64,000 nucleotides of DNA from Raineyella sp. W15-4 (GTDB taxonomy: Bacteria > Actinomycetota > Actinomycetes > Propionibacteriales > Propionibacteriaceae): NCBI RefSeq assembly GCF_033170155.1, contig NZ_CP137079.1:992001-1056000 (forward strand), written 5' to 3'. Below the pieces are notes generated by a model. It had not been told where the DNA came from. It made no database searches and saw nothing but the letters and a program-made list of their open reading frames with translations. The position numbers and the translations under genes were made by a program. This document shows positions 1-64,000 of the stretch, piece after piece. Positions within the stretch are counted from its first letter, which is position 1, and each line of letters opens with the position of its first letter.

Positions 1-2
1 TC

Positions 3-89
3 CGGTTGCCGCTGGTCTTCGTCATCATGCACATGTGCTGGGGCCTGGGCTTCCTGGCCGGGTTGGGGGACGACCGCCCGGCCCACTGA
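3..89 (+). CDS. C-terminal end of a family 2 glycosyltransferase (WbbL-like), partial
   Basis: Only the last 28 codons are in the window; the frame is open from the left edge to TGA at 87-89. The peptide includes MHMCWGLGFLAG, and an M-H-x-x-W-G-x-G-F ending is typical of family 2 glycosyltransferases that add rhamnose or similar sugars to cell-wall polysaccharide. In M. tuberculosis the rhamnosyltransferase wbbL (Rv3265c) lies beside the manC-type gene and Rv3268, homologues of which follow here. That context supports the call, but with so little sequence the exact family is inference. Confidence 0.5.
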   Translation, partial: RLPLVFVIMHMCWGLGFLAGLGDDRPAH

Positions 90-181
90 CCGCCGGCCTG
101 GCCTCGTGGCCGGGGTGAGGTGCAGGACCTCGGGCGGCGGACGTCCGGTCCGCTGTCAGACGCCGGCGCTCGGCGCCGATC

Positions 182-964
182 TCAGGCGGTGGCGCGTTCT
201 GCCGCCGCGATCTGCGCCACCGTCGCGTCGTCGACCGGACCGTCGACGATCACCACCGACCCGTCACCCAGCACCGGGGCGACCAGAGCGGCCAGCACGG
301 TGGCGTACGCCGTCGCCGGCCGGACCAGTCGCCGGCCGTACGATCCGTCGGGTGCATCGGTGATCAGCGACCCGGCGTCCTGAGCGACCTCCGCCCAGTC
401 ACGACTCGCACCGTCATCTCCGCCGCCCGTGCCCTGCCACAGTGGGGCGCCCGGGGTGGCCGGCGCCTGGACATAGACGTCGGGCTGGGACAACACCTCG
501 GCCCCGTAGTCCAGTACCCCGGCGCCGGTCGGTCGCGGGAAGCCGAGGCCCAGTGGATGCAGCGAGCAGGCCGCTGTCGCCCGGGCGCCGAGCGCTCGGG
601 CCGTCGGGAAGTCGTCGGCGTACTCCTCGGGCCCGGTCACCACGAGATCGGGCCGGGGCCCACCCTCGTCCGGTTCGCGGACCAGCACGCCCACCTGCCA
701 CAGCGCCGCCACCCAGGCCAGGGTGATCCAGTGCCCCGGATGGGTGGCGGCGAGCGGCAGGACGGCCACGTCGCCCTCGGCAAGGTCGAGCTCATCGGCG
801 GCCAGGTTGGCTGTCTTGTCCACCCAGTTGACGAAGGTCCGCGCGGACAGTTCGACGCGTACGCCGCTGCTCGGTGCGTAGTAGGTGATCAGCGGGTCAC
901 CGCCGCGTCGGCGGACCCGGTCGCGCAGGGAGTGGTCGAAGGACAGCGATCCGGCGGTGCGCAT
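182..964 (-). CDS. TIGR03089 family protein (Rv3268-like)
   Basis: A 260-residue protein that matches the actinobacterial TIGR03089 family, which resembles the N-terminal part of acyl-CoA synthetase (AMP-binding) enzymes but is far too short to be a full ligase. It opens with MRTAGSLSFDHSLRDRV and continues with a segment reading DVAVLPLAATHPGHW, like the first subdomain of adenylating enzymes. The frame is open further upstream to 1225, but the family-like sequence begins at the ATG at 964. The function is unknown. Its M. tuberculosis counterpart is in the same wall-polysaccharide neighbourhood as wbbL and manC. It points away from manC and towards the glycosyltransferase gene, with which it is convergent. 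Confidence 0.8.
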   Translation of the reverse strand: MRTAGSLSFDHSLRDRVRRRGGDPLITYYAPSSGVRVELSARTFVNWVDKTANLAADELDLAEGDVAVLPLAATHPGHWITLAWVAALWQVGVLVREPDEGGPRPDLVVTGPEEYADDFPTARALGARATAACSLHPLGLGFPRPTGAGVLDYGAEVLSQPDVYVQAPATPGAPLWQGTGGGDDGASRDWAEVAQDAGSLITDAPDGSYGRRLVRPATAYATVLAALVAPVLGDGSVVIVDGPVDDATVAQIAAAERATA

Positions 965-1109
965 GCGGAAGACCCTACTGCGGCCTGCGGGTGTGATGCG
1001 ATGGGACCTGTCGTCGCCGTTCCACTGTCGAGATCGTTGCGTCCATGGCGGACTACCCTGCCGCAGGGGATCTGTCTGCTGGCTTGTGCGCTCGTTCTTT
1101 TTTGATGAT

Positions 1110-1385
1110 TCAGGATCTTCGGCTCTGGTGTGAGCGTATGGAGAGATAAGTGATAGTGAAGACCGTTCCTCCAGCGCCGATGAGGAACAACCCCAAGAAG
1201 AGGCCGACCCCTTGGCCATGCCCACAGTAATTACCCATGCTTCTCATTTCTTCTGGAGAGTTCCAGCATCCGAGTGTTGGCAGGAGAAAATTTGAGAATC
1301 GTGCAATGAGTAAGAGAAGCGTCAGGCAGACTGCTGCTGTGCTCAGGAATGCAATTGATGCTGCTCGGATGGGTGGCTTCGACAT
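1110..1385 (-). CDS. small membrane protein of unknown function
   Basis: A 91-residue protein with two clear hydrophobic stretches, at about residues 9-35 and 60-83, separated by a polar loop holding two cysteines (TLGCWNS and NYCGHG). It ends in a short basic tail. An AGGACGGAG ribosome-binding site lies just ahead of the ATG. Codon use is much less GC-rich than in the neighbours, in line with the lower-GC stretch it lies in (about 1.1-2.45 kb). I do not recognise a family. The good ribosome-binding site and two-helix topology make a real gene likely. Confidence 0.55.
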   Translation of the reverse strand: MSKPPIRAASIAFLSTAAVCLTLLLLIARFSNFLLPTLGCWNSPEEMRSMGNYCGHGQGVGLFLGLFLIGAGGTVFTITYLSIRSHQSRRS

Positions 1386-1519
1386 GCTCCGTCCTGAAAA
1401 CTAGGGGTAACAGGTTGAACAAACCCTACATCATTGAGAATGTGAGCACAAAGGAGCGGTGGCAGATGCGGCAGCATATCCCCTGGACGGGTTCTTGATT
1501 CGAGGGGAATGTTGCTCAG

Positions 1520-2398
1520 TTAATTTGCGCTTAGGGAAATTTTTGCGGTTTTGGGAACCAGTTTCGCTGAATCTCGGTCAGACTTTGACTCGTTGTCAGC
1601 CGCAGGAGTAGGGATGTCGTCCATCTCTCTGCCGACGCATCCGGGTGCTCGGAAGCCCTGGTTGACGTTGAACATCAAGACGGTGGGAACATCTCTAGCT
1701 ACAGCGTCAGTAAGGCCCATGCATGTGGAGTCGATGGCACCAGTGAAACAGTCGTTACTGACGGGGTCGACGGCACCACTCATCGGTGAATTGCTCGCTG
1801 TTCCCGTCACACCGCGGATGCGGCTTTGAAAGGGGTAATAGTCTGGGAACTCTGGCTGGTCGGGTAAACGCTCGGGGTATGCAACTCCAACTGTCTGTGA
1901 CATCACCGAGCAGGGGTCGGAGTAGATTGCCCAGTCAAAGTAAGGCTTTGCTGCGGCGACACTGAGTCCTTGGGGGGACTCGAAGGCCCAAAGTCGACAC
2001 CACTTGAGCCGTCCCTGGCGGTCCAGAAGTTCTTGTCATCGTTCGGGCACCCATTTGTTATAGGATTTCTGGTTCCCGGCGCGTCGTTGAAGAGAGGTGT
2101 GGTGGAAATCGGAAGCGTGTCTTTTAGGGAATTCGTCCCTGACGTCATAGCATCTCTGCAGGCTTGGTCAACTCCACCCTTTGGGTGGATGGGTTTGCTG
2201 ACTGATGCTCCTGCCCAAGTGGTCGCCAGTGTGTTGTGGTATGGCGATCTATTGGGTATTTCTTGAAGCCTGGGGGTTTGGTGACAGTTTTACCAGTGCC
2301 GAGACAAGTAGCTCAGTCGACTTATTTTCGGGACTTGGTGCGAGTTGATCGTAGTGTTGACGGGGTTGCCAGGTTCTGAACTCTGAGATCTTGGTCAA
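1520..2398 (-). pseudogene. apparently frameshifted gene of unknown function in a low-GC island
   Basis: Three protein-like segments follow one another on the minus strand, each in a different frame from the one before. The first (about 2398-2280) includes KSTELLVSALVKLSPNP. The second (about 2279-1978) includes CPNDDKNFWTARDGSSGVDF. The third (about 1977-1520) includes AAAKPYFDWAIYSDPC and carries several further cysteines. Both junctions fall at C runs on the coding strand: a C5 run near 2274-2278, where one C too many would explain the shift, and a C6 run at 1972-1977, where one more C would restore the frame. I read this as one decayed, phase-variable or mis-sequenced gene. The 5' end is uncertain (a TTG at 2398 is possible). 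No family recognised. Confidence 0.4.
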
Positions 2399-2418
2399 GA
2401 AATATACTTTCGTATAGT
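2391..2418 (+). promoter_or_regulatory. candidate sigma-70-type promoter ahead of manC
   Basis: TTGGTC at 2391-2396 and TATAGT at 2413-2418, separated by 16 bases, lie in an AT-rich patch that is rare in this window. They read towards manC and would give a leader of roughly 240 bases containing the large hairpin at 2490-2525. Based on sequence resemblance only. Confidence 0.4.
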
Positions 2419-2489
2419 GAACCTTTGGTGCAGGCCTGCTGGGAGCGACGATGTGCCGAGGCTGTTTAGTGGGGCTGGGTGCCCACTTG

Positions 2490-2525
2490 CTGGCTGGCTG
2501 GCCGGCGGCCCGGCCAGCCAGCCAG
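2490..2525. repeat. perfect 16-bp inverted repeat with 4-base loop
   Basis: The arms ctggctggctggccgg (2490-2505) and ccggccagccagccag (2510-2525) are exact reverse complements around the loop CGGC. No T run follows on either strand, so it is not a textbook intrinsic terminator. It lies between the possible promoter at 2391-2418 and the manC start at 2663, so it would sit in the manC leader RNA. Confidence 0.85.
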
Positions 2526-2662
2526 ACGAGACGAGCGACCGCGGGGTCTGCCGCGTTCGGGAGTTGACGACCAACGAAGTTTCGGGCCGGCCGAGGGTGA
2601 GGCGCCCGCCACACTCGGCTCCGCGTCTGCCCGGTGTCTGAGCGGACTGGCAGAATGAGGCC

Positions 2663-3784
2663 ATGCCATCGACATCAACGGAAGCCCGCTCGGGATCCGG
2701 CGCCAACCGTCATGTTGTGATCGTTGCCGGAGGATCGGGGACACGGCTGTGGCCGCTGTCCCGCAAGGGGATGCCCAAGCAGCTGCTGCACCTGGTGGGT
2801 GACAAGAGCCTGCTGCGGCTCGCCTACGAGCGGGTGGAGGCGGTCGTCGGTGCCGATCACGTCTGGGTCTGCACCGGGGCCTCCTACCGGGATGTCGTCG
2901 AGGCGGAACTGCCGGAGATCGACCCCGAGCACATCCTCGGTGAGCCGATCGGCCGCGATTCGCTGAACGCCGTGGCCTGGCCGTCGGCGGTACTGGCCGC
3001 CCGTGACCCGGAGGCCTCCGTCGCGGTGGTCACCGCCGACCAGATCATGCGCCCCGTCGAGACGTTCCGGGAGCGGCTGGCGCTGGCGTACGACGTGGTC
3101 GAGGCCCGGCCCGACGCACTGGTGACCTTCGGGGTCGTGCCGACCACCGCCCACACCGGCTACGGCTACCTGCACCGCGGCGCGGAGATCGAGGGGTTCG
3201 ACGATGTCACCGAGGTGGTGGAATTCCGCGAGAAGCCCGACCGGGCGACCGCCGAGCAGTACCTGACCTCCGGCGAGTACTGGTGGAACTCCGGCATGTT
3301 CGTCTGGCGGGCCCGGACCTTCCTCGACCAGCTCCGCCAGTTGGCCCCCCAGTCGTACGACATCGTCACCGCCATCGCCGCGGACCCGTCCCGGGTCGGC
3401 GAGCTGTTCCCCCAGGCTCCCAAGATCAGCGTGGACTACGCCATCATGGAGCCGGTCTCCCGCGGCGAGGGCAGCGCCCAGGTGCTCGCCGTCGCCCTGC
3501 CGATCCAGTGGTACGACATCGGCGGGTTCCCGGCACTGGCCGAACAACTGCCCCACGACGCGGACGGCAACGCGGGCGAGGGCGCCGTCGTGCACCTGGA
3601 CACCCACGACACGCTGGTGATCAACCGGACCGACGACGGCCACCTGGTCGCCACCGTCGGCCTGGCCGACATCGTCGTCGTCCGCACCTCCGACGTCACC
3701 CTCGTCTGCCCGAAGGGCGACACCGAACGGATCAAGCAACTGGTGGCCACGGTCCGCGACCAGGCCGGCGAGGCCTTCGTCTGA
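2663..3784 (+). CDS. manC: mannose-1-phosphate guanylyltransferase
   Basis: 373 residues, the usual length for the single-domain enzyme that makes GDP-mannose from mannose-1-phosphate and GTP in the cytoplasm. The nucleotidyltransferase signature VVIVAGGSGTRLWPLSRKG lies at about residues 18-36 and is followed by MPKQ. The FREKPD motif comes near residue 190 and WWNSGMFVW near 208. It is shorter than bifunctional ManC/PMI proteins, so isomerase activity must come from another gene. The product feeds mannosylated lipids and wall glycans together with the phosphomannomutase at 6.7 kb. In M. tuberculosis the orthologue (Rv3264c) sits in the same order. Confidence 0.93.
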   Translation: MPSTSTEARSGSGANRHVVIVAGGSGTRLWPLSRKGMPKQLLHLVGDKSLLRLAYERVEAVVGADHVWVCTGASYRDVVEAELPEIDPEHILGEPIGRDSLNAVAWPSAVLAARDPEASVAVVTADQIMRPVETFRERLALAYDVVEARPDALVTFGVVPTTAHTGYGYLHRGAEIEGFDDVTEVVEFREKPDRATAEQYLTSGEYWWNSGMFVWRARTFLDQLRQLAPQSYDIVTAIAADPSRVGELFPQAPKISVDYAIMEPVSRGEGSAQVLAVALPIQWYDIGGFPALAEQLPHDADGNAGEGAVVHLDTHDTLVINRTDDGHLVATVGLADIVVVRTSDVTLVCPKGDTERIKQLVATVRDQAGEAFV

Positions 3785-3834
3785 TCCACCGCCCGGCTTC
3801 CCGAGGAGCCGGCTTCCCTTACGGAGAGAGAGCC

Positions 3835-4731
3835 ATGCCCGATGTCCTGACGGAGGTGCGCAAACGGCGTGGGCCGTTCACCCGGGTGGTGATCGCCCTG
3901 GTGGTGGCCTGGTGGGTGCTGGGGGTCGTCCGGATGGTGCTCGCCGTGGTCAGCGGCCTCCCGCCGCTGGAGGCCGCGGCACGTCATGCCCAGGACCTCG
4001 TCTCGGTCCCGGTGATCCTGGTGCTGCTGCTCCTGGCCGTGGCGGATGTCTGGGTGCGGCCCCGGCTGGAGAACGCTGTCCGGCTGACCCGTCAGGCGAC
4101 CTGGGTGGGCTCGCTCGCCGTCGGGACGTCGATCGCGGTCGGTGTCGCCGGCCTGTGGTCGCCGTCGTTGCGGTCCAGCGACCGGGCCCTGGAGGTGGCC
4201 GACATCGTCGTGTCCTCGGTGGTCCCGGTGCTGCTGTGCGTGGTGCTGGCGACCGTCGCCGGCGCCGCGCGACGCGCGGGTCAGGGGGACGAGGCACCCC
4301 CGTCGGGGGCCGCGGCCGGGACGAACGGTGCGGAGGCGGAGACTGCGGCCGGGACGGACGCCTCGACCGCCGTTCCGGGAGGCGGAACGTCGGCGGCCGG
4401 TGGCGAGGCGGCCCGCCGGGAGCCCGATCCGACCGCCGGCGCCGCCTGGCACAGTGCGGCCGATGCCGCCCACGGCCGCGAGGCGATGTCCTGGGGGGAC
4501 ACCACGACACCGTTCGGGTGGGAGTCCGGGCCCGGCGCCGCACCCCTCGAATCGGCCGGTGCCCAGGGCACCGGGCCGGATGATCCGTCGGCGGAGCGTA
4601 CGCCGCGGGTCGGTGAACCAGGGGATCGTGCGTCCTCGACGGCCACCCCGGAGACAAACGGGAAGGCGGCGTTGGGTCCGGGCCGGATCGACCCCGATCT
4701 GTGGCGTACGCCGGGCAGTGATCCCCGGTGA
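3835..4731 (+). CDS. four-helix membrane protein with long disordered tail
   Basis: 298 residues. The N-terminal half has about four hydrophobic segments, near residues 20-42, 52-74, 86-106 and 120-144. The C-terminal half is a low-complexity Ala/Gly/Thr/Pro-rich, acidic tail that is probably disordered and cytoplasmic. The ATG at 3835 is preceded by GGAGAGAG, which fixes the start. The gene starts 50 bases after manC and may be co-transcribed with it. I do not recognise a family; a role in the envelope is only suggested by position. Confidence 0.7.
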   Translation: MPDVLTEVRKRRGPFTRVVIALVVAWWVLGVVRMVLAVVSGLPPLEAAARHAQDLVSVPVILVLLLLAVADVWVRPRLENAVRLTRQATWVGSLAVGTSIAVGVAGLWSPSLRSSDRALEVADIVVSSVVPVLLCVVLATVAGAARRAGQGDEAPPSGAAAGTNGAEAETAAGTDASTAVPGGGTSAAGGEAARREPDPTAGAAWHSAADAAHGREAMSWGDTTTPFGWESGPGAAPLESAGAQGTGPDDPSAERTPRVGEPGDRASSTATPETNGKAALGPGRIDPDLWRTPGSDPR

Positions 4732-5050
4732 CCGGGTGATCCGCTGACCCCCCCCGTTTCCGGGTGCAGCATTAGTCCCCGCCGGAGCGCCATCCGACAC
4801 GCGGTGTAGTAGCCAAGTTGTTGTCGTTGTGCGTTGCGCGGGGCCGTTCCGATGACGTAATCTCGGACTCACACCCGGGGATCACATCAGTGTAATCCCA
4901 ATGGTGTGACTCGATCTCCCGGCGGGATCGGGCCACATCGACGGGCGTCTACAACCAGACCGAGGCCGGTCCCCAGGTCCGGCCAACCGACACGATTTCG
5001 GCTGTCCGAACCCCCCGCGGGCAGTTCATCCGGGAAACCAGGAGGAACGC
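4732..5050. promoter_or_regulatory. 319-base intergenic region upstream of whiB2
   Basis: No gene is seen here. The space holds the presumed whiB2 promoter region and a long leader. It contains the inverted repeat listed at 4878-4899, a comparatively AT-rich patch near 4805-4865, and AGGAGGAACGC immediately before the whiB2 ATG as a strong ribosome-binding site. Long, conserved upstream regions are typical of developmental whiB genes. Confidence 0.45.
4878..4899. promoter_or_regulatory. imperfect palindrome upstream of whiB2, candidate operator
   Basis: GGGATCACA and TGTAATCCC pair at 8 of 9 positions around TCAG. It is about 150 bases upstream of the whiB2 start and could bind a dimeric regulator. 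No known consensus was recognised. Confidence 0.35.
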
Positions 5051-5314
5051 ATGGACGAATGGCTGACAGTCCTCGATGGAGGTGACGACGAGGGCATTCT
5101 GGGCTGGCAGGAGCGCGCCCTGTGCGCGCAGACGGACCCCGAGGCCTTCTTCCCCGAGAAGGGCGGATCGACCCGTGAGGCGAAGGCCGTCTGCCAATCC
5201 TGTGACGTACGCGCGGAATGCCTCGATTACGCCTTGGCACATGACGAGCGATTCGGGATCTGGGGCGGCTTGAGCGAGCGGGAACGCCGCAAGCTCAAGA
5301 AGCAGATCGTCTGA
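5051..5314 (+). CDS. whiB2: WhiB2-type iron-sulfur transcription factor
   Basis: 87 residues with the four cluster-binding cysteines at positions 25, 48, 51 and 57 (C-x22-C-x2-C-x5-C), the GIWGG turn near 75-80, and a basic tail ERERRKLKKQ that contacts DNA. WhiB proteins bind a [4Fe-4S] cluster and partner with the primary sigma factor. The WhiB2/WhmD branch controls septation and cell division. Length, composition and position (between manC and the Rv3259/Rv3258c-like genes, as in M. tuberculosis Rv3260c) support the WhiB2 branch. A strong AGGAGG site precedes the ATG, and a classical terminator follows at 5369. Confidence 0.93.
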   Translation: MDEWLTVLDGGDDEGILGWQERALCAQTDPEAFFPEKGGSTREAKAVCQSCDVRAECLDYALAHDERFGIWGGLSERERRKLKKQIV

Positions 5315-5368
5315 TGCACAGATCCCCAGATACCGCTGGAACAGCGGCTCCGAATTGCCTGTCCGACG

Positions 5369-5399
5369 GAAGCGGCACCCTATTCCAGGGTGCCGCTTC
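5369..5399 (+). terminator. rho-independent terminator after whiB2
   Basis: GAAGCGGCACCCT and AGGGTGCCGCTTC form a perfect 13-bp stem around ATTCC, followed by TGGTTT. It lies 55 bases after the whiB2 stop. Confidence 0.85.
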
Positions 5400-5516
5400 T
5401 GGTTTCTGCCGGAATCCCGGAGCCGGGATCGTCGGTTCCGCGGGGGAGTCGGCTTCCTGGAGACGGGTGCCCGATTCCGTGCTATCGATCAGTTGATCGA
5501 GGCGGCGGGATGCAGA

Positions 5517-5972
5517 TCACTCGTCGTCGGACTCGCCTTCCGGGTCGATCTCGTCGGGCGGTAGGCCGGTGACCACGGAGAGCTGTTCCACCAGCGTGCG
5601 GCGTACCAGGATCCGCAGACCCTCCCGCGAGGCCGCCCGCAGTTGCAGCGGCCGACGATAGAGCACCACTTCCGCGGCCCGACCGTCCGGTGATTCCACC
5701 GCGGCGGCCAGCGGCACGCTGTCGTGGGCCCAGGAGGCGGGCAGGTCCGGGACGTCCTCCATGCCGACCGAGATGCCGTCGAGCACCCGTGGAGCGGTGG
5801 CGGCGATCGCGGCGATGGCATCCGCCAGCGCCCCGGCGAAGTACTCGCGGTCGTCGGGCGGATGCGGGGCCCGGACCGGCCGGCCGGTCCAGGGATTGGG
5901 CAGTGCGAGGGGACCACGCAACCCGCGCCCGTGCCGGTCCCGTCGGTGCGGGCGGTACCAGGAGCTGGACAT
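5517..5972 (-). CDS. metallopeptidase-family (zincin-like) protein lacking HExxH
   Basis: 151 residues matching the actinobacterial metallopeptidase-family protein encoded next to whiB2 (Rv3259-like). The zinc-peptidase signature expected near the C-terminus (HExxH) is replaced by TLVEQLSVVTG, so the catalytic histidines are absent; this degenerate version is, to my knowledge, usual for the actinobacterial branch. Enzymatic activity is therefore doubtful. The N-terminus is basic (HRRDRHGRGLRG). The gene is convergent with whiB2 and divergent from the DUF3499 gene. Function unknown. Confidence 0.75.
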   Translation of the reverse strand: MSSSWYRPHRRDRHGRGLRGPLALPNPWTGRPVRAPHPPDDREYFAGALADAIAAIAATAPRVLDGISVGMEDVPDLPASWAHDSVPLAAAVESPDGRAAEVVLYRRPLQLRAASREGLRILVRRTLVEQLSVVTGLPPDEIDPEGESDDE

Positions 5973-6157
5973 GCCGGCCAGGATAGTCGGCGTCCCGATC
6001 CCGCGGGGACCCGAACGCGGCGCCGCGACGGTCGACCCGGGGCGCTACGACAGCTCACCCGGACGGGCTCCCATCCCGAGCCACCCCGAGGGCGGGGCCG
6101 CGACACGATCGCGCCGCTTTCCCTGGGACCGGAACCCGGGGGAGTACCGTTCGTGGG

Positions 6158-6574
6158 GTGACGACCAGGCGGTGTACGCGATCAGGCTGCGGCCGATCGG
6201 CAGTGGCGACCCTGACCTTCGCGTACGCGGATCAGCAGGTCGTGCTGGGTCCCCTCTCGGCGCGCTCCGAGCCGGCGGCGTACGACCTGTGTCTGGAGCA
6301 CTCGCAGCGGCTGTCCGTGCCGCGTGGCTGGGACGTGATCCGGCTGCCGCTCACCGGCCGGCCGGAGCAGCCCGATGCCGATGACCTGATGGCGCTGGCG
6401 GACGCGATCCGCCGGGTCGGTCTGGCCGAGGACGAGCCGGTCGGTCCGGGCGACTTCGCGGAGCGGGCCGACGTCCGGGAGGTGGCCCACAAGGGCCATC
6501 TGACCATGCTGAAGGACTCCGGCGGCACCGAGGGCGGGCGGACGGCCCGGACCCGCGGATCGCGCCCGTCCTGA
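6158..6574 (+). CDS. DUF3499 family protein (Rv3258c-like)
   Basis: 138 residues starting at a GTG. The N-terminus has a C-x4-C pair (RRCTRSGCGRSAVATL), continues with FAYADQQVVLGPL, and has a later CLEHSQRLSVPRGW segment; together these look like a zinc-ribbon or knuckle fold typical of DUF3499. It is an actinobacteria-specific small protein always found near whiB2 and phosphomannomutase. The C-terminal 40 residues are polar and low in complexity. Function unknown. Confidence 0.85.
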   Translation: MTTRRCTRSGCGRSAVATLTFAYADQQVVLGPLSARSEPAAYDLCLEHSQRLSVPRGWDVIRLPLTGRPEQPDADDLMALADAIRRVGLAEDEPVGPGDFAERADVREVAHKGHLTMLKDSGGTEGGRTARTRGSRPS

Positions 6575-6670
6575 GCCGGATCCGCCCGAGGTGCGTGGGG
6601 TGTCAGATACCGGGCCGGTTCCACGAACCGGCGCCGACGCGGCCATCGGGAAGGGATAGGATCGCCGACG

Positions 6671-8056
6671 ATGCTTCAGGATCAGATCTTCAAGGCCAAT
6701 GACATCCGTGGTGTGACCTCGGGCGACAGCCCGGAATGGGACACTGCCGGTGCCGCCGCTCTCGGCGTCGCATACGTCCGCCTGATGAAGGGGGCGGACG
6801 GAGGTCCGGTGGAGTTCGTCGTCGGGCGGGACATGCGCACCAGCGGCCCGGACTTCTCCGCGGCGTTCGTCGCGGGGGCTCGCAGTGAAGGGGCTCGGGT
6901 GGTCGTCGCCGGCCTCACCTCGACCGACGAGCTGTGGTTCGTGTCCGGCCACCTGGACCTGCCGGGGATCACCTTCACCGCCTCCCACAACCCGGCGCGC
7001 TACAACGGCGTGAAGTTCTGCCTGGCCGGCGCCCGGCCGGTCACCCCCGAGTTCCTGCGGCAGCTGAAGCACGACGCGCAGGCGTTGGACACTGCCGGCC
7101 TGGACCTGGCCGCGATCGCCACGGCCGCCCGGACCTGCGGATCCGCCCGCGAGCAGGACTACCTGGCCGAGTACGCCGCGCACCTGCACGCCCTGGTGCC
7201 GCTGGACGGCATCCGGCGGCTCAAGGTCGTGGTCGATGCCGGCAATGGCATGGCCGGGCACACCGCTCCCAGCGTCCTCGGGCCGCTCAACCTTGACCTC
7301 GACGTGCTGTACGGCGACCTGGACGGCACCTTCCCGAACCACCAGCCGAACCCGTTGATCCCGGAGAACCTTGTGGACGCGCAGCGGCGCGTGGTGGAGA
7401 CCGGCGCCGACCTGGCGCTGGTGTTCGACGGGGACGCCGACCGGTGCTTCGCCATCGACGAGACCGGCGCGGTCGTCGATCCGTCCGCCATCACCGCGAT
7501 GATCGCCGAACAGGAACTCGCCCGGGAGCCCGGCGCCACCATCGTGATCAACACGATCACCTCCGCCTCGGTGCCGGAGATCGTCACCGAGAACGGTGGC
7601 ACCACCGTCACCTCCCGGGTCGGCCACACCTACGTCAAGGCCCTGATGGCCGAGCACGACGCGATCTTCGGCGGCGAGCACTCGGCGCACTACTACTTCC
7701 GGGACTTCTACTTCGCCGACACCGGCATGCTCGCCGGCCTGCACGTGCTGTCCCTGCTGGGCCACTCCGACCGGCCACTGTCCCAGCTCGTCGCCAAGTA
7801 CATCCGCCGGGTCGGGTCGGGGGAGATCAACTCCGACGTCGATGACCAGCAGGCGTCGATGGACCTCGTCGCCCGGGCGTTCGACGGTCGCGGCACGCAG
7901 GACCGGGTCGACGGGCTGACGGTCCGTGGCGACGGCTGGCGGGTCAACCTGCGCCCGTCGAACACCGAGCCCCTGCTGCGGCTCAACGTCGAGGCGGTCG
8001 ACCGGGCCACGATGGAGTCGCTCCGCGACGAGGTCCTCGGCCTGGTCCGCGGCTGA
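6671..8056 (+). CDS. manB: phosphomannomutase / phosphoglucomutase
   Basis: 461 residues, the normal size of alpha-D-phosphohexomutases, which interconvert hexose-6- and hexose-1-phosphate. The four active-site loops are visible: the phosphoserine loop TASHNP near residue 103, the metal loop DGDADR near 254, the sugar-binding GGEHSAHYYF near 336, and the phosphate-binding RPSNTEP near 430. It makes mannose-1-phosphate for the ManC enzyme at 2.7 kb. The gene order with DUF3499 before and Trm112-like and SIS proteins after matches Rv3257c in M. tuberculosis. Confidence 0.92.
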   Translation: MLQDQIFKANDIRGVTSGDSPEWDTAGAAALGVAYVRLMKGADGGPVEFVVGRDMRTSGPDFSAAFVAGARSEGARVVVAGLTSTDELWFVSGHLDLPGITFTASHNPARYNGVKFCLAGARPVTPEFLRQLKHDAQALDTAGLDLAAIATAARTCGSAREQDYLAEYAAHLHALVPLDGIRRLKVVVDAGNGMAGHTAPSVLGPLNLDLDVLYGDLDGTFPNHQPNPLIPENLVDAQRRVVETGADLALVFDGDADRCFAIDETGAVVDPSAITAMIAEQELAREPGATIVINTITSASVPEIVTENGGTTVTSRVGHTYVKALMAEHDAIFGGEHSAHYYFRDFYFADTGMLAGLHVLSLLGHSDRPLSQLVAKYIRRVGSGEINSDVDDQQASMDLVARAFDGRGTQDRVDGLTVRGDGWRVNLRPSNTEPLLRLNVEAVDRATMESLRDEVLGLVRG

Positions 8057-8062
8057 GCCGCC

Positions 8063-8096
8063 GTCCCGCCGCGGTGGCACTCCCGGGCGGCGGGAC
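8063..8096 (+). terminator. GC-rich stem-loop after manB
   Basis: GTCCCGCCG (8063-8071) and CGGCGGGAC (8088-8096) pair perfectly. There is no T run, so it may only attenuate transcription or protect RNA between manB and the Trm112-like gene. Confidence 0.45.
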
Positions 8097-8153
8097 ACTC
8101 CTAGACTGACTGCAACCGACCCGCCGGCACCGGCGGGCAGCGAGGAGACTGAG

Positions 8154-8414
8154 ATGGCCGTCGACCTGGACCCGGCACTGCTCGATGTGCTGGCCTGTCC
8201 GAACTGCCATGCGCCGTTGGCGGTGGACCACGACCGCAACGAACTGGTCTGCACTGGCAACGGATGTGGCCTGGCATACCCGGTGCGGGACGGGATCCCG
8301 GTGCTGCTGGTCGACGAGGCGCGCAATCCGCACGGCGTCGACACCGGGCGTGGTCGCCCCGGCCTCGGCGGGGCCGGAGCCGATGCCGGTCGGCGAGACG
8401 ACCACGGCGAGTAG
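8154..8414 (+). CDS. Trm112 family small zinc-ribbon-like protein
   Basis: 86 residues. The start LDPALLDVLACPNCHAPL, a second C-x4-C (CTGNGCGLAYP) and the following DGIPVLL are the Trm112p/YcaR signature of a small zinc-binding partner protein. The tail after about residue 60 is Gly-rich and probably disordered. A GAGGAGA ribosome-binding site precedes the ATG. It is 14 bases upstream of the SIS-domain gene and probably in its operon. In actinobacteria this small protein is regularly encoded between phosphomannomutase and the SIS protein; its partner is unknown. Confidence 0.85.
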   Translation: MAVDLDPALLDVLACPNCHAPLAVDHDRNELVCTGNGCGLAYPVRDGIPVLLVDEARNPHGVDTGRGRPGLGGAGADAGRRDDHGE

Positions 8415-8428
8415 GGGGCCGGACGACG

Positions 8429-9457
8429 ATGGCGGATTTCGACGACTCGCGCCTCGACGACCGTGAGGTCCTGCAGGCGTACGACGCCCCACTGCGGCAC
8501 CTCGCCGAGTGCGGCGCGCGGCTGCGCGGGGAGTGGTACGGCGCCTCCGCCACGATCCTCGAGCTGGCCGAGGCCGACCGGCCCCGGGCGGTGATCGCCG
8601 TCGGGACCGACGCGCGGCTGATCCGCGCCGTGCTCGAACCGATCTGCCCGGTGCCCTTCGTGGCCTGGCCGCGCCAGGGTCTGCCGGGCTGGGTCGGCCC
8701 GCTCGACCTGGTGCTGATCATGGCGGCCGAGGGATCGGACCCGGCGCTGATCGAATCCGCGCAGGAGGCGACCCGGCGAGGGGCCCGGATCGTGATCGCC
8801 GCACCCGCGGCGTCGTCGGTGGCGGAGTTCGCCGCCTCGCGCAGCACCACGCTCGTCCCCACCTCGACCGGCGACCCGCTGGCCGCGGTGATGATCATGC
8901 TCGCCGCCCTGCACGAACTGCGCCTCGGACCGCCGGTGTCGGTGGAGTCCATCGCGGATGCCGCGGACATGGTCGCCGAGGCGGCCTCCCCGTTCCTCGA
9001 CCTGTCGGCGAACCCGGCCAAGGGCCTGGCCTGCGCGATGGCCGACGCCCAGCCGCTGGTGTGGGGAGGGTCCGTGCTGGCCGCCCGCGCCGGGCGACGT
9101 GTCGCGGGGTCGCTGCGTACGGTGACCGGCCGGGCCGCCCTCTCGGCCGATGCGCGCGAGCTGATGGCCGTGATCGAGGCCACCGAACCCGCCGACCCGT
9201 TCGCCGACCCGTTCGAGGACGCACCGAGCGCGGATCGGCGTCCCCACCTGCTGATCCTCGACGACGGCGACAGCCACGCCGACGTCACCCGGGCCGCCGG
9301 GGCCCTCCGCGCGGCGTGCAATCGGGTGGACGTACGCAGCGACTCGCTGGAGGCGCGGGAGGGGGAGGACCTGGCCCGCTACGTGATGCTGCTGCAGAAG
9401 GGACGCTTCACCGCGGCCTACCTGGGGATCGGACTCGGCACCACGTCCCTGGGGTGA
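8429..9457 (+). CDS. SIS-domain phosphosugar isomerase-like protein (Rv3256c-like)
   Basis: 342 residues related to bifunctional phosphoglucose/phosphomannose isomerases. The N-terminal half is SIS-like, with a sugar-phosphate loop region around [16 protein letters not shown] (about residues 92-107) where active enzymes have a Ser-rich SGNTEE-type loop; here it is AAEGSD. The C-terminal half contains the isomerase-type helical region and ends with a segment reading [20 protein letters not shown], typical of the family end. The catalytic competence is uncertain because the phosphate loop is altered. It follows the Trm112-like gene in an operon-like arrangement. Confidence 0.75.
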
Positions 9458-9521
9458 GCGCGTCGGGCATCGCCTGTCGGGCAGGTCTACGCCACTGTCG
9501 GGCGAGTCGTACGCTGCCGTC

Positions 9522-9965
9522 ATGCAGAAGGTCCTCGTCCTCAACGGTCCCAACCTGGGGCGGCTCGGCACCCGCGAGCCGGCCACCTACGGCACCACTA
9601 CGTACGCCCAGCTCGTCGACCTGTGCCGCGCGACCGGCGCCGAGCTGGGGCTCGACGTCGAGGTGCGCCAGACCGACGCCGAGTACGAGATGATCGGCTG
9701 GCTGCACGAGGCCGCGGACGCCTCGCTGCCGGTCGTCCTCAACTCCGCCGCGTGGACCCACTACTCGATCGCGGTCGCCGACGCGGTCGCCCAGCGCACC
9801 GCCCCGCTGATCGAGCTGCACATCTCCAACGTGCATGCGCGCGAGGAGTTCCGCCACCATTCGTACATCACGCCGTACGCCACCGGGGTGATCGCCGGTC
9901 TGGGCATCCAGGGGTACGTCGCAGCGCTGGGATGGATCGCAGCCCAGGCCCGATCCGAGGCCTGA
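9522..9965 (+). CDS. aroQ: type II 3-dehydroquinate dehydratase
   Basis: 147 residues, the standard size of the dodecameric type II enzyme that dehydrates 3-dehydroquinate in the shikimate pathway. The N-terminal [19 protein letters not shown] carries the catalytic Arg and Tyr region; the TH-Y-S segment ([13 protein letters not shown]) and [16 protein letters not shown] carry the catalytic His and substrate-binding residues. In most family members the third segment begins N-P-G-A; here it reads NSAAWTHYS. The gene stands alone between the isomerase-like gene and ahcY. Confidence 0.92.
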
Positions 9966-9974
9966 GTCCCTCCT

Positions 9975-10021
9975 GGCCGCGCCACGTCGGTCGCTCCGGG
10001 CGGCTCGGCGTGGCGCGGGCC
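9975..10021 (+). terminator. GC-rich stem-loop between aroQ and ahcY
   Basis: GGCCGCGCCACG (9975-9986) pairs with CGTGGCGCGGGCC (10009-10021) with a single bulged base; the loop can fold further. It ends 28 bases before the ahcY start. It could end aroQ transcription or fold in the ahcY leader. I looked for an SAH riboswitch and did not recognise one. Confidence 0.5.
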
Positions 10022-10049
10022 ACCTCCGCACCGAGTAGCATCTGCGCTC

Positions 10050-11507
10050 ATGGACAACCGCGTCGCTGACCTGACCCTGGCCGACTTCGGCCGTCGCGAG
10101 ATCACCCTCGCCGAACACGAGATGCCGGGCCTGATGGCGATGCGGGACACGTACGGCCCCCAGCAGCCGTTGGCGGGGGCGCGGATCGCCGGGTCGTTGC
10201 ACATGACCATCCAGACCGCGGTGCTGATCGAGACCCTGGTGGCGCTGGGCGCCCGGGTCCGCTGGGCGTCCTGCAACATCTTCTCCACCCAGGACCACGC
10301 CGCGGCCGCCATCGCGGTCGGCGACGGCACCGCCGAGGAGCCGACAGGCCAGCCGGTGTTCGCCTGGAAGGGCGAGACCCTCGACGAGTACTGGTGGGCC
10401 GCCACCCAGACCTTCCGCTGGCCCGACGGCCAGTTGCCGACGATGATCCTGGACGACGGCGGCGACGCCACCCTGCTGGCCCACCTCGGCGCCCGCCACC
10501 AGCGCGCCGGCACCCTGCCCGACCCGGCGGCGGCCGGCTCCGACGAGGAGCGGGCCCTGTTCGGCGCGCTGCGCAGCACCCTGGAGGACGGGACGGTCGA
10601 CTGGATCGCCGTCGCCGACAGCATCCAGGGGGTGACCGAGGAGACCACCACCGGTGTCCACCGGCTCTACCAGGCCGAGCGGGACGGCACCCTGCTGTGG
10701 CCGGCGATCAACGTCAACGACGCGGTGACCAAGTCGAAGTTCGACAACGTCTACGGCGTCCGCCACTCACTGATCGACGGGATCAACCGGGCCACCGACG
10801 TGCTGATCGGCGGCAAGGTCGCGGTGATCTGCGGCTACGGCGACGTCGGCAAGGGCTGCGCCCAGTCGTTGCGCGGCCAGGGCGCCCGGGTGATCGTCAC
10901 CGAGATCGACCCGATCTGTGCCCTGCAGGCGGCGATGGACGGCTACCAGGTCGCCACCCTCGACGAGGTGATCGGGGTGGGTGATCTCTTCGTCACCGCC
11001 ACCGGCTGCTGCGACGTCATCTCCGCCGAGCAGATGGCGCGGATGAAGCACCAGGCGATCGTCGGCAACATCGGTCACTTCGACAACGAGATCGACATGG
11101 CCGGGCTGACCGGCTGGCCCGGTGTGCGGCGGACGACGATCAAGCCGCAGGTCGACGAGTGGGTCTTCCCGGCCGGCACCACGAAGTCCGGCGCCGAGGT
11201 CGCGGAGCACGCCATCATCGTGCTGTCCGAGGGCCGCCTGCTCAACCTCGGCAACGCCACCGGCCACCCGAGCTTCGTGATGTCCAACTCCTTCACCAAC
11301 CAGGTGCTCGGCCAGATCGAGCTCATGACCCACCACGACGCCTACCCGGTCGGCGTGCACCGGTTGCCGAAGCAACTGGACGAGATGGTGGCCCGCCTCC
11401 ACCTCGGCTCGTTGGGGGTGCACCTGTCGACGCTGACCGAGAAGCAGGCCGACTACCTCGGCGTGCCGGTCGAGGGGCCCTACAAGCCGGACTTCTACCG
11501 CTACTGA
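10050..11507 (+). CDS. ahcY: adenosylhomocysteinase
   Basis: 485 residues. It hydrolyses S-adenosylhomocysteine to adenosine and homocysteine and so clears the product of methyltransferases. The NAD-binding loop [15 protein letters not shown] lies near residue 265, the substrate-binding [10 protein letters not shown] near residue 50 and DDGGDATLL near 138. The canonical C-terminal YKPDFYRY, which reaches into the neighbouring subunit, is present. The length includes the insert of about 40 residues common in bacterial and mycobacterial enzymes. The next gene starts 10 bases after the stop, so the two may be co-transcribed. Confidence 0.96.
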
Positions 11508-11517
11508 GGGGCCGACG

Positions 11518-14151
11518 ATGGACGTCGGACGGGACCACGTCCCGGCATCGTACGACGAGTTCCGGGCACCGGACGGCACCCTGCGGGTGGGCTGGGCCGA
11601 ACTCGCCGCCTTGACCGAAGCATCGTTCGACTGGGCCGCCCGACAGCGGGAGATCGACCGGCGGCTGGCCGACGACAACGTCACCTACCGCCCCTGGACG
11701 ACCCGCGACGCCATCGACGTACGCCACGGTGACGATGACGAGGAGGTGGCCGCGCCGCAGCCCTGGCAGCTCGATCCGCTCCCGCTGGTGCTGCACTCCC
11801 GGGAGTGGCGCGAGCTCGAGTCCGGCCTGGTGCAGCGCGCCGAGCTGCTCTCCGCCGTCTTCGCGGACCTGTACGGCGACCGGCGGCTGCTGGCCGACGG
11901 GATCCTGCCGCCCGAGGTGGTGATGGGCCACCCTGGCTACCTGCGTCCACTGATCGGGGCCCAGCAGCCCGGCGGGCTGTTCATGGTCGGGGCGACCATC
12001 GGCCGGGATGCCGACGGCGGCTGGCGGCTGCGCGCCCAGGAGACCCAGGCGCCGGTCGGCGCCGGCTACGCGATGGAGAACCGGCGGGTGCTGTCCCGCG
12101 TGCACGCCGAGCTGTACCGCGCGGCCGACCTGATCCGGCTCACCCCGTTCTACCAGGCGATGCGCGTCGCGCTGGTCGAATCGGGCCCCAGCGACGTCGA
12201 GGATCCCCACGTCGTGGTGCTCACCCCGGGCACCCACGCGGCCACCGCGTTCGACCAGGCGTTTCTGGCCAGCCGGCTCGGGTTCCCGCTGGTCGAGGGC
12301 AGCGACCTCGTCGTCCGTGACGGCCGGCTGTGGCTGCGCTCACTCGGCCACCTCGAGCCGGTCGACGTCGTCTTCCGGCATGTCCCGGCCGGGGCCACCG
12401 ACCCGCTCGAGCTGCAGCCCGGCTCCCGCCTCGGCGTGGCCGGGCTGACCGAGGTGGTGCGGCGCGGCGCGGTCTCGGTGGTCAACTCGCTGGGCACCGG
12501 TGTGCTGGAGAACCCCGGCCTGATGGCCTTCGACGACGCCATCTGCCATGTCCTGCTCGACGAGCCGCTCCGGCTGCCGTCATTGCCGACCTGGTGGTGC
12601 GGTGAGGACTCCGCCCGCAGCCATGTCCGTACGCATCTGGCGGAGCTGCAAATCGCCCACATCGGGTCCGGGCGCACCTGGGAGGGCCCGTTGCTCAGTG
12701 CGGCCGAGCGCGATGACCTGGTCCGCCGGGTCGAGGATGCGCCCCACCTCTACGTCGGTCAGCGACTGCTGCCGCTGTCGACCAGTCCGGCGGTGCGCGG
12801 CGGTCAGGTCGTCCCCGCACCGTTCCAGCTCATCGGCTACCTGATCCGGCGCGGCGCTTCGTACGCCGCCCTGCCGGGTGGACTCGGCGAACTCGTCGAC
12901 GAGCGGGTCGCCACCACCGCCGTGCCCACCGCGGTCTCCGGGCGGCCGACGAAAGACCTGTGGATCGTCGGCAGTGACCTGCCGACCACGGCCGAGGCCG
13001 AGGGCGACGCCGCCGCCGAACTGATGGTCGGCGTCGGCGCGATGGTGCCGCGCGTGCTCGACGACATGTACTGGATGGGCCGCTACGCCGAGCGTGCCGA
13101 GGATGTCGTCCGGCTGGTCAGCGCCACCCACCACGTGCTGGTCGAGGTGAACATGGTGTGCCGGCCCGGTTCCGCCGTCGATCTGCTCCTTGATGCCCTC
13201 TACGCCCTCACCGCCACCCCCCGGCCGGGGGAGGGGGTCAGCGCCCTGCGGCAGCTGCGGACCCAGCTGGTCAGCCGATCACGGCGTGGCACTGTCGCCC
13301 GCTCGCTGGCCCGGCTCAGCCACGCCGCGGACGGCGTACGCGACCAGCTCTCCTCCGATCTGTGGGTCGTGCTGGCCGGCGCAGAGCGCGCCCTGGACGA
13401 GCTGCGCCGAGCCGATCCCGAGGACTCCAGCAAGCTGGTGGATGCCGCTGAGCGCAGTCTCGTCGCGCTGCTGGCGCTCAACGGGATCACCGCGGAGAAC
13501 ATGGTCCGCGACGCCGGCTGGCAGTTCCTCGACTCCGGACGGGCACTCGAACGAGCCATCCAGGTGGTGGGCCTGCTGCAGTCGTGTTTCTCGGCTCCGG
13601 CGTTGCGGGCCGGGGTGACCGCTGACGCGGAGGGTCGCTGGTCCCCCCCACCGCAGGAGATGGTGCTCACCGCGGCGATGACCGCGGCGGAAAGCGTGGT
13701 GACCCATCGTCGCCGGCACGGTGGCCGGCCCGAGCTCGGGGCCGTGCTCGACCTGTTGGTCGCCGACTCGAGCAACCCCCGCTCGGTCGCCTTCCAAGTG
13801 CAGCGCCTGCAGCGGGCCCTCGCCCGGCTGCCGCACGCGCCGACCACCGGGCGGCCGCAGCGGCTGCTCGCGGACCTTGCCGACCTCTGCACCGGTGCCG
13901 CCGTCCAGCGGGTGTGTCACGGCGAACCAGCCGTTCCGGCCCCGCCTGGCGACGGGACCGGCGCCGGCTCCGAACGGCGGCCGGCGCCCAATCCGGTGCA
14001 GTGCGTGGACGACTATCTCACCGACCTGCGGTCGCGACTGTTCCGGGTCTCGGAGGCGATCGCGGAGGCCTATCTGCGGCGTGCGCCGCAACCGCGCCCG
14101 CTGTGGGTGGCCGCCGAGCGGCCACCCGGGCCGGGCGGGGGTGGCATGTGA
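11518..14151 (+). CDS. fused circularly permuted ATP-grasp / alpha-E protein (Rv2567-like)
   Basis: 877 residues joining two proteins that are separate in many bacteria. Residues about 1-490 are the circularly permuted ATP-grasp type 2 domain (LFMVGATIGRDADGGWRLRA, then FDDAICHVLLDEP). Residues about 505-870 are the alpha-E domain, starting MVPRVLDDMYWMGRYAER. ATP-grasp, alpha-E and transglutaminase genes form a conserved set thought to make and process a peptide or peptide-like bond; in M. tuberculosis the fused form is Rv2567, with a transglutaminase nearby. The substrate is unknown. It overlaps the downstream transglutaminase by four bases. Confidence 0.88.
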   Translation: MDVGRDHVPASYDEFRAPDGTLRVGWAELAALTEASFDWAARQREIDRRLADDNVTYRPWTTRDAIDVRHGDDDEEVAAPQPWQLDPLPLVLHSREWRELESGLVQRAELLSAVFADLYGDRRLLADGILPPEVVMGHPGYLRPLIGAQQPGGLFMVGATIGRDADGGWRLRAQETQAPVGAGYAMENRRVLSRVHAELYRAADLIRLTPFYQAMRVALVESGPSDVEDPHVVVLTPGTHAATAFDQAFLASRLGFPLVEGSDLVVRDGRLWLRSLGHLEPVDVVFRHVPAGATDPLELQPGSRLGVAGLTEVVRRGAVSVVNSLGTGVLENPGLMAFDDAICHVLLDEPLRLPSLPTWWCGEDSARSHVRTHLAELQIAHIGSGRTWEGPLLSAAERDDLVRRVEDAPHLYVGQRLLPLSTSPAVRGGQVVPAPFQLIGYLIRRGASYAALPGGLGELVDERVATTAVPTAVSGRPTKDLWIVGSDLPTTAEAEGDAAAELMVGVGAMVPRVLDDMYWMGRYAERAEDVVRLVSATHHVLVEVNMVCRPGSAVDLLLDALYALTATPRPGEGVSALRQLRTQLVSRSRRGTVARSLARLSHAADGVRDQLSSDLWVVLAGAERALDELRRADPEDSSKLVDAAERSLVALLALNGITAENMVRDAGWQFLDSGRALERAIQVVGLLQSCFSAPALRAGVTADAEGRWSPPPQEMVLTAAMTAAESVVTHRRRHGGRPELGAVLDLLVADSSNPRSVAFQVQRLQRALARLPHAPTTGRPQRLLADLADLCTGAAVQRVCHGEPAVPAPPGDGTGAGSERRPAPNPVQCVDDYLTDLRSRLFRVSEAIAEAYLRRAPQPRPLWVAAERPPGPGGGGM

Positions 14152-15047
14152 GGACCTACCGGATCCGCCACCAGACGGCGTACCACTACGAACGCCGGGT
14201 CACCTCGAGTTACGGGCTCTACCACCTGGTCCCCCGGGAGGATGCCCGGCAGCATCTGCTCGGTCACCGGATCGACGTCGACCCGGTTCCGTCCGATCGG
14301 GTTACGGACGTCGATGTGTACGGAAACACCCGCACCTGGTACCACGTCACCGAACCGCACACCGACCTGGTGATCATCGGGACCACGGACCTGACCGTGG
14401 CAGCGCAGACAGTGCCGGTCGAGGCCCTCGCGCTGCCCTGGGAGCGGTGCCGCCCCGAGCAGCGTCGCGACATCGCCGACTGGTGGCGTGCCGTCGACCT
14501 CACTCTGCCCTCGCCGCGGGTGGACGTGCTGCCCGAGGTCGCCGGGTACGCCGCGCCCTCCTTTCCGCCCGGCCGGCCGGTGGGGGAGGCGGTCGAGGAG
14601 CTCAACCGCCGCATCCACGCCGACTTCGCGTACGACCCGAAGGCCACCACGGTGACCACCCGGGTCGGCGAGGTGCTGCGGATCCGCGCCGGCGTCTGCC
14701 AGGACTTCGCCCAGCTGATGGTCTCCTGCCTGCGGTCGGTCGGGCTGGCCGGCCGGTACGTGTCCGGCTACCTGGCCACCGTCCCCGCGCCGGGGCAGCC
14801 GCGCAACATCGGGGCGGACGCGACCCACGCCTGGGCCGGGGTATGGATCCCCGGCGCCGACTGGTACGACCTCGACCCGACCAACGACCGTCCGGTCGAC
14901 GAGTCGCACGCCACCGTGGCATGGGGCCGGGACTACTCGGACGTGGCGCCGGTGCGCGGGGTGATCTTCGGCGACGGTGGCGGGTCGTCGATGAAGGTCA
15001 GCGTCGACATGGCGCCGCTCGAGGTGTCGACCTTCCCGGCACCCTGA
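14148..15047 (+). CDS. transglutaminase-like cysteine protease
   Basis: 299 residues. The bacterial transglutaminase N-terminal domain (RTYRIRHQTAYHYE) comes first. The papain-like catalytic core follows, with Cys in RAGVCQDFAQL near residue 183, His in DATHAWAGVWIP near 227 and Asp in WYDLDPTND near 242, so the triad is intact. The GTG start overlaps the stop of the ATP-grasp/alpha-E gene by four bases, which indicates translational coupling. With its partner it probably forms or cleaves an amide bond in an unidentified peptide product. Confidence 0.9.
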   Translation: MRTYRIRHQTAYHYERRVTSSYGLYHLVPREDARQHLLGHRIDVDPVPSDRVTDVDVYGNTRTWYHVTEPHTDLVIIGTTDLTVAAQTVPVEALALPWERCRPEQRRDIADWWRAVDLTLPSPRVDVLPEVAGYAAPSFPPGRPVGEAVEELNRRIHADFAYDPKATTVTTRVGEVLRIRAGVCQDFAQLMVSCLRSVGLAGRYVSGYLATVPAPGQPRNIGADATHAWAGVWIPGADWYDLDPTNDRPVDESHATVAWGRDYSDVAPVRGVIFGDGGGSSMKVSVDMAPLEVSTFPAP

Positions 15048-15130
15048 GCCGAGTCCGACCGGCGGGGAAATCATCTGATCCTCGACTGGATGACGTGGAT
15101 CTGATCGCGAACCCGGCCCGGCCGGGAAGA

Positions 15131-16810
15131 TCACGCGTCGACGGCGCTCTCCGCCCGACCGCGGCGCCGCAGCGTCTCCTCGGCCGACACCTCGGCCAGT
15201 GCCAGGGTCGCCAGGAAGCCGACACCGAGGATGCCTCCGGCGACTCCGGTGGAGACCTTCGCCGCGTCGACGAGTGCCTCGGCGGCGAGCTCGGCTGCCG
15301 CCGTCGTCCGCGGGTCGCGCTGCAGCCCGGGGATCGCCGCGCCGATCGAGTCGTGCACCGCCGTCACCACGGCCGACCGGGCCGCCGGAGGCAGCGGGAT
15401 GGCGTCGAGACGCGCCTGGGTGCCGTGGGTGAGTGAACTGATGAGCAAGCCGCCGAGCACCGCCACGCCGAGGGCCGACCCGATCTGCCGGACCGTGGTC
15501 AGCATTCCCGACGCCTCACCGGACAGGCCGACCGGCACCTCGGCAAGGGAGACACTCGTCACCTGGGCGGTTGCCATGCCCACGCCGAGTCCGTAGAGGA
15601 AGAGACAGGCCCCGACCGACACCGCAGTGCCCGGCAGCACCAGGGCCAGGGCCGCGACGGCGAGGGCCTCGACGAGGACGCCGAACTGGACGACGCGGCG
15701 GGCGCCGATCCGGCGGGTGAGCTGGGGGACTGCGCCGGACATCAGGAAAGTGCCGATGGCGAGCACCATCATCAGCCAGCCGGTGCCCAGCGCGTCGTAG
15801 CCCAGCGCGCCCTGCAGGACGAGGGGAAGGGCGAAGAGCATGCCGAATTCCCCGAGAGTGATCACGAGGGAGGCGATGGCGCCGTACCGGAAGTTCGCGA
15901 TGCGCCACAACCCGAGGTGGGCCTGGACGATCGCACCGCGGCGATGCCGGACCTGCTCCGCCCACACCCACAGCCCCATCACGACGACCCCGCCGGCAAG
16001 GGCGAACGGCACGGGCGACAGCGAGCCGTCGGCCTGGTGCAGCCAACCGAACGAGGAGGACTCGACCAGGGCGAAGACGATGCCGCCGAGGCCCAGGGTG
16101 GCCAGCACCGTGCCGGACCAGTCGATCCCCCGGCGCAGCGTACGGTCCCGGGTCTCCGGCAGGTAGCGGGTGGCCAGGATCACGGCGGCGATCCCGAACG
16201 GGACGTTCAGCCAGAAGGCCCACCGCCAGCTCGCGTCGGTGGCGAGCCAGCCGCCGACGAGCGGGCCGACAGCCGCCATGCCGCCGATCGCCGAGCCGTA
16301 GATCGCGAAGGCGATGTTGCGGTCCTTGCCGGTGAACATCGCGTTGATGGTCGAGGTGGTGGCGGGCAGCACCATGGCCGCCCCGATGCCCTGCACCAGC
16401 CGGGCCACCAGCAGCACCTCGGGGCTGCCCGCCGAGCCGGCCACCAGGGAGGATGCCATGAAGACGACCAAGCCGGCGACGAACATCATCCGGCGGCCAA
16501 ACAGGTCACCGAACCGGCCCGACGTGAGCATGAGTGACGCGAAGACGAGGGAGTAGACGGCGCTCACCCACTGTGCCTGGGTGGCCGTCATATGGAGGTC
16601 GTCGATGACGACGGGGAGTGCGACGTTGGCGATGGTGGCGTCCATGATCACCAACGAGGTGCCCAGGGCGATGGCGGCCATCGCCCACCAGCGGTGGGGC
16701 ACACCGGTGAAGTCGCCGGTGGAGGCCGGGGTGGACGCGGGAGCGGGCACCGGGGCGGGCCCGGCGGAACCCGTGGGACGGCCAGGGGCGGAAGCGGTGG
16801 GGTCGGACAT
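15131..16810 (-). CDS. DHA2 family (EmrB/QacA) drug efflux transporter
   Basis: 559 residues with the arrangement of 14-helix major facilitator drug:proton antiporters. The first helix is preceded by a Pro/Ala-rich 40-residue tail. Signature stretches are LGTSLVIMDATIANVALP (helix 1), GRFGDLFGRRMMF (loop 2-3 motif A) and LVQGIGAAMVLPAT (helix 4). The ATG at 16810 has a GGAGACTC ribosome-binding site; the frame is open upstream but lacks family sequence there. A TetR gene is divergent across about 145 bases with a palindrome between, so the transporter is probably induced by its own substrate. The substrate cannot be told from sequence. Confidence 0.9.
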   Translation of the reverse strand: MSDPTASAPGRPTGSAGPAPVPAPASTPASTGDFTGVPHRWWAMAAIALGTSLVIMDATIANVALPVVIDDLHMTATQAQWVSAVYSLVFASLMLTSGRFGDLFGRRMMFVAGLVVFMASSLVAGSAGSPEVLLVARLVQGIGAAMVLPATTSTINAMFTGKDRNIAFAIYGSAIGGMAAVGPLVGGWLATDASWRWAFWLNVPFGIAAVILATRYLPETRDRTLRRGIDWSGTVLATLGLGGIVFALVESSSFGWLHQADGSLSPVPFALAGGVVVMGLWVWAEQVRHRRGAIVQAHLGLWRIANFRYGAIASLVITLGEFGMLFALPLVLQGALGYDALGTGWLMMVLAIGTFLMSGAVPQLTRRIGARRVVQFGVLVEALAVAALALVLPGTAVSVGACLFLYGLGVGMATAQVTSVSLAEVPVGLSGEASGMLTTVRQIGSALGVAVLGGLLISSLTHGTQARLDAIPLPPAARSAVVTAVHDSIGAAIPGLQRDPRTTAAAELAAEALVDAAKVSTGVAGGILGVGFLATLALAEVSAEETLRRRGRAESAVDA

Positions 16811-16871
16811 CGAGTCTCCCGGACGGTGCCACGCGATATGGCAGGGACAATCTTGCTGACAGCTAGACGGT

Positions 16872-16890
16872 AACATGCCGACGGCGTGTT
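16872..16890. promoter_or_regulatory. candidate TetR operator
   Basis: AACATGCC and GGCGTGTT form a near-perfect inverted repeat (7 of 8) around GAC. It is located between the divergent efflux and TetR genes, 62 bases from the transporter start and 65 from the regulator start. Confidence 0.5.
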
Positions 16891-16954
16891 GGTAAATGTC
16901 GGGCCGGGTGACGTGCATCGCCCTGATCGGGCGGATCCGTGGGAGGATGAGCCG

Positions 16955-17536
16955 GTGCCGAAGATCTCTGCCGCGACCGTCGCCGAACATCGGGCGATGA
17001 AGGAACGTCAGGTGATCTCGGCGGCTGTCGACCTGCTCACCACCGAAGGGGCGGCGGCTGTCACGCCGGCTGCGGTGGCCGCGCGAGCCGGCCTGGCCCG
17101 GACCAGCGTGTACCAGTACGCGCGGTCGGGCAACGAACTGGTCGCGCTGGCGGTGGAGGAGACCTTTGTCCAGGTGAAGGCTGCCCTGGCGGTGGCTCTC
17201 GATGCTGCCGGCTCCGATCCCGCGGCCCGGCTGGAGGCGATCATTCGTACGGTCCTCCAGGGGGCGGCGGACGGGCATGCCCCCGGTCCGGCGGTGGATG
17301 TCGCGGCGCTCGGGTCGGCTCAGCAGGAGCGGCTGCGTCAGCTGCACCAGGAGCTGGTCGCTCCGCTGGCGGCGGCGATCGAGGCGGCGGGTGCCAAGGA
17401 CGTGAGGCTCCTGACGGCGATCTCCTGGGGAGCGATCAACGGGGTGGTCCCCCTGATCGAGCACGGGATGCCTGTCGAGGCGGCGGTCGCCTCGGTGGTG
17501 GCGTACGTCCGGGCTGGGGTCTCCACGGACCCCTGA
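16955..17536 (+). CDS. TetR family regulator, probably of the divergent efflux gene
   Basis: 193 residues from a GTG with GGGAGG eight bases upstream. The N-terminal helix-turn-helix lies at about residues 14-58 (VISAAVDLLTTEGAAAVTPA, then VAARAGLARTSVYQYARSGN). The rest is a helical ligand-binding and dimerisation domain. Divergent orientation to a DHA2 exporter with an intervening palindrome is the classic repressor-pump arrangement. A longer frame reaches to 16886 but has no ribosome-binding site and no family sequence. Confidence 0.88.
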   Translation: MPKISAATVAEHRAMKERQVISAAVDLLTTEGAAAVTPAAVAARAGLARTSVYQYARSGNELVALAVEETFVQVKAALAVALDAAGSDPAARLEAIIRTVLQGAADGHAPGPAVDVAALGSAQQERLRQLHQELVAPLAAAIEAAGAKDVRLLTAISWGAINGVVPLIEHGMPVEAAVASVVAYVRAGVSTDP

Positions 17537-17612
17537 GCCGAGCCTGGCCGGGGTCCTCGACGGACCTCTGAACCCCTCGAGCCTGAGCGGTGCGGCCGTG
17601 GGGGCGGATCGA

Positions 17613-18311
17613 TCAGTGGGAGTTCAGTTCGTAGCGCTCCCGCGCCAGGAAGATGCTGTCGCCGGTCAGATTCGAGGAGCAGCTGACGCCGTTGGACTGG
17701 CTGAAGCACATCATGTCGCCCATCCGGACGGCCTGACCGTACGCGAGGGTCGGGATCGAGGAGCCGGTCGTGGGCTGGCGGATGCTGTCGCCGGCGCACA
17801 CCACCGTCGCGTGGCCGTTCGTGTCGATGCCGAGGTCCCCGTGGTCCAAGGTGCAGCCGTCCGGTGCCGGTGGGGTCCAGGCGCGGTCCTTGGCGTCGCA
17901 CCGTACGTTCGACGAACCCATCTGGCAGACGATGTTGCCCGTCGGCGACACGAACTGGTAGGCGGCCTGGCCCGACAGATCCAGGACGGCAGCACGGGTC
18001 GGCGCCGGACTCGGGGTGGCGGACTCGGCGGTCGACGGGGAGCCCGCGGGGGAGGTCGAGGGGGATCCACCCGCCGTCGGGGAGGCCACCGCAGTGGCGA
18101 CGGGGGAGGCGATGGCCCCCGGGCGCGGATCCAGGAACAGCACGCTCCCGATCACGGCAAGGACGACCAGTAGAAGCGCACCGCCGGTGACCAGGAGCAC
18201 GATGCGTCGACGGGACGGACGGTCGTCGGTAGCCGTCCGGGCGGCGGATCCGCGGGTGGACGCCGGGTCAGCGGACGAACGAGGGGTGGACAACGGTTCA
18301 GGGTGCCTCAC
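17613..18311 (-). CDS. single-pass membrane protein with extracytoplasmic cysteine-rich domain
   Basis: 232 residues. A short basic cytoplasmic region is followed by one membrane helix (about residues 38-60), then a Ser/Thr/Pro/Ala linker (about 65-105) and a compact domain with six cysteines (SPTGNIVCQM, VRCDAKDRAW, GCTLDHG, VVCAGDS, MMCFSQSNGVSCSS). The TGNIVC and V-x-C spacing resembles DUF6636-type secreted domains. The start is a GTG that overlaps the TGA of the DUF3039 gene, so the two are translationally coupled. Function unknown. Confidence 0.75.
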   Translation of the reverse strand: MRHPEPLSTPRSSADPASTRGSAARTATDDRPSRRRIVLLVTGGALLLVVLAVIGSVLFLDPRPGAIASPVATAVASPTAGGSPSTSPAGSPSTAESATPSPAPTRAAVLDLSGQAAYQFVSPTGNIVCQMGSSNVRCDAKDRAWTPPAPDGCTLDHGDLGIDTNGHATVVCAGDSIRQPTTGSSIPTLAYGQAVRMGDMMCFSQSNGVSCSSNLTGDSIFLARERYELNSH

Positions 18312-18568
18312 TTGCCGTCCTGCAGGGTCTCCCAGATCTCCTTGCACTCAGGGCACACCGGGAACCGGTCGGGATTGCGGGACGGCACCCACACCTTGCC
18401 GCACAGGGCGATGACCGGGGTGCCCATCACCATGGCCTCGGTGAGCCGTTCCTTGGGGACGTAGTGCGAGAAGCGCTCGTGGTCGCCCTCCTCGTAGCGG
18501 AGGTCCTCCTCCTGCTCGACGCGCTCGTCGACGAGGGTCTCGGCGCCGGGGGCCAGATGCTGGGTCAT
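18308..18568 (-). CDS. DUF3039 small zinc-ribbon protein
   Basis: 86 residues. The sequence HYVPKERLTEAMVMGTPVIA, followed by CGKVWVPSRNPDRFPVCPEC, is the DUF3039 signature: a C-G-K and a C-P-E-C that can form a zinc site. The family is small, actinobacterial and uncharacterised. In several actinobacteria it lies near the helicase and the quinolinate/NAD genes; here the helicase is 5 kb away. It is the fourth gene of a minus-strand run that begins with the monooxygenase gene, but the 9-base gap and different function suggest it could have its own promoter. Confidence 0.85.
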   Translation of the reverse strand: MTQHLAPGAETLVDERVEQEEDLRYEEGDHERFSHYVPKERLTEAMVMGTPVIALCGKVWVPSRNPDRFPVCPECKEIWETLQDGK

Positions 18569-18577
18569 GGGACGAGT

Positions 18578-19192
18578 CTACGTTCCGATCACTTCGGGCT
18601 CACCCAGCGACAGCATCAGCCGGTTCGCCCAGGCGAAGAACGCGGTGGCGCCGATGACATCGAGGATCGCCAGGCCGTCCAGACCGGACGACCGCAGCGC
18701 CGCCAGGTGCTCCGGGCGCAGTTCCACCGGTGTCACGGTCAGGGCCACGGCTGCGTCGGTGATCGCCGACCAGCGCGGATCCGATCCGTCGTCGGTCAGC
18801 GCGTCCGGCCCCTCGGCGAGCAGCCGCTGGATGTCGGCTTCGCGACCTGAGTGGTGGCTGGCGAAGCGCGCGTGCACCGAGGCGCAGAACACACACCCGT
18901 TGACCCGCGACGTCACCGCCGCGGCCAGTTCGCGCTCCCCGCGGGGGAGCCCGTCGCGGGTGGAGTGGAAGATGTCGAAGTCCGCGCGCGTCCGGGCCTC
19001 CAGCACCGTCGGATCCTCGGCCAGCAGCCGGAAGTACGGGCTGGCGGCCCGCGAGGCCTGCACCAGGCCGGCGCGTTGCGCGTCGGTCAGCTCGGCCTCG
19101 GCCGGAGGCTCGAGCCAGGGCACCCAGCCCAGTGTGTCCTGGGTGAACGAGCGCGGACGGTCGAGCTCGGGACGGAGGACAGCGATGGTCAT
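18578..19192 (-). CDS. alkylhydroperoxidase-domain protein (Avi_7169-type)
   Basis: 204 residues with the AhpD-like core CVFCASVHARFASHH (about residues 100-114); the CxxC and following His are the redox-active residues of carboxymuconolactone decarboxylase/AhpD folds. It matches the Avi_7169 type, which occurs with a CMD-domain partner and an FMN-dependent luciferase-like monooxygenase, as here. Its start overlaps the stop of the CMD gene (TGATG). The set is thought to act on an unidentified, possibly sulfur- or peptide-derived, substrate; the reaction is unknown. Confidence 0.85.
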   Translation of the reverse strand: MTIAVLRPELDRPRSFTQDTLGWVPWLEPPAEAELTDAQRAGLVQASRAASPYFRLLAEDPTVLEARTRADFDIFHSTRDGLPRGERELAAAVTSRVNGCVFCASVHARFASHHSGREADIQRLLAEGPDALTDDGSDPRWSAITDAAVALTVTPVELRPEHLAALRSSGLDGLAILDVIGATAFFAWANRLMLSLGEPEVIGT

Positions 19193-19818
19193 CAGGCTCC
19201 TTCGGTGGCGAGTTGGCGCAGCCCGTGGACGAGGCGGATCTGGTAGCCGAGGAAGGCGACGGCCTGGGAGAGGGTCACGATGCCGGCCTGCGACCAGCCG
19301 GCCCGGACCAGCGCCGCGAGCGCCTCGGGGCGGGAGTCGCGGGGATGGAACACCAGCAAGTGCGCATGCTCCAGCCCGGCAGCCAGTCGGTCGCCGAACC
19401 GGTCGCGGATGTCCGGCCCGGCGGCGTACGCCGTGCCCGGTTCGCTCTCGTCGGCGAGGTCAGGCTCGCGATAGCTGCCCCACGGGCCGGCACCCGCCGC
19501 GCGGCCGGCTTCGGTCAGCACCGGCTCGACCAGATCCGGGGCCACCTCGCCCAGCAGCCGCGCGTAGTGGTCGGTGACCGCGTCAGCATGATGCAGCGCG
19601 GCGACGAAGACGGCAACGGCCAGCCGGTGGTGGCGTGGGACCTGGTCGCCGGCGGCCGGTCCGAAGAGCAGATCGTGGGCCCGCTGGGTCTGCTCGCGGG
19701 CGATCGGCCGCCGGCGACGCAGCTCGTCGAGGTACCCACCCGATCGGAGGCCGGCCAGGTCGTCGACGACATCCACGGTGTCCGCTGTCGTTGAGGGCTG
19801 GCTGGCCGGGGCACTCAC
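19192..19818 (-). CDS. CMD-domain protein (Avi_7170-type)
   Basis: 208 residues. A helical carboxymuconolactone-decarboxylase-like protein without the CxxC pair: the equivalent region reads RHHRLAVAVFVAALHHADAV. It pairs with the CxxC-containing protein encoded immediately downstream, perhaps as a heteromer. The N-terminal DTVDVVDDLAGLR region is typical of the CMD partner in these clusters. Its ATG overlaps the stop of the monooxygenase gene by four bases, so all three are one operon. Confidence 0.8.
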   Translation of the reverse strand: MSAPASQPSTTADTVDVVDDLAGLRSGGYLDELRRRRPIAREQTQRAHDLLFGPAAGDQVPRHHRLAVAVFVAALHHADAVTDHYARLLGEVAPDLVEPVLTEAGRAAGAGPWGSYREPDLADESEPGTAYAAGPDIRDRFGDRLAAGLEHAHLLVFHPRDSRPEALAALVRAGWSQAGIVTLSQAVAFLGYQIRLVHGLRQLATEGA

Positions 19819-20855
19819 GCGGCGGTCCGGTCCGCGGCCGGGCGGTCGCCCGCGGTGGCCACTCGCCAGCCGAAGTGTGGCGCGACCCGGTCGGCGATCA
19901 GGGCGATGGACCGCAGGGTGGCCTCGTGCGGCGGGTCCACCGAGTGCACTTGGAAGACGACGTCGGTGGCCCGCGGCAGCACGGTGTCGGATTCGAGAGA
20001 GGCGATCACGTCGTCCGGGGTGCCGGCATGCGTGTCGGTCGCCGCGGCCAGGTCCTCCAGCGGGGCGGAGGCGAACCGCGGGTCGAGGTAGCGCAGCCGG
20101 TCCACCCCGCGCCGGAGCCCGTGCTCGGCGTACGCTTCCGCCTCGGCTCGGTCCTCGCTGACGAACAGCGTGCGTGAGGCCATGATCCGTGGCGCCACGT
20201 GCCGGGGCAGTGCCGCCAGGTAGGCGTCGACGATCGGGTGCTGCAGCTCGGCCAGAGTCGTCTCCGGCCTGTCGTCAGGTCGCGGCTGGGTGCGCGACAG
20301 CATCAGGCCGAGGCCGCGCCGGCCGGCCTGGCGGCCACCGTCCGCGGAGAAGGTCGCGTGCCACAGGCGCTGCGGCAACGTGCCTCCGGACGGATACAGC
20401 CGGTTCTCGGTGCCCGCGATGCCCCGTCCCTCCCAGGCGTCGAGCAGGGTGCGCAGGTGCCGGAAATAGGTGCCGTGCCGGCTCTCGAACCGGTGCCCGA
20501 ACGTGGCGAAGGATCCCGGGGTGCCGCCGGAGGCCAGCCCGACCTCGAGGCGGCCGTCCGCGAGCCGGTCGAGCACGGCGAGGTCCTCGGCCACCCGGAC
20601 CGGTTCCTCCATCGGCAGGGTGATCACTCCGGTGCCGAGGCGGATCCGGGTGGTCCGGGCGGCGGCGTACGCCAGGAAGACCAAAGGGGAGGGGAGACCC
20701 CCTTCGAGCTCATGGAAATGGTGCTGGGCGACCCAGGCCGACCGGTAACCGTGACGCTCCGCCTGCTGGATCTGGGCAAGCGCGTAGCGGTACCGGTCGG
20801 CGGCGGGGGCGTCCTCGAGGAGACGGGTGAAGAAGCCGAGGGCTGGTGCGGTCAT
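19815..20855 (-). CDS. FMN-dependent luciferase-like monooxygenase (KPN_01858-type)
   Basis: 346 residues of the bacterial luciferase-like fold (LLM class). Visible family features are the N-terminal LGFFTRLLEDAPAADRYRYA, the SAWVAQHHFHELEGG segment near residue 40, and IRLGTGVITLPMEEPVRVAE near 70, which shapes the FMN pocket. It probably uses reduced flavin and oxygen to cleave or oxidise a small molecule. It heads the LLM/CMD/AhpD-like operon and is divergent from the VOC remnant and the OsmC gene. The unusually AT-rich upstream stretch suggests a regulated promoter. Confidence 0.87.
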   Translation of the reverse strand: MTAPALGFFTRLLEDAPAADRYRYALAQIQQAERHGYRSAWVAQHHFHELEGGLPSPLVFLAYAAARTTRIRLGTGVITLPMEEPVRVAEDLAVLDRLADGRLEVGLASGGTPGSFATFGHRFESRHGTYFRHLRTLLDAWEGRGIAGTENRLYPSGGTLPQRLWHATFSADGGRQAGRRGLGLMLSRTQPRPDDRPETTLAELQHPIVDAYLAALPRHVAPRIMASRTLFVSEDRAEAEAYAEHGLRRGVDRLRYLDPRFASAPLEDLAAATDTHAGTPDDVIASLESDTVLPRATDVVFQVHSVDPPHEATLRSIALIADRVAPHFGWRVATAGDRPAADRTAA

Positions 20856-20889
20856 ACGGGACTCCTGGGATCGAGGCGAGTGCCTCGGG

Positions 20890-20965
20890 CGATAATACCT
20901 ACTTGAGATCTAGAGTATAAGGTAAAATTCAGAGATAGATAAGTGGCGTTTAAGTTAGGTGGAGT
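20890..20965. promoter_or_regulatory. AT-rich divergent promoter region
   Basis: This stretch is far richer in A and T than the surrounding genome. On the minus strand it contains TTATACT, a good -10 element for the monooxygenase operon. On the plus strand TTGAGA and TAAAAT occur with a short 14-base spacer. Exact promoters cannot be fixed by eye. Confidence 0.45.
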
Positions 20966-20969
20966 TGCG

Positions 20970-21128
20970 ATGCCACACCGGACCACCCGTACGATCCCCG
21001 CCGAGCTGGACCACCTCGTGCTGGCCACGCCCGACCTGTCCGCCACGGTGGCCGGGCTGGCGGAGGCGGTCGGGGTCCGGGCCGCACCGGGGGGACGGCA
21101 CCCCGGGCGTGGGACCCGCAACCCGTAG
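20970..21128 (+). pseudogene. truncated N-terminus of a VOC/glyoxalase-3-like protein
   Basis: 52 codons starting ATG after TAGGTGGAGTTGCG. The peptide includes ELDHLVLATPDLSATVAGLA followed by GGRHPGRGTRN, the hallmark start of glyoxalase-like (Glyoxalase_3) VOC proteins of about 200 residues. A stop codon follows three bases after GTRN, and no continuation is seen in any frame before the OsmC gene 45 bases later. The remainder of the gene therefore appears deleted. It might still be translated as a short peptide. Confidence 0.6.
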
Positions 21129-21173
21129 TTCACGCTGACCACACCATCGCACTGACCACGAGACGGAGAATCC

Positions 21174-21722
21174 ATGAGCACCCTGCGCGACTACCTCGTC
21201 CAGAAGAAGTCGGCCCTGCTGGCCCGCCGCTCCGCAGCGGCCGCCGCCGGCCACCCGACCCAGGAGATCAGCGCCCACGTCACGGCGGAGGGGCGTTCCG
21301 GCGTCCGCCGGATCCGGATCCGCGACCACCAGATCATCAGCGACAGCCCGGCCGACTTCGCCGGCTACGACCTGGGTCCCTCGTCGCCGGAGATCCAGCT
21401 CGGCGTGCTCGGCAGCTGCCTGACCCACATCTATCTGATCAAGGCCGCCGAACTCGACGTGCCGCTGGACTCCCTCGACATCGACCTCCGTGCCCAGCTC
21501 GATCCGCGCGGCGGACTGCCTGAGTTTCCCGAGGTCCCGGTGGAGTTGCAGGGGATCAGCTACGAGGTGCAGATCGGGTCGCCGGCCGATGACTCCCGGC
21601 TCGACCTGCTCAGGGCAGAGGTCGAGCGGGTCTGCCCGGTGCTCAACCTGCTCACCAAGCCGCAGACCATCACCGGTTCGGTGGTACGAGTGGGCGCCGG
21701 CCGGGTCCCGGCCCACGCCTGA
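21174..21722 (+). CDS. OsmC-family protein
   Basis: 182 residues. The OsmC/Ohr fold detoxifies organic hydroperoxides using two cysteines. Here the first is in LGVLGSCLTHIYLIKAAEL near residue 83 and the second in VCPVLNLL near 153, so both are present. The C-terminal V-x-N-L-L-x-K-P region is typical. It is divergent from the LLM/CMD/AhpD-like operon, and all may answer the same chemical stress or act on one substrate. An AGACGGAGA ribosome-binding site precedes the ATG. Confidence 0.87.
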   Translation: MSTLRDYLVQKKSALLARRSAAAAAGHPTQEISAHVTAEGRSGVRRIRIRDHQIISDSPADFAGYDLGPSSPEIQLGVLGSCLTHIYLIKAAELDVPLDSLDIDLRAQLDPRGGLPEFPEVPVELQGISYEVQIGSPADDSRLDLLRAEVERVCPVLNLLTKPQTITGSVVRVGAGRVPAHA

Positions 21723-21834
21723 GCCCTCGTCGGAAGGGAAGAGCTTCGCGGTCGGTTGCGGTCGGTGGGCCGCCAGGCCGGGTGGAACCTGCTCGGCGGC
21801 CCACCATAGGGCATGGTCACGCCGGGATGGAGGA

Positions 21835-22938
21835 CTATTCCGACGGCGCGGAGTCCACCACTTCGGTCGTCACCGACGTGAGCATCATGACGGTGCCCGG
21901 TTTGAGCCATTGGGCGTACGTGGCACCCGAGGTCGTCCGCTCCCCCAGCACTTGTCCGGTGTCCTGGTCGAGGATGAGTTCTTTGCGTTCGTCCCACGGG
22001 CCCGTGATCGCCAGCGCGGTGCCGATGCGGCCCTCCAGGTCCGTCGACGTCGCGGTGACGGAGACACCGTCGATACGACTCATCACCTCGAACAGCGCGG
22101 CGCGCAGATCGTACGGCACCTGGCCGGTGCGCAGCAGATCGACGCCGTAGGTGAACATGGAGTCGGCCAGTCCGTTGCCGTGGCCACGGGCGCGGTCCTC
22201 CAGACGTTGATACAGCGCGTCGGGATCGCGCGGAAGGTCCGCCATCCACGCATCGGTCGGCTGCTGCCAATCGGCCATTCTGGGTCCGTAGAAGTCCCCG
22301 TTCTTGGCGCGGTGGTACTCCGGCGGTGTGGGCGGATTCCGCTGCATCACCTTCGTCCCCTGGGCATTCAATGGCTTCAGATGAGCGCGACCCGAGCGCG
22401 TCATCACCCAGTCGCGCGAGGGATCGCCCGGCTTGTAGACGGTGATGATCTCCTTGTCCTGCCACATTCCGGTGTCCGGGGCTCCGCTTGCCCAGAGATT
22501 CACACTGGTGATCTTCAGGTACTGGTCCGGTCCCACCACCGGATCGGGGTTGTCCTGGGCCGCTCGGGCGCTGGCCTTCAGCACCTCGGTAGCCTCCGCG
22601 GTGGCGGCGCCGTGCGGCAGGACCGCCGGGAGGGTGAGTCCGATTGCCAGCACCGCTGCGGCCGCCCCGAGGAAGACACGGCGCCGAAGGCGCGCGGCGG
22701 GAGGACGTGACCCGGCTCGACGCGCACGCCCATTCAAGGGGATCGCGGCGGAGCCTGGCGCGGCCGGGCGGGGAGAAGTGTCATCGGCCGCTACGATCCG
22801 GGCGCGCACGCGGGCCAACACCGCCGGGTCGACGGTCAGCGCCGCCCCCAGCGAGCGCACCGCCACCAGGTCATGGTCGCGGTCGAGCCTGTCGCGGTCG
22901 TCATCGAAGCCGTCATGGAGGTCACCCGAGGAGTTCAT
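21835..22938 (-). CDS. CU044_5270-type membrane-anchored protein encoded with an ECF sigma factor
   Basis: 367 residues. The N-terminal 85 residues are charged and cytoplasmic (NSSGDLHDGFDDDRDRLDRD at the start). One membrane helix lies near 88-108 (FLGAAAAVLAIGLTLPAVL), and a large extracytoplasmic domain follows. Actinobacteria commonly encode CU044_5270 family proteins directly after an ECF sigma factor, which suggests a sensing or anti-sigma-like role, though no zinc anti-sigma motif is visible. The gene overlaps the sigma factor stop by 17 bases, indicating coupling. Confidence 0.8.
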   Translation of the reverse strand: MNSSGDLHDGFDDDRDRLDRDHDLVAVRSLGAALTVDPAVLARVRARIVAADDTSPRPAAPGSAAIPLNGRARRAGSRPPAARLRRRVFLGAAAAVLAIGLTLPAVLPHGAATAEATEVLKASARAAQDNPDPVVGPDQYLKITSVNLWASGAPDTGMWQDKEIITVYKPGDPSRDWVMTRSGRAHLKPLNAQGTKVMQRNPPTPPEYHRAKNGDFYGPRMADWQQPTDAWMADLPRDPDALYQRLEDRARGHGNGLADSMFTYGVDLLRTGQVPYDLRAALFEVMSRIDGVSVTATSTDLEGRIGTALAITGPWDERKELILDQDTGQVLGERTTSGATYAQWLKPGTVMMLTSVTTEVVDSAPSE

Positions 22939-23533
22939 GGGAAGGCCTTTCGGGAGGAAGATCAACTGGGGAGAGGTGGGCGCGTACCTGCCGGCGGGCC
23001 CGATGGAGTCGCGAGCGCACTGTGCCGAGGGGGATGTCCAGCGCCTGGGCGATCTCGGCGTAGGACAGGTCGGCCCACGCGTAGAACAGCAGCACCTCCC
23101 GATCGTCATCGGCCATCGCGCGGAGAGCCTCGATCAGCCGGCCGCGTTGGGCGGCGGCGTCGGCCCGGGCGGCGATCGTCACGGTGTCGAGGTCGGTGGC
23201 AGCGGTGAGCGGCAGCCTCGCGTACGCGGCCAGTTGGCGCGCTTCGTCGCGGTGGTGACGCTGGATCAACCGGGCCGCGATGCCGAACAGCCAGGCCCTG
23301 GGATGACCGCGGGCGGGATCGAAGCGTTCGATCTGTTCCACTGCTGTCAGGAAGGTTCGTCCCAGCAGGTCCTCAGCGGCGGAGGGCCCGACGCGTCGGG
23401 CGAGGTAGCGGTAGAGATCCCGGGCATGGTCATCGAACAGCTCCCCGACGTCAGGCGGTGTACTCACACTGGTACTTGCCCGCAGGGCGGGATCGGGTTC
23501 ACTGCGCCTCCATCCGGGGGCCGTCAGGTGCAC
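22922..23533 (-). CDS. ECF-type RNA polymerase sigma factor
   Basis: 203 residues. Region 2 (-10 recognition) lies at about residues 30-95 (LFDDHARDLYRYLARRVG, then AEDLLGRTFLTAVEQI). Region 4 (-35 recognition) lies at about 135-185, with a helix-turn-helix reading LSYAEIAQALDIPLGTVRSR. There is no region 3, as expected for the extracytoplasmic function class. The chosen start is the GTG at 23533; a second GTG near 23470, in front of STPPDVGELF, would give a protein closer to the family norm. Its partner gene follows with overlap. Confidence 0.9.
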   Translation of the reverse strand: MHLTAPGWRRSEPDPALRASTSVSTPPDVGELFDDHARDLYRYLARRVGPSAAEDLLGRTFLTAVEQIERFDPARGHPRAWLFGIAARLIQRHHRDEARQLAAYARLPLTAATDLDTVTIAARADAAAQRGRLIEALRAMADDDREVLLFYAWADLSYAEIAQALDIPLGTVRSRLHRARRQVRAHLSPVDLPPERPSHELLG

Positions 23534-23672
23534 GAATTGCCGCCAGATGCGAACTATAGCCCTGTCCTATGACCACTCTGTCGCGAACAAAGACCGTCGG
23601 CGACACGCCGATGTCGCGCTGCCCGCCAGCTCCATGACCGGGATGGCACTTCGGAGCCCGTGGCCGCCTACC

Positions 23673-25478
23673 ATGGGGCCAGTGAGTGCCCCCTTCCCCG
23701 AAGCCCCCGATCTCCGGTCCCGCGGACTATCGCCCGCCTACCCGGACCGGGCCGCGTGGGGCACGGTCAAGAACCTTCGCGCCTGGCAGGCAGCGGCGCT
23801 GCGGCAGTATCGCGAGGAGGAGCCGCGCGACTTCCTCGCCGTCGCCACCCCTGGTGCCGGCAAGACCTCCTTCGCCCTCACCGTGGCCGCCGACCTGCTC
23901 AACCGGCGGATCGTCGACCGGATCCTCATCGTTACCCCGACCGAACACCTCAAGACCCAGTGGGCCTCGGCCGCCGACCGGGTGGGCCTGCTGATCGACC
24001 CGGAGGGCAGCGCCAAGGGCGGCGCGGCGGGCAGACACTTCGTCGGCACCGCCCTGACGTACGCCGGGGCGGCCGTCAACCCGAACGCGCTGCGGATCCG
24101 GATCGAGCAGCACAACACCCTGGTGGTCTTCGACGAGATCCACCACGCCGGTGATGCGTTGAGCTGGGGTGAGGCGGTCCGCGAGGCCTGCGAGCCGGCG
24201 AAGCGGCGTCTGTCCCTCACCGGCACCCCGTTCCGCTCCGACGCCAACCCGATCCCGTTCGTGACGTACGAACCGGACGGCGAGGGCACCATGCGGTCCC
24301 GGCCCGACTACAACTACGGCTATGCCGAGGCGCTGGCCGACGGCATCGTCCGTCCGGTGCTGTTCATGGCCTACTCCGGCGACATGCACTGGCGGACCAA
24401 TGCCGGTGACGAGGTGACCGCCCGGCTCGGCGAACCGATGACCAAGGACATGATCTCCCAGGCGCTGCGGACCGCCCTCGACCCGCACGGGGCCTGGATC
24501 CCGGCGGTCCTGCGGGCCGCCGACACCCGGCTGAGCGAGGTACGCCAGTCAGTGCCCGACGCCGGTGGCCTGGTGATCGCCAACGACCAGTCCAGCGCCC
24601 GCGCGTACGCCCGGATGCTGCACCACATCACCGGCGAGAAGCCGACCGTGGTGCTCTCCGACGAGCCGAAGTCGGGGGACCGGATCAGTGCGTTCGCCGC
24701 CTCGCGGGACCGGTGGATGGTCGCGGTCCGGATGGTGTCCGAGGGGGTCGACGTGCCCCGGCTGTCGGTGGGGGTGTACGCCACGATGACCGCCACACCG
24801 CTGTTCTTCGCCCAGGCCGTCGGCCGTTTCGTCCGGGCCCGCGCCCGTGGGGAGACCGCCACGGTGTTCGTCCCGAGCGTGCCCCGGCTGCTGACGTACG
24901 CCTCGGAGATGGAGGTCCAGCGGGACCATGCGCTGAAGCGGCGGACCGAGGACGAGACCGACCTGCTGGCCGAGGCCCAGCGCGAGCAGAACACCGCCGA
25001 TGCCGACCTCGACGGGGAGAAGCACCAATTCCAGGCGCTCGCCTCCGAGGCGGACTTCGAGAAGGTGGTCTTCGACGGCGGTGAGTTCGGTCTCACTACG
25101 ATGGCCGGTTCGGCGGAGGAGCAGGAGTACCTGGGGCTGCCGGGGCTGCTCGATCCGGGCCAGGTGAAGGACCTGTTGCAGCGCCGGCAGGCCGACCAGC
25201 TCGCCCGCAGCGAGTCCCACCCGGCACGGGGACAGGAGGATCCGGCCGGCCGGGTCCGCCAGCAGGCGACCCACCAGCGGCTGCGGGCGCTGCGCAAGGA
25301 ACTGAACTCGCTCGTCTCGGCCTGGAACCACCGCACCGACCTGCCGCACGGGGTGATCCACAACAAGCTCGTCCAGGCAACCGGTGGGCCGCCGTCGGCG
25401 GCGGCCGACGAGGCGATGCTGGAGGCACGGATCGACCTGATCCGTCAGTGGGCGATCACCGGTGGGGGGCCGCGCTGA
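23673..25478 (+). CDS. superfamily 2 DEAD/DEAH-box helicase
   Basis: About 601 residues. Walker A ATPGAGKTSFAL lies near residue 58, the DEAH-type Walker B VVFDEIHHAG near 153, motif III LTGTPFRSD near 180 and motif VI QAVGRFVRAR near 380. The last 170 residues are helical and charged, with no motif I recognise. It is a nucleic-acid-dependent ATPase of a type widespread in actinobacteria whose substrate is unknown. The start is uncertain: ATG at 23673 or GTG at 23682; the open frame begins at 23547, but that part is unlike the family. Confidence 0.85.
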   Translation: MGPVSAPFPEAPDLRSRGLSPAYPDRAAWGTVKNLRAWQAAALRQYREEEPRDFLAVATPGAGKTSFALTVAADLLNRRIVDRILIVTPTEHLKTQWASAADRVGLLIDPEGSAKGGAAGRHFVGTALTYAGAAVNPNALRIRIEQHNTLVVFDEIHHAGDALSWGEAVREACEPAKRRLSLTGTPFRSDANPIPFVTYEPDGEGTMRSRPDYNYGYAEALADGIVRPVLFMAYSGDMHWRTNAGDEVTARLGEPMTKDMISQALRTALDPHGAWIPAVLRAADTRLSEVRQSVPDAGGLVIANDQSSARAYARMLHHITGEKPTVVLSDEPKSGDRISAFAASRDRWMVAVRMVSEGVDVPRLSVGVYATMTATPLFFAQAVGRFVRARARGETATVFVPSVPRLLTYASEMEVQRDHALKRRTEDETDLLAEAQREQNTADADLDGEKHQFQALASEADFEKVVFDGGEFGLTTMAGSAEEQEYLGLPGLLDPGQVKDLLQRRQADQLARSESHPARGQEDPAGRVRQQATHQRLRALRKELNSLVSAWNHRTDLPHGVIHNKLVQATGGPPSAAADEAMLEARIDLIRQWAITGGGPR

Positions 25479-25577
25479 GGGACAGTACGGCACCAGCGCC
25501 TGCCGGCGTGGAGGCGGTGGGGCGTGGGGGGCGGTCCGCAGGCGGTCCGCCGGCCCCGGGACACGTAGGCTTGGCTC

Positions 25578-26666
25578 GTGACTGACAACGCGCCCGGAAC
25601 GCCCTCGACCCCGCCCGATCGTCCCGCCGCTCCCGCCGGGTGGTATCCGGATCCTGCCGCACCGACGAGCCAGGAGCGGTACTGGGACGGTGCCCGGTGG
25701 ACCGAGCAGACCCGCGGCGCCGAGGCGGCCGGAGGCTACGGTCAGCAGGCTCCGGGTCAGCCGGGCTACGGCCAGCAGGGGTACGGGCCGGCCGGCTACA
25801 CCCAGCCCGGCAACGGTCAACCCGGCTACGGGCCGGCCGGCTACGGTCAGGGTCAGGGCGTCCCGGGTCAGGACTCCGCAGGCCAGGGTGCGTACGAGCA
25901 GCAGCCCGGTGCCCCGGTCCCGGGGGCTCAGCCCTACGGCCAGCCGGCCGGCTACCCGTACGGCCAGTCGGGTCAGCCCGGCCAGCAGCCCACCGGCTAT
26001 CCCTATGGTCAGCAGCCCTACAGCCAGCAGTACGGTCAGCAGCCCTATGGTCAGCCTCAGTACGGTCAGCCGGCGTACGGCTATGGCTATGGCTACCAGA
26101 CCGGCCCGACGACCGCCGACGGTGTGCGGTTGGCGGGCTGGTGGGCGCGGCTGGCGGCGTTCATCATCGACTCGATCCTGCTCGGGATCGTCACCGGACT
26201 GACCACCGCGTCGCTGCTGGCGCCGTACAGTGACGCCGTCTCCCGGTGGTTCGAGGGGATCGCCTCGGGGTCGACGACCGACCTCGCGTCGCTGCTGGAG
26301 TCCTACCCCACCCCGGTCGGGGTGATGGGTTTCTGGCCGGCGCTGGGTGCCATCCTGGCCCCGATGGGCGTCTGGTTCGTGTACTACCTGCTGCTCACCC
26401 GCTTCCGCGGCGCCACCGTCGGCAAGATGCTGCTGGGACTGAAGGTCGTACCGGTGGATCGGGGCCGGGCCACCGAGCCGGTCGGCTGGGGCGCCTGCGC
26501 TGTCCGGGCACTGCTGTGGGTGCTGCCCAACATCTCCCAGCTGGCGTTGCCGATCAGCTTCCTGGTGTTCTTCCGCTACCTCGACGGTCTGTGGCCGGTC
26601 TGGGACCGCAAGCGTCAGGCAATCCACGACAAGGCCGCACGCACCCAGGTGATCCGCACCCGATGA
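25578..26666 (+). CDS. RDD-family membrane protein with DUF2510 and Tyr-Gly-Gln-rich repeats
   Basis: 362 residues in three parts. Residues about 20-47 are a DUF2510 motif (GWYPDP, then [12 protein letters not shown]). Residues about 48-175 are a low-complexity stretch built on repeats such as PYGQ, GYGQQ and GYGPAGY. Residues about 178-360 are the RDD domain with three hydrophobic segments, the conserved Arg of [15 protein letters not shown] and the Asp near the end ([17 protein letters not shown]). Such DUF2510/RDD proteins are common in actinobacterial envelopes; the Tyr-rich region may mediate self-association. It starts with GTG. Confidence 0.88.
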
Positions 26667-26848
26667 TCGTCGGCGGCCCGGTGGCGGCCCTCGTGCTGCG
26701 ATCCGTCCGCACCCACTGACGTGACCCGGCCCACCGGTCCGTGTCCGACGTAGTGGGGTGGGGCGGGGCGGAACACCGGATAGGCTGAGGACCTGGGGCG
26801 CCGCGGTGCCTCTCTCCGCCTCCGATCCTCGTCCTGGCAAGGAAAAAC

Positions 26849-29113
26849 GTGGTAGTACCGAGCCCTCAATTGCACCGGCTGGCCGGCGACCTCGGGATCG
26901 CCACCAGCTACTACGACACGCGGGGTCGTCATGTCGAGGTCTCGGCCGAGACCCTGGTGTCGGTGCTCGCCGCCATGGGTGTCGACGGGAGCACGCCGGA
27001 GGCCGCGGAAGCCGCGATCGAGAAGCGCAAGGACGATGCCTGGCTGAGGGTGCTGCCGTACGTCGTGGTGATGCGGCAGTCGCAGCAGCGGAGCGTCGAC
27101 GTCCACGTGCCCGACGGACACCCGATCGTCGTCACCGTGGTGCTCGAGGGCGGCCGGACGGTCCTCACCGACCAGGTCGACAACTGGGAACCGGCCCGTG
27201 TCGTCGACGGCATCGCGATGGGCGAGGCGTCGTTCCGACTGCCGACCGGGCTGCCCCTGGGGTACCACCGGATCCGGGCCGAGTGGGACGGCCGGTCGGT
27301 GTGGGCCCCGATGATCGTCGCCCCGGACCAGCTGGAGCTGCCGGAGCGCACCTGGGGCCCGATGGTCCAGTTGTACTCCGTACGGTCCGCGGAATCCTGG
27401 GGCGTCGGGGACCTCGGGGACCTGCGCACGCTGGTCGACTGGGGGGTCGCCCGCGGTGCCGGGTACGTCCTCACCAACCCGATGCACGCCGCCGAGCCCA
27501 CGGTGCCGCAGGAGGCCTCGCCCTACCTGCCGACCAGTCGCCGGTTCGGCAACCCGATCTACCTGCGGATCGAGGACGTCCCGGAGTACCGGACGCTGTC
27601 GCGGGCCCAGCGGTCCCGCATCTCCAAGCGGCGCCGGCAGATCAAGAACGACCCGCGGACCTGGGAGCGGATCGACCGCGACCGGGTGTGGCCGGCCAAG
27701 CTGAAGGCGCTGCGTGTGGTGCACGAGGCCGAGCGCACCCCCGAACGCGAGGAGGCCTACCGCCGCTACCGGTTCGAGCAGGAGGAGGGCCTGGTCCACT
27801 TCGCCCGCTGGATGGCCCTGGCCGCGACGTACGGTTCGGACTGGCGGCTCTGGGACGCGCCGTTGCGTGACGTGCACTCCGCGGAACTCGACGTGTGGGC
27901 CGAGGAGCACGCCGGCGAGGTCGAGTTCCAGATGTGGCTGCAGTGGCTGCTCGACGGACAACTGGACGCGGTGCAGACCGCCGCCACGCAGGCCGGCATG
28001 CCGATCGGGGTGATGGGCGACCTCGCGGTCGGCGTCAACGAGTACGGCGCCGAGACGTGGGCCAGCCCCGAGCTCTACGCCCGCGGGGTAACCGTCGGTG
28101 CGCCGCCGGACCCGTACAACATGCTGGGCCAGAACTGGAGCCAGCCACCGATGCGGCCCGACGAACTCGCCCGCCAGGGCTACGCGCCGTTCCGGGCGCT
28201 GGTCGGCACCTTGCTGCGGCACACCGGCGGGCTGCGGGTCGACCACATCATCGGCCTGTTCCGGTTGTGGTGGATCCCGGCGGGACGTCCGGCCACCGAG
28301 GGGACGTACGTCTACTACGACCACGAGGCGATGGTGGGTGTGCTGACCCTCGAGGCGCATCGGGCCGGCGCGGTGATCGTCGGCGAGGACCTCGGCACCG
28401 TCGAACCGTACGTCCGCGACTACCTGCGCGAGCGCGGCGTGCTCGGCACCTCGATCCTGTGGTGGGAGAAGAACCATGAGGGGCGGCCGCTGGAGCCGGA
28501 GTACTACCGCGAAGCCTGTATGGCGTCGGTGACCACCCACGACCTGCCGCCGACCGCCGGCTATCTGCAGTTGGCCCACGTCAAGCTGCGTCAGGAGCTG
28601 GGGGTGCTGACCCGGCCGGTGAACGAGGAACTGGCCGAGGAGGTGGACGAGCAGCAGGCGTTCCTCGAGGCCTGCCGGATCCGCGGCCTGCTGCCGGACG
28701 ACTTCCGGCTGTTCACCGCGGGGCAACTCGAGGCGCGGCTCGGCGGGACGCCGGTGGCCGGTCCCGATCTCCCGGCGACCGGGTCGTCGGCACTGTCGGT
28801 GGAACCGTCACCGGTGACCGAGCCCGCTCCGACGGCCACCCCGGATGCTGCCGACCCGGTCGACGAGGCGGCGCTGCAGCGGGCGGTGGAGGGGCTGTAC
28901 CGCTATCTGGTGCGGAGCCGGGCCCGGTTGCTCAACGTCGCACTGACCGACCTGATCGGGGACACCCGGATCCAGAACCAGCCGGGCACGTCCTGGGAGT
29001 ACCCGAACTGGCGCATCCCGCTCTCGGGGACCGACGGCCGGCCGGTGCTGCTGCAGGACGCCCTGGCGACACCCCGCGCCGAGGGGCTGGCGGCGGTGCT
29101 GCGCGGGGAGTGA
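26849..29113 (+). CDS. malQ: 4-alpha-glucanotransferase
   Basis: 754 residues, the long actinobacterial form of amylomaltase (glycoside hydrolase family 77). It transfers alpha-1,4-glucan segments during maltose and glycogen metabolism. The nucleophile region GGLRVDHIIGLFRLWW lies near residue 463, the acid/base region VIVGEDLGTVEPY near 510 and the transition-state Asp in VTTHDLPPTAGY near 563. A Pro/Ala/Thr-rich insertion (about residues 645-675) precedes the final catalytic-barrel helices. GTG start after AAGGAAAAAC. It stands alone, convergent with pncB. Confidence 0.93.
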   Translation: MVVPSPQLHRLAGDLGIATSYYDTRGRHVEVSAETLVSVLAAMGVDGSTPEAAEAAIEKRKDDAWLRVLPYVVVMRQSQQRSVDVHVPDGHPIVVTVVLEGGRTVLTDQVDNWEPARVVDGIAMGEASFRLPTGLPLGYHRIRAEWDGRSVWAPMIVAPDQLELPERTWGPMVQLYSVRSAESWGVGDLGDLRTLVDWGVARGAGYVLTNPMHAAEPTVPQEASPYLPTSRRFGNPIYLRIEDVPEYRTLSRAQRSRISKRRRQIKNDPRTWERIDRDRVWPAKLKALRVVHEAERTPEREEAYRRYRFEQEEGLVHFARWMALAATYGSDWRLWDAPLRDVHSAELDVWAEEHAGEVEFQMWLQWLLDGQLDAVQTAATQAGMPIGVMGDLAVGVNEYGAETWASPELYARGVTVGAPPDPYNMLGQNWSQPPMRPDELARQGYAPFRALVGTLLRHTGGLRVDHIIGLFRLWWIPAGRPATEGTYVYYDHEAMVGVLTLEAHRAGAVIVGEDLGTVEPYVRDYLRERGVLGTSILWWEKNHEGRPLEPEYYREACMASVTTHDLPPTAGYLQLAHVKLRQELGVLTRPVNEELAEEVDEQQAFLEACRIRGLLPDDFRLFTAGQLEARLGGTPVAGPDLPATGSSALSVEPSPVTEPAPTATPDAADPVDEAALQRAVEGLYRYLVRSRARLLNVALTDLIGDTRIQNQPGTSWEYPNWRIPLSGTDGRPVLLQDALATPRAEGLAAVLRGE

Positions 29114-29178
29114 CGCGTCGGCGGATGCGTACGTGTCCCCGACGTCCGGCCCGTACGCCACGCGTGGTCGGGCTCGCC

Positions 29179-30486
29179 CTACACGTAGTCCGACTCGTAG
29201 AGGGTCGGGATCACCGGGTCGCCCTGGGACATCTTCCGGGCCGCGCGGGGCAGCTCGCGCAGGCCGGCGCGATGCCGGGTCCGGGCGGCCTGCAGGTCGT
29301 CGTCCCAGACGATCTCGCCGGACTTCACCAGCGGGTGCAGCAGCGGCCGATCATCGGTGTCGGAGTGCGGCCGGACGCCGACACCGATCACCTCCGCCTC
29401 GGCGATGCCCTGCCCGTTCAGCCGGCGGACGGCATACTTGCGGCCGCCGACGGTGGCCTTGTTGGCCGCCTTCTTCTCCACCGGCGCCAGCGGCGCATCG
29501 GGGTCGTTGCCGGTCGCCCGCGCGACGAGCTTGTAGACGAACCCGCAGGTGGGGTGACCGGAGCCGATCACCAGGTTGGTCCCCACCCCGTAGCCGTCGA
29601 CGGGGGCTGCGGCGAGCGCGCCGATCTGCCATTCGTCGAGGTCGGAGGTGACGATGATCCGGGTCCTGGTGGCGCCCAGGGAGTCCAGCTGTTCGCGGAC
29701 CTCGCGGGCGGTGATGGCCAGGTCACCGGAGTCGATCCGGACCGCACCCAGTTCGGGGCCGGCCAGGTCCACCGCGGTCCGTACGGCGTCGCTGATGGAG
29801 TAGGTGTCCAGCAGCAGGGTGGTGCCCTTGCCCTGCACGGTGAGTTGTGCCTCGAAGGCGTCGCGTTCGGTGTCGTGCAGCATGGTGAACGAGTGCGCTG
29901 CGGTGCCCGCGGTGGGGATGCCGAACCGGCGTCCGGCCTCCAGGTTGGAGGTCGAGGCGAAGCCGACGATGTAGGCGGCACGGGCCGCCGCGACGGCGGC
30001 CTCCTCGTTGGCGCGTCGGGCGCCCATCTCGATGCACGGGCGGTCACCCGCCATCAGCGTCATCCGGGAGGCGGCCGAGGCGACCGCCGAGTCGTAGTTG
30101 TAGACCGACAGCAGCACCGTCTCGAGGATGCACGCCTCGGCGAAGGTGCCCTCCACGATCACCAGCGGGGAACCCGGGAAGTAGATCTCGCCCTCGGCGT
30201 AGCCCCAGACGTCGCCGGAGAACCGGTAGTCGGCCAGCCAGTCCAGCACCGGCGCCGAGACGACCTTCTTCTCCCGGAGGAACTCGAGTTCGGCCTCGCC
30301 GAAGCGGAAGTCGCGGAGCACCTGCATCGCCCGGCCCACGCCGGCCACCACCCCGTAGCGGCGGCCGGTGGGCAGCCGCCGGGGGAAGAGCTCGAACAGG
30401 CTGCGGCGGAGCGCGGTGCCCGACTGCATGGCGGCCTCGACCATCGTCAGCTCGTAGTGGTCGGTGTACAGCGCAGAACTGGTCAC
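29179..30486 (-). CDS. pncB: nicotinate phosphoribosyltransferase
   Basis: 435 residues. It salvages nicotinate to nicotinate mononucleotide for NAD synthesis. The substrate-binding YTDHYELTMVEA is at residue 7, EMGARRANEEAAVAAARAAY near 145, the phosphate site VRIDSGDLAI near 245 and GVGTNLV near 302. Gene order with clpS divergent and DUF2017, murI, Rv1339-like, rph and rdgB beyond reproduces the mycobacterial Rv1330c-Rv1341 block. A perfect palindrome CCACGCGTGG lies in the 65-base convergent gap to malQ. Confidence 0.94.
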   Translation of the reverse strand: MTSSALYTDHYELTMVEAAMQSGTALRRSLFELFPRRLPTGRRYGVVAGVGRAMQVLRDFRFGEAELEFLREKKVVSAPVLDWLADYRFSGDVWGYAEGEIYFPGSPLVIVEGTFAEACILETVLLSVYNYDSAVASAASRMTLMAGDRPCIEMGARRANEEAAVAAARAAYIVGFASTSNLEAGRRFGIPTAGTAAHSFTMLHDTERDAFEAQLTVQGKGTTLLLDTYSISDAVRTAVDLAGPELGAVRIDSGDLAITAREVREQLDSLGATRTRIIVTSDLDEWQIGALAAAPVDGYGVGTNLVIGSGHPTCGFVYKLVARATGNDPDAPLAPVEKKAANKATVGGRKYAVRRLNGQGIAEAEVIGVGVRPHSDTDDRPLLHPLVKSGEIVWDDDLQAARTRHRAGLRELPRAARKMSQGDPVIPTLYESDYV

Positions 30487-30558
30487 ATCGAAAGCCTAGT
30501 GGTGCCGGTCGCTTCCGGGTGGTGCCGGGTCCCCCCGTCGGGTGAGAGACTGTCCGCT

Positions 30559-30870
30559 ATGACTGCTGATGAGGACCCGACGTCCCCCGCCGGCGGGACG
30601 GCGGTCATCGAGCGTCCCGCCGAGGAGGCGATCACCGAACTGCCGTGGACCACGGTCGTCTGGGACGATCCGGTGAACCTGATGTCGTACGTCACGCACG
30701 TCTTCGTCACCTACTTCCACTATGCCCGGGACAAGGCCCAGCGGCTGATGCTGCAGGTGCACCACGAGGGCAAGGCGGTGGTGGCGACCGGGACCCGGGA
30801 GGAGATGGAGCGCGACGTGAACGCGATGCACCAATTCGGCCTGTGGGCCACTCTCGGACGGGCGGAGTGA
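30559..30870 (+). CDS. clpS: ATP-dependent Clp protease adaptor
   Basis: 103 residues. ClpS delivers N-end rule substrates to ClpAP/ClpC. The signature VVWDDPVNLMSYVTHVF (about residues 34-50) holds the D-D-P-N residues for N-degron binding; the HHEGKAVVATG segment follows near 76. An N-terminal disordered stretch of about 30 residues is usual in actinobacteria. It is divergent from pncB and four bases upstream of the DUF2017 gene, a conserved pair. Confidence 0.94.
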   Translation: MTADEDPTSPAGGTAVIERPAEEAITELPWTTVVWDDPVNLMSYVTHVFVTYFHYARDKAQRLMLQVHHEGKAVVATGTREEMERDVNAMHQFGLWATLGRAE

Positions 30871-30874
30871 TCGG

Positions 30875-31594
30875 GTGAAGCGGTTCCGCAAGCGTGGCCG
30901 GGCGTACCAGGCCACGATGGAGGAGTTCGAGGTCGGGCTGTTGGTGTCCCTGTGCGGCCAGCTCATCGACCTGCTCAGCCCGGAGGCGGCGACCGGGCCA
31001 GAACCGGCGGAGGAACCCGACGAACCCGACACCGACGAGCCGGACGCCGACCGGGACCTGGACGAGTTGTTCGGCGATCCGGTCGACCTGGGTCTGCCGG
31101 GGGAGCCGGGCGGGCCGCGGGGCGGCATCTTCGCCGGCACCGCGGCGGACGACGGAGATGACGGGTCGGACTCCTTCGCCCTGTGGGAGCAGGAGCTCGA
31201 CCCGCACCGGCCCGAGGCCGAGCGGCCCACCGACCCGGTGCTGCTGCGGCTGTTCCCGGACGCCTACCGGGACGACGACAAGGCCTCCGCCGAGTTCCGT
31301 CGCTACACCGAGCCCGACCAACGCCAACGCAAGATCGAGGACGCCCTGATCGTGATGGCCGGGCTGGAGGCCAGTGACCAGGGCCAGCGCCCGGTCCGGG
31401 TGCCGCCCGAGCAGGTCGATCCCTGGCTGCGGACCCTCACCACGCTGCGGCTGGTCGTCGCCGAGCGGCTCGGGATCAGCAATGAGCACCCCCAGGGGGA
31501 CCCGGAGGCGGTGCTGCCCGCCGCCCGCGACTTCATGCTCGAGGTCTACGACTGGCTGGCCTACGTGGAGGAGACGCTGCTCACCGCGCTGTGA
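30875..31594 (+). CDS. DUF2017 domain-containing protein
   Basis: 239 residues. A small actinobacterial family always found after clpS (Rv1332-like). The start MKRFRKRGRAYQATM is followed by a helical region (EFEVGLLVSLCGQLIDLL), a highly acidic linker (about residues 40-75, rich in Asp and Glu) and a C-terminal helical part including LRLFPDAYRDDDKASAEFRR near 125. GTG start four bases after clpS implies co-transcription and possibly a link to Clp proteolysis, but no function is known. Confidence 0.88.
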   Translation: MKRFRKRGRAYQATMEEFEVGLLVSLCGQLIDLLSPEAATGPEPAEEPDEPDTDEPDADRDLDELFGDPVDLGLPGEPGGPRGGIFAGTAADDGDDGSDSFALWEQELDPHRPEAERPTDPVLLRLFPDAYRDDDKASAEFRRYTEPDQRQRKIEDALIVMAGLEASDQGQRPVRVPPEQVDPWLRTLTTLRLVVAERLGISNEHPQGDPEAVLPAARDFMLEVYDWLAYVEETLLTAL

Positions 31595-31735
31595 GGCCAG
31601 GCGCGCCGCGTCACCCGGCGCGCCGCTCCTCCGGTGTGCCGCTCGCTCCGATGGCCGGCTCGGGCTCCGGCGGCCCGCCTCTGGGGACGGGTCGCGGGCG
31701 GCTATCTCCGGGAGCCGACGCGCTATCGTCATCGA

Positions 31736-32542
31736 GTGACCACACGCGACAGGAATGCGCCGATCGGGATCTTCGACTCCGGATTCGGCGGCCTGACCGT
31801 GATGCGCGCGGTGGTCGACCAGCTGCCGCACGAGGACATCGTCTACCTCGGGGACACCGCCCGGGCCCCGTACGGCACCCAGTCGCTCGCCTCGGTCCGC
31901 GAGTTCGCTCTGGAATGCCTGGACCACCTCTACGAGCGCGGCGTGAAGATGCTCGTCATCGCCTGCAACACCGCCTCCTCGGCGGTGCTGCACGACGCGC
32001 GGGAGCGCTACGACGTCCCGCTGGTCGAGGTGATCACCCCGGCGGCGAGCACCGCGGCCCGGGTCTCCCGCGGCGGCCACCTGGGAGTCATCTGCACCAC
32101 TTCCACGGCCCGGTCCGGGGCGTACGCCGATGCGCTGGCGGCGGTGCCCGGCATCCAGCTGCGGACCCGGCCCTGCCCGCAGTTCGTCGACTACGTGGAG
32201 CGGGGGATCACCTCCGGCCCGGAGATCGAACGGGTGGCCCGCGGCTATCTGCGGCCGCTGCAGGAGGCCGGCATCGACACCCTGATCCTCGGCTGCACTC
32301 ACTACCCGCTGCTCGTCGGGGTCGTCTCGTACGTGATGGGCGACGGGGTGACCCTGGTCTCCAGTTCCGACGCGTGTGCCCGTGCGGTCTACCGACGGCT
32401 GACCGACGGCGGCCTGGTGAACGACCAGCCGGACGACGGGACCCGCCGGTTCCTCACCACCGGTCAGCCGGAGCACTTCCGCAGCATCGGTGAACGGCTG
32501 ATGGGACGCGGGTTCATCGAGTCGGTGGGGCAGTTCCTGTGA
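31736..32542 (+). CDS. murI: glutamate racemase
   Basis: 268 residues. It makes D-glutamate for peptidoglycan. FDSGFGGLTVMR (residue 13) and GDTARAPYG (about 39) bind substrate. The two catalytic cysteines are in IACNTASSAVL (near residue 76) and LGCTHYPLL (near 188). GTG start; the in-frame region further upstream lacks family sequence. The stop overlaps the GTG of the metallo-beta-lactamase gene by four bases. Confidence 0.94.
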   Translation: MTTRDRNAPIGIFDSGFGGLTVMRAVVDQLPHEDIVYLGDTARAPYGTQSLASVREFALECLDHLYERGVKMLVIACNTASSAVLHDARERYDVPLVEVITPAASTAARVSRGGHLGVICTTSTARSGAYADALAAVPGIQLRTRPCPQFVDYVERGITSGPEIERVARGYLRPLQEAGIDTLILGCTHYPLLVGVVSYVMGDGVTLVSSSDACARAVYRRLTDGGLVNDQPDDGTRRFLTTGQPEHFRSIGERLMGRGFIESVGQFL

Positions 32543-33417
32543 GCGCCGGTCCGGCAGCGGCGGGTCCCTCCGATGCCGTTCGGTCCGACGCCGGTCCTGC
32601 GCAGGACTCGACGGCGACGGCCGGCGCCGTCGGTGATGCGGCCGAGCTGGTGGTCGTCGGCTGCAGCGGGTCAGGCCCCGGGCCGGACTCGGCCGCGTCG
32701 GCCTACCTGGTGCGGGCGACGGTCGACGGAGTCACCACGACCGTCCTGCTCGACCTGGGCGCCGGCGCCTTCGGTCCGCTGCAGCGCCAGGTCGATCCAC
32801 GCCGGATCGACGCGATCGTGCTCAGCCACCTGCACGCCGACCACTGTGTCGACCTGGCGGCCTGGGACGTCGCGGCCGCCTACTCGGCGACGGCGCCGTG
32901 GCGGCCGGTGGTGACGTACGCCCCGGCGGGTGCCGCCGATCGGATCGCCCGGATCTCCGAGGTCGACGACCCGCGGGAGGCGAAGCTGGGACGGTCGCTC
33001 GACTTCCGGCCGCTGCGCCAGGGGCGGACCGAGCGGATCGGCTGCTTCACGCTGACCGTGGCGCGGGTCGCCCACCCGGTCGAGACGTACGCCCTGCGGC
33101 TCGAGGGTCCGACCGGGACGCTCGTCTACTCCGGGGACACCGGCCCGTGTGCTGCACTGGACGACCTGGCCCGGGGAGCGGATCTGCTGTTGGCGGAGGC
33201 GAGCTTCCCCGATGCCGACGGGCTGCCGGCCGATCTGCACCTGTCCGGCCGGCAGGCGGGCGAGTGCGCCGCGGCCGCCGGGGTCGGCACCCTGGTGCTG
33301 ACCCACGTGCCGGCCTGGGAGGATCCGCAGGAGCGGGCGGTCGAGGCCGGTCGGGTGTTCACCGGCAGGATCATCCTCGCCCGACCGGGTGTGGTGGTCG
33401 AGGTGGGCGGCCGCTGA
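32539..33417 (+). CDS. metallo-beta-lactamase-fold hydrolase, Rv1339-like cAMP phosphodiesterase candidate
   Basis: 292 residues. The metal-binding motif LSHLHADHCVDLAAWD lies near residue 94, with further ligands in VAHPVETYALRLE near 178 and YSGDTGPC near 197. Its neighbours murI and rph make it the positional counterpart of M. tuberculosis Rv1339, reported to be an atypical class II cAMP phosphodiesterase; this enzyme assignment is by synteny and family. The first 35 residues are an Ala/Asp-rich extension that may be over-called, although the overlapping GTG supports it. Confidence 0.85.
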   Translation: MSAGPAAAGPSDAVRSDAGPAQDSTATAGAVGDAAELVVVGCSGSGPGPDSAASAYLVRATVDGVTTTVLLDLGAGAFGPLQRQVDPRRIDAIVLSHLHADHCVDLAAWDVAAAYSATAPWRPVVTYAPAGAADRIARISEVDDPREAKLGRSLDFRPLRQGRTERIGCFTLTVARVAHPVETYALRLEGPTGTLVYSGDTGPCAALDDLARGADLLLAEASFPDADGLPADLHLSGRQAGECAAAAGVGTLVLTHVPAWEDPQERAVEAGRVFTGRIILARPGVVVEVGGR

Positions 33418-33442
33418 GGCCGGTCACGCCCATCGGTGACGC

Positions 33443-33589
33443 TCAGAGCACCAGATAGTGCAACTCGTCCACGGCGATCCGCTCGACGATGGCGTGGAGT
33501 GTCGGGCCGACGTCCGCACCGACGTCGCAACTGTGCCCGGAGCCGTCGGAGGTCTCGATGTCGGCGGGGCCGGGTAATCTGACCGCCAT
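33443..33589 (-). CDS. possible 48-residue protein of unknown function
   Basis: A short minus-strand frame lies in the 170-base gap between the metallo-beta-lactamase gene and rph. Its second half reads well as protein ([20 protein letters not shown]). The ATG overlaps the rph start codon on the other strand. No clear ribosome-binding site or family was recognised, and it may be chance coding in a GC-rich frame. Confidence 0.2.
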
Positions 33590-34349
33590 GACCGCATCCA
33601 CCGTTCCTGCCCGCACCGATGGCCGGGCCCTCGACCAGCTCCGCGACGTCCGGATCACCCGCAAATGGCTCGACCATGCCGAGGGGTCGGTGCTGATCGA
33701 GGCGGGCCGCACCCGGGTGCTGGTGGCGGCGAGCGTGGAGCAGGGGGTCCCGCGGTGGCGCAAGGGATCCGGGCTGGGCTGGGTGACCGCGGAGTACGCG
33801 ATGCTGCCGCGCGCCACCAACGAGCGCACCCAGCGCGAGGCGGTCAAGGGCCGGGTCGGCGGCCGTACGCACGAGATCTCCCGGCTGATCGGCCGCAGCC
33901 TGCGGGCTGTCATCGACTACAAGGCCCTCGGGGAGAACACGATCATGATCGACTGCGACGTGCTGCAGGCCGACGGCGGCACCCGCACCGCGTCGATCAC
34001 CGGGGCGTACGTCGCTCTGCACGACGCCGTCTCCTGGCTGCGGGAGCGGGATCTGCTCGCCGGGGAGCCGCTCAAGGACTCCGTCTCGGCGATCTCGGTC
34101 GGGGTCGTCGGTGGGACGCCGATGCTCGACCTCAAGTACGACGAGGACTCGACCGCCGACACCGACATGAATGTGGTGATGTCCGGTGACGGCCGGTTCA
34201 TCGAGGTGCAGGGCACCGCCGAGGGGGAGCCTTTCGACCGCGACCTGCTCAACGCCCTGCTCGACCTCGCCGCCCAGGGCACTGCGGAGCTGCGCGACCT
34301 GCAGCTCGCCGCCCTCGGCCTGGCCGCACCGGTCGGCGTCGGGAAGTGA
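33588..34349 (+). CDS. rph: ribonuclease PH
   Basis: 253 residues. A phosphorolytic 3'-exoribonuclease that trims tRNA precursors. The start region has [39 protein letters not shown] (about residue 82) and [20 protein letters not shown] (about residue 121) form the RNA- and phosphate-binding site. Length and ends match the family. The stop overlaps the start of the rdgB gene, as in other actinobacteria. Confidence 0.95.
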
Positions 34350-35023
34350 CCACGACGGTGGGGCGACACGGGCTGGAGCGGGTGGTGCTGGCGACGAACA
34401 ACGCCAAGAAGCTCGTCGAGCTGCGCCGAGTGCTGGCCGAGACCGGCCTCGACATCGAGGTGTTGGGGCTGGGCGACTTTGCGCGGTATCCGGAGCCGGC
34501 CGAGGATGGCCGGACCTTCGACGACAACGCGCTGATCAAGGCCCGCGCCGCGGTCACCCACACCGGGCTGCCGGCCCTCGCCGACGACTCCGGCCTCGAG
34601 GTGGACGTGCTCAACCGGATGCCGGGCGTACGGTCCTCCCGCTGGGCCGGCCCGGCCGGCGACGACGCGGCGAACCTGCAACTGGTGCTGGCGCAGCTCG
34701 ACGACGTGCCCGACCGGGAGCGCACCGGCCGGTTCGTCTGCTCGATGGCCCTGGTGCTGCCGGACCTGGTCGCCGACCCGACGGGGCGGACGCCGGGGCA
34801 GGAGTTCCTGCAGCGCGGCGAGGTGGAGGGCCGGATCATCCGTGCTCCGCGGGGGGAGAACGGCTTCGGCTACGATCCGATCTTCCAGCCCCTCGGCGAG
34901 CAGCGGACCACGGCGGAGCTGACCCCGGAGGAGAAGGATGCGATCAGCCACCGCGGCCGCGCGGTGCGGGCGATGGCGTCGTTCATCAGGGGCCTGCGAG
35001 AGCACCCCGTCGTGACCCACTGA
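34346..35023 (+). CDS. rdgB: XTP/dITP diphosphatase (Ham1/RdgB)
   Basis: 225 residues. It hydrolyses non-canonical purine triphosphates to prevent their entry into DNA. Substrate-binding [16 protein letters not shown] lies near residue 15 and metal-binding [13 protein letters not shown] near 77. The C-terminal [20 protein letters not shown] and [11 protein letters not shown] are hallmark segments. It is slightly longer than the roughly 200-residue norm because of an insertion around residues 148-160 ([14 protein letters not shown]). GTG start overlapping rph. Confidence 0.94.
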
Positions 35024-35034
35024 GAGGGACCGTC

Positions 35035-35853
35035 ATGCAGCAGTACCTGGACCTGCTCCAGCACATCCTCGACACCGGGGCGCACAAGGACGACCGCACC
35101 GGCACCGGCACGATCAGCGTCTTCGGCGCCCAGCTGCGATTCGACCTGCGCACAGGATTCCCGCTGCTGACCACCAAGAAGGTGCACACCCGCTCGGTGT
35201 TCGGTGAGCTGCTGTGGTTCATCCAGGGCTCGACCAACGTCGGCTGGCTGCACGACCACCGGATCTCGATCTGGGACGAATGGGCCGGCGAGGACGGCGA
35301 CCTCGGCCCGATCTACGGCCACCAATGGCGATCCTGGCCCGACCCGGAGCACGGCGGCTCGATCGACCAGCTCGCCGCGGTGATCGAGGCGATCAAGCGC
35401 AATCCGGACTCCCGCCGGCACATCGTCTCGGCCTGGAACGTGGCCGACATCCCGCAGATGGCGCTGCCCCCGTGCCACGCCTTCTTCCAGTTCTATGTGG
35501 CGCCGCCGGCGGCGGGGGAGAGCCGCGGACGGCTTTCGTTGCAGCTCTACCAGCGTTCGGCCGACATGTTCCTCGGGGTGCCGTTCAACATCGCGTCGTA
35601 CGCCCTGCTCACCCACATGGTCGCCCAGGTCTGTGATCTCGAGGTCGGGGACTTCGTGCACACCTTCGGCGACGCCCACATCTACCGCAACCACCTCGAC
35701 CAGGTGCACGAGCAGCTGAGCCGTACGCCCCGGGCCCTGCCGCAGCTGCGGCTCAACCCCGAGGTACGCGACATCGACGGGTTCACCCTCGACGACATCG
35801 AGCTCATCGGCTACGACCCCTACCCGGCGATCAAGGCTCCGGTGGCGGTGTGA
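35035..35853 (+). CDS. thyA: thymidylate synthase
   Basis: 272 residues. It methylates dUMP using methylenetetrahydrofolate. The folate and nucleotide site [13 protein letters not shown] lies near residue 19. Catalytic Cys147 is in [30 protein letters not shown] is near 183, and the C-terminal KAPVAV closes the active site. The stop overlaps the folA start, so methylenetetrahydrofolate use and dihydrofolate recycling are coupled. Confidence 0.96.
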
Positions 35854-36413
35854 GCGAGCGGTCGGGCGACGAGCCGGGTGGGCCCGAGCGCCGGTCGGGT
35901 GCTGTGTCCGTCGGCCGTGCGGGCGACCGACCTGAGTTCGTCGCCATCGCGGCCGTCGCCGACAACGGGGTGATCGGGGCGGAGGGCGGTATCCCCTGGC
36001 GGCTGGACGGCGACCTGCCCCGACTCAAGCGGCTCACCATGGGCCACGTGTTGCTGATGGGCCGGCGGACGTACGACACCCTGGGCCGGCCGCTGCCCGG
36101 ACGGACGACCATCGTGCTGACCCGCGACCCCGACTGGCACGCCGCCGGCGTACTGGTCGCGCACGATCTCGACGCCGCGCTGGCCCTGGCCGCCGAGGCG
36201 GCCCCGGGACGAATCGTCTGGGTCTTCGGCGGCGGCGAGATCTATCGCCTCGCCTGGGGCCTGCTGGATCGGCTGGAGATCACCGAGGTGCACCGCACCC
36301 CGACGGGCGACACGACCTTCCCACCGGTCGACCCGGCCCGGTGGGCCGAGACCGCCCGCGAGGCCCACGACGGCTTCGACTTCGTCACGTACGTGCGCAG
36401 GTGGCAGGCCTGA
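35850..36413 (+). CDS. folA: dihydrofolate reductase
   Basis: 187 residues. It regenerates tetrahydrofolate after the thymidylate synthase step. After a polar N-terminal extension of about 28 residues, the catalytic core begins [18 protein letters not shown] and continues [16 protein letters not shown] (NADPH and substrate binding) and [18 protein letters not shown]. The VFGGGEIY turn near residue 130 binds NADPH. Start GTG overlaps the thyA stop; the extension suggests the true start could be slightly later, but no better start is visible. Confidence 0.92.
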
Positions 36414-36445
36414 CCGCAGGTGCCGTGTCGCGGGACGAGCACCGC

Positions 36446-36489
36446 GTCAACCAAGGTTGACTCCGATCGAGCTGTCAACTATGGTTGAC
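36446..36489. promoter_or_regulatory. two tandem palindromic operators
   Basis: GTCAACCAAGGTTGAC (36446-36461) and GTCAACTATGGTTGAC (36474-36489) share the half-sites GTCAAC/GTTGAC around a 4-base core; the centres are 28 bases apart. The second ends two bases before the ATG of the HTH gene at 36492. Inference: the HTH protein or another dimeric regulator binds here and represses, since the second site would overlap the translation start. Confidence 0.7.
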
Positions 36490-36491
36490 GC

Positions 36492-36710
36492 ATGAGTGAT
36501 CCGAGAGATCTGGCGGCGAATGCCGTCGGCGACGATCCGGGCCTGGGATTGCGGGCCGTACGGTCGCTGCACGTGCTGGCTGACCGGTTGGAACGCCTCC
36601 AGGTGCACCGCGCCCGGGAGCTGGGCTGGACCTGGGAACAGGTCGCCCATGCCCTCGGCGTCACCCGCCAGGCCGTCCACAAGAAGTACGCACGAGACAC
36701 AAGGAGCTGA
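36492..36710 (+). CDS. small helix-turn-helix DNA-binding protein
   Basis: 72 residues. The C-terminal half reads GWTWEQVAHALGVTRQAVHK, a clear sigma-70-region-4-like or MerR-like helix-turn-helix whose recognition helix is VTRQAVHKKYAR. The N-terminal part holds a helix (LRAVRSLHVLADRLERL). Genes of this kind regularly precede a Clp N-domain protein in actinobacteria, as here with a 3-base gap. The double palindrome abutting its start suggests autoregulation. There is little room for a ribosome-binding site inside the second palindrome, so translation may be leaderless or weak. Confidence 0.85.
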   Translation: MSDPRDLAANAVGDDPGLGLRAVRSLHVLADRLERLQVHRARELGWTWEQVAHALGVTRQAVHKKYARDTRS

Positions 36711-36713
36711 CCG

Positions 36714-37262
36714 ATGTTCGAGCGATTCACCCGTCCCTCCCGCGAGGCGGTCGTGGCCGCCCAGGCGGTGGCTGCCGAGACCGGGGCCACCACGATCGAC
36801 TCCCGCCACCTGCTCGTCGCGCTGCTGGCCGGGGTCGACGCCACCTCCTCGGTGGGCCGTGCCCTCGCAGCGGTCGACGCTGATCCTGCCGCCGTCGCGG
36901 CCGCGGTCCGCACGTCACTGGCCACCGCGGGCGACCTCGACGCCGAGGCGCTCGCCTCGCTGGGGATCGACCTGGAAGCGATCCGTGCCCGGGCCGACGA
37001 GGTCTTCGGGCCCGGCGTTCTGGACGGTCCGGCCGGCGGACGACCCGCCGGCGGCAATGGCGGTGGACGCCTGCCGTTCAGCGGCGACGCGAAGAAGACC
37101 CTGGAGCTGGCCCTGCGGGAGGCGATCCGGATGAAGTCCAGGGAGATCGACGACCGCCACCTGATGCTGGGCCTGTTGCGCGACACGCGGAACCCCGCCC
37201 GTACGGCCCTGGCTGCGGTGCTGCCGATCGAGGCGTTCTGGACGGCCCTCGAAACCGCCTGA
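36714..37262 (+). CDS. Clp N-domain protein without ATPase domains
   Basis: 182 residues made of two Clp N-terminal repeats. The first is MFERFTRPSREAVVAAQAVA, with STRHLLVALL-type sequence (SRHLLVALLAGVDA near residue 29). The second, after a Gly/Pro linker (about residues 100-120), reads FSGDAKKTLELALREAIRMK with DDRHLMLGLLRD. ClpC and ClpB use this domain to bind adaptors or substrates. A free-standing version could act as a stress adaptor or competitor for ClpC adaptors. Operon with the HTH gene. Confidence 0.85.
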   Translation: MFERFTRPSREAVVAAQAVAAETGATTIDSRHLLVALLAGVDATSSVGRALAAVDADPAAVAAAVRTSLATAGDLDAEALASLGIDLEAIRARADEVFGPGVLDGPAGGRPAGGNGGGRLPFSGDAKKTLELALREAIRMKSREIDDRHLMLGLLRDTRNPARTALAAVLPIEAFWTALETA

Positions 37263-37418
37263 GCAGCCTTGTGGCGGGCGGCTTGTCGGTGCCATACGCC
37301 GTCCAGGTGCTGCGACGACGGCAACATCTGCTCGGCGACGACAAGGATCGGGCTGTCGACCCATCGTGGATCGTCTTCCCGGCCGGGGCGCGACCCCTGT
37401 CCGGGGGACGATGACGAG

Positions 37419-38810
37419 GTGACTGCGCGTATATCTCCGCTGCGGATCGTGGGCCACGCCCTCTGGCTCGGTCCGGCGTTGGTCTGGGTGGCAGTGGTGC
37501 TGTTCGGGATCGTGATATCCGCGGTCCATCGGTCGGTGAATGACGTCACCACGACTGTGCTCGTCGTGGGGGTCGGTGTGTACGCTTCGCCGATCTGGGT
37601 CCCGGTCTCCGTGCTGGTCTGCAGTGTGATCGGTCTGGTCACTGCCGGCGTTGTCGCCGTGACACGGCGGGCGGGGACCATCGGTGGGGCGGCGGCGGTG
37701 GTGGTCCTGATCGCCCTGGGGATGTACGGCGCCGTCGCCGGCGGACTGGCCGAGGCCGCCGGAGAGATCGGCTGGCTCGCCGGCATCGTCGGCTGGGCGG
37801 TCGTCACCGGATGCGGTGCCCTGCTGCTTGCCCGGCCCCGCCGCGGTGCGCCGAAGCCTGTCGACTGCCCGCTCGGCCGGCGGGCCGGATGGTGGTCGCT
37901 GGCCTCGGTTCTGATGGCATGCGCCACCTGGATCGGCTACCTGAGGCTGTGGTTCGCCATGTCCTCGTACGATCCGACCACCGACTGCGCCAGGCGACTC
38001 GCGACCACCACGACACAGGTGGTCTACGCCAGCTCCGTCTTCCCTCCACAGGGCTGGTGCCTGGCCGGCGACGTCAGTCAGCCGTGGGTGCCGTTGTGGA
38101 CCGGGCCGTTGCTGGTCGTCGGGCTTGGCGTGACCGCGGGGTGTGCGCTGCTCGCCCGGCACTGTCTGGCGCTGCGATCCGAGGAGTTCACGCTGCGGCA
38201 GGCGCGGCGTCGCACTACGGTCACCGGCGCGGTGATGCTCGCCGCCACCCTCGCCGGGGCTGTGATGGTCGCCCTGGTCCGACCGCCGGCCGATGCCGTC
38301 CGGCGGGCCCAGGTCGCGTCGGCGGGGTCACCGACTGGCGGCGCCACCCCGTCGCCGTCCTCGATGCTGACCTCGGCGCCGGCTTCGGCGCTGGCTGTCT
38401 CGGTCGTTGACGTCGACGCCGATCTGGGCCGACTGCGGCAGATCGCTCTGGACACGGGAGGATCGGGCCTGCAGTGGCCCCAGCAGCCGACGATCGCCGA
38501 CGCCGCCTGCGCCGACGCGTCCGGGCGGGCCGGCACCGCCCGGACGCTCACCGGCCGGTTCACCACCCGTGACCCGGCCACAGCGACCGACAACAACGAC
38601 TTTCTGTCGATCACGCAGGCCAACGAGAAGGTCGCCCGTCAGATCGTCGACGCCTGGGCTACCGGCGGGATCGTGGCCGCCCCCTGGCCGCTGCACGGGG
38701 AATGGGAGGCCGGCGACGGCGGCCATCGCACGCTCGACCGGGCCCACATCGGATTCGTCGACGGGGTCGGCGACATCCGGGTGACCGGTGCCTGCGTGAC
38801 GGCCGGCTGA
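37419..38810 (+). CDS. polytopic membrane protein of unknown function
   Basis: 463 residues. There are about six hydrophobic segments: near 12-35, 44-72, 80-108, 112-132, 145-170 and 220-245, with another near 265-290. A Ser/Pro/Thr-rich linker follows. The C-terminal extracytoplasmic region (about 320-463) has a pair of cysteines (AACADASGR and TGACVTAG). Overall it looks like a membrane-anchored protein with an exposed C-terminal domain. No family recognised. GTG start; convergent with hypD after a 31-base gap, so not part of the hydrogenase cluster. Confidence 0.7.
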   Translation: MTARISPLRIVGHALWLGPALVWVAVVLFGIVISAVHRSVNDVTTTVLVVGVGVYASPIWVPVSVLVCSVIGLVTAGVVAVTRRAGTIGGAAAVVVLIALGMYGAVAGGLAEAAGEIGWLAGIVGWAVVTGCGALLLARPRRGAPKPVDCPLGRRAGWWSLASVLMACATWIGYLRLWFAMSSYDPTTDCARRLATTTTQVVYASSVFPPQGWCLAGDVSQPWVPLWTGPLLVVGLGVTAGCALLARHCLALRSEEFTLRQARRRTTVTGAVMLAATLAGAVMVALVRPPADAVRRAQVASAGSPTGGATPSPSSMLTSAPASALAVSVVDVDADLGRLRQIALDTGGSGLQWPQQPTIADAACADASGRAGTARTLTGRFTTRDPATATDNNDFLSITQANEKVARQIVDAWATGGIVAAPWPLHGEWEAGDGGHRTLDRAHIGFVDGVGDIRVTGACVTAG

Positions 38811-38841
38811 ACTCTCCAGGGCTCTGCCGACGGACGCCGCC

Positions 38842-39990
38842 TCAGTCGCGGATGGTGACCGCGTTCGCGGTCTCGCGGTCCAGGCGACCGAAGTTGTAGT
38901 ACGCCGCGCAGGCGCCCTCGGGGGAGACCATGCAGGTGCCGATCGGGGTCGCCGGGGTGCACGCGGTGCCGAACACCCGGCACTGCCACGGCTTGATCCG
39001 GCCGGTCAGCACGGAGCCGCACTCGCAGGCCGGCGGGTCGGCGACCCGTACGCCCGGGACGCTGAACGCCGCCTCGGCATCCCAGGCGGCGTACTCGGGG
39101 GCGATCCCCAGGCCGGAGTGGTCGATCCAGCCCAGGCCCCGCCACTCGAAGGTGTCGCGGGTGCGGAAGACCCGGCGCATCAGTTGTTGGGCGACCGGGT
39201 TGCCGTCGGGGCGCACCACCCGGGCGTACTGGTTCTGCACTGTGGCCCGGCCGGCGGCGACCTCGCCGGAGACGAACTGCTCCAGCAGCATCGCGACCGC
39301 CTGCAGGACGTCGAGCGGTTCGAAGCCGGTGACCACGACCGGCCGGTTGAACTCCTCGGCCAGGAAGGCGAACGCGCGGGTGCCGACCACCGTCGCCACG
39401 TGGCCGGGGCCGATGAAGGCATCGATCTCGGTCTCACCGCCGTCGACGATGGCGCGCAGCGGCGGCTCGGTGGTGACGTGGTTGCTGAACACCGAGAAGT
39501 TGTCCAGGCCTTCGACTCGGGCCCGTTCCAGGGTGACGGCGGTGGACGGGGCGGTCGTCTCGAAGCCGACCGCGAAGAACACCACCTGTTTGTCCGGGTG
39601 GTCCCGGGCGATCGGCAGCGCGTCCAGCGGCGAGTAGACGAAGCGTACGTCGGCGCCGGTGGCCCGCACCTGCAGCAGCGACTCCCGCGATCCGGGCACC
39701 CGCATCATGTCGCCGAAGGTGGTGAGGATCACGCCGGGCTGCCGCGCCAGCCAGATCGCGTCGTCCACCCGTCCCATCGGGATGACGCAGACCGGACAGC
39801 CGGGGCCGTGGATGAACTCGATCCGCTCCGGCAGCAGGTGCTCCAGGCCGTGGCGGTAGATCGTGTGGGTGTGGCTGCCGCAGATCTCCATCACCCGCAG
39901 TGGCCGGTCGAGCCGAGCGGACAGCTCCTCGATGCGGCACAGCAGGGCCCGGGCGGCGGCCGGGTCGCGGAACTCGTCGACGTACTTCAC
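38842..39990 (-). CDS. hypD: hydrogenase maturation factor HypD
   Basis: 382 residues. HypD carries a [4Fe-4S] cluster and builds the Fe(CN)2CO group with HypC. The active-site cysteine is in EICGSHTHTIYRHG near residue 38, HGPGCPVCVIP follows near 66-72, and the C-terminal cysteine cluster is complete (ACECGSVLTG, KPWQCRVFGTACTP, GTCMVSPEGACAAYY). The start overlaps the hypC stop (ATGA), so hypC-hypD are one operon, divergent from hypE. Confidence 0.96.
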   Translation of the reverse strand: MKYVDEFRDPAAARALLCRIEELSARLDRPLRVMEICGSHTHTIYRHGLEHLLPERIEFIHGPGCPVCVIPMGRVDDAIWLARQPGVILTTFGDMMRVPGSRESLLQVRATGADVRFVYSPLDALPIARDHPDKQVVFFAVGFETTAPSTAVTLERARVEGLDNFSVFSNHVTTEPPLRAIVDGGETEIDAFIGPGHVATVVGTRAFAFLAEEFNRPVVVTGFEPLDVLQAVAMLLEQFVSGEVAAGRATVQNQYARVVRPDGNPVAQQLMRRVFRTRDTFEWRGLGWIDHSGLGIAPEYAAWDAEAAFSVPGVRVADPPACECGSVLTGRIKPWQCRVFGTACTPATPIGTCMVSPEGACAAYYNFGRLDRETANAVTIRD

Positions 39991-40262
39991 TCGATCGCCG
40001 ACTTCCGGAACGAGTCCAGTTCGTCGTCGAAGGTGGTGCCGCCCAGGCGTCTGATCTGCTCCAGGGTGATCGCTGCCTCCTCGGCGTCGATCCTGCTCAG
40101 CGCGAACCCGACGTGCACCAGCACCCAGTCCCCGGGGCGGAGTTCCTCGTCGGCGAGCAGGTCAGTGGCGACCGTACGTTCGACCCCGCTGATCGCCACC
40201 CGGGCCCGCGGCTCGCCCGGATCGGGGATCGCGATGACCTCCGCCGGCACTCCCAGACACAT
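39987..40262 (-). CDS. hypC: hydrogenase maturation chaperone HypC
   Basis: 91 residues. HypC passes the iron group from HypD to the large subunit; its conserved N-terminal Met-Cys is present in MCLGVPAEVIAIPDP. GDWVLVHVGFALSRIDAEEA is the second family signature (near residue 49). The frame is open 29 codons further upstream, but that stretch is unlike the family and would hide the essential N-terminal cysteine, so the ATG at 40262 is chosen. Confidence 0.95.
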   Translation of the reverse strand: MCLGVPAEVIAIPDPGEPRARVAISGVERTVATDLLADEELRPGDWVLVHVGFALSRIDAEEAAITLEQIRRLGGTTFDDELDSFRKSAIE

Positions 40263-40470
40263 GTCCGCGTCCTCTCCACGTTCTCCGTGCGCGTCGTTCT
40301 CCGTGCGCGGCCCGTCATTTCCCGTACGCTCCCGACGTTCTCGGTGCACGTCCCGTACGTCCTCCGTACGCTCCCGGCCGGGCCGCCCGCCGACGCGGGA
40401 CTATCATCCTCCCGGACGCGGCCCCGGTGCCACCGCGGTCACCCACCGTCGCGCGGAGCGGAGTGAATCG
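40263..40470. promoter_or_regulatory. divergent hypC/hypE control region with degenerate repeats
   Basis: This 208-base space separates two hydrogenase maturation operons. It contains TTCTCCGTGCGCG twice (from about 40281) and several CGTACG hexamers, some in CCGTACGCTCCC context. It presumably carries both promoters, but no clear -35/-10 pair was identified. Confidence 0.45.
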
Positions 40471-41583
40471 ATGGATCCCAAGAATCGCCTCAACGACGAC
40501 GAGAAGGACGTCAACGAGCGGATCGGCCGGGTCCGGGCCAGGCGGCCGCGGTTCACCGACGAGTACGTGACGCTGGCCCACGGCGCCGGCGGGAAGGCCT
40601 CCGCCGCGTTGGTCGACGCGGTGTTCCTCGACGGGTACGGCAACGACGTCCTGGCGGAGCTGGGCGATGCCGGTGTGGTGGGGCTGTCCGCGCTGGGGCA
40701 GGTCGCCCCGGGGGTCTCCTTGGCCATGTCGACCGATTCGTACGTGGTCAACCCGCTGGAGTTCCCGGGCGGCAGCATCGGCGAACTCGCGGTCAACGGC
40801 ACGGTCAACGACCTCGCGGTGAGCGGGGCGCGACCGGCGGTGGTCTCGGCGGCGTTCGTGCTGGAGGAGGGGCTGGACATCGCCACCCTGCGCCGGGTGG
40901 TCGCCGACATGCGCCGGGCCGCGGCCGAGGCCGGCGTACGGATCGTCACCGGGGACACCAAGGTGGTGCCCCGGGGCGCGGCGGACCGGCTCTACATCAC
41001 CACCGCCGGGGTGGGCCTGATCCCGGCCGGTCGGGCCCTCGGCGCGGCCCAGGTGCGGCGCGGCGACCGGCTGCTGGTGTCGGGCCCGATCGCCGACCAC
41101 GGCATGGCGGTGATGCTCGCCCGCGGCGACCTCGCCATCGACGCCCCGATCCGCTCCGACACCCGCGCGGTCAACGGCCTGGTCGAGGCGCTGCTCGCCG
41201 CCGCCCCGCACACCCGCTGGATGCGCGACGCGACCCGCGGGGGCCTGGCCACGGTGCTCAACGAACTGGCCCGGGCCGCGGACCTCGGCGTGGTCGTCGA
41301 GGACGAGGCCGTGCCGGTGCGCGAGATGACGCGTGCGGCCTGTGACATGCTCGGCCTGGATCCGCTCTACGTCGCGAACGAGGGCACCTTCGTGGCCGTG
41401 GTGGCGGCCGATGAGGCCGACGCGGCGCTGGCTGCGGTCCGTGGCCTTCCCGGCGGGGAGGAGGCAGCCCTGATCGGCCGGATCGTGGCCGAACCGGCGG
41501 CGGCTGTGGTGCTGGTCACCGGCTTCGGTGGCACCCGGATGGTCGACATGCTGGTCGGGGATCCGCTGCCGAGGATCTGCTGA
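40471..41583 (+). CDS. hypE: carbamoyl dehydratase HypE
   Basis: 370 residues. HypE dehydrates the thiocarbamate on its C-terminal cysteine to thiocyanate, the source of the cyanide ligands; that cysteine is the last residue, in PRIC. Other features are LAHGAGGKASAALVDAVFL near residue 35, the ATP-binding STDSYVVNPLEFPGGSIG (near 87) and GDTKVV (near 156). HypF (43 kb, minus strand) supplies the carbamoyl group. The ATG at 40471 is preceded by GGAGCGGAG. Confidence 0.96.
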   Translation: MDPKNRLNDDEKDVNERIGRVRARRPRFTDEYVTLAHGAGGKASAALVDAVFLDGYGNDVLAELGDAGVVGLSALGQVAPGVSLAMSTDSYVVNPLEFPGGSIGELAVNGTVNDLAVSGARPAVVSAAFVLEEGLDIATLRRVVADMRRAAAEAGVRIVTGDTKVVPRGAADRLYITTAGVGLIPAGRALGAAQVRRGDRLLVSGPIADHGMAVMLARGDLAIDAPIRSDTRAVNGLVEALLAAAPHTRWMRDATRGGLATVLNELARAADLGVVVEDEAVPVREMTRAACDMLGLDPLYVANEGTFVAVVAADEADAALAAVRGLPGGEEAALIGRIVAEPAAAVVLVTGFGGTRMVDMLVGDPLPRIC

Positions 41584-41639
41584 GGAGCGGATTCGTCGCT
41601 CCCGTCCCTCCGGCAGATCGGTCGCTGTCGCTCCGTGTG

Positions 41640-41675
41640 TTTCGGCCGGGTTGCGCATTTCGGCTCGGTTGTGCG
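41640..41675 (+). repeat. two tandem degenerate 18-base repeats
   Basis: tttcggccgggttgcgca is followed at once by tttcggctcggttgtgcg (15 of 18 identical). They lie between hypE and the promoter of the nucleotidyltransferase gene. Purpose unknown. Confidence 0.6.
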
Positions 41676-41771
41676 CTTCGCCCGCGCCTTGGTGAGTGAG
41701 TAACCGCAGAAACCTACGGGCGACACGCGCCTCCGGAGAGGGCGGCAGTCCCAGCGGTCGGGTCCCAGGGC

Positions 41772-41801
41772 TGGACAGTCCCTTTAAACGGGATATATAT
41801 T
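41772..41801 (+). promoter_or_regulatory. promoter for a leaderless nucleotidyltransferase/HEPN operon
   Basis: TGGACA (41772-41777) and TATATT (41796-41801) are separated by 18 bases. The expected transcription start falls at or just before the GTG at 41810, so the mRNA would have little or no leader. Confidence 0.55.
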
Positions 41802-41809
41802 CACGTTTT

Positions 41810-42403
41810 GTGAAGACTCTTCCGTCCCAGCTCACGCCGTTCGTGCGTTCCGATGTCGTCGGCGCACTGTTGGCCGAGACCTTGGGGCGTCCGGGGGAGG
41901 AGCTCTCGCTCGCAGAGTTGGGACGTCGGATCGGCGTGAGTTCCACCATCGTGCATCGCGAGGTCGGCCGCCTTGTCGACGCCGGGGTGCTGTGGGACCG
42001 ACAGAGTGGCCGGAACCGGCTTGTTCGTGCCAACGTCGACCACCCACTGTACGGGTTGATGCGGGACATCGTCGCAGCGACCTATGGTCCGGTTCCCGTC
42101 CTCCGTCGACTCCTCGACGGTGTCGCGGGCGTGTCCGACGTCTACATCTACGGGTCCTGGGCGGCGCGACGGAGCGGCGAACCAGGCGAGTTTCCGAACG
42201 ATGTCGACGTGCTCGTCGTCGGCTCGACGCCACGTCGCGTGCTGGCAGATGTCGCTGCCCGTGCCGGTGAGGAGATCGGTGTCGAGGTGAACATCAGCCG
42301 TGTCTCGCCCGCGGACTGGCAGGACGCCGCCCCGTCACCCTTCATCGCCACCCTGCGGGAACGCCCACTCGTCGAGGTGCTGAGAGCCGACCGTGATGAC
42401 TGA
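41810..42403 (+). CDS. HTH-nucleotidyltransferase (MNT-type) protein
   Basis: 197 residues. The N-terminal winged helix-turn-helix (about residues 12-60) includes LSLAELGRRIGVSSTIVHRE. The C-terminal minimal nucleotidyltransferase has GSWAAR, then DVDVLVVGS, the G-S-x(n)-D-x-D active site (about residues 108-130). Such proteins pair with HEPN toxins as MNT antitoxins that AMPylate the toxin, or act as autoregulators. Starting at GTG 41810 places it at the predicted transcription start; a longer frame begins at 41696 but precedes the promoter. It overlaps the HEPN gene. Confidence 0.82.
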   Translation: MKTLPSQLTPFVRSDVVGALLAETLGRPGEELSLAELGRRIGVSSTIVHREVGRLVDAGVLWDRQSGRNRLVRANVDHPLYGLMRDIVAATYGPVPVLRRLLDGVAGVSDVYIYGSWAARRSGEPGEFPNDVDVLVVGSTPRRVLADVAARAGEEIGVEVNISRVSPADWQDAAPSPFIATLRERPLVEVLRADRDD

Positions 42404-42854
42404 GTACCCCGAAGGGATCCAGCGGATGCTCTCGGATCGGCGCCTCGATCGGGTCGAGGCGAATCCGGACCATGCGCGCGCCGTCGTGACCATGGCCGAG
42501 CAGCACCTGCGGACAGCGGCGATCCTGATGGGGACCGAAGACATCGCCATGGCGTTCACCGCGGCGTACGACGGGGCACGCAAGGCCCTGACCGCCGTTC
42601 TGGCGGTCGAAGGGCTGCGGGTCCGACCCGTCGGCGGCGCACACCGGAACACCGGCATGGCGGTGGCTCTCCTCCTGCCGGGCGGCGCGGAGGGGATCGC
42701 GGAGTTCGAGTGGATGCGACAGGTGCGCAACAGCACGGAATACCCGGACGGCAAGCATCCCGCCGCCACCCGTCAGGACGTCGGTGAGGCGATCTCCGCC
42801 GGTGACACGATCGTTCAGCTCTGCACGACGTACGTCCGCGCTCGCACCGGGTGA
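42396..42854 (+). CDS. HEPN-domain protein, candidate toxin
   Basis: 152 residues, all-helical. The R-x-x-R-N-x-x-x-Y motif in EWMRQVRNSTEYPDGKHP near residue 105 is the HEPN nuclease-type signature, here with Tyr in the place often held by His. GAHRNTGMAVALLL precedes it. A GTG directly before the ATG would be an equally good start. The gene overlaps the end of the nucleotidyltransferase gene, the arrangement of MNT/HEPN toxin-antitoxin pairs. It sits as an insertion between hypE and hypF. Confidence 0.8.
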   Translation: MTEYPEGIQRMLSDRRLDRVEANPDHARAVVTMAEQHLRTAAILMGTEDIAMAFTAAYDGARKALTAVLAVEGLRVRPVGGAHRNTGMAVALLLPGGAEGIAEFEWMRQVRNSTEYPDGKHPAATRQDVGEAISAGDTIVQLCTTYVRARTG

Positions 42855-42901
42855 CAGCCAGAGTCGCCGGGCAGCGGACCGGGGAACGCCTCCTGCTGCG
42901 G

Positions 42902-42925
42902 GACAGGGCCCTCCGTCGCCCTGTC
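42902..42925. terminator. stem-loop at the convergent HEPN/hypF junction
   Basis: GACAGGGC and GCCCTGTC form a perfect 8-bp stem around an 8-base loop, overlapping the last bases of hypF. No T run; it may serve both convergent genes. Confidence 0.4.
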
Positions 42926-45443
42926 ACCGGGCGGGGCGGGCGAGCCGCCCGGCCCACGCCTGCCCCAGGCACAGCCCCCCGTCGTTGGGCGGAACCACCC
43001 GATGGGTGAGCACGCGTAGCCCCCGTGCCCGCAGCAGACCCGTCAGGCGGCTGCTGAACAGGCGGTTCACCGCGACGCCGCCGGTCAGGCCCACCGACCG
43101 GGTGCCAGCTTCCGTCGCGGCGGCGCCGATCCGGTCGGCGAACACGTGGGCCAGACCCTGGTGGAAGCGCCAGGCCCGCTCCTCGACGGTGGCCCCGCGG
43201 TGGTCCAGCAGGTCCACGAACACGGCCCGCAGATCAGGCGGTTGTCCGGTCACGCTGGTCGCGCCGTGCGGGTGTTCGCCGGCCCAGCGCGCGGCGATGC
43301 GTTCCAGCATCATCGCGGCCTGCGCCTCGTAGGTCACCTCCAGACACAGCCCCAGCATCGCCGCCGCGGCGTCGAAGAGCCGTCCCGCCGAGCTGGTCTG
43401 CACCACGCCCCGGCCGGTGGCGAGCTGGGAGGCGACGAGTCGACGCTCGGCTTCTGGGGACCCGGTCGCGGCAGGAGTGCCGGAGATGTCGAGGTCCCAC
43501 GCGGCCGCTACGCCCTGGGCGATGCGCCACGGCTGCCGGATGGCGCGGTCGCCGCCGACCAGCGGGAAGTGCGGCACGTGCCAGGCTCTCCGCCACGACC
43601 AGGGCGACGGGTCTGCGGGGGAGCCGAGGACGAGGATCTCGCCACCCCAGATGGTGGGTGCGGGTGATTCGCCGGTGCTCGGCGGTCGGAAGGGGCCGGA
43701 GGAGAGACTGGTGTGGGGATCGGTGTCCGTCGCGCCGGACTGTGCGACGCCCGTCCCGGCAGATGGGTCGGTGGGACCCGGATGCCCCGCGTCGTCGCCG
43801 TACCCCGTGCCGTCCAGGGCGGCCACCACGACCGGTCCGTCGGCGATGCCGTGCTCGGCGAGCAGCGCGAGGGCGTGGGCGTGGTGGTGCTGGACGCGGA
43901 GCAGCTCCACCCCGGGACGGGCCTCGACATAGCGCTCGGCCCAGCCGGTGGTCGCGTAGCCGGGATGCAGGTCGCAGACCACCACCTCGGGTTCGCGCCG
44001 CTGCATCGTGGTCAGCTGCCGCACGGACGCCTCGAAGGCTCGCTGTGAGGCGAGCGAGCCCATGTCGCCGACGTGGGCAGAGACGAATGTCAGGTCCCCG
44101 GTGACCAGGGCGAAGGTGTTCTTCAACTCACCACCCACCGCCAGGACGACCGGCTCAGTGCCGCCGGGGCGGTCGGGTCGGCCGGAACGGGGATCGGTGG
44201 GGTGGGGGAGGACCAGCGGCAGCGGCGCGTTCCCGCGGGAACGCCGCAGCGGCACCGCGTCGGAATCGGCCAGGGCCAGCAACACCGAATCCTCGACCGG
44301 CACCGCGATGTCGCGATCGTGCAGCAGGAAGGCGTCGGCGATCCCGGAGAGCCGGTCCAAGGCATCGGCGTTGGTGTGGCACAACGGCTCCTCCGACAAA
44401 TTCCCGGAGGTCGCGACCAGGGCCAGGTCCCCGGCGCCATCGCTCGGGTCGAGCAGCAGGGTGTGCAGCGGGGCGTACGGCAGCATCAGGCCGACATCGT
44501 CGGAGTCCGGGGCGACCTCGCCGGCCAGGTCGTACGCCGCGGCCTTCGGGGCGATCAGGATGGGGTGGGCCGGGGAGGTCAGCAGCGCCACCTGCGGGGT
44601 GCTGAGCCGGGCCAGTCGTCCGGCCGCCCCCGGGTCGCGCACCATCACGGCGAACGGCTTGCCGCCGCGGCGTTTGCGCTCCCGCAGTCGTGCCACCGCT
44701 CCGGAGTTGCGGGCATCGCACATCAGGTGGAAGCCGCCCAGCCCCTTCACCGCCACGATCTGCCCGGCCAGCAGTCGCCGGCGGGCCTCGGTGATCACCG
44801 CGTCCTGTTCGGCCGGGGTTGCCGGTGCGGCGACCGGACGCTCTGCTGCGTCGTCCCCGGGCAGGGCGAGCCACAGGCGCGGCCCGCAGGCGTAGCAGCT
44901 GATCGGCTGGGCGTGGAAGCGGCGGTCGGCCGGGTCGGCATACTCCGCGGCGCAGTCCGGGCACATCGGGAACCGGCGCATCGTGGTCGCCGCCCGGTCG
45001 TACGGGAGATCCTCGATGATCGTCAGCCGCGGGCCGCAGTTGGTGCAGGTGGTGAACGCGTAGCGATGACGGCGGTTCGCCGGGTCGGCCATCTCGGCCA
45101 GGCAATCCGGGCAGGTGGCCACGTCCGGCGGGATGAGCGTACGGACCCCCGGCAGGTGCCGGCTCGGCACGATCCGGAACCCCTCCTCACCAGGCACCGG
45201 AGTGAGGTCACGCCGGGTGAGATCGATCACCCGCGCCAGCGGCGGCAAGGTGTCCAGCAGGTCGGTGAGGAAATCGTCCAGTACGCCGGGCGTGCCCTGG
45301 GCCTCCACGAACACCTGCAGGTCGTCGTTGCCGCACAGCCCGGTGACCCGGTGCCGAGCGGCCACCACGGCGACATGCGGCCGGAAGCCGACGCCCTGCA
45401 CCACCCCGCGCAGCAGGTACTCCCGACGGACCGTGGACATCAC
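42924..45443 (-). CDS. hypF: carbamoyltransferase HypF
   Basis: 839 residues. HypF turns carbamoyl phosphate into carbamoyl-AMP and loads HypE. Domains in order: acylphosphatase (GVVQGVGFRPHVAVVAA), twin zinc fingers (CPDCLAEM, CTNCGPR, CPDCAAEY, CYACGPRL), a YrdC-like domain (about 205-400) and a Kae1-like domain with HHHAHALALLAEHG (near 526). Between GTGYGDD and IWGGE, adjacent in ordinary HypF, lies a low-complexity insert of about 45 residues rich in Pro, Ser, Thr and Gly. It is convergent with the HEPN gene, away from the other hyp operons. Confidence 0.95.
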   Translation of the reverse strand: MMSTVRREYLLRGVVQGVGFRPHVAVVAARHRVTGLCGNDDLQVFVEAQGTPGVLDDFLTDLLDTLPPLARVIDLTRRDLTPVPGEEGFRIVPSRHLPGVRTLIPPDVATCPDCLAEMADPANRRHRYAFTTCTNCGPRLTIIEDLPYDRAATTMRRFPMCPDCAAEYADPADRRFHAQPISCYACGPRLWLALPGDDAAERPVAAPATPAEQDAVITEARRRLLAGQIVAVKGLGGFHLMCDARNSGAVARLRERKRRGGKPFAVMVRDPGAAGRLARLSTPQVALLTSPAHPILIAPKAAAYDLAGEVAPDSDDVGLMLPYAPLHTLLLDPSDGAGDLALVATSGNLSEEPLCHTNADALDRLSGIADAFLLHDRDIAVPVEDSVLLALADSDAVPLRRSRGNAPLPLVLPHPTDPRSGRPDRPGGTEPVVLAVGGELKNTFALVTGDLTFVSAHVGDMGSLASQRAFEASVRQLTTMQRREPEVVVCDLHPGYATTGWAERYVEARPGVELLRVQHHHAHALALLAEHGIADGPVVVAALDGTGYGDDAGHPGPTDPSAGTGVAQSGATDTDPHTSLSSGPFRPPSTGESPAPTIWGGEILVLGSPADPSPWSWRRAWHVPHFPLVGGDRAIRQPWRIAQGVAAAWDLDISGTPAATGSPEAERRLVASQLATGRGVVQTSSAGRLFDAAAAMLGLCLEVTYEAQAAMMLERIAARWAGEHPHGATSVTGQPPDLRAVFVDLLDHRGATVEERAWRFHQGLAHVFADRIGAAATEAGTRSVGLTGGVAVNRLFSSRLTGLLRARGLRVLTHRVVPPNDGGLCLGQAWAGRLARPAR

Positions 45444-45478
45444 CCCTCCCTGCCCCCTCGGGTGCAGACGCTACCGCT

Positions 45479-45520
45479 CGTACGCATCCGCGTCCGCCCG
45501 CCCGGTCGCGGATGCGTACG
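45479..45520. repeat. perfect 14-bp inverted repeat between a DUF1648 gene and hypF
   Basis: CGTACGCATCCGCG (45479-45492) and CGCGGATGCGTACG (45507-45520) are exact reverse complements around a 14-base loop. It could terminate the upstream minus-strand DUF1648 transcript or act as an operator 36 bases in front of hypF. Each arm carries a CGTACG. Confidence 0.85.
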
Positions 45521-45583
45521 CCGTGACGCGTTTGGTCCGGGCTTCCCAGGGAAGAGGCACCGGGCGTCCTCGGAGGACGTCGC

Positions 45584-46627
45584 CTACGCGGGGGTGCGGG
45601 AACGCTCGGCCAAGGCGTTGAGCAGGGCTGCGGCGGTGGCGGCGTCGTCCACGGTGACGACGAACGTCCGGCCGGCACTGCGGTGGATCACCAGGGCCGT
45701 CCCGGTGCGGACTATCACGCCGACCGTTCCCAGGCCTCCGACGGTTTCCCCGGCGCCGATCCGGGAACCCCAGCCGATCCGGAAGCCCCAGCCGCCGAAG
45801 TCACCGAGCGGGTCGACGGTGTCGGCCTCGGCCCATTCGACCTCGACCATCGGCACCCGAACACGTACGATCGATGCCCACGACCGGGCTGTCAGCCCGG
45901 CGGCGTCGACGCGGACCGTCCACCGTGCGGTCACCACCAGTAGGACGGCCACGAGTACGAGTGGGCCGGCCACCGCCCAGGTGATCGGCGCCGAGGGCGG
46001 AGCGACCAGAGTGATCACGACCGCGATGGCGGTGATCGCACCGCCGACGGCGCCGACCAGCGGCAGGTGCGGCATGGCGACTGTCCCGGTCCATCCGGTG
46101 CGGCCCCGCTCCGCTCCGGACAGCCGCGCAGCCTCGGTCGGGACGGTCGTCTCGGCCGCGACGATCGGGTCGCCGGGCATCACGGCGGCAACGGCCACGG
46201 CGAGTAGGAAGGCAGCGGCCAGGGCGGCGGCGATCCACGGGCCGATCGGGTCCGCCATCGCGGCGTCGGCCAGTCCGCGCTGACCGGCGAGAACAGCCGC
46301 GGTGAGCACGCACAGGAACGTGCTGAGCCCTGTGGCCATGCCCGCCGCGAGCCGTCGGGTCACTGCGGAGGTGCCGCCGAAGAAGCCGAGTGCCCAGCAC
46401 CCCAGCGCGAACACAGGCACCATGATCGCGGGTATCAGGAGCAGCCCGCCAAGGGTGCCGAAGCCGTCGGGAGCGCGGCCGAGGCCCCAGTGGACGGCGA
46501 TCGGCTGTGGTAACTCGCTGCGGACCGACCACGCCCACAACAAGCAGGCGAACAGGAGTAACAGCGGCACGCCGAGAGTGAGTGCGGTCGTCGCGGCTCG
46601 GCGGGGTACGGTGCGGGCCGTGACCAT
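45584..46627 (-). CDS. DUF1648 membrane protein
   Basis: 347 residues. The N-terminal region holds the DUF1648 signature LPQPIAVHWGLGRAPDGFGT (near residue 38), between two membrane helices. Further hydrophobic segments follow at about 60-80, 95-115, 125-150, 185-210 and 218-240. The C-terminal 100 residues form a soluble beta-rich domain (WTVRVDAAGLTARS onward). DUF1648 proteins are uncharacterised; some are linked to SdpI-like immunity. It lies between hypF and the hypA operon but points away from hypA, so a hydrogenase role is not implied. Confidence 0.82.
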   Translation of the reverse strand: MVTARTVPRRAATTALTLGVPLLLLFACLLWAWSVRSELPQPIAVHWGLGRAPDGFGTLGGLLLIPAIMVPVFALGCWALGFFGGTSAVTRRLAAGMATGLSTFLCVLTAAVLAGQRGLADAAMADPIGPWIAAALAAAFLLAVAVAAVMPGDPIVAAETTVPTEAARLSGAERGRTGWTGTVAMPHLPLVGAVGGAITAIAVVITLVAPPSAPITWAVAGPLVLVAVLLVVTARWTVRVDAAGLTARSWASIVRVRVPMVEVEWAEADTVDPLGDFGGWGFRIGWGSRIGAGETVGGLGTVGVIVRTGTALVIHRSAGRTFVVTVDDAATAAALLNALAERSRTPA

Positions 46628-46708
46628 GGTCCCTCCGGTGTCTGGGGCCTGTCCGCGATGGGCGGGCCCGACGGTTCTCAGCCTATCGCCGGTGGGACAC
46701 TGGTCGGC

Positions 46709-47182
46709 ATGCACGAGGTGTCCCTGTGCCGCCAGCTGGCGGCGGCCGTCACCCGGGCCACCGGCGACCGTGAGGTCGAGGCCGTCTACGTCGACGTCGG
46801 TCAGCTGCGCCAGGTGGTGCCCGAGGCGATGCAGTTCGCCTGGACCTTCGTGGTGAAGGAGACCTCGTTGGCGCGGGCCCGGCTGGAGCTGCGGCAGCTG
46901 CCGGCGATCCTCGTCTGCCGCGATTGCGGCACGAATGCCCGACTCGGCCCCGAGCTGGGCTTCTACTGCCGGGCCTGCGGCTCGACCGACACCGAACTGA
47001 CCAGCGGGGAACAGTTCGTCCTCACTGCGGTCGACGTACGTACCCCGCTCGATGGAGATACGTCGACGGGCCTGCGAACCCCGGCCGAGGTACGTACCAC
47101 GACCCCGACCGACGACCCCGCCGGTCGGTGCGAGACTGACCCGGGGAAAGGAGATCGCGATGGGGCGCTTCCATCGGCATGA
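46709..47182 (+). CDS. hypA: hydrogenase nickel chaperone HypA with C-terminal extension
   Basis: 157 residues. HypA delivers nickel with HypB. The N-terminal Met-His-Glu that binds nickel is present (MHEVSLCRQLAAAV), as are both zinc CxxC pairs (VCRDCG near 70 and YCRACGS near 88). The family normally ends at about residue 113; here about 45 extra residues follow, Thr/Pro/Asp-rich and overlapping the hypB start by 23 bases. The extension DNA contains GTACGTACC twice. Whether the tail is functional or an accident of a lost stop codon is unclear. Confidence 0.92.
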   Translation: MHEVSLCRQLAAAVTRATGDREVEAVYVDVGQLRQVVPEAMQFAWTFVVKETSLARARLELRQLPAILVCRDCGTNARLGPELGFYCRACGSTDTELTSGEQFVLTAVDVRTPLDGDTSTGLRTPAEVRTTTPTDDPAGRCETDPGKGDRDGALPSA

Positions 47183-48092
47183 CGACGGCACGGTCCACGT
47201 GCACGAGCACGACGAGGAGGGACACCTCCACGTGCACGAGCACGACGAGGAGGGACACCTCCACGTCCACGAGCACGACGAGGAGGGACACCTCCACGTC
47301 CACGAGCACGACGGCGAGGGACACACCCACGGCGACGGTCTGCCGCACACCGGCTCGGCGGACCTGGACCAGCTGATCGGGGACCACTCCGGTTACGGCA
47401 CCGGCCGGGAACGGATCGAGATCCTCGAGGACATCTACGCCGAGAACGACCGGCTGGCTGCCGCGAACCGTACGGCCCTCGACGCCGCCGGGGTCCGGGC
47501 GGTGAACCTGATGAGCTCCCCGGGCGCCGGCAAGACCACCCTGCTGGCCCGGACCCTGGCCACCCTGCAGGGCACACTGCGGGTCGGCGTGATCGAGGGG
47601 GACATCGAGACGCCGCTGGACGCCGAACGGCTCGGCGGCTACGGCGCCCGCATCTCGCTGCTCAACACCGGGGACGGGTTCGGCGGCGAGTGCCACCTGG
47701 ACGCCCCGATGGTGGCGACAGCGCTACGTGGCCTCGACCTGGCCGCCCTCGACCTGGTGATCATCGAGAACGTCGGCAACCTGGTCTGCCCGGCCGAGTT
47801 CGATGTCGGCGAGCACCGCAAGGCGATGGTGTTTTCCATCACAGAGGGTGAGGACAAGCCCCTCAAGTACCCGGTGATGTTCCGTACGGTCGAGGTAGTG
47901 GTGCTCAACAAGATGGACCTGGCCCCCTATCTCGACTTCGACAAGGACCTTTTCCTGCGCAACCTGCGCGCGGTGAACCCCACCGCGACCGTCATCGAGA
48001 CCTCGGCGCGCACCGGCGAAGGGGTCGACGCGTGGATCGACTGGGTGACCCAGGGGTGCCGCCGTTCCGCTGGAGTGAACGGTCCTCGGTGA
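47160..48092 (+). CDS. hypB: hydrogenase nickel GTPase HypB with histidine-rich repeats
   Basis: 310 residues. A His-rich region covers about residues 5-58, built on an 11-residue unit with EHDEEGHLHVH; it can bind many nickel ions. The GTPase core has the P-loop SSPGAGKTTLLART near 119, EGDIETPLDAERL near 150, and the nickel/zinc site with GECHLDAPM near 177; NKMD follows near 250. The N-terminal CxxCGC motif of the E. coli protein is missing, as in other poly-His HypBs. A GGGGAAAGGAG site precedes the ATG inside the hypA 3' end. Confidence 0.95.
   Translation: MGRFHRHDDGTVHVHEHDEEGHLHVHEHDEEGHLHVHEHDEEGHLHVHEHDGEGHTHGDGLPHTGSADLDQLIGDHSGYGTGRERIEILEDIYAENDRLAAANRTALDAAGVRAVNLMSSPGAGKTTLLARTLATLQGTLRVGVIEGDIETPLDAERLGGYGARISLLNTGDGFGGECHLDAPMVATALRGLDLAALDLVIIENVGNLVCPAEFDVGEHRKAMVFSITEGEDKPLKYPVMFRTVEVVVLNKMDLAPYLDFDKDLFLRNLRAVNPTATVIETSARTGEGVDAWIDWVTQGCRRSAGVNGPR
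47196..47327 (+). repeat. four tandem 33-base repeats encoding the HypB histidine-rich region
   Basis: Copies start at 47196, 47229, 47262 and 47295, each beginning CACGTSCACGAGCACGACG; the last differs in its second half. Copy number could change by slippage and thereby alter nickel storage capacity. Confidence 0.9.
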
Positions 48093-48221
48093 TCGACCAC
48101 TACAGGTGACGTAGACGGATAGCCTGTCGGGGAATGAATGCAGACTCGCCGCGTTCAGCCGCGTGACGCAGCCTGCTGCCGAGCGACGCGCGCTCCCAGC
48201 GCGGGAGGGGATGGCAGTGGC

Positions 48222-49568
48222 ATGACGTACCAACCGGAGGGCTGGCAGGAACCGACACTCGCCGCGAACCTCGCGCGGGCAGGGGTGAAACGCCGCGACT
48301 TCCTGGCCTTCTGCGGCAGCCTGGCCGCCGTCTTCGCGATGGGAGGGGTGGCGACCGCGGGCGCGCCGCCGGCCACCGCCGACGAGATCGCCGACAAGCT
48401 GGGCGCGGTGACCAAGCCCAACGTGGTGTGGCTGCAGCTGCAGGAGTGCACCGGCTGCATGGAGAGCACGCTGCGGTCCGGCGGCACCACCGTCGAGGAG
48501 CTGGTCCTCAGCCTGCTGTCGGTCAACTACAACGAGCTGGTGATGGCCGCCGCCGGCGACGCGGCCAACAAGGCCCTCGATGACACCAACGCCAAGGACC
48601 ACCTGCTGGTGGTCAACGGGTCGGTGCCGGTCAAGGAGAACGGCGCCTACTGCGTCATCGGCGGCAAGTCCGCCGAGCAGGTGCTCCGCGAGTCCGCCGA
48701 ACACGCCACCGCGATCCTGGCGGTCGGTGCCTGCGCGGTGTGGGGGTCGGTGCAGGCGTCGAAGCCGAACCCGACCGGCGCCGTCGGCGTCGACCAGATC
48801 ATCAAGGACAAGCCGGTCATCAACGTCTCCGGCTGCCCGCCGATCGGCGAGGTGATCACCGCCACCGTCGCGTACGTCCTCAGCCACGACGGTGCCCTGC
48901 CGAAGACCGATGCCGAGGGACGCCCGCTCTTCGCGTACGACCAGCGGATCCACGACTCCTGCCCGCGCCGCCCGCACTTCGACGCCGGCCAGTACGTCCG
49001 GACCTTCGACGACAACGGCGCCCGGTCCGGGTGGTGCCTCTACCAGGTGGGCTGCAAGGGCCCGAGCACCTTCAGTCCGTGCCCGATCTTCCAGTGGAAC
49101 CTGCACACCAGCTGGCCGATCGGTGCCGGACATCCGTGCATCGGCTGCACCGAGAAGGAGTTCTTCGACCGGTTCACCCCGTTCTACCAGGTGCTGCCGG
49201 ACGTCACCGGCATCGGCATCGAGTCGACGGCCGAGAAGGTCGGCTGGGGCCTGGTCGGGGCCACCGTCGCCGGCGTCGGCCTGCACGCCGGCCTGACCGC
49301 GGCCCGCCAGGCCGCCTCCCGCCGTTCGGCCGCGGCGGCCGGGCCGCTGCAGGCGTTCGGCGACAGTGAGCGGGAGTGGCGGCCCGAGCCGACCTCTACG
49401 GACAGTGGCTCCGCGTCGGCCAGCACCGCATCGGGGATGCCGTCGGCCACCACCGCGCCGGAGGCGCCGTCGGAGGGCACGGCCCCACAGACCCGGACCG
49501 ACAGCACCCCACCGGGGACGCCACCGGACGCGACGACACCCGGTGACGAGGCAGGAAAGGCGGAGTAG
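48222..49568 (+). CDS. [NiFe]-hydrogenase small subunit, Tat-exported and membrane-anchored
   Basis: 448 residues. A twin-arginine signal (KRRDFLAFCGSLAAVFAMGG, near 23-42) marks export with the large subunit. Cluster ligands are visible: CTGC (Cys76, Cys79), GACAVWG near 168, GCPPIGEV near 207, DSCPRRPHFDAGQYV near 245, and CLYQVGCKGP, PCPIFQWN and HPCIGCTEKEF further on. A C-terminal membrane helix (about 345-365) fits a group 1 uptake enzyme. The last 75 residues are an unusual Ser/Thr/Pro/Ala-rich tail. The large subunit starts two bases after the stop. Confidence 0.95.
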   Translation: MTYQPEGWQEPTLAANLARAGVKRRDFLAFCGSLAAVFAMGGVATAGAPPATADEIADKLGAVTKPNVVWLQLQECTGCMESTLRSGGTTVEELVLSLLSVNYNELVMAAAGDAANKALDDTNAKDHLLVVNGSVPVKENGAYCVIGGKSAEQVLRESAEHATAILAVGACAVWGSVQASKPNPTGAVGVDQIIKDKPVINVSGCPPIGEVITATVAYVLSHDGALPKTDAEGRPLFAYDQRIHDSCPRRPHFDAGQYVRTFDDNGARSGWCLYQVGCKGPSTFSPCPIFQWNLHTSWPIGAGHPCIGCTEKEFFDRFTPFYQVLPDVTGIGIESTAEKVGWGLVGATVAGVGLHAGLTAARQAASRRSAAAAGPLQAFGDSEREWRPEPTSTDSGSASASTASGMPSATTAPEAPSEGTAPQTRTDSTPPGTPPDATTPGDEAGKAE

Positions 49569-49570
49569 CG

Positions 49571-51310
49571 ATGGCCCAGCGAGTCGTGATCGACCCCCTC
49601 ACCCGGATCGAGGGGCACCTGCGGATCGAACTGGAGACCGGGGACAAGAAGATCGGCAAGGCCTGGAGCGAGACCACCCAGTTCCGCGGCATCGAGACCA
49701 TCGTCGCCGGCCGCGACCCGCGTGACGCCTGGGCCTTTACCCAGCGGATCTGCGGGGTGTGCACCTCGGTGCACGCCGTCGCCTCGATCGTCGCGGTGGA
49801 GAACGCGATCGGCTCGAACCCGCCGCAGCAGGCCCGGCTGATCCGCGACATGGTGCTGGCCTCGCAGAACATCCAGGACCACGTCATCCACTTCTACCAC
49901 CTGCACGCCCTCGACTGGGTCAACGTCCCCTCCGCCGCGACCGCCGACCCGCAGAAGGCGGTCGACTTCGCCAAGGCGATCGGCTCCACCTGGAAGGGCA
50001 ACACGCTGGCCCGGATGACCGAGGTGCGCGACACCGTCAAGGGGATCCTCGCCTCCGGCCAGCTGAGCATCTTCACCGGCGGCTACTGGGACCACCCCGA
50101 CTACCGGCTGCCTCCCGAGGCGAACCTGATGGCGGTGGCGCACTACCTGGACGCCCTCCAGTTCCAGCGCTCGATGATCCGCATCGGCACGGTCTTCGGC
50201 GGCAAGAACCCGCACCCGAACTTCCTTGTCGGCGGCATGGCGTGCACCATCGACCCGAACCACTCGGAATCGATCAACCAGGTGCAGCTGGACCAGATCG
50301 AGCAGTGGATCGCCGAGTCCACCGAGTTCGTCTCGACCTGCTACGTCCCCGACGCGGTCGCCATCATGGGCGTCTACAAGGACTACTTCGGCATCGGCGC
50401 CGCCCAGCCCAACTTCCTCGCCGTCGGCCTCGCCGGTGCCACCTACGCGGGCGATCCCGCCTCCTCGCGCCTCACCTCGGCGTTCACCGAGGTCAAGCCG
50501 GGGGCGATCTACGACGGTGATCTCGGCACCGTCCACCCGTTCGACCCGACGAAGATCGCCGAGTGGGTGAGCTCGGCCTGGTACACCTACCAGGACGGCG
50601 ACGTCGGCCTGACCCCGGACAAGGGCGAGACGACGCCGCACTACACCGGCCCCAAGCCGCCGTACGAGTGGGTCGCCGACAACCCGGAGTACACCTGGAG
50701 CAAGGCGCCGCGCTACGACGGCAGGGTGGTCCAGGTCGGACCGGTGGCGCGGGTACTGCTGGCGTACGCCCAGGGCCACCCGGCCACGAAGACGCTCGTC
50801 GACGGCGCCTGCCGGAAGCTGGGGATCAGCGTCGGCCAGCTCAACTCGACGGCCGGCCGGACCCTGGCCCGCGCCCTGGAGTGCTCGCTCATCGCAGACA
50901 TCCTGTCGCAGACCACCTTCCCGACCTTCGTGAAGAACCTCAAGGGCGGCGACCTCGCCGTCTTCGACGCCTCCCGGTGGGAGCCGCTGTCCTGGCCGGG
51001 GCGGTCCTCCGGCTTCTCGCTGATCGAGGTGCCGCGCGGGTTCCTCAGCCACTGGGTGACCATCGAGCAGGGCAAGGTGGCCCGCTACCAGGCGGTGGTG
51101 CCCACCACCTGGCTGGCCGGCGGCCGGGACGCCGACGGCCACCAGGGACCGTACGAGGAATCGCTGGCCGGCAACGGCAGACACCCGCTGGTTGACCCGT
51201 CCCAGCCACTGGAGCCGCTGCGCACCATCCACTCCTTCGACCCGTGCATGTCCTGCGCGGTGCACGTGCTGGACCCGGCCGGATCCGAACTGCAGGTCGT
51301 GGCGTCATGA
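49571..51310 (+). CDS. [NiFe]-hydrogenase large subunit
   Basis: 579 residues. It holds the NiFe site: the N-terminal motif RICGVCTSVHA gives Cys61 and Cys64, and the C-terminal DPCMSCAVH gives Cys559 and Cys562. A 14-residue tail after His565 is what the maturation protease encoded downstream should remove. LTRIEGHLRIE near residue 12 is the family start. With the small subunit and cytochrome b it should oxidise H2 at the outer membrane face and pass electrons to quinone. Its stop overlaps the cytochrome b start (ATGA). Confidence 0.97.
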   Translation: MAQRVVIDPLTRIEGHLRIELETGDKKIGKAWSETTQFRGIETIVAGRDPRDAWAFTQRICGVCTSVHAVASIVAVENAIGSNPPQQARLIRDMVLASQNIQDHVIHFYHLHALDWVNVPSAATADPQKAVDFAKAIGSTWKGNTLARMTEVRDTVKGILASGQLSIFTGGYWDHPDYRLPPEANLMAVAHYLDALQFQRSMIRIGTVFGGKNPHPNFLVGGMACTIDPNHSESINQVQLDQIEQWIAESTEFVSTCYVPDAVAIMGVYKDYFGIGAAQPNFLAVGLAGATYAGDPASSRLTSAFTEVKPGAIYDGDLGTVHPFDPTKIAEWVSSAWYTYQDGDVGLTPDKGETTPHYTGPKPPYEWVADNPEYTWSKAPRYDGRVVQVGPVARVLLAYAQGHPATKTLVDGACRKLGISVGQLNSTAGRTLARALECSLIADILSQTTFPTFVKNLKGGDLAVFDASRWEPLSWPGRSSGFSLIEVPRGFLSHWVTIEQGKVARYQAVVPTTWLAGGRDADGHQGPYEESLAGNGRHPLVDPSQPLEPLRTIHSFDPCMSCAVHVLDPAGSELQVVAS

Positions 51311-52551
51311 GCATCACCGAGTCCGCCGGGTCGTCCTCGTCCTCCGCGCCGGCCACCGGTCCGCGGATCTGGGTCGGATCGGCGTTCAGCCTGGGGCACC
51401 TCAGCGAGGCCCGGGTGCTGGCCCTCGCCGCGCTGTCCCCGACCGGCAGCACCGACCCGGTGGAACGGGCGCTCGGCCGGTCGCTGCACTCGGAGCGCCC
51501 CGACATCCGGCTGCCCGAGGTGGATCCGTCCGACGTCGATCCGGCCCGGACCGACCGGCGCTACAGCCTCACCCGGGTCCCCGATTTCCCGCTCACCGCC
51601 GGCGCCAGCGCGTACGTCATGGTGATGCGCGGCCGGCTGACCGACGTGCTGCGGCAGGTCACCAACGGGGCCGAGGAGAAGTCCGTCGCGCGGCGCAACG
51701 CGGCGGTCGCCCTGCGGCGCGGCTGCCGGACCCTGGGAGTGGCGGTCGCCCGGGTGGCTCCCGATGGGACCGTCGGGCCCTACCGGCTCGAGGGGTTCGT
51801 GACCGTACGGCCCGACGTGGACGGACAGGACGACGGCGACATGGCCGCCCACCCCGGCAGCTGGGTACGGGTGAACGTGTGGACCGGCTCGCTGCGGCTG
51901 CAGCACTGGATCAACGTCGCGATGGTGTTCATCCTCAGCTGCACCGGCTACTTCATCATGGACCCGTTCTTCGGCCCCACGGCGGACTCCGGGGAGCCGA
52001 CCGGCTTCCTGATGGGCTGGATGCGCTTCATCCACTTCACCGCCGCGTTCATCTGGCTGGTGGTCGGGGCCACCCGGGTGGTGCTGGCCTTCACCTCCCG
52101 CGACCCGTACCTGCGCTGGTCGGCGTTCTGGCCGCTGAAGCGCAAGGAGGACGTCCGCAACCTGGGACGGGTCGTCCAGCACTACGCCCTGATCAAGGAC
52201 GAAGCGCCGCTCTACCTGGCCCACAACCCGCTGCAGCAGCTCACCTACACCGCCGTCTACCTCGCCTGCGCCGTACAGATGGCCACCGGCCTGACCCTCT
52301 TCGGCCTCTACCACCAGGGCAACCCACTGTGGCGACTGGCGTCGATGCCGGTGCACTGGTTCGGCATCCCCGGGGTGCGGATGTTCCACGCCGCGATGAT
52401 GTTCCTGCTGTGGGTGTTCGTGATCGTCCACGTCTACCTGGCCGTCCGCGCCGATTCCCTGGAACGCCACGGTGGCCTGTCGTCGATGATCAACGGCGGT
52501 GTGTGGCTGCGCCGAGGCGCCAAGCCGGTCGACGCGCCGGAGATCGAATGA
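51307..52551 (+). CDS. hydrogenase b-type cytochrome with an N-terminal P-type ATPase N-domain-like extension
   Basis: 414 residues. The C-terminal 225 residues are a normal four-helix hydrogenase cytochrome b with haem-ligand histidines (RLQHWINVAMVF near 199, RFIHFTAAFIW near 241, and HWFGIPGVRMFHAAMMF near 355). About 175 residues precede it. That part has features of the P-type ATPase nucleotide-binding domain: ARVLALAALS then TDPVERALG, a YVMVMRGRLTDVL segment where KGAP-type pumps bind ATP, and ALRRGCRTLGVAVARV. The phosphorylation motif DKTGT is absent. I infer a fused regulatory or remnant domain. Confidence 0.88.
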   Translation: MSITESAGSSSSSAPATGPRIWVGSAFSLGHLSEARVLALAALSPTGSTDPVERALGRSLHSERPDIRLPEVDPSDVDPARTDRRYSLTRVPDFPLTAGASAYVMVMRGRLTDVLRQVTNGAEEKSVARRNAAVALRRGCRTLGVAVARVAPDGTVGPYRLEGFVTVRPDVDGQDDGDMAAHPGSWVRVNVWTGSLRLQHWINVAMVFILSCTGYFIMDPFFGPTADSGEPTGFLMGWMRFIHFTAAFIWLVVGATRVVLAFTSRDPYLRWSAFWPLKRKEDVRNLGRVVQHYALIKDEAPLYLAHNPLQQLTYTAVYLACAVQMATGLTLFGLYHQGNPLWRLASMPVHWFGIPGVRMFHAAMMFLLWVFVIVHVYLAVRADSLERHGGLSSMINGGVWLRRGAKPVDAPEIE

Positions 52552-53174
52552 CGCAGGCTGACCCGTACCGCGGTGCCGCGTCGGCCGACGGCGGGCCCGC
52601 GCCGCGGCCTGTGCTGCGGCCCGAGGTGCAGGCCGTGGTGCCGGAGCTCGACCCGGCGGCGCAGGTCACGGTGCTCGGCGTCGGCAACCCGATCATGGGC
52701 GACGACGGGGTGGGCCTGGCCCTCCTCGACGCCGTCCGGCAGGCCCGCGGCGACGATCGCCCCGACGATCGCCTCGACTACGTGGACGGTGGCACCGGCG
52801 GGATGGACCTGCTCCCGCTGGTGCAGGAATCCGAGCGCCTGCTGGTGCTCGATGCGGTGGCCGGGCCGGTGCCCGGCACGGTCGTACGTCTCAACGGTGA
52901 CCAGGTGCCGCGGATGCTGGCCACCAAGCTGTCGCCCCACCAGGTGGGCCTGCTCGACGTGTTCGCGGCCGCCCGGCTGCTCGGGAGCGAGCCCGGGACG
53001 GTCGAGGTGATCGGCATCGTCCCGGAGTCGGTGGAGCTCCGGCTGGGCCTCAGCCCGGCGGTGGCCGCAGCGATCCCGGCGGCCGTCAGGTCGGCCACCG
53101 AGCTGCTGGATGAGTGGCTGGCCGTTGCCGGCGGATCCGCCGGCACGCCGGCGGGACGATCCGGGACCCGATAG
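52548..53174 (+). CDS. hydrogenase maturation endopeptidase (HyaD/HupD family)
   Basis: 208 residues. It cleaves the large subunit after the C-terminal His once nickel is in place. VLGVGNPIMGDDGVGLALL lies near residue 43, DGGTGGMDLLPLV near 82 and the His in KLSPHQVGLLDV near 128; these hold the acidic and His residues that sense nickel in the family. The 35-residue N-terminal Pro/Ala-rich extension is longer than usual. Start overlaps the cytochrome b stop (ATGA). Confidence 0.92.
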   Translation: MTQADPYRGAASADGGPAPRPVLRPEVQAVVPELDPAAQVTVLGVGNPIMGDDGVGLALLDAVRQARGDDRPDDRLDYVDGGTGGMDLLPLVQESERLLVLDAVAGPVPGTVVRLNGDQVPRMLATKLSPHQVGLLDVFAAARLLGSEPGTVEVIGIVPESVELRLGLSPAVAAAIPAAVRSATELLDEWLAVAGGSAGTPAGRSGTR

Positions 53175-53208
53175 CGCCGGCTCCACGACACCAACTACTG
53201 TCGACGTC

Positions 53209-54129
53209 GTGGAGCTGGACCGGCTCGAATGCTTCGTCGCAGTGGCCGAGGAGTTGAACTTCGGCCGCGCCGCCGAACGCGTCCACCGGAGTGCCTCACC
53301 GGTGAGTCGGGCGATCAAGGACCTCGAGCGAGAGCTGGGCGGCGAGCTCTTCGTCCGTGACTACCATCACGTGGAGTTGACCCCGCTCGGGCAGGAGCTG
53401 CTCCCGCTGGCGCGGCGCGTGCTCCGGGACCTGGATCAACTGACCGCCAGAGCCCGCCGGTTCACCCGGTCGGCGCCGGAGCGGGTCGTACGTCTCGGGG
53501 TCTCCCAGCTGTGCCCCCCGCTGGCCAGCGAGGCATTCGAGCAGCTGATCGCCGAGGGCCTGCCGGACGACCGGGTCGAGGTCGTCTTCTCCAGTGGGGC
53601 GGAGTTGCTGTCGCGACTGGAGCAGGGCGACCTGACGATCGCCCTGGTCCAACTGCCCATCGGCCGGCCACGACTGTCGACGAAGGTGCTGGCCAAGCTG
53701 GTGACCTGGGTGATCATGCGGCGGGACGATCCGCTCTCCGACCGGAAGACCCTGAGCCTGGACGATCTCGCCGGCCGCACCCTCACCATCGGTTCGCCCG
53801 CCGTGGAGCCGGTGGCGATGGAGGTGATGATCACGAACCTGCGGGCGCACGGCGTGGTGGACATCGTGCAGCTCCCCGAGTTCGACCACGTCAAGCTCGC
53901 CGCGCACATCCGGTACCGAGGTGGACTGGCCCTGACCCTGCATCCGCGGACCGGCGGGTCCGCGCGGATCTTCGACGATCCGGCCTTCCAGCTCGTCCCG
54001 CTGAGCGACCGCGGGTTCCGGTTCCCGCTGGGCGCGGCGTGGCGCACCGCCGATGCCCGCCGGGAGGGGACGGTGCGGCGGATCGTCGAGTTGCTGGAGA
54101 CGAACTGGACGCCACCGCCACTCGACTGA
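53209..54129 (+). CDS. LysR family transcriptional regulator
   Basis: 306 residues. The winged helix-turn-helix (about residues 1-60) reads VELDRLECFVAVAEELNFGR, then SPVSRAIKDLERELGGELF. A type 2 periplasmic-binding-like effector domain follows. GTG start, chosen because LysR proteins begin at this helix. It follows the hydrogenase protease by 34 bases and precedes the acyl-CoA operon on the same strand, so it could regulate either; the inverted repeat at 54296 favours the acyl-CoA genes. Confidence 0.9.
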   Translation: MELDRLECFVAVAEELNFGRAAERVHRSASPVSRAIKDLERELGGELFVRDYHHVELTPLGQELLPLARRVLRDLDQLTARARRFTRSAPERVVRLGVSQLCPPLASEAFEQLIAEGLPDDRVEVVFSSGAELLSRLEQGDLTIALVQLPIGRPRLSTKVLAKLVTWVIMRRDDPLSDRKTLSLDDLAGRTLTIGSPAVEPVAMEVMITNLRAHGVVDIVQLPEFDHVKLAAHIRYRGGLALTLHPRTGGSARIFDDPAFQLVPLSDRGFRFPLGAAWRTADARREGTVRRIVELLETNWTPPPLD

Positions 54130-54295
54130 CGGCCCTCCCGGCGGACTTCGCACCGTGTCGGCATTGCGGATGGCGGCACGTGCAGTTCCCGACAAAAGCA
54201 ACGAAGAACCCCTGCAGACAATTCAGTACGGGGGCCACTATGGGGGTGCTGCTGGAAGTGGCCGGTGCGCCTGGAAAGTCACGGGATTTCGACGT

Positions 54296-54323
54296 TTCCG
54301 ATGATCGCTGACGATCGTCGGAA
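54296..54323. promoter_or_regulatory. inverted repeat upstream of the acyl-CoA operon, candidate LysR site
   Basis: TTCCGATGATCG and CGATCGTCGGAA pair at 11 of 12 positions around CTGA. It lies in the 261-base gap between the LysR gene and the enoyl-CoA hydratase start, whose remaining sequence has no recognised gene. The length and symmetry suit a LysR binding site or a transcript hairpin. Confidence 0.5.
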
Positions 54324-54390
54324 TCCGTCGGACGTTGTGCTGCTGCGCCCTTGCCCTCTTCCATTGTGCTGTGACGAGAAGAGGCTTGCA

Positions 54391-55266
54391 ATGAACGTTC
54401 CATCCGACGTGACGACCGATGTCACCGAGGCCTATCACCTGCCGGACCTGGACTATTCCGGGTACGAGAAGTTGATCATCCAGGAGCACGGGCCGGTCTA
54501 CGTGTGCTCGTTCAACGACCCGGGCAATCTGAACGCGATGTCGTACGCCCAGATGAGCGAGTTCAACGACTTCCTGACCAAGGTCCGCTGGGACACCCGG
54601 TGCCGGGCGATCGTCCTCACCGGCGAGGGTCGTTCGTTCTGCGCCGGCTTCAACCTCAAGGACCTGGCCCTCGACCCGCCGGACGACATGGGGCGCATCC
54701 AGCGCGACTTCTACGTCATGCAGCGGATGTGCTCGGAACAGATCGTGAACCTGCGCAAGCTCGAGCAGCCCGTGATCGGGGCGCTCAAGGGCTATGCCGT
54801 CGGCGGAGGCCTGTCGCTGGCCTGCTCCTGCGACCTGCGGATCCTCGGCGAGTCGTTCCGGATGAACGCCGGCTACCTGACCATCGGCTACACCGGCACC
54901 GACATGGGCGGCGCCTACTACCTGCCCAAGATCGTCGGCTATGCCAGAGCCGCCGAGATCCTGATGACCGGCCGGCGGTTCGGTGCCCGGCAACTCGCCG
55001 AGTGGGGCTTCGCCTCCGCCGTGGTGCCGGACGACCAGGTGCTGCCCGAGGCACTGGCGCTGGCCCAGGAGATCGCCGACGGGACCGCGCCGTTCGGCCT
55101 GCGGCTGACCCGGGAGGCGCTGCTGGCGTCGCTCGACGGGACGAGTTTCGAGGCCGTGATCAAGCTGGAGAATCGCAATCAGGTCCTGGCCGCGAACACC
55201 CAGGATGGCATCAACGGCGTGATCGGCATGCGCGATCGCTCACCGATCGTCTTCGAGAACAAGTAA
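54391..55266 (+). CDS. enoyl-CoA hydratase/isomerase family protein (CaiD-like)
   Basis: 291 residues of the crotonase fold. The first oxyanion region is RSFCAGFNLKDLAL near residue 85 and the second GALKGYAVGGGLSLACSCDL near 130. At the usual catalytic position the sequence is LTIGYTGTDMGGAYYLP, without an obvious PE pair, so hydration could use other residues or the enzyme may be an isomerase or dehydratase. The first gene of the presumed acid-CoA operon; a GAAGAGG site precedes the ATG. By position it resembles CaiD. Confidence 0.85.
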   Translation: MNVPSDVTTDVTEAYHLPDLDYSGYEKLIIQEHGPVYVCSFNDPGNLNAMSYAQMSEFNDFLTKVRWDTRCRAIVLTGEGRSFCAGFNLKDLALDPPDDMGRIQRDFYVMQRMCSEQIVNLRKLEQPVIGALKGYAVGGGLSLACSCDLRILGESFRMNAGYLTIGYTGTDMGGAYYLPKIVGYARAAEILMTGRRFGARQLAEWGFASAVVPDDQVLPEALALAQEIADGTAPFGLRLTREALLASLDGTSFEAVIKLENRNQVLAANTQDGINGVIGMRDRSPIVFENK

Positions 55267-55341
55267 TCATTCGCTCACGCCGGGGCAGGTGATCGTCGAT
55301 CGTCCGGCCCGGTGCCGAGTGTTCCCGCCGGGAGGTCGGAA

Positions 55342-57420
55342 ATGAGCAACAGCACCACTTATCCACATATCTTCACACCCCTGCAATTGGGGAAGATCCG
55401 GGTCAGGAATCGGGTGGCTTTCCTGCCGATGACCACCGGACTGGTCGATGACTACCGGATCACCGACGAATTCGTTGATTTCTACGCGCAACGGGCCCGT
55501 GGCGGTGTCGGCCTGACGGCCATCGGGTCGGCGTACGTCTGTGACCTGTCCGGTTGCACGACGCAATACCCGACGGCGGGCAAGGCGGCGGGCATCTGGG
55601 ACGACCGGTTCATCGACGGATGGCGGCGGGTCGCCGACGCCATCCGGGCGGCCGGCTCGGTCTCCTGCGTGCAACTGCAGATCTGCTACGAATGGCGCGC
55701 TGACGCGACGCATCCGCTGGAGGCGGTGGGTCCGTCCGAGGGCCCCGGCGGGCCGTTCGTCAAGCACCTGCGGGAACTGAGCCTCGACGAGATCAAGCTG
55801 ATGATCAGCCAGTACGGCGATGCGGCGGTCCGGGCCCAGCAGGCCGGACTCGACATGATCGAGGTGCACGCCGGGATCGGCTACCAGGTGTCGCGCTTCC
55901 TCTCGTCCTTCTCCAACCGGCGCACCGACGAGTACGGCGGCACGCTCGAGAAGCGCACCCGCCTGCTCACCGACATCATCGACGAGATCCACCGGCGCTG
56001 CGGCAAGGACTACCCGGTGATGGTGCGGATCTCCGCCGACGACTTCATGCCCGGCGGCAATCGCGTCCCCGACACCCAGCAGATCATCCCGATCGTCGAG
56101 CGCCACGGCGTGGTCGCCTGGAGCATCCAGGTCGGCTTCCACGAGGCCCCCCGCCTGCTGGTGAACCAGTTCGTGCCCGAGGCGGCGTTCGTGGACATGG
56201 CGCGGCAGTGCAAGCAGATCACCCACCTGCCGGTGATCGCCTCCTACCGGATCAACACGATCGACCGGTGCGAGTCGATCGTCTCCGACGGCTGCGCCGA
56301 CATGGTCGGGATGGCCCGCCAGCTCATCGCCGATCCGGAGTTCGCCGCCAAGGCCGAGCAGGGCCACCCGGAACGGATCCGGGAGTGCATCGTCTGCTCG
56401 CGCTGTCTGGACAACATCTTCGTCGGCAAGACGGTGCAGTGCTCGGTCAATGCGCAGGTCGCGCACCCCGAGCTGGGCTTCGGTGCCAACCCGGCGGCAC
56501 TGCCGATCGAGAAGCGCAAGCGGGTGGTCGTCGTCGGCGGCGGACCCGGTGGGATGGAGGCCGCTCGCGTCGCGGCCCTGCGCGGCCACCAGGTCACACT
56601 GCTGGAGCGCACCGGACGGCTCGGTGGGGTGCTGACGATGGCCCAGGTCCTGAACGAGAACCTTCAGGCCACGGTGACCTGGTACCGCAACGAGATGTCC
56701 CGGCTGCCCATCGACGTCCACCTCAACACCGAAGCGACCGTCGAGGCCGTCCGCCGGTTCGACCCGGACGAGATCATCGTCTCCCCGGGCGGTTCGGTGA
56801 TCACGCCGAAGGGCGTCCGCGGCCTGGATCGCAAGAACGTCATCTCCAGCGGCGACCTCAAGAAGCTCATCGAGGGCAACACCCCGGCCGGCCACGGCCT
56901 GATCTGGAACGCCGCCGGCCTCGGGCTGAGGATGATGCACGCCAGCCCCGGACTGATGCGCTGGGGGATGGGGACGTCGCTGATGATCAAGAAGCGGGTC
57001 GCCGTCATCGGTGGCGGGTTCGCCGGGTGCGAGGTCGCCATGTCGATCATGCGTGACCGTGAGGTGACGATCATCGAGGAGAGCCCGAAGCTGGGCAACG
57101 GCATCGGCATCATCGATCGCCGGCCGGAGCTCAACATCCTCGCCGAGGGTGGCGTCAAGACCCGGCCCGGAACTCGGCTGCTGGAGGTCACCGCTCAGGG
57201 CATCCTCGTCGAGGAGGTCGAGACCGGTCAGCAGGACCACCTCGAGGTCGACACGGTCATCCTCGCGTTGGGCGTCGAGACCAACGACAGCCTCTACCGG
57301 CACCTGCGGGAGGCGTTCGACCACGTCCACCTGATCGGTGACGCGACCACGCCGCCCGGCAAGGTCAAGCGGACCCTCGAAGCCATCTCCGAGGGGTACT
57401 GCGCCGCGATGGCGGTCTGA
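55342..57420 (+). CDS. FMN/FAD/Fe-S enoate reductase (2,4-dienoyl-CoA reductase / BaiCD type)
   Basis: 692 residues. Residues about 1-345 form an old-yellow-enzyme barrel (FTPLQLGKIRVRNRVAFLPM; HAGIGYQVSRFLS). A [4Fe-4S] site follows near 350-375 (CIVCSRCLDN, then VQCSVNAQ). Two nucleotide-binding folds complete it: VVVVGGGPGGMEAARVA near 395 and RVAVIGGGFAGCEVA near 553. Such enzymes use NAD(P)H to reduce a C=C bond of an enoyl or dienoyl acid or CoA ester, often anaerobically; BaiCD acts on bile-acid intermediates. GGAGGTCGGAA before the ATG. Confidence 0.92.
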   Translation: MSNSTTYPHIFTPLQLGKIRVRNRVAFLPMTTGLVDDYRITDEFVDFYAQRARGGVGLTAIGSAYVCDLSGCTTQYPTAGKAAGIWDDRFIDGWRRVADAIRAAGSVSCVQLQICYEWRADATHPLEAVGPSEGPGGPFVKHLRELSLDEIKLMISQYGDAAVRAQQAGLDMIEVHAGIGYQVSRFLSSFSNRRTDEYGGTLEKRTRLLTDIIDEIHRRCGKDYPVMVRISADDFMPGGNRVPDTQQIIPIVERHGVVAWSIQVGFHEAPRLLVNQFVPEAAFVDMARQCKQITHLPVIASYRINTIDRCESIVSDGCADMVGMARQLIADPEFAAKAEQGHPERIRECIVCSRCLDNIFVGKTVQCSVNAQVAHPELGFGANPAALPIEKRKRVVVVGGGPGGMEAARVAALRGHQVTLLERTGRLGGVLTMAQVLNENLQATVTWYRNEMSRLPIDVHLNTEATVEAVRRFDPDEIIVSPGGSVITPKGVRGLDRKNVISSGDLKKLIEGNTPAGHGLIWNAAGLGLRMMHASPGLMRWGMGTSLMIKKRVAVIGGGFAGCEVAMSIMRDREVTIIEESPKLGNGIGIIDRRPELNILAEGGVKTRPGTRLLEVTAQGILVEEVETGQQDHLEVDTVILALGVETNDSLYRHLREAFDHVHLIGDATTPPGKVKRTLEAISEGYCAAMAV

Positions 57421-57547
57421 GCCGCTCCACTCGCACCTCACCCCGGTCATCTCTGTACGGGCGACGCCGTCCCTCCGTACGCCCCCTCCGTACGACTCAT
57501 TTCCAGACAGCCTCAACATCCCATCTCCGCACGAGGAGCACATTTCG

Positions 57548-58717
57548 ATGGTGGATTTCAGCCTTACCGACGAACAGGTCCTGATGAAGCAGGGCATCGC
57601 CGAGTGGTGTCGGACGAAAATGCCCGAGGACAAGATCCAGGAGTGGTACCGCAACCGCGGCATCGACCAGGCGGTCGCGAAGTCCTGGGTGGACGCCGGG
57701 TTCGGCAAACTCGGCATCCCCGAGGAGTACGGCGGCACGCCGTGCGACAAACTCACCCTCTGCCTGGCCATCGAGGAGCTCTGCCACGGCGGCGGCAACA
57801 TCCCGATGGCGCCGAACGCCCTGATCAACTTCGACATCCTCGAGTTCGGCAACCCCGACCAGATCAGGGACGCGATGGACTACTACTTCGAGCAGGGGAT
57901 CCCGAAGTACGCGTTGGCGATCTCCGAGCCCACCGCCGGCTCCGACAACCAGGGCATGACCACCTACACCACCCGGGACGCCGACGGCAGGATCCACATC
58001 CACGGGACCAAGACCTGGGTGACCAACGGCGAGTGGTCACCGGGCCTGATCGTGGTGGCCAAGGACGACGACCCGGCGCGGCAGAACAAGAACATGTCGA
58101 TGTGGCTCGTCGACTCCGCCAGCCCGGGCGTTCGGATCGAGAAGCTCAACAAGATCGGCATGCAGATCGCACCGTTCTGCATGGTGCACTTCGACGACGT
58201 GGTCGTCGAGGAGTCCGCCCTGCTCGGCGAGCGCGGCCGGGGTCTGTACAACCTGATGAAGAACTTCGAGTTCGAACGGGCCGTCCTGATCGCGGAACTG
58301 CTCGGCGAGGCGCAGGCCGCGATGGACGACGCGATGGTGTGGGTCAATCAGCGGCAGGCGTTCGAACAGGGGATCAAGACCTTCCAACTGGTCCAGGAAC
58401 ACGTCACGGACATGCAGATCAAACTGACGAACTCCCGTAACTTCCTCTACCGGACCTGCTGGAAGATGGACACCGGACTGCCGGTCAACAACGACGCTGC
58501 CATGCTCAAGCGGTACGCCGCCCCGTCCCTGACCGAGGTGTGCAGCGAGGCCCTGCAGCTCTACGGCGGGCTCGGCTTCACCGACCAGACCCGCGTCTCG
58601 CGACTGATGCTGGACTGCCGTGGCATGCAGATCGGCGGCGGCACCATCGAGATCATGGTGCACATCGCGGGCCGCGGGATCCTCAAGGAGTACGCCAAGA
58701 ACGGCTTCTACTACTGA
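57548..58717 (+). CDS. acyl-CoA dehydrogenase family protein (CaiA-like)
   Basis: 389 residues. The acyl-CoA dehydrogenase fold is clear: MVDFSLTDEQVLMKQGI at the start, IPEEYGG near 60, FAD-binding ISEPTAGSDNQG near 124, and YGGLGFTDQTRVSRLMLD and GGGTIEIMVHIAGRGIL near the end. In CaiA the same fold works as a crotonobetainyl-CoA reductase. Whether this protein oxidises or reduces cannot be told from sequence. ATG at 57548; the 127-base gap before it has two CCTCCGTACG repeats. The Nudix gene follows after six bases. Confidence 0.9.
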   Translation: MVDFSLTDEQVLMKQGIAEWCRTKMPEDKIQEWYRNRGIDQAVAKSWVDAGFGKLGIPEEYGGTPCDKLTLCLAIEELCHGGGNIPMAPNALINFDILEFGNPDQIRDAMDYYFEQGIPKYALAISEPTAGSDNQGMTTYTTRDADGRIHIHGTKTWVTNGEWSPGLIVVAKDDDPARQNKNMSMWLVDSASPGVRIEKLNKIGMQIAPFCMVHFDDVVVEESALLGERGRGLYNLMKNFEFERAVLIAELLGEAQAAMDDAMVWVNQRQAFEQGIKTFQLVQEHVTDMQIKLTNSRNFLYRTCWKMDTGLPVNNDAAMLKRYAAPSLTEVCSEALQLYGGLGFTDQTRVSRLMLDCRGMQIGGGTIEIMVHIAGRGILKEYAKNGFYY

Positions 58718-58723
58718 GGAAGC

Positions 58724-59743
58724 GTGGGCGAGACGATGCTCAGGGACAGCCGAGACGAGACGGCCGACAGCCGCGACGAGACGGCCGGGGCCACGTCGGG
58801 GACGCGCGAGCGAGGACTGCTGCCCGGGTGGGCGGTGACCCCTGACGGCGTGCTCACAGTGCCCTGCCCACCCGCGCTGGTGCCCGCCGCCCGCAGCTAT
58901 CTGGCCGGCCACGCCGCGGTGGTGACGCCCCGGCTCGCCGCGACGGTCATCCTGGTACGGCCCAGAGGCTCCGGTCGCAGCTGCGGGGACCTGGAGACGT
59001 TCCTGCTGCAGCGGTCGGCCAGCATGGCCTTCGCGCCCGGCGCCGTGGTGTTTCCCGGGGGCGCGGTGGACCAGCGCGACGACGAGCGGATCCCGTGGGC
59101 GGGCCCGAGCCCCCGCCAGTGGGCGGCTCGGCTGGGCTGCGACCCCGGCCGGGCGCGGGCGGTCGTCGTCGCGGCCGCCCGGGAACTCTTCGAGGAGAGC
59201 GGCGTCCTGCTGGCCGGCGTGGACGCCACCCACGTGGTGCGGGACGTCGACTCCGCCGACTGGAGAGCGGAGATCAGCCGGTTGGCGGCCCACCGGACCT
59301 CGATGGCCGAGGTCCTGCTCCGGCACGGCCTGGTCCTGCGCTCCGATCTGCTGGGCCTGCGGGACCACTGGCTGACCCCGGAGTTCGAGCCGCGCCGTTA
59401 CGACACCTACTTCTTCGCCGCGCGCGCCCCCGAGGGCCAGACGGCGAACGCCGTCACCACCGAGGCCGTCAGCGTCCGCTGGGCCTCGCCCCGGACCGTG
59501 CTCGACGCCGCGGCCCGGGGCGAGGTGCAGCTCTTCCCGCCGACCGCCCACAACATCGCCCGACTCGCCGAGAGCGGCTCGGTCGAACAGTTCCTCACCA
59601 CCGAGCGCGCCCTGGACCGACTGATGCTGGTCCCCAGCGAGCGGCAGGAGGGCGGCGTCGTCCTCTCCTGCCGACTCCCGGCACTGACCGGGGCATCCGG
59701 GCGCCGCCCCGATCCATCATCGAAGAAAGAGGCAAGTCAATGA
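58724..59743 (+). CDS. Nudix hydrolase, NUDT19-like, possibly CoA-directed
   Basis: 339 residues. The Nudix region runs from FAPGAVVFPGGAVD (near residue 105) to ARELFEESGVLL (near 148), so the Nudix box is split by an insertion of about 30 residues, as in NUDT19/NUDT7-like enzymes that cleave CoA derivatives. A segment reading LPGWAVTPDGVLTVPCPPAL precedes it. Being within the acid-CoA operon, it may remove or recycle CoA esters; that is inference. GTG start, and the stop overlaps the CoA transferase start. The N-terminal 30 residues have a repeat of DSRDETA. Confidence 0.82.
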   Translation: MGETMLRDSRDETADSRDETAGATSGTRERGLLPGWAVTPDGVLTVPCPPALVPAARSYLAGHAAVVTPRLAATVILVRPRGSGRSCGDLETFLLQRSASMAFAPGAVVFPGGAVDQRDDERIPWAGPSPRQWAARLGCDPGRARAVVVAAARELFEESGVLLAGVDATHVVRDVDSADWRAEISRLAAHRTSMAEVLLRHGLVLRSDLLGLRDHWLTPEFEPRRYDTYFFAARAPEGQTANAVTTEAVSVRWASPRTVLDAAARGEVQLFPPTAHNIARLAESGSVEQFLTTERALDRLMLVPSERQEGGVVLSCRLPALTGASGRRPDPSSKKEASQ

Positions 59744-61068
59744 CAGTCACCGACCGTTTGAACGGGTTCGGTCCGCTGGCCGGTGTGACGATCGTCGAGC
59801 TGTGCGAGTGGGTGGCCGCGCCGGCCGCCGCCCGTATCCTCGCCGAGATGGGGGCCGAGGTGATCAAGATCGAGCCTCCGCACGGTGACGCCCAGCGCAC
59901 CCAGGGGGCGGGATTCGGGGTCGACAAGACCGCGACCGAGGATCCCACCCTGGATCTGAACAACACCAACAAGAACTGGGTGTCGCTCAACCTCAAACAT
60001 CCCGACGGGATGACGGTGATGCGGCAGCTGCTGGCCCGTGCCGACGTCTTCATGACCAGCCTCCGCAGCCATGCGCTGGAGCGCCTCGGTCTGGACTACG
60101 AGACCCTGGCGGAGGAGTTCCCGCGGCTCGTCTGGGCACAGAACCGCGGCTACGGCGAGTGGGGGCCGAACCGGGACGCACCCGGCTTCGACGCGGTGGC
60201 CTGGGCCGCCCGGGGCGGTGTGGCTGCGTCGTTCCCCGAGGCGGGCCGGGAACCGGCGATCCCGCCGCAGGCCTTCGGCGACTACAACCACGCGATGATC
60301 ATGGCCGGAGGCATCCTGGCAGCGTTGTTCGACCGGACCCGTACCGGCAAGGGCAACAAGGTCGTCGGCAACCTCTACCACACCGCACTGTGGGGCGGGG
60401 CCATCGGCATCACGGCCACCCAGTGGGGAGCGACGTACCCCAAGTCGCGCACCCGGGTGCCGAATCCGTTCAACAACACCTACGAGACCGCGGACGGCAA
60501 CTGGCTGCTGCTCTGCCAGCCGCAGTACGACAAGCACTTCCGGTCGATGATGGAGATCCTCGGCCTGGCCGACCACGCCGACGACGAGACGATGAACAGT
60601 CTGCCCGCGCTCAAGGCCAGCGAGAAGGCACCGCAGGTCATCCTGCTCCTGGAAGGCGCCTTCCGGACCCGGTCATTGGCGGAGTGGACGGCCATCCTCA
60701 CCGAGCACGACGTCCCGCACCAGCCGCTCTTCCACTACGAGGACAACCTCACCGACGACGAGGCGTACGACAACGACGCGCTGCGGGCCATCGAGTACCA
60801 GGCCTACGGACCCCGCACCATCGTCACCTCACCGATCCGGTTCGGCGGTTACGGCGACCCGCCACTGCTCCTCTCCAAGCCGACCGGCTATCACACCGTC
60901 GCCTACCTGCAGAAGCTCGGCTACACCGACCCGGAGATCGCCCGACTCGAGGCCAGCGGCGCCGTTTTCGCCTGGCACGGCGAAGAGGTGCCCGACCGGG
61001 TGTTCCGTTCCCGGCGTCAACTGGACCGCGAGGCGTCCCGGACGCCTGGCCCCTCCGTCACCGCCTGA
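59740..61068 (+). CDS. class III (CaiB/BaiF) CoA transferase
   Basis: 442 residues. Class III transferases move CoA between acids without a free CoA intermediate. The N-terminal LAGVTIVELCEWVAAPAAAR and AEMGAEVIKIEPPHGDAQR form the CoA fold; the catalytic Asp lies in FGDYNHAMIMAGGILAALFD near residue 180. A GGYGDPPLLLSKP loop comes near 372. With the ligase encoded last, the pathway has two ways to activate its acid: ligase for start-up and transferase for recycling, as in carnitine and bile-acid systems. ATGA overlap with the Nudix gene. Confidence 0.92.
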   Translation: MTVTDRLNGFGPLAGVTIVELCEWVAAPAAARILAEMGAEVIKIEPPHGDAQRTQGAGFGVDKTATEDPTLDLNNTNKNWVSLNLKHPDGMTVMRQLLARADVFMTSLRSHALERLGLDYETLAEEFPRLVWAQNRGYGEWGPNRDAPGFDAVAWAARGGVAASFPEAGREPAIPPQAFGDYNHAMIMAGGILAALFDRTRTGKGNKVVGNLYHTALWGGAIGITATQWGATYPKSRTRVPNPFNNTYETADGNWLLLCQPQYDKHFRSMMEILGLADHADDETMNSLPALKASEKAPQVILLLEGAFRTRSLAEWTAILTEHDVPHQPLFHYEDNLTDDEAYDNDALRAIEYQAYGPRTIVTSPIRFGGYGDPPLLLSKPTGYHTVAYLQKLGYTDPEIARLEASGAVFAWHGEEVPDRVFRSRRQLDREASRTPGPSVTA

Positions 61069-61117
61069 TCCCGACCATCTGATCCCCTCCCGCCATGAGA
61101 ATCTGGAGTGTCGCACC

Positions 61118-62401
61118 ATGAGTGCTCCGACAGTGTCGAGACCGGCCTCGCCCTCCACGCGACTGTCCGTCCGGCACCTGCTGATCATCGTCACCGGCTG
61201 CATGCTCACCCTCGGCTGTTCGGCGCTGGCCTTCTCGACCTGGGGGCTGTTCCAGCCCCTGGTCGCCGAGAAGCTCGGCGTCACGCAGGCGCAGTTCGCC
61301 GGCTATGTCACCGTCATGTACCTGACGATGACCGCGTTGTCGCCCCTCGCGGGCAAGATCCTGCAGAACACCGACGTACGGCTGGTGCTCTCGGTGGCTG
61401 CCCTGCTGGTCGCCGGCGGGTTCCTGATCATGAGTGTCGCGACCACGATCTGGCTGTTCTACCTGGCCGGTGTCGTGATGGGCTCGGGGACGATCTTCAT
61501 CCTCTGGCTCGCCGTTCCCACCCTGATCAACCGGTGGTTCGCCAAACAGGCCGGGCTGATCATCGGGATCTGCATGGCGTTCACCGGGGTCGGCGGGGCG
61601 CTGTGGTCGGCGGTGTTCACCGTGCTGACGACCTCAGGGGTGGACTTCCACGGCCTCTATCGGCTGTGGGCGCTGATCGCCGTGCTGACCTCGCTGCCCT
61701 TCACCCTGTTCGCCGTCCGGGACCGCCCCTCGGACGTCGGCCTGCTGCCGTACGGGACGGACCTCCGGGCCACCGGGACGACACCGCCGGCCCGGGGTCT
61801 CACCGCCGCGCAGGCGATGCGCAGCCCGGTCTTCTACGTCCTGTGCCTGGGGGCCGGGGTGATCAACATCGCGGTGCTGATCGCGATGCAGTTCCCGGCC
61901 TATGCCAAGTCCCTCACCGGCGTGTCCTGGGACAGGGTCGTCGTCGGTGGGGTGATGTCCACGCTGATGATGACCGGGCAGGCGATCGGCAAGGTCACCA
62001 TCGGGCTCGTTGCGGACCGCAGTCCCCGCGGCGCCCTGCTCTTCGCGGTGTCCGCCGCCGTCGCCGGCGTGCTGTTGTGCTGGCTCGGCGCGGGGTCCCT
62101 GCCGCTGCTCTACACCGGCGCGTTCATCTTCGGGTTCTTCTACGCCACCGCCCTGGTCCTGGTGCCGGTGCTCGCCCGGACCGTCTTCGGGGTGCGTGAG
62201 TACCCCATCATCTACTCCCGGGTGAGCATGGTGTTCAATCTCATTGCGGCCTTCGCCTCGGTGTTCTGGGCCTCCCTCGGCAGCACCTTCGGATTCGCCG
62301 CGGTGTTCGTGGTGGGACTGGCGCTGATCGGCGTGGTCCTGGTGACCTGCGGCTACGTCGTCCGCTCGGCCGGATCACTGCAGGCACGCTGGAACGAGTG
62401 A
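61118..62401 (+). CDS. MFS transporter, oxalate/formate antiporter-like
   Basis: 427 residues with about twelve membrane helices (first near 22-45). It has the look of monocarboxylate/oxalate-formate type MFS carriers: FSTWGLFQPLVAEKLGVTQA near 38 and SPLAGKILQNTDVRLVLSVA near 74 (loop 2-3), and RDRPSDVGLLPYGTD at the end of the first half. It probably imports the acid substrate or exchanges it for the product. Same role as BaiG or CaiT in the analogous systems, but of another family from CaiT. Confidence 0.88.
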   Translation: MSAPTVSRPASPSTRLSVRHLLIIVTGCMLTLGCSALAFSTWGLFQPLVAEKLGVTQAQFAGYVTVMYLTMTALSPLAGKILQNTDVRLVLSVAALLVAGGFLIMSVATTIWLFYLAGVVMGSGTIFILWLAVPTLINRWFAKQAGLIIGICMAFTGVGGALWSAVFTVLTTSGVDFHGLYRLWALIAVLTSLPFTLFAVRDRPSDVGLLPYGTDLRATGTTPPARGLTAAQAMRSPVFYVLCLGAGVINIAVLIAMQFPAYAKSLTGVSWDRVVVGGVMSTLMMTGQAIGKVTIGLVADRSPRGALLFAVSAAVAGVLLCWLGAGSLPLLYTGAFIFGFFYATALVLVPVLARTVFGVREYPIIYSRVSMVFNLIAAFASVFWASLGSTFGFAAVFVVGLALIGVVLVTCGYVVRSAGSLQARWNE

Positions 62402-62408
62402 CCTGACC

Positions 62409-64000
62409 ATGATCTGCACAACATCCTCCGGATCCGCCGCCGTCGACGGCCGATCGCCGACCGGCGAGCGGCGGCGACCGCCGGCCGAGGCCGTCGTCGC
62501 CAGGATCAGCCCGGCCCTCGACGCCGAGTACCGCACCGCGTCGCTGTGGAGCGACGCCAGCGTGTACGACCTGTGGCGAGCCTGCCTGGCATCGGCGCCC
62601 GACCAGGACGTGGTCGTGGACTCCCGGGGCTTCCGAGCCAGCTACCGACAGGCGGACGACCGGGCCGCCCGGCTGGCGGGCTTCCTGCGATCGGTCGGGG
62701 TCGGCCGGGGAGACGTCGTGTCCGTGGTGCTGCCGAACTGGGCCGAGTACCTCGTCGTGAACGTCGCCTGCCTGAAGCTCGGGGCGATCATCAACCCGAC
62801 TCTCCCGCAGTACGGCTACCGCGAACTCCGTTACCTGCTCGATCAGAGCTGTGCGAAGGCCCTGGTCGTGGTGACCCGGTTCCGGTCGATCGACCATCGC
62901 GAGGACGCCCGACGGCTCGCCGCGGCCGCTCCCTGGCTGCGGACCGTCCTGACGGTCGGCCCGAGGACGCCCGACGACCTCCCGTTCGCCACCCTGGACG
63001 AGGCCCTGGTCGGCGACCCACTCCCGGAGGCGGAGTGCACGCCGGGGAAAGGCAACGCCGTGGTCGCCGTGCTCTTCACCTCGGGGAGCGAGACACAACC
63101 GAAGGGGGTGATGCTGACCCACAACAACGTGCTGGCCAGCGAACGAGGGTTCGGCGAGGCCCTCGGGCTGCGCGTGGGGGAGCGGATGTTCATGCCGGCA
63201 CCGCTGGCGCACGCCACCGGGTACCTGCACGGGCTGACGATGCCGCTGATGTTCCGGGGAACCGTCATCCTGCTGGACAGGTTCCGGGGTCTCGACGCCC
63301 TGCGGCTGATCAACACCGAGCAGGCGACCTGCCTGATGGGTTCCACCACGATCGTCGATGACATCGTCGAGGCGGCCCGGGAGCGGGGAGGGTTCCACCC
63401 GGGCCTGCGGCGGATCTGCTGCGGTGGGGCGCCCGTCCCGGCCGGTCTGGTCGAACGGGCGCTGGACCTGGGCGTGCCGGTCCACGCCGTCTACGGGGCG
63501 ACCGAGAGCGCCCCGCACACCATGACCCGCCCCAGCGATCCTCTGGACCGGGTCATCCACTCCGACGGTCGCGCCGTTCCCGGAACACGGATCCGGATCG
63601 TGGACCACCAGACCCACGAAACGCTGCCGCCGGGAACCGAGGGCGAGGAGGCCTCGCGCGGTCCGGCCGTGTTCGTCGGCTACCTGCGCGACCCGGAGCG
63701 GACGGCCTCGGTGCTGGACGACGACGGGTGGTACTACTCGGGCGACCTCGCCGTGATGGACGCCGACGGATACATCCGGGTCACCGGCCGGATCAAGGAC
63801 ACCATCCTGCGCGGAGGAGAGAACATCTCGGCCCGCGAGGTCGAGGAGATCCTGCTGCAACACCCGGCCGTCCGGGACGTCGCCGTCGTCGCGATGCCGC
63901 ACCCGAGGCTGGGCGAGTCCGCCTGCGCGTTCGTGGTCCCACGGGCCGGGGCGGACCCGCTCACCCTGGACGGCGTCCGGGCCTTCTTCACGTTGATGGA
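62409..64000 (+). CDS. acyl-CoA ligase (AMP-forming), CaiC-like, 3' end beyond the window
   Basis: 530 codons are present and the frame remains open at the right edge. The AMP-binding enzyme motifs are in order: FTSGSETQPKGVMLTHNN (P-loop, near residue 228), YGATESAPHT (near 365), GWYYSGDLAVMDADGYIRV (near 440) and GRIKDTILRGGENIS hinge (near 460). Only the last part of the small C-terminal domain with the catalytic Lys is missing. The 40-residue N-terminal extension before RTASLW may be over-called. It activates an acid to its CoA ester. Confidence 0.92.
   Translation, partial: MICTTSSGSAAVDGRSPTGERRRPPAEAVVARISPALDAEYRTASLWSDASVYDLWRACLASAPDQDVVVDSRGFRASYRQADDRAARLAGFLRSVGVGRGDVVSVVLPNWAEYLVVNVACLKLGAIINPTLPQYGYRELRYLLDQSCAKALVVVTRFRSIDHREDARRLAAAAPWLRTVLTVGPRTPDDLPFATLDEALVGDPLPEAECTPGKGNAVVAVLFTSGSETQPKGVMLTHNNVLASERGFGEALGLRVGERMFMPAPLAHATGYLHGLTMPLMFRGTVILLDRFRGLDALRLINTEQATCLMGSTTIVDDIVEAARERGGFHPGLRRICCGGAPVPAGLVERALDLGVPVHAVYGATESAPHTMTRPSDPLDRVIHSDGRAVPGTRIRIVDHQTHETLPPGTEGEEASRGPAVFVGYLRDPERTASVLDDDGWYYSGDLAVMDADGYIRVTGRIKDTILRGGENISAREVEEILLQHPAVRDVAVVAMPHPRLGESACAFVVPRAGADPLTLDGVRAFFTLM

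Follow-up and report, generated by a model that had tools for sequence, protein, structure and literature searches.

A 14-gene actinobacterial block that may encode CoA-dependent reduction of unsaturated carboxylic acids

The E. coli ydi operon (ydiF-ydiO-ydiQRST-fadK), which adjoins ydiB and aroD, gathers a YdiO-type dehydrogenase, a FadK-type ligase, and an ETF pair in one cluster, as does the gene block described here. It differs in having YdiF as its CoA-transferase and YdiST where the block has a cytochrome, and it lacks an OYE, a crotonase, a Nudix protein, and a class III CoA-transferase, all four of which the block has. The E. coli cai/fix system has in common with the block a dehydrogenase, a class III CoA-transferase, a ligase, a crotonase, and the ETF logic, but its carrier is of another type, its CaiD retains true hydratase residues, and it has no OYE. 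CaiT is a BCCT antiporter; no BCCT domain was found among the 14 block genes, whose only carrier is MFS_1. In ansatrienin producers, the route from shikimate to cyclohexanecarboxyl-CoA employs a ligase, an acyl-CoA dehydrogenase, a dienoyl-CoA reductase-like protein, and a crotonase-fold isomerase. This pathway is biosynthetic, we know of no ETF or CoA-transferase in it, and we liken it to the block by description rather than by sequence. Passages on enoyl-CoA respiration in Syntrophus aciditrophicus describe an ETF-linked acyl-CoA dehydrogenase running in reverse, with electrons flowing via EMO, ETF, and acyl-CoA dehydrogenase to enoyl-CoA (PMC8805022); an EMO-like protein is shared with the cluster of a genome that we take as E. 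lenta (G401), whereas our block has an OYE, a predicted isomerase, and a CoA-transferase in addition. Gut-bacterial clusters built on Fe-S flavoenzymes, bai among them, likewise group MFS and ETF genes with the gene of an OYE/Fe-S enzyme, but the passages on them do not name the present cluster (PMC7371122).

The locus lies toward the end of a 64,000-nucleotide stretch of DNA from Raineyella sp. W15-4, here called the window. The original prediction described a row of seven acid-CoA genes with a LysR gene at its head, and Pfam confirmed every family at the positions given, all on the + strand and in the same order. The count of seven stands for the enzyme and carrier genes; the LysR gene makes eight, and the row is longer than the window. 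Following it in the 3′ direction, as had been proposed, revealed a further ≈5.7 kb that adds two ETF pairs, a cytochrome of the b type, and another acyl-CoA dehydrogenase, giving 14 genes in total; the electron-transfer half thus lay outside the window. The features are as follows, with those from 64,157 onward lying beyond the window in its numbering.

53209..54129, + strand: LysR-type regulator (Pfam HTH_1 2.6e-20, LysR_substrate 1.3e-10)
54130..54390, + strand: intergenic region between the LysR and crotonase genes
54391..55266, + strand: crotonase-fold protein (Pfam ECH_1 2.7e-42)
55342..57420, + strand: OYE/Fe-S flavoenzyme, 692 aa (Pfam Oxidored_FMN 1.5e-57, Pyr_redox_2 1e-24)
57548..58717, + strand: acyl-CoA dehydrogenase (ACAD1), YdiO/CaiA type (Pfam, NCBIfam, alignments)
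58724..59743, + strand: Nudix protein (Pfam NUDIX 4e-7, weak)
59740..61068, + strand: class III CoA-transferase (Pfam CoA_transf_3 6.9e-82)
61118..62401, + strand: MFS carrier (Pfam MFS_1 8.8e-24)
62409..64160, + strand: acyl-CoA ligase, cut by the window end at 64000 (Pfam AMP-binding 7e-79)
64,157-64,924: EtfB1
64,921-65,877: EtfA1
65,870-66,634: EtfB2
66,647-67,627: EtfA2
67,624-68,529: cytochrome b561-like protein
68,553-69,695: second acyl-CoA dehydrogenase (ACAD2)

From the crotonase to the ligase gene, the intergenic gaps measure only −4 to 127 bases, which makes a single transcript plausible, and EtfB1, the first gene beyond the window, overlaps the ligase gene by 4 bases. The 16.5 kb block, whose edges at 53,186 and 69,697 are the limits of homology with the copy in sister genome G001, behaves as one unit, its position in G001 differing from that in the window's genome. 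Here it is flanked on both sides by hydrogenase genes; in G001 it lies ≈0.9 Mb from the hydrogenase, and a second sister genome, G003, has the hydrogenase and no block. At the hydrogenase site of both sister genomes the block is missing and the two flanks nearly meet, with 115 and 67 bases between the aligned parts. Because the flanks adjoin in these genomes, the hydrogenase neighborhood is most simply explained by insertion and has little bearing on H2; H2-driven respiration, which the flanking genes had suggested, is weakened both by G003 and by the distance in G001. The block carries no foreign composition signal (70.2% G+C versus 70.9% on either side).

The solved structures nearest to the OYE are 2,4-dienoyl-CoA reductase (1ps9, 264 bits) and NCR (6qkg, 259 bits), the latter an enzyme acting on naphthoyl-CoA. 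The Tyr, His, and four Cys of FadH are kept as Tyr181, His267, and Cys 349/352/355/367, with the second Cys spacing one residue shorter than in FadH. We therefore predict from these residues that the OYE may act like FadH on a 2,4-dienoyl-CoA or a cyclic equivalent. Its best NCBIfam models are mycofactocin OYE 2 (369 bits) and, just behind, BaiCD (366.5 bits against an equivalog cutoff of 825). In a tree of 40 OYE rows, in which long branches are flagged and some of the forks stay open, the window and G001 proteins group together between that of G510 and the 33 other rows.

The crotonase-fold protein, which had been called a hydratase, does not bear out that name. In an alignment with CaiD, PaaF, and PaaG, Ser142 and Ala160 replace the two Glu residues of PaaF, and Asp171 aligns with PaaG Asp144, so that the active site is PaaG-like and not PaaF-like. 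All three residues are invariant across 10 sequences, and both hydratase Glu residues are also missing in five aligned orthologues. The protein looks like, and is predicted to be, an enoyl-CoA double-bond isomerase; its AlphaFold model (pLDDT 35) was left out of all readings.

ACAD1 has an active site of the YdiO/CaiA type in alignments, with a predicted catalytic base at Glu243, presumably the IVD-type position, and Gly364 at what we take to be the position of MCAD Glu376. Its structure model (pLDDT 77) ties with many acyl-CoA dehydrogenases in a PDB fold comparison and singles out no substrate. ACAD2 has Gln240 and Ala361 at the usual catalytic-base positions and so lacks both bases. In a comparison with 14 E. 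coli proteins, the dehydrogenase and ligase are nearer to ydi/fadK than to cai: ACAD1 is 40% identical to YdiO versus 34% to CaiA, and the ligase 42% to FadK versus 26% to CaiC, which displaces cai as the nearest kin. YdiO and FadK are also the best models for these two proteins, at 430 and 562 bits, yet both scores fall below their cutoffs (537 and 736), as does the CaiA model for ACAD1 (253 versus 540). The second-best ligase model is cyclohexanecarboxylate-CoA ligase. The class III CoA-transferase aligns its catalytic Asp181 with the Asp of E. coli CaiB, reaches 91 bits against the CaiB equivalog cutoff of 413, and is predicted to move CoA from product onto new substrate. The MFS carrier shows a weak likeness to bile-salt and lactate carrier models in NCBIfam, far below their cutoffs (bile-salt carrier, the best, 89 versus 400 bits). 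The Nudix protein matches 3qsj at 4.3e-13 and has a Nudix box with a long insert, ≈40 residues separating PGGA from RELFEESG.

One gene run thus holds ETF pairs and acyl-CoA dehydrogenases, two of each. An acyl-CoA dehydrogenase and its ETF can work in either direction. EtfA1 is 31% identical to YdiR of E. coli, whose ETF YdiQR is listed with unknown function in passages of one study (PMC9329746). The gene after EtfA in G401 and G110 encodes a protein of 686-704 aa, and that of G401 carries Nitrate_red_gam, Fer4, and CCG domains. We take this to be the make-up of EMO, the ETF:menaquinone oxidoreductase. A search of the window's genome for EMO gave a best match of 34 bits, too weak to count as one, and a search for FixC a single match of 49 bits (27%), so a link to the quinone pool in this genome is only putative.

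To place the block more widely, we turned to the Eggerthellaceae (the family of G401), in which relatives of most block genes are clustered together; this clustering in other genomes indicates that the block is more than a chance arrangement. Gene content, active-site residues, linkage, co-occurrence, and the two block sites are all read from the sequences themselves. The co-occurrence analysis that had been proposed found the crotonase in 31 and the OYE in 32 of 138 genomes of this family, all 31 falling within the 32, and at genus level in 13 and 14 of 48, again nested, figures that were counted by eye from search outputs and are inflated by shared descent. The surroundings of the OYE were read, likewise by eye, in 23 of the 32 genomes (all but G452, G456, G461, G462, G497, G517, G548, G568, and G569), by tblastn over 10.7-19.5 kb for most loci, so that counts of distant genes are lower bounds. 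An ACAD1 relative (56-70%) adjoins the OYE at 17 of these 23 loci and is absent beside it at six, and Nudix relatives occur at 13. Six further loci, L032-L037 (from G083, G252, G410, and G419), have ACAD1 relatives of 46-50% with no OYE nearby and were kept out of the linkage counts; this type of dehydrogenase therefore also exists without the OYE. G510 has OYE and ACAD1 and lacks a crotonase of this type. In the class of G577, ACAD1 was found at E ≤ 1e-110 in two of 82 genomes, G577 and G634 (48%), and the crotonase at E ≤ 1e-60 in none of the 82, by a search run without a positive control. The complete 14-gene set was seen in no genome other than the window's own and G001, and the cytochrome had no tblastn match in the other loci, mostly 10.7-19.5 kb each. 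The combination had been put forward as possibly new. Open-access full text, searched in part for this cluster, yielded no published assignment and no named substrate, a search on the E. lenta locus tags, their range being assumed, found nothing, and one on the genus Raineyella turned up nothing bearing on the operon. The combination is not a unique hybrid, since it recurs in Eggerthellaceae, and a contig of Gracilibacter sp. BRH_c7a carries the core of dehydrogenase, class III transferase, OYE, and ETF pair.

Our best reading is a pathway akin to enoyl-CoA respiration, and we give about an even chance to the block serving CoA-dependent reduction of an unsaturated carboxylic acid, conjugated or ring dienoic, as an electron sink, a view that upholds the reductive outlook of the original prediction along with its cai-like and bai-like parts. 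We infer the reaction direction, step order, and electron donor as follows. The MFS carrier would import the acid, the FadK-like ligase would prime the cycle, and the class III transferase would thereafter spare ATP by handing the CoA of the product to fresh substrate. Using NAD(P)H in the manner of FadH, the OYE would saturate one of the two double bonds of a 2,4-dienoyl-CoA (or a cyclic counterpart), the putative isomerase would bring the one left over into conjugation with the thioester, and ETF-fed ACAD1 would reduce the 2-enoyl-CoA, the saturated acid leaving after CoA exchange. ETF would probably draw on menaquinol, via the EMO-like protein in Eggerthellaceae and perhaps via the cytochrome b in the window's genome. 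Because the ligase is akin to FadK, C6-C8 acids such as sorbate-like or cyclohexene carboxylates are suggested as candidate substrates; in passages of one paper, FadK is most active with C6 and C8 acids (PMC9329746). Among the compounds first considered, sorbate is still a candidate, and crotonobetaine and bile acids are less likely.

The same proteins can be read in other ways. Unsaturated acids are also broken down by beta-oxidation with a ligase, an acyl-CoA dehydrogenase, a crotonase, a FadH-like reductase, and ETF, so the block might instead carry out partial oxidation of a fatty or ring acid with ETF passing electrons to menaquinone; we think this unlikely, given that the hydratase active site is absent, that a CoA-recycling transferase suits end-product release, and that a domain search found neither hydroxyacyl-CoA dehydrogenase nor thiolase among the 14 genes, though both could be elsewhere in the genome. 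Equally doubtful is a pathway that reduces aryl acrylates (cinnamate, caffeate, coumarate) via CoA esters, as in caffeate respiration, with the OYE as an accessory enoate reductase. With just one reducible double bond in the cinnamoyl side chain, a FadH-like OYE, an isomerase, and ACAD1 together would be redundant, and the OYE sequence is nearest to dienoyl-CoA reductase and NCR.

A cai-type reduction of carnitine or crotonobetaine with an added reductase would account for the CaiA-, CaiB-, and CaiC-type proteins and the FixAB-like ETF, but appears very unlikely in view of the missed CaiA and CaiB models, the MFS carrier in place of CaiT, and the loss of CaiD's two Glu residues; crotonobetaine, moreover, has no second double bond for an OYE to act on. 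Transformation of bile acids or other steroid acids by a bai relative is more improbable still: the BaiCD and bile-salt carrier models match the OYE and carrier but their cutoffs are missed widely, and the 14 genes include no short-chain dehydrogenase or BaiE-like domain such as bai operons have.

A narrower version of the reductive pathway, decidedly speculative, would make the block a mobile ring-acid respiration in which shikimate or quinate gives rise to a cyclohexene or cyclohexadiene carboxylate that is reduced to cyclohexanecarboxylate via CoA esters. No enzyme for removal of ring hydroxyls was recognized in the block. Hints of ring acids can be seen in the OYE's kinship to 2,4-dienoyl-CoA reductase and NCR, the PaaG-like isomerase, the cyclohexanecarboxylate-CoA ligase model, and the position of ydi beside ydiB and aroD. 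Gut bacteria have been reported to convert shikimate to cyclohexanecarboxylate, which the host turns into hippurate, in an old report, one of two conflicting ones cited in passages of a later paper (PMC7558350). If the ring-acid version were true, the E. lenta cluster would hold the genes behind that conversion. More generally, the block is a bounded 14-gene set with a related cluster in the apparent type strain of a gut bacterium that has been well studied, it bears on the ydi genes of E. coli, and, should the substrate turn out to be dietary, the cluster would serve as a genetic marker of what becomes of that acid in the gut.

Upstream of the crotonase gene, a single T-N11-A candidate passed the threshold used, TCGGCATTGCGGA at 54,158 with 5/6 paired positions; it is a possible LysR site. 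Rfam at gathering scores gave no match within the window. The intergenic region aligns with that of the sister genome over 454 columns at 72% identity, the ends of both genes included, and TCGGCATTGCGGA differs there by one base.

The gene families named in the original prediction are present at the positions predicted for them, as assigned by Pfam, and the row continues beyond the window (G000:C1:992,001-1,056,000, in a 3.96 Mb genome assembled as a single contig) as far as 69,695. The ligase is the gene that crosses the window end:

to 64,160, acyl-CoA ligase, ending past the window end

After the ligase come EtfB1, EtfA1, EtfB2, EtfA2, a cytochrome b561-like protein, and a second acyl-CoA dehydrogenase (ACAD2, end 69,695). 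At four of the six junctions, the adjacent genes overlap by 4 or 8 bases; at the other two they are separated by 12 and 23 bases. HypA lies downstream of ACAD2 on the opposite strand, and beside it, just past the window (L004:18173-19000, on into L005), is a 446-residue protein weakly resembling a [NiFe] hydrogenase large subunit over its first 276 residues (PF00374, 2e-9), possibly an orphan or degenerate subunit.

The block of 14 genes interrupts a hydrogenase cluster that is continuous in two of the genomes we compared, G003 and the sister genome G001. There, the alignment with our genome ends at 53,120 and restarts at 69,794, leaving 115 bases between the aligned flanks in G003 and 67 in G001. 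The G001 chromosome carries DNA homologous to 53,186-58,687 and 58,811-69,697 at a different site; OYE, the Fe-S flavoenzyme of the block, was not found in G002 or G003 at E <= 1e-90. Because of the second-site copy and the continuous hydrogenase cluster, the genes from LysR through ACAD2 seem to travel as one unit, whose limits are better set by the comparison with G001 and G003 than by the window. In G001, a tyrosine-recombinase-like reading frame, identified by eye, lies approximately 1.5 kb from the LysR end of the block. Since the block seems to move as a unit, the adjoining hydrogenase is weak evidence for H2 as the electron donor. In the G001 copy (L010-L011), LysR, crotonase, and ACAD2 each give a match split into two segments, which makes indels or assembly errors likely in that copy. 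ARAGORN also calls a tRNA on the minus strand within the gene for the hydrogenase large subunit (49744-49835); its identity is unclear, its anticodon has four bases, and the call is probably false.

The enzyme originally labeled a hydratase has no hydratase site. In this crotonase, Ser142 and Ala160 replace the two glutamates of PaaF (Glu109 and Glu129), as they do in all five aligned orthologues, and Asp171 is kept, aligning with Asp144 of PaaG, which we take to be catalytic. All three residues are invariant in an alignment of 10 sequences; in CaiD, the two Glu and the Asp are all present. As judged from these alignments, the residue pattern is that of an isomerase. Alignment of eight OYE sequences with FadH shows the positions of FadH Tyr166 and His252 kept in every one. 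The spacing of the four OYE cysteines is x2, x2, x11 in the actinobacterial sequences (seven rows) and x2, x3, x11 in FadH and in the Gracilibacter row. The first acyl-CoA dehydrogenase, ACAD1, has Gly364 and Glu243 at what we assume to be the MCAD-type and IVD-type base positions, respectively, as do YdiO and CaiA. ACAD2 has Ala361 and Gln240, so neither usual base; its counterparts in f29, a family that we read as Eggerthellaceae, retain the MCAD-type Glu. The aspartate of the class III CoA-transferase is conserved. Within 1e-60 of ACAD1, the PDB contains a single sequence, 4rm7, an acyl-CoA dehydrogenase from Slackia heliotrinireducens.

No hydroxyacyl-CoA dehydrogenase or thiolase gene was found in the block, which, together with the missing hydratase site, suggests that the acid is probably reduced and released rather than broken down. 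The ligase would prime the acid and the class III transferase would recycle CoA, while the FadH-type enzyme, the isomerase, and the ETF-linked dehydrogenase could carry out two successive reductions of a conjugated or ring diene. Sorbate-like dienoates and cyclohexene carboxylates are fitting candidate substrates. Sorbate was among the compounds that the original prediction named for testing; crotonobetaine and cinnamates, also named there, are one double bond short of what the whole gene set would need. The second-best model for the ligase is cyclohexanecarboxylate-CoA ligase (417 of 792 bits), and the reported activity of FadK is highest with C6 and C8 acids (PMC9329746). Syntrophus is described as using enoyl-CoA as a respiratory acceptor via ETF:menaquinone oxidoreductase (EMO), ETF, and acyl-CoA dehydrogenase (PMC8805022). 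A genome-wide search of G000 found no EMO at the sensitivity used and no convincing FixC (best match 49 bits, 27%). We speculate that the cytochrome b encoded between EtfA2 and ACAD2 is the link in the electron route, for which it is the sole candidate here.

In a comparison with 14 E. coli K-12 proteins, those of the ydi/fadK system are nearer than those of the carnitine (cai) system to the dehydrogenase and ligase of the block, and OYE is 31% identical to FadH. No block protein reached the NCBIfam cut-offs for CaiA, CaiB, BaiCD, mycofactocin OYE 2, YdiO, or FadK. A review gives the function of YdiQR as unknown and states that carnitine reduction requires FixAB (PMC9329746). In E. coli (L097), the immediate neighbors of the ydiF-fadK genes are ydiB (quinate/shikimate dehydrogenase) and aroD, which may hint at the substrate of the ydi system. 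A published account of gut bacteria already covers Fe-S flavoenzyme clusters in general terms: most include MFS, and many have flavodoxin or ETF domains (PMC7371122). We found no assignment of this particular cluster in searches of open-access literature, only some of which were directed at it; the main text of an E. lenta metabolism paper (PMC10234575) lacks the terms acyl-CoA, enoyl-CoA, and electron transfer flavoprotein.

Of 396 Actinomycetota genomes, 8 have relatives of ACAD1 (E <= 1e-100) and 5 have the crotonase (E <= 1e-60); apart from our own genome, all belong to f29. Within f29, OYE is present in 32 of 138 genomes (E <= 1e-120) and the crotonase in 31 (E <= 1e-80), all 31 falling within the 32. 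By genus, the crotonase occurs in 13 of 48, all inside the 14 OYE genera (hypergeometric 7e-11, too small a value given relatedness). Counted from coordinates, 16 of the 31 genomes have the two genes <20 kb apart and 14 have them on separate contigs; in the remaining one (G571) they are ≈226 kb apart. In the 23 of 32 f29 OYE loci that we read, several cut by contig or region ends, an ACAD1 relative (56-70%) adjoins OYE in 17, a TetR-like gene (Pfam on the G401 gene) is present in 17, a Nudix relative in 13, and EtfB in 12. Against a strict package stand the six loci where ACAD1 is not beside OYE and six further loci (L032-L037) with ACAD1 relatives of 46-50% and no OYE.

The three f29 loci read over at least 33 kb (G110, G326, and G401, the last taken as the Eggerthella lenta type strain) all contain OYE, ACAD1, an ETF pair, and Nudix. 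Identities to the block are 73-74% for crotonase, 58-63% for CoA-transferase, 57-62% for the carrier, and 37-39% for ligase; a second dehydrogenase is 32-34% identical to ACAD2 and a third 35-38% to ACAD1. The genes lie on both strands and thus form a cluster, not a single operon. The protein after EtfA has 704 residues in G110 and 686 in G401, the latter with Nitrate_red_gam, Fer4, and CCG domains; similar proteins occur in 11 of the 23 loci. G326, G497, G498, G505, and G506 have an additional crotonase paralogue (62-64% to ours); the G326 copy is close to a further MFS relative (59%) and to a LysR-like gene. A variant cluster in G510 (L082) has MFS, an EMO-like protein, an ETF pair, OYE, and ACAD1 without our crotonase family; by eye, it also holds a different crotonase-like protein and a hexapeptide protein, perhaps CaiE-like.

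Two further runs indicate, by sequence likeness, that the combination recurs in looser forms. A 12.6 kb contig of Gracilibacter sp. BRH_c7a, on which no crotonase or ligase match was found, carries in a single run an acyl-CoA dehydrogenase (55%), a CoA-transferase (28% over 214 residues), OYE (30%), and EtfB and EtfA (21-34%), with one unrelated reading frame between OYE and EtfB. In G011, from the same family as our genome, locus L012 has in a row OYE (31%), crotonase (31%), ligase (30%), an acyl-CoA dehydrogenase (40%), and two CoA-transferase matches (25-26%).
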